From a virus: 22,531 nt of DNA. The notes beneath the pieces are model-generated. The model was not told the origin of the DNA and searched no databases. It was given only the letters and a program-made list of their open reading frames with translations. A program made the position numbers and the translations under genes. The stretch lies in IMG/VR virus record IMGVR_UViG_3300011114_000314, positions 1-22,531 of that record; one strand, 5' to 3'. Positions 1-22,531 of the stretch are shown in pieces (within the stretch, counting starts at the first letter, position 1; each line of letters begins with the position of its first letter).

Positions 1-60
1 GGCCAATTACGGACGTATAAATAGTCACTAGGGGTGATAACGTGTGATAATGTTGCCAAG
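1..60. other. Left edge, no supported gene
   Basis: All three plus frames hit a stop early (positions 18-20, 22-24 and 29-31), so any gene entering from the left ends here, but its frame cannot be decided. I see no clear promoter. A G-rich AGGGG at 30-34 lies too far from the ATG at 61 to be an obvious ribosome site. Confidence 0.4.
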
Positions 61-510
61 ATGCCCACCTTCCCGCCCAATAAATGTGCAGAATTTGGCT
101 GCAAATTGTTATGCGCTAAAGGCAAATCTGTTTGCGCCGATCACGCTCCGAAAATCAAAGCAAATGACAACAGAAAACAGTTTAATAAAATGTATGCCAT
201 GATTGCATGGGATTCTGTGCGAGGCAGGGTATTGTCTGAGCAGCCGCTGTGTCAGTCTTGCTTATGCAATGGCCATGTCAATATGGCTTCGCATGTCGAT
301 CACTTGTTTGCCTGGCGGGTTATTGGTGAACACGCATTTATGCACAATGTGTTTCAATCACTATGCCCAGAGTGCCACGGCATCAAATCGGCGTTAGAAA
401 AAAAAGGCGTGTTTAGGCATTATGTACAGCCTGACATAATGGATTATCAGTTGGGCGATTACCACAAAGTATTGGAGAATCATGAGAGCAGCACCGAGAC
501 AAATTATTGA
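61..510 (+). CDS. HNH endonuclease next to terminase
   Basis: A 149-residue protein of the HNH nuclease fold. The core is in the C-terminal half: a CxxC zinc knuckle (CQSC), then HVDH carrying the catalytic histidine, a central asparagine (HNVF), and a second knuckle in LCPECH followed by GIKSA. An earlier cysteine/histidine cluster (CxxxxC, CADH) may bind another zinc. HNH proteins beside terminase genes are common in HK97-type phages and are known there to support terminase cutting at genome ends; that role is inferred here from position. I chose the ATG at 61. An in-frame GTG at 34 would add nine residues, but its purine-rich site is directly adjacent to it with no spacing. The end overlaps the small terminase gene by 29 bases, suggesting joint translation. 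Confidence 0.85.
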   Translation: MPTFPPNKCAEFGCKLLCAKGKSVCADHAPKIKANDNRKQFNKMYAMIAWDSVRGRVLSEQPLCQSCLCNGHVNMASHVDHLFAWRVIGEHAFMHNVFQSLCPECHGIKSALEKKGVFRHYVQPDIMDYQLGDYHKVLENHESSTETNY

Positions 511-853
511 GTTCATTCGCAATCCCGCAGCATGGGACGCCAAGGCGTTTGAGACTGCCATCAGGAATGAGGTGGAAAATAACACTGGCAACATCACGGC
601 GTCCGATGAGTTGCTGATTGGATTGCTGGTCATGGTGGTGGAAACCATGATTACCGCCAATCTTCAGATCATAGACAACGGCCCCATCTATGAATACAAC
701 TCTGGTGATGCACCAAGTCCTTGGTACAAAATCCGCACTGAGTCGCTGGACAAAGCAATCAAGATATTGGCCGAGTTGGCGCTAGTCGCCCGTGGCCGAC
801 CCAAGAAATCAAATAAGGTAAGTGACGTTGATGAGTTATTCGCCACTGCTTAA
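482..853 (+). CDS. terS: Terminase small subunit, P27-like
   Basis: A 123-residue protein that I assign to the P27-type small terminase family. It would recognise the packaging site on phage DNA and hand it to the large subunit. Support: position directly before a clear large terminase, overlapping it; helical N-terminal half; and the family-style C-terminal half, in which a substrate-like loop (GPIYEYNSGDAPSPWYKIRT) leads into a helix (LDKAIKILAELALVARGRPK) ending in a basic tail. P27 proteins typically end with a helix followed by a basic patch. A GGAG at 474-477 precedes the ATG. The overlap with the HNH gene upstream and the large subunit downstream fits a coupled packaging unit. Confidence 0.75.
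   Translation: MRAAPRQIIEFIRNPAAWDAKAFETAIRNEVENNTGNITASDELLIGLLVMVVETMITANLQIIDNGPIYEYNSGDAPSPWYKIRTESLDKAIKILAELALVARGRPKKSNKVSDVDELFATA
815..818 (+). promoter_or_regulatory. Candidate ribosome site for terL
   Basis: AAGG twelve bases before the ATG at 831 and only three before the GTG at 822. Neither spacing is ideal, but the ATG is preferred, giving the protein start MSYSPLL. Confidence 0.45.
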
Positions 854-2510
854 ACCAGCTTTTGAGTATGCCGTAGGCGTTGTCCGAGGCGATATCGCTG
901 CGTGCGAGGATGTGCGCCTGGCGTGCCAGCGGTTTCTCGACATGGTGGAACGCAAAGACGCACCCTATGAGTTTGTGCCGGCCAAAGCTGAACACATCCT
1001 GAAATTTGTCAAATTTACACGCCATGTCAAAGGGGCCGACGCTGGCCGAATCATTGAACTGAGCGGGTTTCAAGTATTGTTGCTGGCGGCTATCTATGGC
1101 TTCCGAGACAAACGTGACAACAGCTTCCGGTGGACAACAGACGTTATTTTGTTTGTGCCTCGCAAGTCGGGCAAGACTACGCTGGCGTCCATCATTGCGC
1201 TTTACGAACTCCAGTTTGGCGATGCTGGTGCCGAGGTCTTTACCCTGGCGACCAACCGCGAGCAGGCCACCATTTGCTTTGACTCATCCAAGGCTATTGT
1301 GGAGAACATGAAGACGGAGTTGACCTCCAAATTCATTGTCTACCGCAATGAGTTGAAAAAGGCCGGCGATTCCACCTCGACCTACCGCGCTTTGAGCCGC
1401 GACAACAAGAAGACTGGCGACGGCAAAAACCCATCCTGCGCCATGATTGACGAAGCTGCCCAGATCATTGAGCGGTCTTCCATTGAGGTGCTGCATTCGG
1501 GTATGGGCGCACGCAAGAACCCGTTGCGGATGTACTTGACCACGGCCAGCTTTACCAAAGAAACCAAGTTCTTCGAAGACCTGAGTCATTTCCGCAACAT
1601 TCTGCGCGGTGCCGCCCCAGACAATTACCGCTGGTTTGGTTTGCTGTACAGCATTGACCCAGGGGATGAATGGAGCAACCCAGAGGTCTGGAGCAAGGCC
1701 AACCCCATGCTGGGGGTGTCCGTGACCAGGGAACACATTGCTCACATGGCGGAAGAGGCGTCGGCCAAGCCGGCCAGCCTGAATGAGTTCCTGTGCAAGC
1801 AGTTGAACATTTACGTCAGTGCCAACAGCGCCTGGGTGGATCGCCGCTTCTGGGACGATTCTGTGGCCACCATGTCGGAGGACAAGCCAGAGGCCACTTT
1901 CATGGCGTTTGACTTGGCGCACAGCCGCGACTTGAATGCCGTCTGCACGCTCCATCGATATGCCGAGGAAGAGTTCTTTGCCAAGTTTCAGTTCTTCCTG
2001 CCAGAAGAATCACTTTCCTTTATTCCCAATCATTACCGCTCAACCTATATGCAAGCGGTGGAGTCTGGCGTGTTGAAACTGACTCAGGGCAATGTCACCG
2101 ACCTGAACGAAATTGAAACCTACATTGCCCAGCAATGTGAACAACACCAAGTCAAGGAAATCGGGTTTGACCCCTATAACGCTGCAACCCTGGTGGCCAA
2201 TTTGTTTGGTAAGGGCTTGCCGGTGAAAAAAGTTGGCCAGAGTATGTCGGTCTTGTCAAACCCGTCCAAGACGGCGGAGCAACTGATTCTCAAGAAAGCC
2301 ATCAAGCACGACGGCAATCCATTTGTCGGCTGGCAGATCGCCAACAGCGAATGCTATGTGGATGTCAATTCCAATGTGAAGGTACGCAAGAACGAATCTG
2401 ACCCATCAGCCAAGGTAGACGGCGTAATTGCCCTTATCATGGCGCTGCATTGCCATCTGGATAATGTGTTTGTCAACGAATCATTTGGTTTTCGAGCGGT
2501 AGACTGGTAA
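831..2510 (+). CDS. terL: Terminase large subunit (Terminase_1)
   Basis: A 559-residue packaging motor and nuclease, full length for the HK97-type family. The ATPase half has Walker A (PRKSGKT, about residues 110-116), Walker B with catalytic glutamate (MIDEA, about 205-209) and the coupling motif LTTAS (about 236-240). The RNase H-like nuclease half shows three acidic positions expected for metal binding: the D of FDLAHSRD (about 361), the D of GFDPYNA (about 447) and the D of KVDGVIALIMAL (about 530). The enzyme would translocate DNA into the prohead through the portal and cut the concatemer. A GTG at 822 could add three residues. It overlaps the small subunit by 23 bases. No truncation or missing catalytic residue is seen. 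Confidence 0.97.
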   Translation: MSYSPLLKPAFEYAVGVVRGDIAACEDVRLACQRFLDMVERKDAPYEFVPAKAEHILKFVKFTRHVKGADAGRIIELSGFQVLLLAAIYGFRDKRDNSFRWTTDVILFVPRKSGKTTLASIIALYELQFGDAGAEVFTLATNREQATICFDSSKAIVENMKTELTSKFIVYRNELKKAGDSTSTYRALSRDNKKTGDGKNPSCAMIDEAAQIIERSSIEVLHSGMGARKNPLRMYLTTASFTKETKFFEDLSHFRNILRGAAPDNYRWFGLLYSIDPGDEWSNPEVWSKANPMLGVSVTREHIAHMAEEASAKPASLNEFLCKQLNIYVSANSAWVDRRFWDDSVATMSEDKPEATFMAFDLAHSRDLNAVCTLHRYAEEEFFAKFQFFLPEESLSFIPNHYRSTYMQAVESGVLKLTQGNVTDLNEIETYIAQQCEQHQVKEIGFDPYNAATLVANLFGKGLPVKKVGQSMSVLSNPSKTAEQLILKKAIKHDGNPFVGWQIANSECYVDVNSNVKVRKNESDPSAKVDGVIALIMALHCHLDNVFVNESFGFRAVDW

Positions 2511-2534
2511 AATCTGGGCTAATCGGAGAAAAAC

Positions 2535-3935
2535 ATGGCTATTTTGGACATTTTCAAGCGAAAAGAAGCGGTTTCAAGCGAATCCAATACCCTGTTTGGT
2601 CAGACCGCGCTGGGCAATAATATTGTCTACCAGGCTGGAAAGCCCCATCCGACGGTCAATACGCAGATTTTGTATGTCACCACGGCGGCAACCAATAATG
2701 CTGGCCGGCCAGTGGACATGTCGCTGCTTACGCGCAATTCGACGATTCTCGCGTGCGTAGCGGCCAAAGCCAGGGCCATTTCACAATTGCCGATCCGGGT
2801 AATGGCAGAACTGGACGATGGCACCTATGTGGACGCCTGCAAGGACGAAAAGGTAGGCAAGAGAGACAAGGCCAAGGCCAAGCAGGTTGCATCGCTCCTG
2901 GCGTCCCCTAATCGCTTCCAGAGTGCCTATGAGTTCTGGTATCAGTGGATTATGTGGTACGAATTGTCTGGCGAGGCGTTCACTTTGTGGTGGCGCGAGA
3001 ACCAGAACAATTCTCTGGAGACACCCCTGGAAATGTACATGCTGGACAGCACTCTAATTGCTGTGACCATTACACCTACCCGCTATCCCAGCTACAGGTT
3101 GTCCACACCCAGCTATGGGTTCAGCCGCGACGAACCGCTAAATGCCCATCAGGTCATGCATGTGAAAGACATGGCATGGCAAGGCTCTGCCGGCTTCAAT
3201 AAAGGCATCCTCGCGGCTGAGTTGGTCAGCCTGGATCAGGACATTGACCTGTATGCCAATTACGTCATGCAGAATGGTGCCAAGCCGTCTGGCATGTTCA
3301 CGACAGAGCAAGTTATCCCCGATGGCAAATTCAAAGAGATTGCCGCTCGCCTAAAAGAAGCTTGGGGCAGCATGACTGGAAGCCGGCAGTCTGACCCCAG
3401 CAAGCCTGGCCAGGGTATGCTGCTCGACCAGGGCATGAAGTACACGCCTCTGCAAATGCTGACCTTACAGGATGCTGATACGGAGAAATTGAAGACCCAG
3501 ACCATGAAGCGGATTTGTGGTCTGTTTGGTGTGCCGCCTGCATTGGTAGGAATTGCTGACCAAAAGTACAACAACACCCAGACTATTTTGGATGAGTTTT
3601 ACAAGTCAACAATCTATCCGACCACGGTGAATATTCAGCAAAAGATAAAGATGCAATTGTTTTCGGGCTACCCCAACCTAAAAATTGAATTTGATACCAG
3701 GGACTTTTTGAAGGGTGCGCCACTGGATCAAATGAATTTTGTGGTGGCCGGCGTTGGTGCTGGAGTTATGACTCCCAACGAAGCCCGTCAATACATGAAC
3801 ATGCCAAACATCGACGGCGGCAACGATTTGCTTGACCCTTCCGCGAAAACTGGTAACATACCGGGAACCAGCCCTCAAGACACGGGCGGTGGCGGTGGAA
3901 ATCAAACCAGAAAAATGAATATTGGTAAACAATGA
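2535..3935 (+). CDS. Portal protein, HK97 family
   Basis: A 466-residue portal subunit, the usual size for HK97-type portals, which form the twelve-part ring at one capsid vertex through which DNA passes. Family signatures: the early TRNSTILACVAAKARAISQLP segment shape (about residues 65-87), the crown/stem region with GVPPALVG (about 334-341) followed by YNNTQTILDEFYKSTIYP, and the C-terminal TPNEARQYMNMP with a following acidic DLLDPS. The tail is glycine-rich and polar (GGGGGNQTRK), typical of a disordered end. GGAG sits about seven bases before the ATG. It follows terL after 24 bases, the canonical order. Confidence 0.96.
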   Translation: MAILDIFKRKEAVSSESNTLFGQTALGNNIVYQAGKPHPTVNTQILYVTTAATNNAGRPVDMSLLTRNSTILACVAAKARAISQLPIRVMAELDDGTYVDACKDEKVGKRDKAKAKQVASLLASPNRFQSAYEFWYQWIMWYELSGEAFTLWWRENQNNSLETPLEMYMLDSTLIAVTITPTRYPSYRLSTPSYGFSRDEPLNAHQVMHVKDMAWQGSAGFNKGILAAELVSLDQDIDLYANYVMQNGAKPSGMFTTEQVIPDGKFKEIAARLKEAWGSMTGSRQSDPSKPGQGMLLDQGMKYTPLQMLTLQDADTEKLKTQTMKRICGLFGVPPALVGIADQKYNNTQTILDEFYKSTIYPTTVNIQQKIKMQLFSGYPNLKIEFDTRDFLKGAPLDQMNFVVAGVGAGVMTPNEARQYMNMPNIDGGNDLLDPSAKTGNIPGTSPQDTGGGGGNQTRKMNIGKQ

Positions 3936-4120
3936 TTTTTGCCGATACAATCAAGCAACTTTTCGCACGGCAAATTCAGCGTGCTGCGAAAAAATCTATC
4001 AAAATACAGGACATTGACAAAACCAAAGTTGATGGAGTAATTAATGACGCCAAAAAATTTGACGATGCTGTGCGAGGCCCGGCTGATGCCAGAGGCCAAA
4101 GGACAGACCGGAAAAATTGA
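3932..4120 (+). CDS. Small ORF between portal and protease, doubtful
   Basis: A 62-residue reading frame starting with an ATGA overlap with the portal stop and running 77 bases into the protease gene. The product is lysine-rich and helical at first (IKQLFARQIQRAAKKSIK), then polar. For: it is the only reading that fills the 108 bases between portal and protease, and the ATGA junction suits translational coupling. Against: no clear ribosome site, and a tail that overlaps a conserved gene. I recognise no family. It may be a real small gene or an accidental frame in a leader region. Confidence 0.3.
   Translation: MIFADTIKQLFARQIQRAAKKSIKIQDIDKTKVDGVINDAKKFDDAVRGPADARGQRTDRKN
4034..4037 (+). promoter_or_regulatory. 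Ribosome site fixing protease start
   Basis: GGAG six bases before the ATG at 4044. An in-frame TAA at 4038-4040 rules out any earlier start, so 4044 is well supported. Confidence 0.7.
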
Positions 4121-4823
4121 AGCCACTGTGACCACTTGGGGCGCTCGCGAGGGCGCTGATGGCCGGCGATTCAACTATCAGCCTGAAGGCTTCATGGACT
4201 GGGCAGAAGCTTTTTCTAAGACTGGCAAGCCACTTCCAATGTTCATGAATCACCAGTCGGAAGCAATGCCCGTCGGTGAATGGACTTCATTTGAAATGAC
4301 ACCCGTGGGAATGACCGCAGAGGGTCGAATTTACATGAATACCGCCGCCGGCAAAGACATGCACACCATCATGTCCGAGTCGCCCACCATGTTTGGTGGC
4401 GTATCCGTCGGTGCATATGCAGAAGACTATCAAATGGTCAATGCGGACGGCGAGCCAGATCAATCTGAAGAAGCCTATTTCCAAATCACCAAGGGTGGAC
4501 TCCGCGAAGTGTCCGTGGTGATGTATCCAAACAACCCTGAAGCAAACGTCAGCCGCCTAGAATACTTTCGGCCTGATGGTTCTGCTGATCTCAAGATCAT
4601 GGAGCAAGCCCTGCGTGATGCCGGGCTTTCCAAGAGTGATGCGGTCGCTGCCGCATCAACTTTCAAGAAAGTTCTGGAGCAGCGTGATGTTGTTTCAAAG
4701 CCTATTGAAAATGCGACGCCCCAGCGTGATGCTGATGCGGAAGCGACCAACCACGCAGCTATTCTCGCGGCTTTAGAGCAACGCGAACTGTTGCAAATTC
4801 TCGACAAACGACTCAAAAGGTAA
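4044..4823 (+). CDS. HK97-family prohead protease
   Basis: A 259-residue prohead maturation protease (herpesvirus-assemblin-like serine protease, PF04586 type). It would remove the capsid scaffold domain during assembly and then digest itself. Signatures: TVTTWGAREGADGRRFNYQP in the first strands; the catalytic histidine candidate in FMNHQSEAMPVGEW (about residue 69); the catalytic serine candidate in GGVSVGA (about 121); and the closing LREVSVVMYPNNPEANV (about 153-169). After residue 185 comes a charged helical tail (MEQALRDAGLSKSDAVAAA) of the kind often found at protease C-termini, possibly guiding it into the prohead. It lies between portal and capsid genes as expected, four bases before the capsid gene. 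Confidence 0.93.
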   Translation: MTPKNLTMLCEARLMPEAKGQTGKIEATVTTWGAREGADGRRFNYQPEGFMDWAEAFSKTGKPLPMFMNHQSEAMPVGEWTSFEMTPVGMTAEGRIYMNTAAGKDMHTIMSESPTMFGGVSVGAYAEDYQMVNADGEPDQSEEAYFQITKGGLREVSVVMYPNNPEANVSRLEYFRPDGSADLKIMEQALRDAGLSKSDAVAAASTFKKVLEQRDVVSKPIENATPQRDADAEATNHAAILAALEQRELLQILDKRLKR

Positions 4824-4827
4824 CACC

Positions 4828-6177
4828 ATGTCTCAAGTAATTCTCGACAAACTGGACGCCATCGAAGCCAAACAGCACGATGCTGTCCTGGCCGTGGAAG
4901 CCAAAATCCCTGCGGCTATTGATGCTGCTCGCGCCGATATCGACGCCAAAATGGCCGCTCTGGAAGCCAAAATTGCTTCCGTCCAGGCTCCCTCCATCAT
5001 TCGGGTTGCCAAGTCTGTCCGCACTGATGTGAACCGCGCCGTGCGTGAGCAATTGGCCACCTATTACAAGGGCGCTCGCCAAGGCGAAAAAGAACTGAAA
5101 ATGTTCGAAGACCAGGGTCAGTATGACGCCTACATGAAGGAAGCTGCCGGCCTAACCGCTGGTGGTGACGGTCAAGGTGGTCGCACTGGCTACGATCCTG
5201 TGTTTGTGGCTTTGCGTCTGGCCAACCAGATGCGCGGCCTGTCCCGCACCGTGGCTACCGATGGCTCCAGCTATCAGTTCCGGGTCAAGACTGGCAATGC
5301 TGGCGCCCAGTGGGGCTATGCCGTCCAAAACAACGGTTCACCCACCACGGAAAACACCAGCATCTGGCAGTTGGTGCTGAAAGACATCAACGTGCAGTTC
5401 CCGATCCGTACAGCGTCTCTGGATGACATCGATGGCCTGGAAGCCAACATCGTTGATGACATGCTCATGGAATTTGCCCAGGCAGAAGCCCAGTCCATGA
5501 TCAGCAACAACGACCAGTCTGGCACCGGCACTTCTGTGACTACTGGTGGCGCTGACGGTCTGCGTGGCTTGAATCAGTACCCTGGCGCTAACGGCACCTA
5601 TGCAGGCGGCACGACCTCTGCGGCTGCTTTTGGCACCTCTGGCACTGGCTCCACCACCGGCCTGCACAGTCTGGCGACTTACGACCAGTTGACCTCCAAC
5701 GTCAACACCGTTGGTTTGAATAACGTCACATACAAAGACGTTATCAACACCATCTACGCGCTGCCGCAACAGTACTGGACGCCAGCAACCAAGTTCATGA
5801 TTAACCCAATCCTGCTGCAAGCAATTCGCGGTCTGCAGGATACCAATGGTCGCCCGATTTTCAACTCTGTTGATTCTCTGTCGGTTGACGGTATTATTGG
5901 GCAACTGCTTGGTTTTGATGTGGTTGTCAACAAATACTTGGACAGCCCAAGTCAGTTGACAACTGCTGCTGCAGCCACCACGAGCAAGTACCCGATGTAC
6001 TTTGGCGACTGGACTCGCGGCCACACCATCATTGATCGTTTGAACATGGTGATGCGTCGGTATGACCAGACTTTGCCTGGCTATATTACGTTCTACGGTG
6101 AAAAGCGTCTGGCCACCAGCGTGCGCGATCCAAACGCACTGATCCGTTATCGTTCGACGGCCACTGCTGCCAACTAA
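4828..6177 (+). CDS. Major capsid protein 1, with scaffold-like domain
   Basis: A 449-residue HK97-fold capsid protein. Residues 1 to about 104 form a charged alanine-rich helical region (LDKLDAIEAKQHDAVLAVEA onward), the place of the HK97 delta domain that acts as built-in scaffold; no separate scaffold gene is present. The fold domain begins near KEAAGLT (104-110). Conserved blocks are shared with the next gene: DGQGGRT, IWQL, PIRTA, MLMEF, NNDQ, DGLRGLN-YPGA, ALPQQYW, and the C-terminal EKR--TSVRDP. AAAAGG precedes the ATG by about seven bases. The gene ends in tandem stops (TAATAG) followed by a hairpin, fitting strong expression. It is likely the main hexamer-forming subunit; length without the first domain would be about 345 residues. 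Confidence 0.95.
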   Translation: MSQVILDKLDAIEAKQHDAVLAVEAKIPAAIDAARADIDAKMAALEAKIASVQAPSIIRVAKSVRTDVNRAVREQLATYYKGARQGEKELKMFEDQGQYDAYMKEAAGLTAGGDGQGGRTGYDPVFVALRLANQMRGLSRTVATDGSSYQFRVKTGNAGAQWGYAVQNNGSPTTENTSIWQLVLKDINVQFPIRTASLDDIDGLEANIVDDMLMEFAQAEAQSMISNNDQSGTGTSVTTGGADGLRGLNQYPGANGTYAGGTTSAAAFGTSGTGSTTGLHSLATYDQLTSNVNTVGLNNVTYKDVINTIYALPQQYWTPATKFMINPILLQAIRGLQDTNGRPIFNSVDSLSVDGIIGQLLGFDVVVNKYLDSPSQLTTAAAATTSKYPMYFGDWTRGHTIIDRLNMVMRRYDQTLPGYITFYGEKRLATSVRDPNALIRYRSTATAAN

Positions 6178-6190
6178 TAGTTGTGCGAGA

Positions 6191-6214
6191 AGGGAGAGGC
6201 CAAAACCTCTCCCT
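6191..6214 (+). terminator. Hairpin between the two capsid genes
   Basis: A perfect nine-base-pair stem (AGGGAGAGG pairing with CCTCTCCCT) around a six-base CCAAAA loop, followed by GCATTTTC. It looks like a rho-independent terminator with a short T-run, so it is probably leaky. Placed right after the capsid stops, it could lower expression of the downstream paralogue and tail genes or protect the 3' end of the capsid message. Confidence 0.7.
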
Positions 6215-6241
6215 GCATTTTCGATTTCAACTGGAACAACA

Positions 6242-7288
6242 ATGAAAACCATTACCGAAAAAATTCTGGACGGCATCAAGCAGACGCTGGAAAATGGCAA
6301 CAAAGTCAAGATTGATCTGCGCGAAGCAGCAGGTCTTACAGGCAGCGGCGATGGTCAAGGTGGTCGGACTTATTTCGATGACGCTTTTGCTGCGCTGCGA
6401 TATGCCAACCCATTCCGCAGGTTTTCGCGGCAGGTTAAAGTTGCAGGCTCCAGCGCACAGTTTGTGGCCAAGACCGGTAATGCAGCCAACCAAACAAATC
6501 CTTGGGGCTACACGTTCACTCCCGACAGCGGCACGCCAGGAACAAACACCACGATCTGGCAATTACCGACTCGCGTGATTACGGCTCAATTGCCAATCCG
6601 CACCGCAGCCATGTCAGACATCAACTATTTGAACGAAACACTTGTTCAAGACTTGATGCTGGAATTCTCCGCCATTGAAGCAGCTTCGATGGCAGACAAC
6701 AATGACCAAGCAGGCAGCACAACGGCCACTATGGGTGCTACAGACGGTCTGCGCGGGTTGAACTACTATCCTGGCGCAGCAGGTGCTACTGCGGTTTATG
6801 GTTCGTCAGGCACGGCAATAACCAATGGTCGCCACACTTTAACCACTATTGGTCACACCAGTGCTTCGGTAGATATGGAAAGTTTGATGGATATGGCGGC
6901 AGCTTTGCCTGGTCAATATTGGGGATTGCCAGGAACTTGTTGGCACATGAGTCCAAGCTACATTCAAGGTTTGAAAAAATACGCTCACAATGGCGCTACA
7001 GGCCCATATTCATGGGTTGACACTGGAGATGCCGATGGTGGCCCAGGCATGTTCTTGCAAGGGTTCCCAGTCATTCCAAATCCGTATTTGGATGCCACTG
7101 GCACCGCAGGCAATTTTCCGGTGTATCTGGCAAACTGGCCTCTGTTTATGACCATTGCCGATGTGGAAGAAATGACCATTCAAGCGATGGAAGAAACAAC
7201 TCCAGGCTTTGTTGTTTTGTACGCAGAGAAGCGTATGGTCAGCACTGTGCGCGATCCATTTGCTGGCGTTCGTTTGATTGAGACTTAA
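6242..7288 (+). CDS. Capsid paralogue 2, short N-terminus
   Basis: A 348-residue HK97-fold capsid protein, clearly a paralogue of the preceding gene. Aligned blocks in the same order are EAAGLT, SGDGQGGRT, TIWQLP, LPIRTA, LMLEFS, NNDQAG, DGLRGLNYYPGA, ALPGQYW, PGFVVLY and EKRMVSTVRDP. It differs at the start: about 28 residues precede the shared EAAGL block, against about 105 in capsid 1, so the scaffold-like domain is nearly absent. It lies 64 bases beyond capsid 1, behind a hairpin, with only a weak GGAA site, suggesting lower output. By analogy to T4 gp23/gp24 it could be a vertex (pentamer) subunit; it could also be a decoration-like or alternative capsid subunit. The fold assignment is firm; the role is inference. 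Confidence 0.88.
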   Translation: MKTITEKILDGIKQTLENGNKVKIDLREAAGLTGSGDGQGGRTYFDDAFAALRYANPFRRFSRQVKVAGSSAQFVAKTGNAANQTNPWGYTFTPDSGTPGTNTTIWQLPTRVITAQLPIRTAAMSDINYLNETLVQDLMLEFSAIEAASMADNNDQAGSTTATMGATDGLRGLNYYPGAAGATAVYGSSGTAITNGRHTLTTIGHTSASVDMESLMDMAAALPGQYWGLPGTCWHMSPSYIQGLKKYAHNGATGPYSWVDTGDADGGPGMFLQGFPVIPNPYLDATGTAGNFPVYLANWPLFMTIADVEEMTIQAMEETTPGFVVLYAEKRMVSTVRDPFAGVRLIET

Positions 7289-7291
7289 ACA

Positions 7292-7963
7292 ATGGCTGCT
7301 GACGTTTTAGTTTCTGGCCTGCCCTTCGGGGCAGCTACTCGCAACCCGTTCAATTATTCAAAAGTTGAACAAATTGGGCGTGATAACACCACTGCCTGGT
7401 TGACCGAGACAGAAGTCACCAACCAATTGAACTTGTTTGGCGACACCAGCCAGGACACCTATCTGGCTGGCCTGGAATTGGCCGTTAGGCAAGCAATTGA
7501 AGATTATCTAGGCATGTCTATCTTCCCAGTGTCCTATCGCGTCTGGTACGGCACAGAAAGTCTTGCAGCCGCCCCCGTAAGCCTTGATTTGCCAGAAGTC
7601 AGCCAGAATGCAAATCCAGCCTTGGCTGGCGTCACGATTACTTCATTGAAATATTGGAATGATGATTTTCCAGCCACTTCGGTGACTGTTTCATCTTCGC
7701 AATATTACTATGACGTTTCTGGCAATAAATTGATTGTTTTGAGTCTGCCAACAAGTATCAACTCAAGCATGACTGCGCCAATTTATATGGATTACGCTAC
7801 AGTAGCCAACCCTTTGGCAGCTTATCCTGTTATCAAACAGGCTGGGCTTTTGTTGTTGACTCATTTGTACAACAATCGTAGCGACACCACTGAACGCAAA
7901 TTGAACAACATTCCTTTTGGTGTTTCAACTTTGCTGCGGCCATACAAGCCATTGGTGATGTAA
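7292..7963 (+). CDS. Head-tail connector (gp6/phiE125 gp8-like)
   Basis: A 223-residue connector (adaptor) protein that would form a ring under the portal. Family features: WLTETEVTNQLNL near residue 35, a helix AGLELAVRQAIEDYLGMSIF (about 58-77), the strand segment ITSLKYWND, and the closing GLLLLTHLYNNRSDTTERKL followed by PFGVSTLLRPYKP, which is the characteristic end of the phiE125 gp8-type group. It starts three bases after the capsid-2 stop with no obvious ribosome site, so translation is probably coupled. The position, directly after capsid and before a joining protein, agrees. Confidence 0.85.
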   Translation: MAADVLVSGLPFGAATRNPFNYSKVEQIGRDNTTAWLTETEVTNQLNLFGDTSQDTYLAGLELAVRQAIEDYLGMSIFPVSYRVWYGTESLAAAPVSLDLPEVSQNANPALAGVTITSLKYWNDDFPATSVTVSSSQYYYDVSGNKLIVLSLPTSINSSMTAPIYMDYATVANPLAAYPVIKQAGLLLLTHLYNNRSDTTERKLNNIPFGVSTLLRPYKPLVM

Positions 7964-8308
7964 ATGGCAATTGCACGGTTTGAAAATCTGAATGTTAATA
8001 ATCTTACCTTTGGTAAATCAACTTTTGGTGAGCAAAGCACGACTCAATCTTTATGGTTTACAACCCGTGGCCGTGTTCATTCTGTTGCCAACCATGTCAA
8101 GATCACAGACAAATATCGTGTCTACTCTGACATTGTGGAATTCACATTAAATTACACGCCAAACATTAAAACAATTATTGACAATCAAAATGCGTATTCA
8201 ATTACCTGGCGCGGTTTTGATTGGCGCATTGACAATGTTCGCGAAGCAGATGATCGAATGACAGCAATGATCATGTGTGTTCGCAATGATCCTGTGGTGG
8301 CGGTGTAA
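7964..8308 (+). CDS. Head closure / head-tail joining protein
   Basis: A 114-residue, beta-rich protein whose second half (YRVYSDIVEFTLNYTP, then YSITWRGFDWRIDNVRE, then AMIMCVRNDP) has the strand pattern of the phage head-tail joining family (PF05521 type). Such proteins form the stopper ring that plugs the head after packaging. It directly abuts the connector stop (TAAATG) and shares one base with the next gene. The assignment rests on this pattern and gene order; family similarity is moderate. Confidence 0.65.
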   Translation: MAIARFENLNVNNLTFGKSTFGEQSTTQSLWFTTRGRVHSVANHVKITDKYRVYSDIVEFTLNYTPNIKTIIDNQNAYSITWRGFDWRIDNVREADDRMTAMIMCVRNDPVVAV

Positions 8309-8811
8309 TGGCGACTCAGCAAAATCCGGTCAACTATGCCAAAGCAATTCAGTACCAACTGACCAGCATTGTCACGCCCGTGCCTGTGTATGCGGCATTC
8401 AACCGTAACTTTGCAACTGAACAAAAATTTGTCACTTGGATGCTTCGCAATGTTCATCAGCCTGTCTATACAGGTGGGAATCAAGCCAATAAAGGCATTG
8501 ACAGGCCAACATTTCAAATTTCAATTTTTACCCAAGTGATTGAGGATGGGTTTACAATATCCAATCAAATTTTGCAGTCGCTGCATGGCTACTCAGGATT
8601 TTTTGGTGCAACCACTGGGTGGATCAATGCTGCAGGTCAATTTGTAACTTGGACAAATGTTGCTCTTGACACAATAGGCTGGACATCACCAAACACTGGC
8701 ACAGGGTTTTATATTTCGAAAGCTGATGTCCATTGGCTTTACAATTCATACGACAATGAGCAGAAATTGGCGCAAGTGTTTTTAGATTGCACCCTCGACA
8801 TTCCAACATAA
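8308..8811 (+). CDS. Tail terminator (DUF3168-like)
   Basis: A 167-residue protein at the position of the tail terminator, the ring that caps the finished tube and docks to the head. The pattern agrees with DUF3168-like proteins: an N-terminal helix (YAKAIQYQLTSIV) before a short strand (VPVYAAF), a beta hairpin with RPTFQISIFTQVIEDG, and a following helix (TISNQILQSLHGYSG). The C-terminal part (DVHWLYNSYDNEQKLAQVFLD) completes a sheet. It overlaps the preceding gene by one base. HK97 gp10, which normally sits just before this gene, is found later, at 11489. Function is inferred from fold pattern plus order. Confidence 0.6.
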   Translation: MATQQNPVNYAKAIQYQLTSIVTPVPVYAAFNRNFATEQKFVTWMLRNVHQPVYTGGNQANKGIDRPTFQISIFTQVIEDGFTISNQILQSLHGYSGFFGATTGWINAAGQFVTWTNVALDTIGWTSPNTGTGFYISKADVHWLYNSYDNEQKLAQVFLDCTLDIPT

Positions 8812-8845
8812 AACACCCCAAACTACTTTTTGAAGGAACTGAAAA

Positions 8846-9340
8846 ATGGCTCTGCCTAATAAAATTCTTCCCGGCTTTAGCGCCTCAATGTATGCTCAAC
8901 CGTCAGCCAGTCCGACGCCTTTGACCCTGGCGCAACTGTCTCTGGTGGCCAGCACATCAGGCATTGCAATATCGGGCAATTTGATGAACATCGAAGCAAT
9001 TCCTGCCTTTGGCCAGGACGATGCTGTGGCATCGTTTACGGTTGCCGGCTCGCGTCAATCTGACAAGCTACCTTCGCAGTCTGCTCCCACTTCAATGACG
9101 ATCACATCCGCATGGAATCCATCGGATGCCGTGACGTTGCTGCTGCGCGGCGATGCTTATAGTGGCACGGTGGATCGCACATTTGTGATTGCTGCCACCG
9201 ACGGCACCAACATTGTCTACTATGCCTTCAACGGGCGAGTTTCACAATTTACTATTGATGCCCAGCCTGGCGCAGAAGCCAAGTGCATGTATTCCATTCA
9301 CCCCCGTGGCAATCTGTACGGGTGGAGCAACAACGCTTAA
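8846..9340 (+). CDS. Major tail tube protein, copy 1
   Basis: A 164-residue tail-tube subunit, lying immediately after the tail terminator as in lambda-like operons. Features: an N-terminal PGFSASMY stretch, the block NIEAIPAFGQDDAVASF, then GSRQSDKLP and APTSMTITSAWNP, a strand-rich middle and a conserved end (FNGRVSQFTIDAQPG and HPRGN-YGWSN). Tube proteins of this class polymerise as hexamer rings around the tape measure. A GAAGGA site lies upstream, in a 34-base gap. Its close paralogue follows within 15 bases. Which of the two forms the bulk of the tube cannot be told from sequence. Confidence 0.85.
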   Translation: MALPNKILPGFSASMYAQPSASPTPLTLAQLSLVASTSGIAISGNLMNIEAIPAFGQDDAVASFTVAGSRQSDKLPSQSAPTSMTITSAWNPSDAVTLLLRGDAYSGTVDRTFVIAATDGTNIVYYAFNGRVSQFTIDAQPGAEAKCMYSIHPRGNLYGWSNNA

Positions 9341-9355
9341 TCAGGAGAAATCATT

Positions 9356-9874
9356 ATGGCAGCACCAGCATTAGTACTACCCGGCTTTAGCGCATCGATG
9401 TGGATGCAGACCGGCGCAACGCCCACAGCGTTCACCACAGCCAACTTGTCTGTTTGGTCAGCGCAAGTGGCCACCCTGGTCGGCACCGTGGCCAACGGCA
9501 CTGGCGCATCTGGCACTGCATTGAATATTGAAGCTGTGCCGGCTTTTGGCCAAGATGACGCAGTGGCCAGTTTCGGTGTGGCAGGGTCACGGCAGTCTGA
9601 CAAAATCCCAACGCAATCGGCACCGACCTCCATGACCATTACTGCAGCCTGGAATCCTTCAGATGCCGGCCTGCTTTTGATTCGTGGTGATGCCTACAGC
9701 GGCGTGATTGATCGCACATTTGTCGTGGCAGCGGTCAGCGGCGTTAGCACGATTGCTTATGCTTTTAATGGTCGCGTGAGCCAATTTACCATTGACGCAC
9801 AGCCTGGTGCCGAGGCCAAGTGCATGTTTACCATCCATCCTCGCGGCAACCAGTATGGCTGGAGCAACACATAA
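9356..9874 (+). CDS. Major tail tube protein, copy 2
   Basis: A 172-residue paralogue of the preceding tube protein, sharing PGFSASM, NIEA-PAFGQDDAVASF, VAGSRQSDK, the TSMTIT-AWNPSDA block, RGDAYSG, DRTFV and a C-terminal stretch of 20 identical residues. It differs mainly by a longer, alanine/glycine/threonine-rich loop near residues 35-52. In the identical 20-residue stretch, 11 of 20 codons differ from copy 1 but all changes are silent, so the duplication is old and both copies are under selection. A strong AGGAG lies ten bases before the ATG. The stop overlaps the next start (TAATG). Possible roles: mixed tube, a specialised ring at one end, or the true tube with copy 1 as accessory. Confidence 0.85.
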   Translation: MAAPALVLPGFSASMWMQTGATPTAFTTANLSVWSAQVATLVGTVANGTGASGTALNIEAVPAFGQDDAVASFGVAGSRQSDKIPTQSAPTSMTITAAWNPSDAGLLLIRGDAYSGVIDRTFVVAAVSGVSTIAYAFNGRVSQFTIDAQPGAEAKCMFTIHPRGNQYGWSNT

Positions 9875-10083
9875 TGACCGCGCTTGATCAAGCGGTGCTT
9901 GATTTGACATCAGCTACTGGAGACTTGGATTTGATTGCCAGGTTTTCAGTAGTTGATGCCAATGAGGTTGCTGACGCATTGTTGACAGTCGAAGCAGACT
10001 CTGCGGAAGGCGTTGCGCTGCGATTGTTGGCCAAATACAACCCAATTGTGCAGACTGTGAAGGTCAGCAAAAAGTCGTTATGA
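9874..10083 (+). CDS. Small helical protein after tail tube genes
   Basis: A 69-residue product of unknown function. The chosen ATG overlaps the tube copy-2 stop by one base (TAATG). An in-frame ATG at 9820 would sit inside the conserved tube-protein end and is unlikely. The sequence is acidic and helical up to about residue 55 (LDLIARFSVVDANEVADALL, then EGVALRLLAKY), ending in a short basic tail (KVSKKSL). It ends with an ATGA overlap with the next gene, so it belongs to the same translated chain. I recognise no family. Position suggests a tail assembly or accessory role. Confidence 0.65.
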   Translation: MTALDQAVLDLTSATGDLDLIARFSVVDANEVADALLTVEADSAEGVALRLLAKYNPIVQTVKVSKKSL

Positions 10084-10466
10084 AATTTAGCGTAGAGCAG
10101 GCCCAGCCCAACCCGGTCAGTGCATTTGCAACTTGCTTGTTGCATAGCGTGACCGGCGCTCATATGCTTCATTTGGCCAGTCGAAGCTTTGCTGAACATA
10201 AGGCGCTGGAAGCCTTCTATTCGGCCATTGGCGACCTGATTGATGGCTTTGTGGAAGCCTACCAAGGCAAATACGCCAATCGCATTTCCTACGTTGCCGG
10301 GTTTGATCTGCCGCCAGGGCCGATGGATTACATGTTGTATCTCAAAGATGAGGTGGCTACTTTGCGAATTGCAAATGGTTTTCCTCAAGATTCAGAACTT
10401 CAGAACATCACTGACGAAATTGCTTCTTTAATTGATGGAACCCTTTATCAACTAACCCTTTTATGA
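10080..10466 (+). CDS. Dps/ferritin-like protein (DUF5856-like)
   Basis: A 128-residue helical protein that resembles a phage family I recall as DUF5856. It carries five residues with the exact spacing of the ferroxidase ligands of Dps proteins: H28, H40, E44, D55 and E59 (E. coli Dps: H51, H63, D67, D78, E82; steps 12, 4, 11, 4 in both). A tyrosine seven residues after the second histidine (Y47) also matches the Dps pattern. Dps-type proteins oxidise and store iron and protect DNA; those with known function are about 150-170 residues, so this one is short, and the C-terminal half (PPGPMDYMLYLKDEV, then two helices) is the less certain part. It overlaps both neighbours by four bases (ATGA), inside the tail operon. 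Iron binding is inference. Confidence 0.65.
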   Translation: MKFSVEQAQPNPVSAFATCLLHSVTGAHMLHLASRSFAEHKALEAFYSAIGDLIDGFVEAYQGKYANRISYVAGFDLPPGPMDYMLYLKDEVATLRIANGFPQDSELQNITDEIASLIDGTLYQLTLL

Positions 10467-10690
10467 CCCAACATACGACAATACAAAATACAAGTGACCT
10501 TCTGAGTTTTTTGGTCAACCAGTCTGAAATTCGAAAAGACTGGTTTGGTTTTACACAGCAGCGAATGACGGCGGTTACACTAGCGCACGAAATTGCTGCA
10601 AGTCATGCTCATCACATGACGCCGGCCCAGGTGGTGGCTTACGCCCTGGCGTTGAATAGCGAAATTTACAACAAAATCATTAAAGGATAA
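10463..10690 (+). CDS. Small unknown protein before tail chaperone
   Basis: A 75-residue protein with an ATGA overlap with the Dps-like gene. It is predicted helical: TSDLLSFLVNQSEI, then TAVTLAHEIAASHAHHMTP with four histidines between about residues 42 and 51, then QVVAYALALNSEIYNKIIKG. No family recognised. The histidines could be a metal site, which would be of interest beside the Dps-like gene, but they are closely packed on one short stretch and this is speculative. Confidence 0.65.
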   Translation: MTQHTTIQNTSDLLSFLVNQSEIRKDWFGFTQQRMTAVTLAHEIAASHAHHMTPAQVVAYALALNSEIYNKIIKG

Positions 10691-10693
10691 AAC

Positions 10694-11146
10694 ATGAGCA
10701 AATTAACTTCCGCTTTCGGTGACTCCAAAGCCCTCCGCATCAAAACCTTCACGCTTGGCGAACATGAATTCAAAGTTCGCGTTCCGTTATCCAAAGAACT
10801 GGATGACATGCAGGCTCGCGTGGCCATTGTCGATAAAGACAAGGCAGAAGCACGCTACACCAAAATGGCTACGCCTTTTCTCAAAGATGACATTGCTGGC
10901 GTCGAGCGCCTGGGCGATGATGTGATTGTGGATGGCCGCTCTTTGCGACAATTGATTCGCACCGTTTCCGAAATGGAAAACAAAATTGTCGAGTACGTCA
11001 AATTGCTGGTGCCGGTTGATGGCACCCTGGACGATTTGACATACGAAGAAATTGAGGCCGAATGGCCGACCCAGGTTCAAATGGAATTGCTTGAAGCAAT
11101 TTCATCAGCCATTCAGCCTGGTTACAAGGACGCAAGAAAAAACTAA
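10694..11146 (+). CDS. Tail assembly chaperone, gpG-like
   Basis: A 150-residue protein in the place of lambda gpG, between tube and tape measure genes. These chaperones coat the tape measure and recruit tube subunits, and are absent from the finished tail. The sequence is acidic and mostly helical (SKELDDMQARVAIVDKDKAE; LRQLIRTVSEMENKIVEYVK; ending TQVQMELLEAISSAIQPGY), and an IKTFTLGEHEFKVRVPLSKE hairpin near the start suits a chaperone of this class. GGAT precedes the ATG. The gene ends at a slippery A AAA AAC directly before its TAA stop, so a fraction of ribosomes should continue into the next frame. Confidence 0.85.
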   Translation: MSKLTSAFGDSKALRIKTFTLGEHEFKVRVPLSKELDDMQARVAIVDKDKAEARYTKMATPFLKDDIAGVERLGDDVIVDGRSLRQLIRTVSEMENKIVEYVKLLVPVDGTLDDLTYEEIEAEWPTQVQMELLEAISSAIQPGYKDARKN

Positions 11147-11204
11147 TTCAGGACATTCACCTACAGGCCAGGGCTTATGTTTTGGCGCATGGAGGATGTC
11201 CTGA
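11137..11204 (+). promoter_or_regulatory. Programmed -1 frameshift signal
   Basis: The heptamer A AAA AAC (11137-11143) is in the correct phase with the gpG-like frame and touches its TAA stop (11144-11146). Starting at 11148 is a stem pairing 11148-11158 with 11194-11204: nine Watson-Crick pairs (11148-11156), then one T-G wobble and one more C-G pair, with the loop between 11159 and 11193. The spacer is four bases. Slippery site plus near downstream structure is the standard -1 signal for tail chaperones. Confidence 0.9.
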
Positions 11205-11487
11205 TGAAATCAATTCGGAAGATTTCAGGAACATTGAAATCTTGTTGAGTGATGGCTTTATTGGCAACAAGGCAATTTTGCTGGCATTGAGTTGTTTGAC
11301 CACTGGTAATCTGAATTCAAAACTCAAACAAACTTTGACGCCCTATACAATAAAAGATGTGCTACCGTCGGTGCATGAATACATTATTCCACCTCAAAGC
11401 GAAGAGGTAAAGCAAGTGCAAGTTCAAAACCAATTGCTTTCGTTCATGCTATCAAGACCTGAATCGAAAGAGCATTTGAAAGTATAA
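11143..11487 (+). CDS. Chaperone frameshift extension, gpT-like
   Basis: A 114-residue reading frame entered by -1 slippage at 11143, giving a G-T-type fusion of 264 residues. The -1 frame is open from 11095 to the stop at 11485-11487. The junction reads ARKN then LIQDIHLQARAYV. As in lambda gpT, the extension is rich in polar helices (NSEDFRNIEILLSDG; KAILLALSCLTTG) and ends near QLLSFMLSRPESKEHLKV. In lambda the fused product binds the tail tube subunit. A TTG at 11182 could give an independent short product but has no good ribosome site, so I treat the region as expressed only by frameshifting. Confidence 0.85.
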   Translation, partial: LIQDIHLQARAYVLAHGGCPDEINSEDFRNIEILLSDGFIGNKAILLALSCLTTGNLNSKLKQTLTPYTIKDVLPSVHEYIIPPQSEEVKQVQVQNQLLSFMLSRPESKEHLKV

Positions 11488-11488
11488 A

Positions 11489-11977
11489 GTGGCCGACTAC
11501 ACCCCAAACAACAGGACGATCAAGCTGGAAGGCTTTGCTGAGTTTGAGGATCAGTTGAAAGCTATGGCCCAGGGGTTTCGGGCCGACACATTGGTCAGGC
11601 GCACTTTGGCTTTAGCGGCCAATGAAGCCATGAAACCTGTTGAACTTGCCGCCAAGACGCTGGCTGCATACGATAGCAAAAACACTTCTGGCGTCCACAT
11701 GCGGGACACCATCCGCACAGATTTCCGAATTCCCAATGAGCGAGATAAAAGATCAGATCATGTAAATGAAACTGATGCGGCTATCGCCATTGTTTCTGTC
11801 AAGCGAAGCGCGGTATCTTTGGCAAATGAATTTGGAACCAGTAAAATGTCTGCACGCCCATTTTTGCGCCCGGCGCTTGACAGCAATGCCGAAACAGTCC
11901 TTGGCGTGTTGAAGGGAAAACTGGCAGAGATTATTCCAGCTTACGCGCTGAAACTATCCAGAAGAAGGAAAAAGTAA
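11489..11977 (+). CDS. HK97 gp10-like tail completion protein
   Basis: A 162-residue protein of the HK97 gp10 family (PF04883 type). Recognised by EFEDQLKAMAQGFRADT near the start, and above all the ending FGTSKMSARPFLRPALDSNA followed by a helix (VLGVLKGKLAEII) and a basic tail (KLSRRRKK). In HK97-type phages this protein takes part in the head-tail junction and is encoded between closure and terminator genes; here it lies between the chaperones and the tape measure. It starts with GTG two bases after the chaperone stop, with no strong ribosome site, so it may depend on translational coupling. It overlaps the tape measure start by one base (TAATG). Confidence 0.85.
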   Translation: MADYTPNNRTIKLEGFAEFEDQLKAMAQGFRADTLVRRTLALAANEAMKPVELAAKTLAAYDSKNTSGVHMRDTIRTDFRIPNERDKRSDHVNETDAAIAIVSVKRSAVSLANEFGTSKMSARPFLRPALDSNAETVLGVLKGKLAEIIPAYALKLSRRRKK

Positions 11978-14406
11978 TGGCTTCAAATAACATTGCGCGA
12001 CTTGGCGTTGTTCTTGGCTTAGATACTGCCGAATTTACGGCTTCTATTGATAAAGCTATTAGCGAAAATAAAAAGCTGGGCCAGGCCATTAAGCGCGACT
12101 CAAACGCCGCTGCTGGAGAAATCATTTCTCTGAAAAATGCCACAGATGATTATGGCAAAACCTTAACCAAGGTTCAATTGATTGAGCGTGAAATCAGTCA
12201 AGGAAAATTTCGATCAGCCACTGATGAAATGAAGAGTCAACTGCTGGCTCAAGCCGCTGCCTATGACCGAATCGCTGCAAGTTCTCTGAAGGCCGCTGGT
12301 GGCCTCACAGCATGGCAAAAACAAGGTCTGATGTACCAGACCACTGACTTCTTCACGCAAGTTGCTTCTGGCCAAAGCATCATGATCGCCGCCATCCAGC
12401 AGGGTGGCCAGTTGAAAGATCAAATGGGTGGCCTGGGCAATATGTTCCGGGTGCTGACGCCATTGATTGTGTCTCCAATGGGCGCTTTGGTGGCATTTGT
12501 CGCAACCCTTGGGCTGGCGGCAACCGCAGCCGTCATGGGTCGAAAAGAGTTTGATGCGCTCAACAACTCATTGATCTTGACTGGCCAGTATTCTGGCGTC
12601 ACGACAGACAGCTTTAAGGTGATGGCCAGCACAATTAGCACGGCCTCTCGCGCCAGCATTGGTGATGCCAAAGATATTTTGAATGCCATGATTGGCTCTG
12701 GCCAATTCATCAATCAAACCTTTGATTCGGTGTCAAAAACTATTCAAAGATTTTCGGAATTAAGTGGCTTGACATCTAAAGAAGCTGCAGCCAAGCTTAT
12801 TCCAACATTGGATGGTTCAGCAGCCAGTGCCAAAAAACTAAACGATCAATACAATTTTTTGACGTTGGCTCAATACAAACAAATTGAAACATTAGAGCGA
12901 CAAAACAAAATGCAAGAGTCAATTATATTGACTTCTGATTTAATGCGCGCTAGTTTTGACAAGACAAAAACAGAACTGGGTTATTTAGATCAAGCATTAG
13001 ATTTTACCAAAAAGAAATGGAGTGAATTCTGGGATGCAGCCATGAATTTTGGCAAACCAGATTCTGTTCCCGATCAAATTAGAACCATTCAAGAACGTAT
13101 CAATGCAATGGTAGGGCGAGGTGCGCCAAAACCACGGCCACTGCTTGGTGATAAAGATGAAAATGTCAAAGCATATGCTGATGAATTAAATCGTCTGGAA
13201 GATCAAAAAGCCAAATTAATTGCAATTTTAGTTAAAGCCAATCAAGACGCTAAAAAGTTAGAAGGCCAAAAGAAAAAAATAGATGTTTATGCTGGCGATG
13301 GTGGTTATCAACATGAATTAAGTCTTAGACAAAGATTTCAAGATGCTCTTGATAATTTGGATTATGACCATAGAAAATCAAATGCTGATGAAGAAAATAA
13401 AATTCAAATTGAATCTTATGAACGTGGCCGTGCGTTGTTGGTTCAATATCATAGAGATATAGAAGGAAAAGATAAAAATTATTTCAAATTGCGACGCGAT
13501 ATTTATATTCAAGAATTGGCTTTAGAAGTTCAGCAATCTGAGAAAAAATTAGAAGATTTTAGGCAAAAAAGATTAAATTTAGAAATTGATGCTGCAGAAG
13601 CAGAGCGCGATGCTCGCAAAAAAATTGCCGACCAAGAAGCAGAAGACAAATTAAAACGATTGATGGATGATGTTGAATATTATCAAAAATCTCACACATC
13701 TAATTTAGAAGCCAAAGACAAGCTTGAAGCCCAAATTAAAATGGTTGGTTGGAGTGAACGCCAGGTTAAACTAGCAGAGTTGGAAGCAAAATATCAAGAA
13801 GACATTCTCAACAATCAAAAGCAATATGGAGACAATTCAGAAGCTTTAGCGGCTCTAAACGCAATGGCTGAAGCCAAAAAGAAAGACGGAATATTGAATA
13901 TTCATTTAACCGATCAATTAAAATATTTGCAATCGATAAACGATGCTGTCTGGAACAACATGACTTCCGCTATTGATGAAATGGTGCAAAATGGCACGAC
14001 ATCATTTAGCAAGCTGACAGAAAGCATCCTGAAAGACTTGTTAAAAATTGAATTGAAAAAGCAAGCCCTGGCGCTGTGGGAAATGGCCAGCGGTGGAAAA
14101 GGCTTCATGGGGATGGTCGGCAAAATCTTTGGCTTTGCCGATGGCGGCGACCCACCAGTTGGCGTGCCTTCAATGGTCGGTGAGCGTGGCCCGGAGTTGT
14201 TTGTTCCCAAGACGGCTGGCACAATTGTGCCAAATCACATGCTGGGCAGCAGCCAGCAAGCACCAACAATCAATTACAATGGCCCCTACATTGCCAGCAT
14301 GAGCGCAATTGATACGCAGTCGGGCCTCCAATTTTTGGCCAAGAACAAACAGTCTGTCTGGTCTGTGTATCAATCGGCCAACCGCAGTATCCCAATGTCA
14401 CGTTAA
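11977..14406 (+). CDS. Tail tape measure protein
   Basis: An 809-residue tape measure of the TMP_2 type. Characteristic block at about residues 117-152: LMYQTTDFFTQVASGQS, IAAIQQGGQLKDQMGG. A hydrophobic stretch at about 159-187 (PLIVSPMGALVAFVATLGLA) is typical and may help DNA cross the inner membrane. From about 390 to 640 it is highly charged and helical, fitting a coiled coil. The C-terminal segment FADGGDPPVGVPSMVGERGP, then ELFVPKTAGTIVPNH, is a classic tape-measure ending. At roughly 0.15 nm per residue the tail would be about 120 nm (inference). AAGGA at 11965-11969 fixes the ATG. The middle is much more A+T-rich than the ends. Confidence 0.95.
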   Translation: MASNNIARLGVVLGLDTAEFTASIDKAISENKKLGQAIKRDSNAAAGEIISLKNATDDYGKTLTKVQLIEREISQGKFRSATDEMKSQLLAQAAAYDRIAASSLKAAGGLTAWQKQGLMYQTTDFFTQVASGQSIMIAAIQQGGQLKDQMGGLGNMFRVLTPLIVSPMGALVAFVATLGLAATAAVMGRKEFDALNNSLILTGQYSGVTTDSFKVMASTISTASRASIGDAKDILNAMIGSGQFINQTFDSVSKTIQRFSELSGLTSKEAAAKLIPTLDGSAASAKKLNDQYNFLTLAQYKQIETLERQNKMQESIILTSDLMRASFDKTKTELGYLDQALDFTKKKWSEFWDAAMNFGKPDSVPDQIRTIQERINAMVGRGAPKPRPLLGDKDENVKAYADELNRLEDQKAKLIAILVKANQDAKKLEGQKKKIDVYAGDGGYQHELSLRQRFQDALDNLDYDHRKSNADEENKIQIESYERGRALLVQYHRDIEGKDKNYFKLRRDIYIQELALEVQQSEKKLEDFRQKRLNLEIDAAEAERDARKKIADQEAEDKLKRLMDDVEYYQKSHTSNLEAKDKLEAQIKMVGWSERQVKLAELEAKYQEDILNNQKQYGDNSEALAALNAMAEAKKKDGILNIHLTDQLKYLQSINDAVWNNMTSAIDEMVQNGTTSFSKLTESILKDLLKIELKKQALALWEMASGGKGFMGMVGKIFGFADGGDPPVGVPSMVGERGPELFVPKTAGTIVPNHMLGSSQQAPTINYNGPYIASMSAIDTQSGLQFLAKNKQSVWSVYQSANRSIPMSR
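13141..13920 (+). other. A+T-rich middle of tape measure
   Basis: Codon choice turns strongly to A/T endings in this part of the tape measure. Hand counts: 17 of 60 bases are G+C in 13201-13260, against 32 of 60 in 12421-12480. Boundaries are by eye. The encoded segment is the long charged helical part. Confidence 0.6.
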
Positions 14407-14415
14407 GGAATCAAA

Positions 14416-16410
14416 ATGTCAGTTCCAAATACATTTGCCAGCGCAACCAGTTCCATTCCTCTTGCAAACCTAGACGCAAACTTTGCGTACTATGACGCAG
14501 CATTCGCAATCTCAGGCTCGGCAGTCACGTTTGCAGGCAGCATCACGCTGACCACAGGCACAGCCAACGGAGTGCCGTACCTTAACGCCAGCAAGGTGCT
14601 GACCAGCGGCGCTGTGTTGACATTTGATGGCACCACTCTTTCAAGCACAAAGTTTGCTGGGGCATTGAACGGCACCGTCGGGGCTACAACGGCGAATACG
14701 GGGGCATTTACTACCCTCACCACCTCCAGCACAGTCACACACAACGGCGGCACAGCCAACGGCGTGGGCTACCTTAACGGCAGCAAAGTCTTGACCACGG
14801 GGTCTGCGCTGACGTTTGATGGGACAAGCCTGAGTGTCAATGGCGGTCGTGTTAATGCATCAACTGCTGATGTGGGTGGAACAATAGGCGGGACAGCACA
14901 GTTTGTTACTGTTAACACAAATGGGGCGGTAGGAGACTTTTCAGGCATTCGCTTTAACTATTTTAACTCTGGTGATAGCGGAGGAAAGTTTGCTTACATT
15001 GGTGCTGTATTGACTAGTAATGCTACAAATGGTCTTGCAGACATTGTGTTTGGTGTAAAAAGTAGCACTGCAACCACAACAATTAGCGAACAAATGCGCC
15101 TCACCTCCACCGGCCTAGCAGTCACCGGGACGCTGAGTGCAACTAGCTCTTCGGTTCAAGAGATTGCTACTTTTGCCCACCCTAGCACATCAACCTCTGC
15201 TAACAATGGTGGTGCGGTAATAAGGATACAAAACACAAGCAGCACTAACGGCAATATGCAAAGCGTGCTCTTTGCAAATTCAAGCGGAACAGTAACAAGT
15301 GGCATTTTTGGTTACAACGCAAACCAAAGCACTAACGAAGGTTTTTTAACATTTGGCACTAGAAATTCTGCTGGCACTTTTGGCGAACGGATGCGCCTCG
15401 ACTCCAGCGGTAACTTGGGTATTGGGACTACTACACCCGCACTATATGGATTTTTGGGAGTTGCAAAAGCAATCACCATTGACTCTGTCAGCGTCAGCGC
15501 AGGATTTTCTGATGCAGTAACAGGAACTCTTAGAATTACTCATGCGAGTGGAAGTGTTGGTATAAATTTCGACAGTACTAATTTAATATTTCAATCTGGC
15601 GGTACAACTCCAACCACCAGAATGACCCTTAACTCCAGCGGTAACCTAGGGCTGGGAGTGACGCCTAGTGCTTGGGACTCAGTTTACAGAGCATTTCAAG
15701 TTGGCGCACAAGGAGCTTTTTGGGCTAATGCAACAGCCGCTGATATTTATATGTCGGCCAACTATTTATATGATGGCGCAAATAAATACATAGCAAATGG
15801 CTATGCGTCTTTTTATTCACAAAATAGTGGCGCACATATTTGGAAGACAGCCCCAAATAACACATCAGGTGCGGGTGCTGCCGCTACCTTCACCCAAGCA
15901 ATGACGCTGGATGCCAGCGGCGCTCTTTTAATCGGTGTAACAGCTTCAAGCACTACTGTTTTCCAAGAGATTAAATACACAACAGCATTTCTTGGCACAC
16001 GTTATATCAACACTTCATCTAGTGCGTCCACTGTTATGGATTTTGTTGCGGCATCAGCGCAAGTTGGCTCTATTACAACTTCTGGTTCTGCAACGCTGTA
16101 TAACGTCACATCTGACTATCGTTTAAAAACTGTTACTGGTGCAGTATCAGGCCAAGGCGCACGTATTGACGCACTCCAGCCTATTGAGTACACATGGAAC
16201 GTCAGCGGTGAGCGCACTCGCGGTTTCTTGGCGCACCAATTCCAAGAGGTCTATGCAGGCAGCGTAAGCGGCACTAAAGACGCTGTGGACGCTGATGGCA
16301 AGCCTATGTATCAAGCCATGCAAGCCAGCACCTCAGAGGTCATTGCAGACCTTGTAGCTGAACTCCAATCCCTCCGCGCCCGTGTCGCTCAACTTGAAAG
16401 CAAACCATGA
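14416..16410 (+). CDS. Tail fibre with S74 chaperone domain
   Basis: A 664-residue fibre protein. The last 99 residues are an intramolecular chaperone of the peptidase S74 type: SDYRLK with the catalytic serine at 566 (codon at 16111) and nearby lysine, then IDALQPIEYTWNVSGERTRG, GFLAHQ, and a final helix (VIADLVAELQSLRARVAQLE). Such domains trimerise the fibre and then cut themselves off before the serine. The shaft is repetitive, low in charge and rich in G, S, T and N: a 64-residue-spaced repeat near the start and four copies of an M-(R/T)-L-x-S/A-x-G motif at about residues 227, 326, 403 and 496. It would bind a host surface molecule. It lies unusually between tape measure and distal tail genes. 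Confidence 0.92.
   Translation: MSVPNTFASATSSIPLANLDANFAYYDAAFAISGSAVTFAGSITLTTGTANGVPYLNASKVLTSGAVLTFDGTTLSSTKFAGALNGTVGATTANTGAFTTLTTSSTVTHNGGTANGVGYLNGSKVLTTGSALTFDGTSLSVNGGRVNASTADVGGTIGGTAQFVTVNTNGAVGDFSGIRFNYFNSGDSGGKFAYIGAVLTSNATNGLADIVFGVKSSTATTTISEQMRLTSTGLAVTGTLSATSSSVQEIATFAHPSTSTSANNGGAVIRIQNTSSTNGNMQSVLFANSSGTVTSGIFGYNANQSTNEGFLTFGTRNSAGTFGERMRLDSSGNLGIGTTTPALYGFLGVAKAITIDSVSVSAGFSDAVTGTLRITHASGSVGINFDSTNLIFQSGGTTPTTRMTLNSSGNLGLGVTPSAWDSVYRAFQVGAQGAFWANATAADIYMSANYLYDGANKYIANGYASFYSQNSGAHIWKTAPNNTSGAGAAATFTQAMTLDASGALLIGVTASSTTVFQEIKYTTAFLGTRYINTSSSASTVMDFVAASAQVGSITTSGSATLYNVTSDYRLKTVTGAVSGQGARIDALQPIEYTWNVSGERTRGFLAHQFQEVYAGSVSGTKDAVDADGKPMYQAMQASTSEVIADLVAELQSLRARVAQLESKP
14557..14838 (+). 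repeat. In-frame repeat in fibre gene
   Basis: Two copies of a roughly 30-codon unit (residues about 48-77 and 112-141; bases 14557-14646 and 14749-14838), 192 bases apart. Both read GTANG then YLN-SKVLT-G then LTFDGT-LS. The first 12 bases (GGCACAGCCAAC) are identical. Confidence 0.8.
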
Positions 16411-16724
16411 CCACTATCACTTGGACAGTCACAGCAATGAACTGCTCAACCACTGAGCAGAACCCAGACACCGTAATTGTTTGCCATTGGACTTGCAGCG
16501 GCACTGACGGCACCTACACCAGCAGCGTCTACTCAACCTGCTCTGTGCCTACGCCTACCGGCACCTTCACGCCCTACGCCGACCTGACGCAAGAGCAAGT
16601 GCTTGGCTGGATTTGGGACAACGGCGTGGACAAGGACGCCACAGAAGCCGCTGTGCAGCAGCAGATCGACTATCAAATCAACCCACCTGTAGTAACCCCA
16701 CCCCTGCCTTGGAGCCAAGCATGA
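16407..16724 (+). CDS. Small fibre-adjacent protein (DUF7936-like)
   Basis: A 105-residue protein overlapping the fibre stop by four bases (ATGA). An N-terminal strand region (TITWTVTAMNCSTTEQN, then VIVCHWTCSGTDGTY) leads to a short helical part (YADLTQEQVLGWIWDNGVDK, then ATEAAVQQQID) and the ending NPPVVTPPLPW. I have seen this layout in a small family placed right after phage tail fibres, which I recall as DUF7936; the name is from memory. Four cysteines lie in the first half. It may be a fibre-attached or fibre-assembly protein, but no function is established. Confidence 0.75.
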   Translation: MTTITWTVTAMNCSTTEQNPDTVIVCHWTCSGTDGTYTSSVYSTCSVPTPTGTFTPYADLTQEQVLGWIWDNGVDKDATEAAVQQQIDYQINPPVVTPPLPWSQA

Positions 16725-16876
16725 CCCTAGACCTCGACGTAAACGAAATCAACTTCATCCTGCAAACGCTGGGGCAACTGCCATCGTCCAGCGGCGTGTG
16801 GCCGCTGATTGTCAAGATCAAAGAGCAGGCTGAAGCGCAAGTGCCGAAACCCAATGAAGGAACCCCCCATGTTTGA
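16721..16876 (+). CDS. Small conserved-type phage protein, 51 aa
   Basis: A 51-residue protein with an ATGA overlap with the previous gene. Layout: acidic start (TLDLDVNEINFILQTLGQLP), short serine turn (SSSGVWPL), then a helix IVKIKEQAEAQVPK. This pattern is common among small unknown proteins found after phage fibre genes. No function can be given. An alternative is a longer reading from an upstream start at 16613, which I reject because it would lie within the previous conserved gene. Confidence 0.6.
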   Translation: MTLDLDVNEINFILQTLGQLPSSSGVWPLIVKIKEQAEAQVPKPNEGTPHV

Positions 16877-17054
16877 AATTGATGGCAAAACAGTTGATTT
16901 CACCAATCCTGCGCCTTGGGGCGACAGTATCCAGATCAGACCGGGCGGGTCAATCGTGACTGTGCAAAACGGGATCAAAACGGTAGTAACGCAGGAGCAA
17001 CCATGTTTGACATCCACACCTATCCAATCGACGACCTCCGAGAGCACGAAATGA
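16869..17054 (+). CDS. Small unknown protein, 61 aa
   Basis: A 61-residue reading frame with a good AAGGAA site (16857-16862) six bases before the ATG. The start (MFEIDGKTVDFTNPAPWGDS, then IQIRPGGSIVTVQNG) suggests small beta strands; the threonine/serine-rich end overlaps the next gene by 52 bases and may be less constrained. It overlaps the preceding gene by eight bases. No family recognised. Confidence 0.55.
   Translation: MFEIDGKTVDFTNPAPWGDSIQIRPGGSIVTVQNGIKTVVTQEQPCLTSTPIQSTTSESTK
16993..16997 (+). promoter_or_regulatory. Ribosome site inside preceding gene
   Basis: AGGAG five bases before the ATG at 17003. It supports a start for the 53-residue gene nested in the end of the 61-residue gene, rather than the longer in-frame reading from 16916. 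Confidence 0.6.
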
Positions 17055-17164
17055 ATCGGGCTTGCTGGTGTCACCCAACACCAGACGAGGAGTTTGATAG
17101 GCTACTTATGCATCACGCAATGGACGACCGTGAAAGTTACGAACAAGGCAGAAAACTGCAATGA
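17003..17164 (+). CDS. Small CWC-motif protein, 53 aa
   Basis: A 53-residue protein. Its centre, ACWCHPTPDEEFDRLLMHHA, followed by MDDRESYEQG, has a pattern I associate with tiny phage proteins (a CWC-x-P turn, a histidine pair, then an acidic DxRE-YE block). Two cysteines and three histidines could bind a metal, though this is unproven. It begins within the preceding gene and ends with an ATGA overlap with the HExxH gene, which ties it to the same translated chain. Confidence 0.6.
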   Translation: MFDIHTYPIDDLREHEMNRACWCHPTPDEEFDRLLMHHAMDDRESYEQGRKLQ

Positions 17165-17421
17165 AACCCGCCCCGCTCATCGTCCTGTGGTTCCTGAAAG
17201 CCAGCAATTCGCTGGCGATCACTATGCCTTGGCGCACGGTGTACTGCCGACCCGGACAAGAGGAGAACTACGCATTGGCCGCTCACGAGGCGGTGCATGT
17301 GTCACAGATCGAGCGGGACGGGGCTATCAAGTGGACGGTGAAGATACTGTACTACCTGCTGCGCTACGGCTACATCAACAGCCCTTATGAAGTAGAGGCT
17401 CGGGCCAAGTCTGGGTGCTGA
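17161..17421 (+). CDS. Minimal HExxH metallopeptidase-like protein
   Basis: An 86-residue protein with the zinc-peptidase motif HEAVH at residues 42-46, extended by VSQIERDG. A conserved-looking ending, LRYGYINSPYEVEARAKSG, offers glutamates at 77 and 79 as a possible third zinc ligand, as in gluzincins. An aromatic helix (IKWTVKILYYLLRYG) lies between. The N-terminus (PLIVLWFLKASNSLAI) is hydrophobic but does not look like a standard signal peptide. Similar small HExxH proteins occur in phages near tail or lysis genes; substrate unknown. It is directly followed by a single-span membrane protein, which may point to a lysis or entry role. The motif is plain; activity is inference. Confidence 0.7.
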   Translation: MKPAPLIVLWFLKASNSLAITMPWRTVYCRPGQEENYALAAHEAVHVSQIERDGAIKWTVKILYYLLRYGYINSPYEVEARAKSGC

Positions 17422-17422
17422 T

Positions 17423-17575
17423 ATGGAACTCTTTGAATTGCTCTCCAAAGGTTGGCCGATACTTCTGGCGTTGATCACGCTCATTATCGTTTTGAGCAAG
17501 CTTGACCTCCGGGTGGCAGTTTTAGAAGAAAAAATCAAAACCCTGTTTGAGATGTGGAACAAAAGGGACAAATAA
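17423..17575 (+). CDS. Single-span membrane protein, holin/XhlA-like
   Basis: A 50-residue protein starting one base after the HExxH gene stop. Residues about 10-25 form one membrane segment (GWPILLALITLIIVLS); the rest is a charged heptad-like helix (LDLRVAVLEEKIKTLFEMW) with a basic end (NKRDK). Size and plan recall small lysis accessories: XhlA-type proteins have the same two parts, but in the opposite order. It could be a holin, a partner of the neighbouring peptidase or a membrane anchor. Its stop overlaps the next start by one base (TAATG). Confidence 0.6.
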   Translation: MELFELLSKGWPILLALITLIIVLSKLDLRVAVLEEKIKTLFEMWNKRDK

Positions 17576-18255
17576 TGAGCCTGCAAACCATCCTGTCAAT
17601 TGCTGAAACTGTGGCCATCAACGATCACAAGTTTGCAGGCCAAATGCTTTCGCGCAATATGCGGATCAGCACATCAGAGATTTTGACAGTTCAGCCATTT
17701 CAGTTTACGATAAAGCCAAATGACTATCTGCTTTACTCGCAGAACCGTGCCGTGCTGTCTGCGCTGCGCGTGGCTGATCGGGTGGCAGAGCAGTACCTGA
17801 GTTACGCTTCCACAGGCTGGGTCAACTACATCGCCTACCAAGGCAACATGACTTCCGTGCAAGCTGCCGCAGTCACCGTGGAGGCTGCATCCTCTGGCAA
17901 GACCATCGTGCTGGGTACGCTCCCGTCAATCACCTCCACCCTGTTTATTGTCAAGGCTGGCGACTTCATTCAGGTGGGTCGGTATGCGTACATAGCCACA
18001 GCCAACGTCACTCGCGGCGGCGGCTCGACAGTCAGCGTGCCTGTGCATCGGTCATTGATTGATGCACCCACAATCGGGATGCTGGCTGTCATCGGGCAAT
18101 ACGGCACCACCGTCGCCCTGGGCGGCTCAACGTACACAGGCATAACCTTCCCGGTCATTGTGCGCGATTACCCGACCTACACGCTTGTGCCAATGACCAA
18201 TGATAGTTTCATTGCTTGGTCAAATGCATTCAGCGCAATGGAGGTTGTGTTGTGA
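17575..18255 (+). CDS. Minor/distal tail protein
   Basis: A 226-residue, beta-rich protein. I chose the ATG at 17575, which has AAAAGGGA about six bases upstream; an in-frame GTG at 17554 lies inside the membrane-protein gene. A notable block at about residues 128-161 (AGDFIQVGRYAYIATANVTR then STVSVPVHRSL) resembles barrel segments in distal tail or baseplate-like proteins, and LVPMTNDSFIAWSNAF closes the chain. Its position after the tape measure (with the fibre cassette between) and before the hub suits a distal tail ring. No close family named; structural role likely, exact role not. Confidence 0.65.
   Translation: MSLQTILSIAETVAINDHKFAGQMLSRNMRISTSEILTVQPFQFTIKPNDYLLYSQNRAVLSALRVADRVAEQYLSYASTGWVNYIAYQGNMTSVQAAAVTVEAASSGKTIVLGTLPSITSTLFIVKAGDFIQVGRYAYIATANVTRGGGSTVSVPVHRSLIDAPTIGMLAVIGQYGTTVALGGSTYTGITFPVIVRDYPTYTLVPMTNDSFIAWSNAFSAMEVVL
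18240..18244 (+). promoter_or_regulatory. Strong ribosome site deciding a GTG start
   Basis: GGAGG seven bases before the GTG at 18252. It rules against the earlier in-frame start at 18216 and gives a GTGA overlap with the previous stop. Confidence 0.8.
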
Positions 18256-18932
18256 ATCAGATTCCTGCCGTTCAAAATACCAACATCATTCGGTATGCGG
18301 ATTTCTTTCGGCTCACAACGCCAACCGGCACATATCTGTTTTCCACAGCGCCTTATGCAATCGTTGTGCCTTCTATTTCTGCCTTGCCATTCTCGGCTCT
18401 TGGGCAACTAATAAAGGTTAACGCCGCACAGCGCGACATCAAAAGCACAGCCAACGAAACCACCGTCACTCTGGTGGGGATTGACACCTCAATGCTGGCT
18501 ATTGTGCTGGCTGAGAAAATCAAAGGTTCGCAGATTGAACTGTGGCATGGATTCTTTAATGCCAACAATGAGTTAATTACCACCACCCCAATCGCATGGA
18601 CAAACAACGCATCCGCCGTTATTGGCTGGACAAACAGTTCGTCTGTGTTGACGGATTGGACGGTAGATGCTGGAATTTCAGGGCTGTACAAATATTTTAA
18701 TGGTTATGTGAATTCATTCTCAATCTCGGAAGAATGGATGGAAGAGGTTCGCGCATTCACAGGTGTCATTACCATCAGCGCATCCAGCTTTCAACTAATC
18801 TTGCAAAACAGAACAGCAGGCCGATACACAAACGATGCGTCCTGGCAATCATTCAATTCCGGTGATACATCCATGAACCGGGTGAATTTCATCTCCACCA
18901 TCAATTACACATTTGGCAAGACGGCAGCATGA
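18252..18932 (+). CDS. Minor tail protein
   Basis: A 226-residue protein starting at GTG with a strong ribosome site and overlapping its neighbours by four bases on both sides. The N-terminal part (IIRYADFFRLTTPTGTYLFS) and the segment STANETTVTLVGIDTSMLAI suggest a beta sandwich; the closing part (VRAFTGVITISASSFQLILQ, then NRTAGRYTNDASWQSFNSGD) resembles tail-tip proteins in siphoviruses that sit between distal tail and hub. A polar middle with repeated WTN-S units (about 115-140) may be a surface loop. Assignment as tail structural protein is fair; the exact family is not resolved. Confidence 0.65.
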   Translation: MNQIPAVQNTNIIRYADFFRLTTPTGTYLFSTAPYAIVVPSISALPFSALGQLIKVNAAQRDIKSTANETTVTLVGIDTSMLAIVLAEKIKGSQIELWHGFFNANNELITTTPIAWTNNASAVIGWTNSSSVLTDWTVDAGISGLYKYFNGYVNSFSISEEWMEEVRAFTGVITISASSFQLILQNRTAGRYTNDASWQSFNSGDTSMNRVNFISTINYTFGKTAA

Positions 18933-19381
18933 GGCCCACAATCCGAGATGCCAACCCGTTTGACATCCCGGCGATCTTGGGGATGCTGCGGCAATACCGC
19001 GCATTTGCGCCGCTGGAATTCTTGCGGGAAGTGGATGACGAAGTCTACATCACCCAGGTGCTGACGGAAATAATGGCGGGTCGCGGGATTGCCCTGGTTG
19101 CGGAGACAGATAAAATTGACGGGATGTTGCTGGCGGCTATTTCGCCAAGTGCCTGGAGTCCCAAGCATCTGGTGATGACGGAAATGGCCTACTGGATTAA
19201 CGTAGAAGCCCGTGGCGGCTCTGCAGCGCACAGGTTGATAGCAGCCTACGTCGAACATGGAAACGCGCTTAAATCGCAGAATCGCATCTCGGCCTTCTTC
19301 ATCAGCAAGATGGTGAACAGCCCAGACTTGAAATATGACAAGTTTGGTTTTAAGAAATTAGAAGATTTTTGGGTGATCTAA
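18929..19381 (+). CDS. GNAT-family acetyltransferase in tail module
   Basis: A 150-residue protein with the GNAT plan: TIRDANPFDIPAILGML at the start, a central strand IALVAETDKIDGMLLAAI, then MAYWINVEARGGSAAHRLIA, in which RGGSAA stands for the acetyl-CoA pyrophosphate loop (R/Q-x-x-G-x-G/A), and a late YDKFGFKKLEDFWV as in the last GNAT strands. It would move an acetyl group from acetyl-CoA to an amine; the substrate is unknown. It is placed between two tail genes with an ATGA overlap upstream, so it is part of the structural operon. It might modify a tail protein or a host factor. No catalytic residue can be assigned with certainty. Confidence 0.8.
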   Translation: MRPTIRDANPFDIPAILGMLRQYRAFAPLEFLREVDDEVYITQVLTEIMAGRGIALVAETDKIDGMLLAAISPSAWSPKHLVMTEMAYWINVEARGGSAAHRLIAAYVEHGNALKSQNRISAFFISKMVNSPDLKYDKFGFKKLEDFWVI

Positions 19382-19382
19382 G

Positions 19383-22300
19383 ATGCCAAGTTCAATAATT
19401 CTGGCGGCAGTTTTTGGCGATGTGGTCATGGCTGCTGCTGCGCTTGGCGCAACGGGTATGGCAGTTGCATCATTTGCGATCAATATCGTGGCGTCCATGA
19501 TCATCAGCAAAGCATTTGCACCAAACGTGGACAATGCCGCGATCAATGCTGCTGGCGCAAATCCTGGCAATCGCCAACAAATGCCACCGGCTGGCGAGAA
19601 CAAACTGCCAGTGCTGTACGGCTCGGGCTACATTGGCGGCATGGTGACTGACCTAAGCATCACCACCAACAATCAAATTCTTTACTATGTGCTGTCTCTG
19701 GCAGAAGTCACCAACACCGAAACTGGCGGCACAGCAGACACATACACTTTCGGGGATGTTTATTTCGGCGGCAAGAAATGTGTTTTTGATGGCGCGGATT
19801 TGACCAAAGTTGTCGGGCTGCTAGACGAATCCACCGGCTTGACTGACACCACCGTGTCGGGCAATCTGTTTTTCTATCTTTATCGGAATGGTTCATCGTC
19901 TGGAACAAACACCGCGCAGACTGCCATTGCGGTCATGCAAGACATCGATTGCGTCTACCAGTGGGACAATACCAAACTGATGAGCAACTGCGCGTTCGCC
20001 ATTATGAAGATGGTGTACAACCAGAATGCCAATCTGACGGGCATTCAGCAGACCAAATTCCAACTCACCAATAGCCGCACCAAGCCAGGAGATTGCTTTA
20101 CCGATTACCTGACCTCCACTCGGTATGGCGCGGCTGTTCCGGTGGCTGGCATTGATGCCGCGACGATGACTGCGCTGAATGTTTACAGTGATGGCGCATT
20201 CTCCTACACCAACAGTTCAGGCGTGCAGACGCAAGCCCGATTTAGGTTTGATGGAACCCTGGACACCAATCAGACCATCATGAACAATCTGCAACTCATG
20301 GCAAGCTGCTGCGATTGCTTGGTCAAGTACAACGAAATCTCTGGCTTGTGGGGCGTAATTGTTCAGTCGCCAGCCTATACCGTTGCGATGGCGCTGTCTG
20401 ATTCCAACATCATCTCAGCATTCCAAATCACGCCCACCGATATTGCGTCCAGCTACAACATCGCAGAGGTCAAATTCCCCGATGGGACAGCGCAAGATGC
20501 ATTTGCCACAGCCACGTTCAATCTCGCGGTGATCAACCCGGCACTCATGTATTCCAATGAGCCAGTAAACAAACAGGTCATCAACCTGCCGCTGGTCAGC
20601 AACAACGTGCGAGCGCAATACCTAGCCAACAGGTTTTTAAAATCAGGCAGAGAAGACTTGAACCTGCGCTGCTCCATAAATTATGTCGGCCTGCAGTTGG
20701 AAGCTGGCGATGTGGTGACCGTCACCAACACAAATTATGGCTGGACATCCAAACTGTTCCGCATCAATCAAGTGGTGGAGAATTTTGGCGACGATGGAAC
20801 GATCAGCGCGACTCTGGCGTTGATGGAATTTAATCCCACCGTCTACGACGATATAAGCATCACGCAATTTGTGACTGCTCCAAACACAGGCATCAGTTCG
20901 CCTTTGGCCTTTGGCACGTTGTTTGCGCCAAACATCACCAACCAATTGCCTTCCGCTGCTGTGCCATCTTTTGGCGTTATCGTAACTGCCGCAAGTTCTG
21001 GCATCACGCAATATGCAGAAATTTATTATTCTGCCTACGCAACTCCAACGGAAGCACAGCGGCTGTTTGCAGGCACAACAGCCATCAATCCTGGCGGCAA
21101 TCCCTACACGCCCAGCTTGAGCATGGGGACTGTGACGTTAAATACTCTACCTGCCGGGGATTGGTATTTCTTTGTTCGAATGGTAAATGGCCTTGGCAAA
21201 AGTCCATTCTCTTCAGCATCAGCAGTTTTGAAATGGCGTCCAACGACCTTCCAATATGTTGATAGGTGGCTGGCGGTTGCATATGCTGACAACATTACAG
21301 GCACATCAGGTTTTAGCTATTCGCCGCGCAACAAAGGGTTCTACGGATTGTTCAACAATACGGTAGCCAACGGAGGAACAGACCCGACGTTGTACACATG
21401 GTACACGGCCAGTTCCAATTTCAGCACGGACAATTATTTGCTGTACGGAAACCGATCCAATCGCAAATTTAGCTTTGCAGTTGGCAACGCTGGCTACATC
21501 AATCTTGGCGGCGCATTTGTCCCAAGCAACACTGCTGTTTACGACTCCAGCGTCTGGGGCGCAGCGATTGATCCCACAGGCAGCTTGCAAACTTTTATTG
21601 ATCTGGATGCTCGCACAGGACAATCTATTCTTGTGGGATCGACAGGCAACAATGTGAATGATGGTTTCCTGTCGGTGACCAATAATACCGATGGAACAAT
21701 GAAAGTCAATCTGCACGACTTTCTAAATTTTGGCTCTGGCATTTATACCAAGAATTTTGCAGCCGCGACTTTGACAATTGATATCTATGGGCGTGTGGTT
21801 GGGTTTACACAAGAGGATGATTTCTTTTATACGGAAACGGTATTTATTGCAACAGCCGCGCAGACCACTTTCTCTTTGACGCACATTGTTGGCTATATCT
21901 TGGTGTTCCGAAATGGCGTGCTTTTGAACTCTGCCGAGTACACGGAGACAAGCACCACGGTAGTCATGACGAATGCTTGCGCGGCTGGAGAAACGGTTGT
22001 GACCATTTATATGCGAGCAGTAAGCACCAGCGCATATTATGAGCCGCTAAACATCACGATTGCATCCAACACCAGCAACTCCATCACCTACAGCAGCGCA
22101 CCTTATACTGAAATTGCCGCTGGAGAGTTGTTGACTTTTAGCAACACGGGAACACCCACCCAATACACGGTGTCTACCGTCAACACAACCACCAAAGTTA
22201 TCACCTTCACAGCAACCATTTCAGGCGCAACAGCAGGCAACACGGTTTATCGGTATCGGGCGGCAGGCTCTACCTATGCACCATTCACCCGGTTTGACCA

Positions 22301-22531
22301 GGACGTTGCCGCCATCACCACTTTCTCGCCAACAACCTATGCGCTGAACAATGGCTTTGAAATGATCTATGTGAACGGATCGCAGATCAACGAAATTGAT
22401 TACAACTTGGTCGGCAATGTGTTGGATGGTTTTCCTTCGGTTGTGACGGGCAAACTGTCCATCGTCCAGTTCTGGCAGAACAACCTTGGTGTGCCTGCAA
22501 GCAATGTCGCCAACACCACAGCATATTCCAC
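19383..22531 (+). CDS. Tail tip hub / J-like receptor protein (partial)
   Basis: An open frame of at least 1,049 residues that leaves the window at the right edge, so the C-terminus is missing. Domains: an alanine-rich hydrophobic N-terminus (about residues 5-41) recalling lambda gpI; LPVLYGSGYIGGMVTD (about 74-89), typical of tip-attachment proteins; a hub region with CFTDYLTSTRYGA, QARFRFDGTLDTNQTIM and LEAGDVVTVTN (about 439-449); then a fibronectin-like part with AGDWYFFVRMVNGLGKSPFS. Later come two fibre-like units: ILVFRNGVLLNSAEYT (about 840-855) and EMIYVNGSQINEIDY (about 993-1007). The hub closes the tail and its distal part contacts the receptor. It starts two bases after the acetyltransferase. 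Confidence 0.9.
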   Translation, partial: MPSSIILAAVFGDVVMAAAALGATGMAVASFAINIVASMIISKAFAPNVDNAAINAAGANPGNRQQMPPAGENKLPVLYGSGYIGGMVTDLSITTNNQILYYVLSLAEVTNTETGGTADTYTFGDVYFGGKKCVFDGADLTKVVGLLDESTGLTDTTVSGNLFFYLYRNGSSSGTNTAQTAIAVMQDIDCVYQWDNTKLMSNCAFAIMKMVYNQNANLTGIQQTKFQLTNSRTKPGDCFTDYLTSTRYGAAVPVAGIDAATMTALNVYSDGAFSYTNSSGVQTQARFRFDGTLDTNQTIMNNLQLMASCCDCLVKYNEISGLWGVIVQSPAYTVAMALSDSNIISAFQITPTDIASSYNIAEVKFPDGTAQDAFATATFNLAVINPALMYSNEPVNKQVINLPLVSNNVRAQYLANRFLKSGREDLNLRCSINYVGLQLEAGDVVTVTNTNYGWTSKLFRINQVVENFGDDGTISATLALMEFNPTVYDDISITQFVTAPNTGISSPLAFGTLFAPNITNQLPSAAVPSFGVIVTAASSGITQYAEIYYSAYATPTEAQRLFAGTTAINPGGNPYTPSLSMGTVTLNTLPAGDWYFFVRMVNGLGKSPFSSASAVLKWRPTTFQYVDRWLAVAYADNITGTSGFSYSPRNKGFYGLFNNTVANGGTDPTLYTWYTASSNFSTDNYLLYGNRSNRKFSFAVGNAGYINLGGAFVPSNTAVYDSSVWGAAIDPTGSLQTFIDLDARTGQSILVGSTGNNVNDGFLSVTNNTDGTMKVNLHDFLNFGSGIYTKNFAAATLTIDIYGRVVGFTQEDDFFYTETVFIATAAQTTFSLTHIVGYILVFRNGVLLNSAEYTETSTTVVMTNACAAGETVVTIYMRAVSTSAYYEPLNITIASNTSNSITYSSAPYTEIAAGELLTFSNTGTPTQYTVSTVNTTTKVITFTATISGATAGNTVYRYRAAGSTYAPFTRFDQDVAAITTFSPTTYALNNGFEMIYVNGSQINEIDYNLVGNVLDGFPSVVTGKLSIVQFWQNNLGVPASNVANTTAYS

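Follow-up and report, generated by a model that had tools for sequence, protein, structure and literature searches.

Small freshwater phages of one clade carry two tandem genes for HK97-fold capsid proteins, cap1 and cap2. The pair is fixed in this clade, and cap2 is under purifying selection. The cap2 protein is probably (we put this at about 55%) a minor HK97-fold subunit of the same prohead as cap1, most likely the pentamer (vertex) protein, comparable to T4 gp24. This suggests that these phages assemble their heads from two distinct proteins, in much the way that T4, a far larger phage, does. The window, by which is meant the whole 22.5-kb fragment of a virus record that was analysed, reads as the packaging and structural module of a tailed phage. 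It encodes a large terminase, portal, prohead protease, the two capsid proteins, a connector, two tail-tube-like proteins, a tape measure and the tail tip. The features of the head region are collected in Table 1.

Table 1. Positions of the head genes and of the segments discussed in the text, numbered along the window.
Feature	Position	Strand	Match or sequence	Remark
Portal protein gene (466 aa)	2535..3935	+	PF04860 7.8e-62; phrog_12 8e-71	upstream neighbour
S78/U35-type prohead protease gene (259 aa)	4044..4823	+	PF04586 1.4e-7; phrog_80 head maturation protease 1.3e-10
cap1 (449 aa), HK97-type, presumed major capsid protein	4828..6177	+	PF05065 1.5e-31; TIGR01554 1.1e-31
cap1 N-terminal 104 residues, helical, delta/scaffold-like	4828..5139	+		no counterpart in the cap2 alignment
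cap1 residues 105-449, presumed shell domain of the mature protein	5140..6174	+		begins with the shared EAAGLT block; cleavage presumed
G+C-rich hairpin, terminator- or attenuator-like	6191..6214	+	AGGGAGAGG-CCAAAA-CCTCTCCCT	within the 64-nt cap1-cap2 gap
cap2, second HK97-fold capsid protein (348 aa)	6242..7288	+	PF05065 8.2e-12; TIGR01554 5.6e-14	proposed vertex/minor shell subunit
cap2 27-residue leader ahead of EAAGLT	6242..6322	+		possible short propeptide or targeting sequence
Fastest-evolving cap2 segment, mainly presumed A domain	6720..7200	+		mostly 45-77% identical to L006 (nt)
Head-tail connector gene (223 aa)	7292..7963	+	phrog_40 head-tail adaptor Ad1 3.4e-12	downstream neighbour

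Both capsid ORFs are intact and each starts with ATG. The two proteins are 41% identical over 348 positions (BLASTP: 241 bits, E 7e-81), which is far beyond chance. Each on its own passes the curated cut-offs of PF05065 (Phage_capsid; cap1 110.3 bits, cap2 45.5, cut-off 24.2) and TIGR01554 (NCBIfam major_cap_HK97; 110.3 and 52.1 bits, cut-off 27.5). The tandem of HK97-fold capsid genes proposed in an earlier, sequence-only reading of this DNA was thereby confirmed, and all of the motif blocks that it had listed as shared were found in the cap1/cap2 alignment. A search of the PDB with the cap1 profile detected the RcGTA capsid protein (6tba/6tb9, 4e-9). The AlphaFold model of cap2 aligns with the RcGTA capsid (6tb9_A5) over 227 residues at 3.7 A (Z 18.0), which is the nearest solved fold to this model; the next-best structural matches were cf-PICI and HK97-type capsids. 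Because of the profile matches and this alignment, cap2 is considered a true HK97-fold protein and not a mere sequence echo. The pLDDT values are modest (cap2 56, cap1 45), and the cap1 model was dropped as fold evidence since its quality was too low. T4 gp24 was not among the best Foldseek/VIA matches of these models, which carries no weight given their quality.

The homology shared by the two proteins opens with an EAAGLT block at residue 105 of cap1 and residue 28 of cap2, in agreement with the approximate lengths given earlier for the sequence ahead of it (about 105 and about 28). In the low-confidence cap1 model, the leader consists of helices at residues 2-50 and 57-81. cap2 has no counterpart to cap1 residues 1-104, so the claim that one of the two capsid proteins has no scaffold domain also held. 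In the structure alignment, residues 50-52 of the cap2 model fall on HK97 residue 128, and cap2 residue 28 therefore corresponds approximately to HK97 residue 104. HK97 gp5 is cut so that residue 104 becomes the first residue of the mature protein. The homology thus starts about where gp5 is cut, and cap2 therefore is without the delta (scaffold) domain. Read most simply, cap1 has a delta domain that would act as scaffold, and cap2 has none. When the cap2 leader was compared with the cap1 delta domain, the mean local score was 22.6 vs 21.1 for shuffled sequences, and homology between them was not demonstrable.

Across the relatives, leader lengths are mostly 103-112 aa in cap1 and 22-34 aa in cap2. 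Lysine or arginine stands directly ahead of the shared block in ~85% of cap1 and ~70% of cap2 sequences. Either leader may be cleaved at this block by the prohead protease, the presumed cutter of cap1 and perhaps also of cap2. The protease gene additionally matches TIGR01543 (proheadase_HK97) at 3.8e-9, under that profile's cut-off. Between the portal and cap1 only the protease is encoded, and from portal to connector the gene list of the window shows no gene for a separate scaffold. The 104-residue N-terminal domain of cap1, the adjoining S78-type protease and the absence of a separate scaffold gene are the features of a self-scaffolding HK97-type head.

The gap between cap1 and cap2 contains a hairpin. 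Since the adjoining gaps in the window are only 4 nt (protease-cap1) and 3 nt (cap2-connector), the hairpin marks a step after the major capsid gene. A G+C-rich hairpin, often followed by a T run, is present in 107/107 distinct cap1-cap2 gaps, which are 50-82 nt long in the set analysed. The mean folding energy of the gaps is -21.1 vs -13.5 after shuffling (median z -2.8), and compensatory changes occur in 7/9 hairpin pairs in an alignment of 28 sequences. It is the family that carries this claim: a terminator scan did not call the window's own hairpin, which has a weak T tail. No Rfam family matched the hairpin. The effective codon number is 40 for cap1, 46 for cap2 and about 50 for their neighbours, which fits cap1 being the most and cap2 the second most expressed of the six genes compared. 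Together, hairpin and graded codon bias fit cap1 as the major and cap2 as the minor shell protein. Ribosome-binding strength showed no cap1/cap2 difference in the expected direction and was uninformative. The hairpin would act by attenuation; a 3' stabilising role is possible.

Viral contigs were searched with cap2 as a single query and as an alignment, and with the cap1 and cap2 proteins of the cultured Methylophilaceae phage P19250A (KX815270); genome contigs were scanned once. Together these yielded 235 loci, among them the window, P19250A and two contigs from MAGs. Some contigs were retrieved repeatedly, and the set reduces to 150 different junctions of 600 nt and 131 different protein pairs in which both members are complete. 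The proposal made from the DNA alone had depended on the pair recurring in related genomes and on cap2 not showing relaxed selection. On both points the outcome favours cap2: cap1 is followed by cap2 on the same strand in 219/219 loci with room for both (re-fetched contigs included), and the median dN/dS of cap2 is 0.083. The remaining 16 loci stop at a contig edge. In the unbiased subset, retrieved through cap1 alone, the pair is present in 51/51. Candidate viral contigs of this group number at least 582. When prophage capsids served as outgroup, all cap1 and all cap2 proteins formed monophyletic sister groups in the tree (SH-aLRT 98 each), and one duplication therefore took place before the clade radiated.

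Among 50,697 phage records cap2 was detected only in P19250A, where it is labelled 'hypothetical protein'; annotation thus misses the second capsid gene. P19250A has the same pair in the same order, with cap1 63% and cap2 58% identical to the window proteins, and unlike the window it has one tail-tube-like gene instead of two. The presumed major tail (tube) gene of the window is itself a tandem (8846-9340 and 9356-9874, 69% identical, phrog_158). Two copies are found in 92/99 loci with room and one copy in seven, P19250A among these. The phage Venkman (MT375522) is reportedly syntenic with P19250A. It was rejected as a test of the pair: going by the annotation, its head genes belong to a different type, that of short-tailed phages with scaffold plus capsid, and the whole head and tail module is unrelated. 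Tandem PF05065 genes were detected in 0 of 200 background genomes. This count is not used as evidence, because the same search missed cap2 in a known pair-bearing genome (G002).

For comparison with cap2, the median dN/dS is 0.137 in cap1 and 0.055 in the portal gene. At 80 conserved positions the two paralogs have the same residue, and another 34 are conserved within each paralog and differ between them. This pattern suggests two sub-functionalised proteins with distinct fixed roles. Distances between cap2 sequences correlate with those of the other head genes at 0.57-0.65, vs 0.78-0.94 among the others. In the presumed A domain and spine helix, whose limits were estimated from the predicted model, cap2 has diverged twice as much as cap1 (A-domain pairwise divergence 0.467 and 0.232). 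Most tiles flanking the fast segment of cap2 are 85-98% identical at the nucleotide level between the window and its near relative L006. Identity drops to 45-77% over most of nt 6720-7140, and this low-identity segment would most simply be a recombinational swap between near-identical phages. A large repetitive tail protein (14416-16410), whose C-terminal end resembles an intramolecular chaperone (peptidase S74-like) domain, also loses identity to L006 from about nt 14700.

As a scaffold-less paralog that is fixed beside cap1 and apparently expressed at a lower level, cap2 is most simply a minor component of the shell, and pentamers are one obvious geometric niche for a closely related minor component. 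In the vertex model, cap1 would be the scaffold-bearing major capsid protein that forms hexamers. cap2 would be produced at a lower level and incorporated into the cap1 prohead, recruited through contacts with cap1, through its short N-terminal leader, or both. Its pentamers would occupy 11 of 12 vertices, giving about 55 copies of cap2 vs about 360 of cap1 if T=7. The S78-type protease would remove both leaders at the homologous site, and the hairpin after cap1 would set the ratio by lowering or uncoupling cap2 transcription. T=7 is the head size expected for a genome of ~40 kb; the P19250A genome is 38.7 kb, related contigs reach 40.9 kb and the group lies at about 39-41 kb. Virion presence, vertex location and copy number of cap2, the cleavage of both leaders and the role of the hairpin are what we infer in this model. 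Its weak point is that the A domain of cap2, expected at the centre of the capsomer, is surprisingly the most variable part of the protein. As a counterpoint, a hairpin after the major capsid gene may balance cap1 against all later genes. A second gene is also not required, because HK97 makes its pentamers from a single protein and cap1 could in principle do likewise.

The main rival to the vertex reading is that cap2 co-assembles with cap1 in mixed hexamers, at fixed positions or as a random mosaic, and does not form pure pentamers. A precedent exists in the Family 2B encapsulin Enc1/Enc2 of Streptomyces lydicus, in which two HK97-fold paralogs co-assemble in one shell of variable composition and irregular tiling (PMC12407261). 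Many core positions are common to cap1 and cap2, and the codon bias of cap2 is fairly high, as mixed hexamers would lead one to expect. We nevertheless find this arrangement rather unlikely: cap2 is without the delta domain, the normal template of hexamer assembly; with its weaker codon bias and the conserved hairpin ahead of it, cap2 looks like a distinctly minor partner; and the 34 fixed differences suggest distinct niches. The likeness to Enc1/Enc2 is that of two paralogous HK97-fold proteins, whereas the encapsulin is a cellular compartment without portal or protease, with irregular mixing and no described scaffold asymmetry. A two-component encapsulin was rejected as an identity for the pair, which is flanked by the protease and connector genes of a phage head module.

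It is unlikely that cap2 is a low-copy subunit at one place, for example the portal vertex, or a factor for size or nucleation. The short leader and the reduced expression signals would suit any low-copy head protein, and the gene adjoins that of the connector, but the codon bias of cap2 exceeds that of connector, protease and portal and suggests more than a few copies. Quite improbable is an alternative particle, in which cap2 conditionally replaces cap1 (in other hosts or for other head sizes), or an outer, decoration-like layer. The middle of cap2 apparently recombined and evolves at twice the rate of its counterpart in cap1, as an exposed or interchangeable part would. Against this, every genome keeps the two genes in the same tandem order with one hairpin, which suggests that they are used together, and we know of no HK97-fold protein that serves as a decoration layer. 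It is very improbable that cap2 is a dispensable relic or a selfish duplicate that plays no part in the virion, given that no locus with room has lost it, that its dN/dS is low and that one ancient duplication was retained through divergence to 55% identity.

The vertex reading draws on T4, where gp23 is the hexamer protein and gp24 its paralog at the pentamer vertices, a role that is proven. T4, a myovirus of 170 kb, has a prolate head and a separate scaffold core, and its gp23 and gp24 are about 20% identical. Here, by contrast, the phage is of ~40 kb, the delta-like scaffold is fused to cap1, the paralogs are 41% identical and the vertex role is deduced from the genes. Two features make up the analogy: cap2 is an HK97-fold paralog kept beside the major protein, and its leader is much the shorter. 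The T4 head protease trims both proteins, with 65 residues removed from gp23 and 10 from gp24 (PMC9958956), and a protease gene belongs to the module here as well. The order of portal, S78-type protease and a capsid gene with a ~104-residue delta-like domain is that of HK97 gp5 and RcGTA. In those, one capsid gene serves both hexamers and pentamers, whereas here a second, scaffold-less copy is present.

One capsid protein is the rule in phages of ~39-41 kb. A 2026 review ties the two-gene capsid solution to the large genome of T4 (PMC13185644). The sequence-only reading had called the pair unusual in an HK97/lambda-type plan, which agrees with this review; no other case was found, and the claim stands as far as a non-exhaustive survey of other phages goes. 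In the open-access literature no report of this capsid pair was found, nor a described case of a separate pentamer protein in HK97/GTA-type phages of ~40 kb. The separate pentamer protein as such is already known from T4; the hairpin between cap1 and cap2 and the grading of codon bias from cap1 to cap2 are new here. If the vertex reading is true, the split between hexamer and pentamer genes is no luxury of big genomes, and the pair shows a shell protein shedding its scaffold after duplication. Since the group is large and has a cultured member, the hexamer/pentamer question is directly testable.

A more general proposal is tentative. A widespread group of small freshwater siphoviruses might share a T=7-sized shell of two proteins, in which a self-scaffolding hexamer protein is combined with a scaffold-less vertex protein whose axial domain would be an exposed, fast-evolving and exchangeable cassette, the ratio being set by a conserved, transcription-attenuating hairpin.

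Additional ORFs were observed at several points of the module. In one contig (L024/L102), cap1 and cap2 are separated by a GIY-YIG-like ORF of 199 aa (L024:5892-6536) that probably encodes a homing endonuclease; similar ORFs follow the terminase gene in L051 and precede the tube genes in L037. In L063, a P-loop-kinase-like ORF (5361-5890) separates cap1 from the protease gene, and the C-terminus of its product is similar to that of the protease itself.
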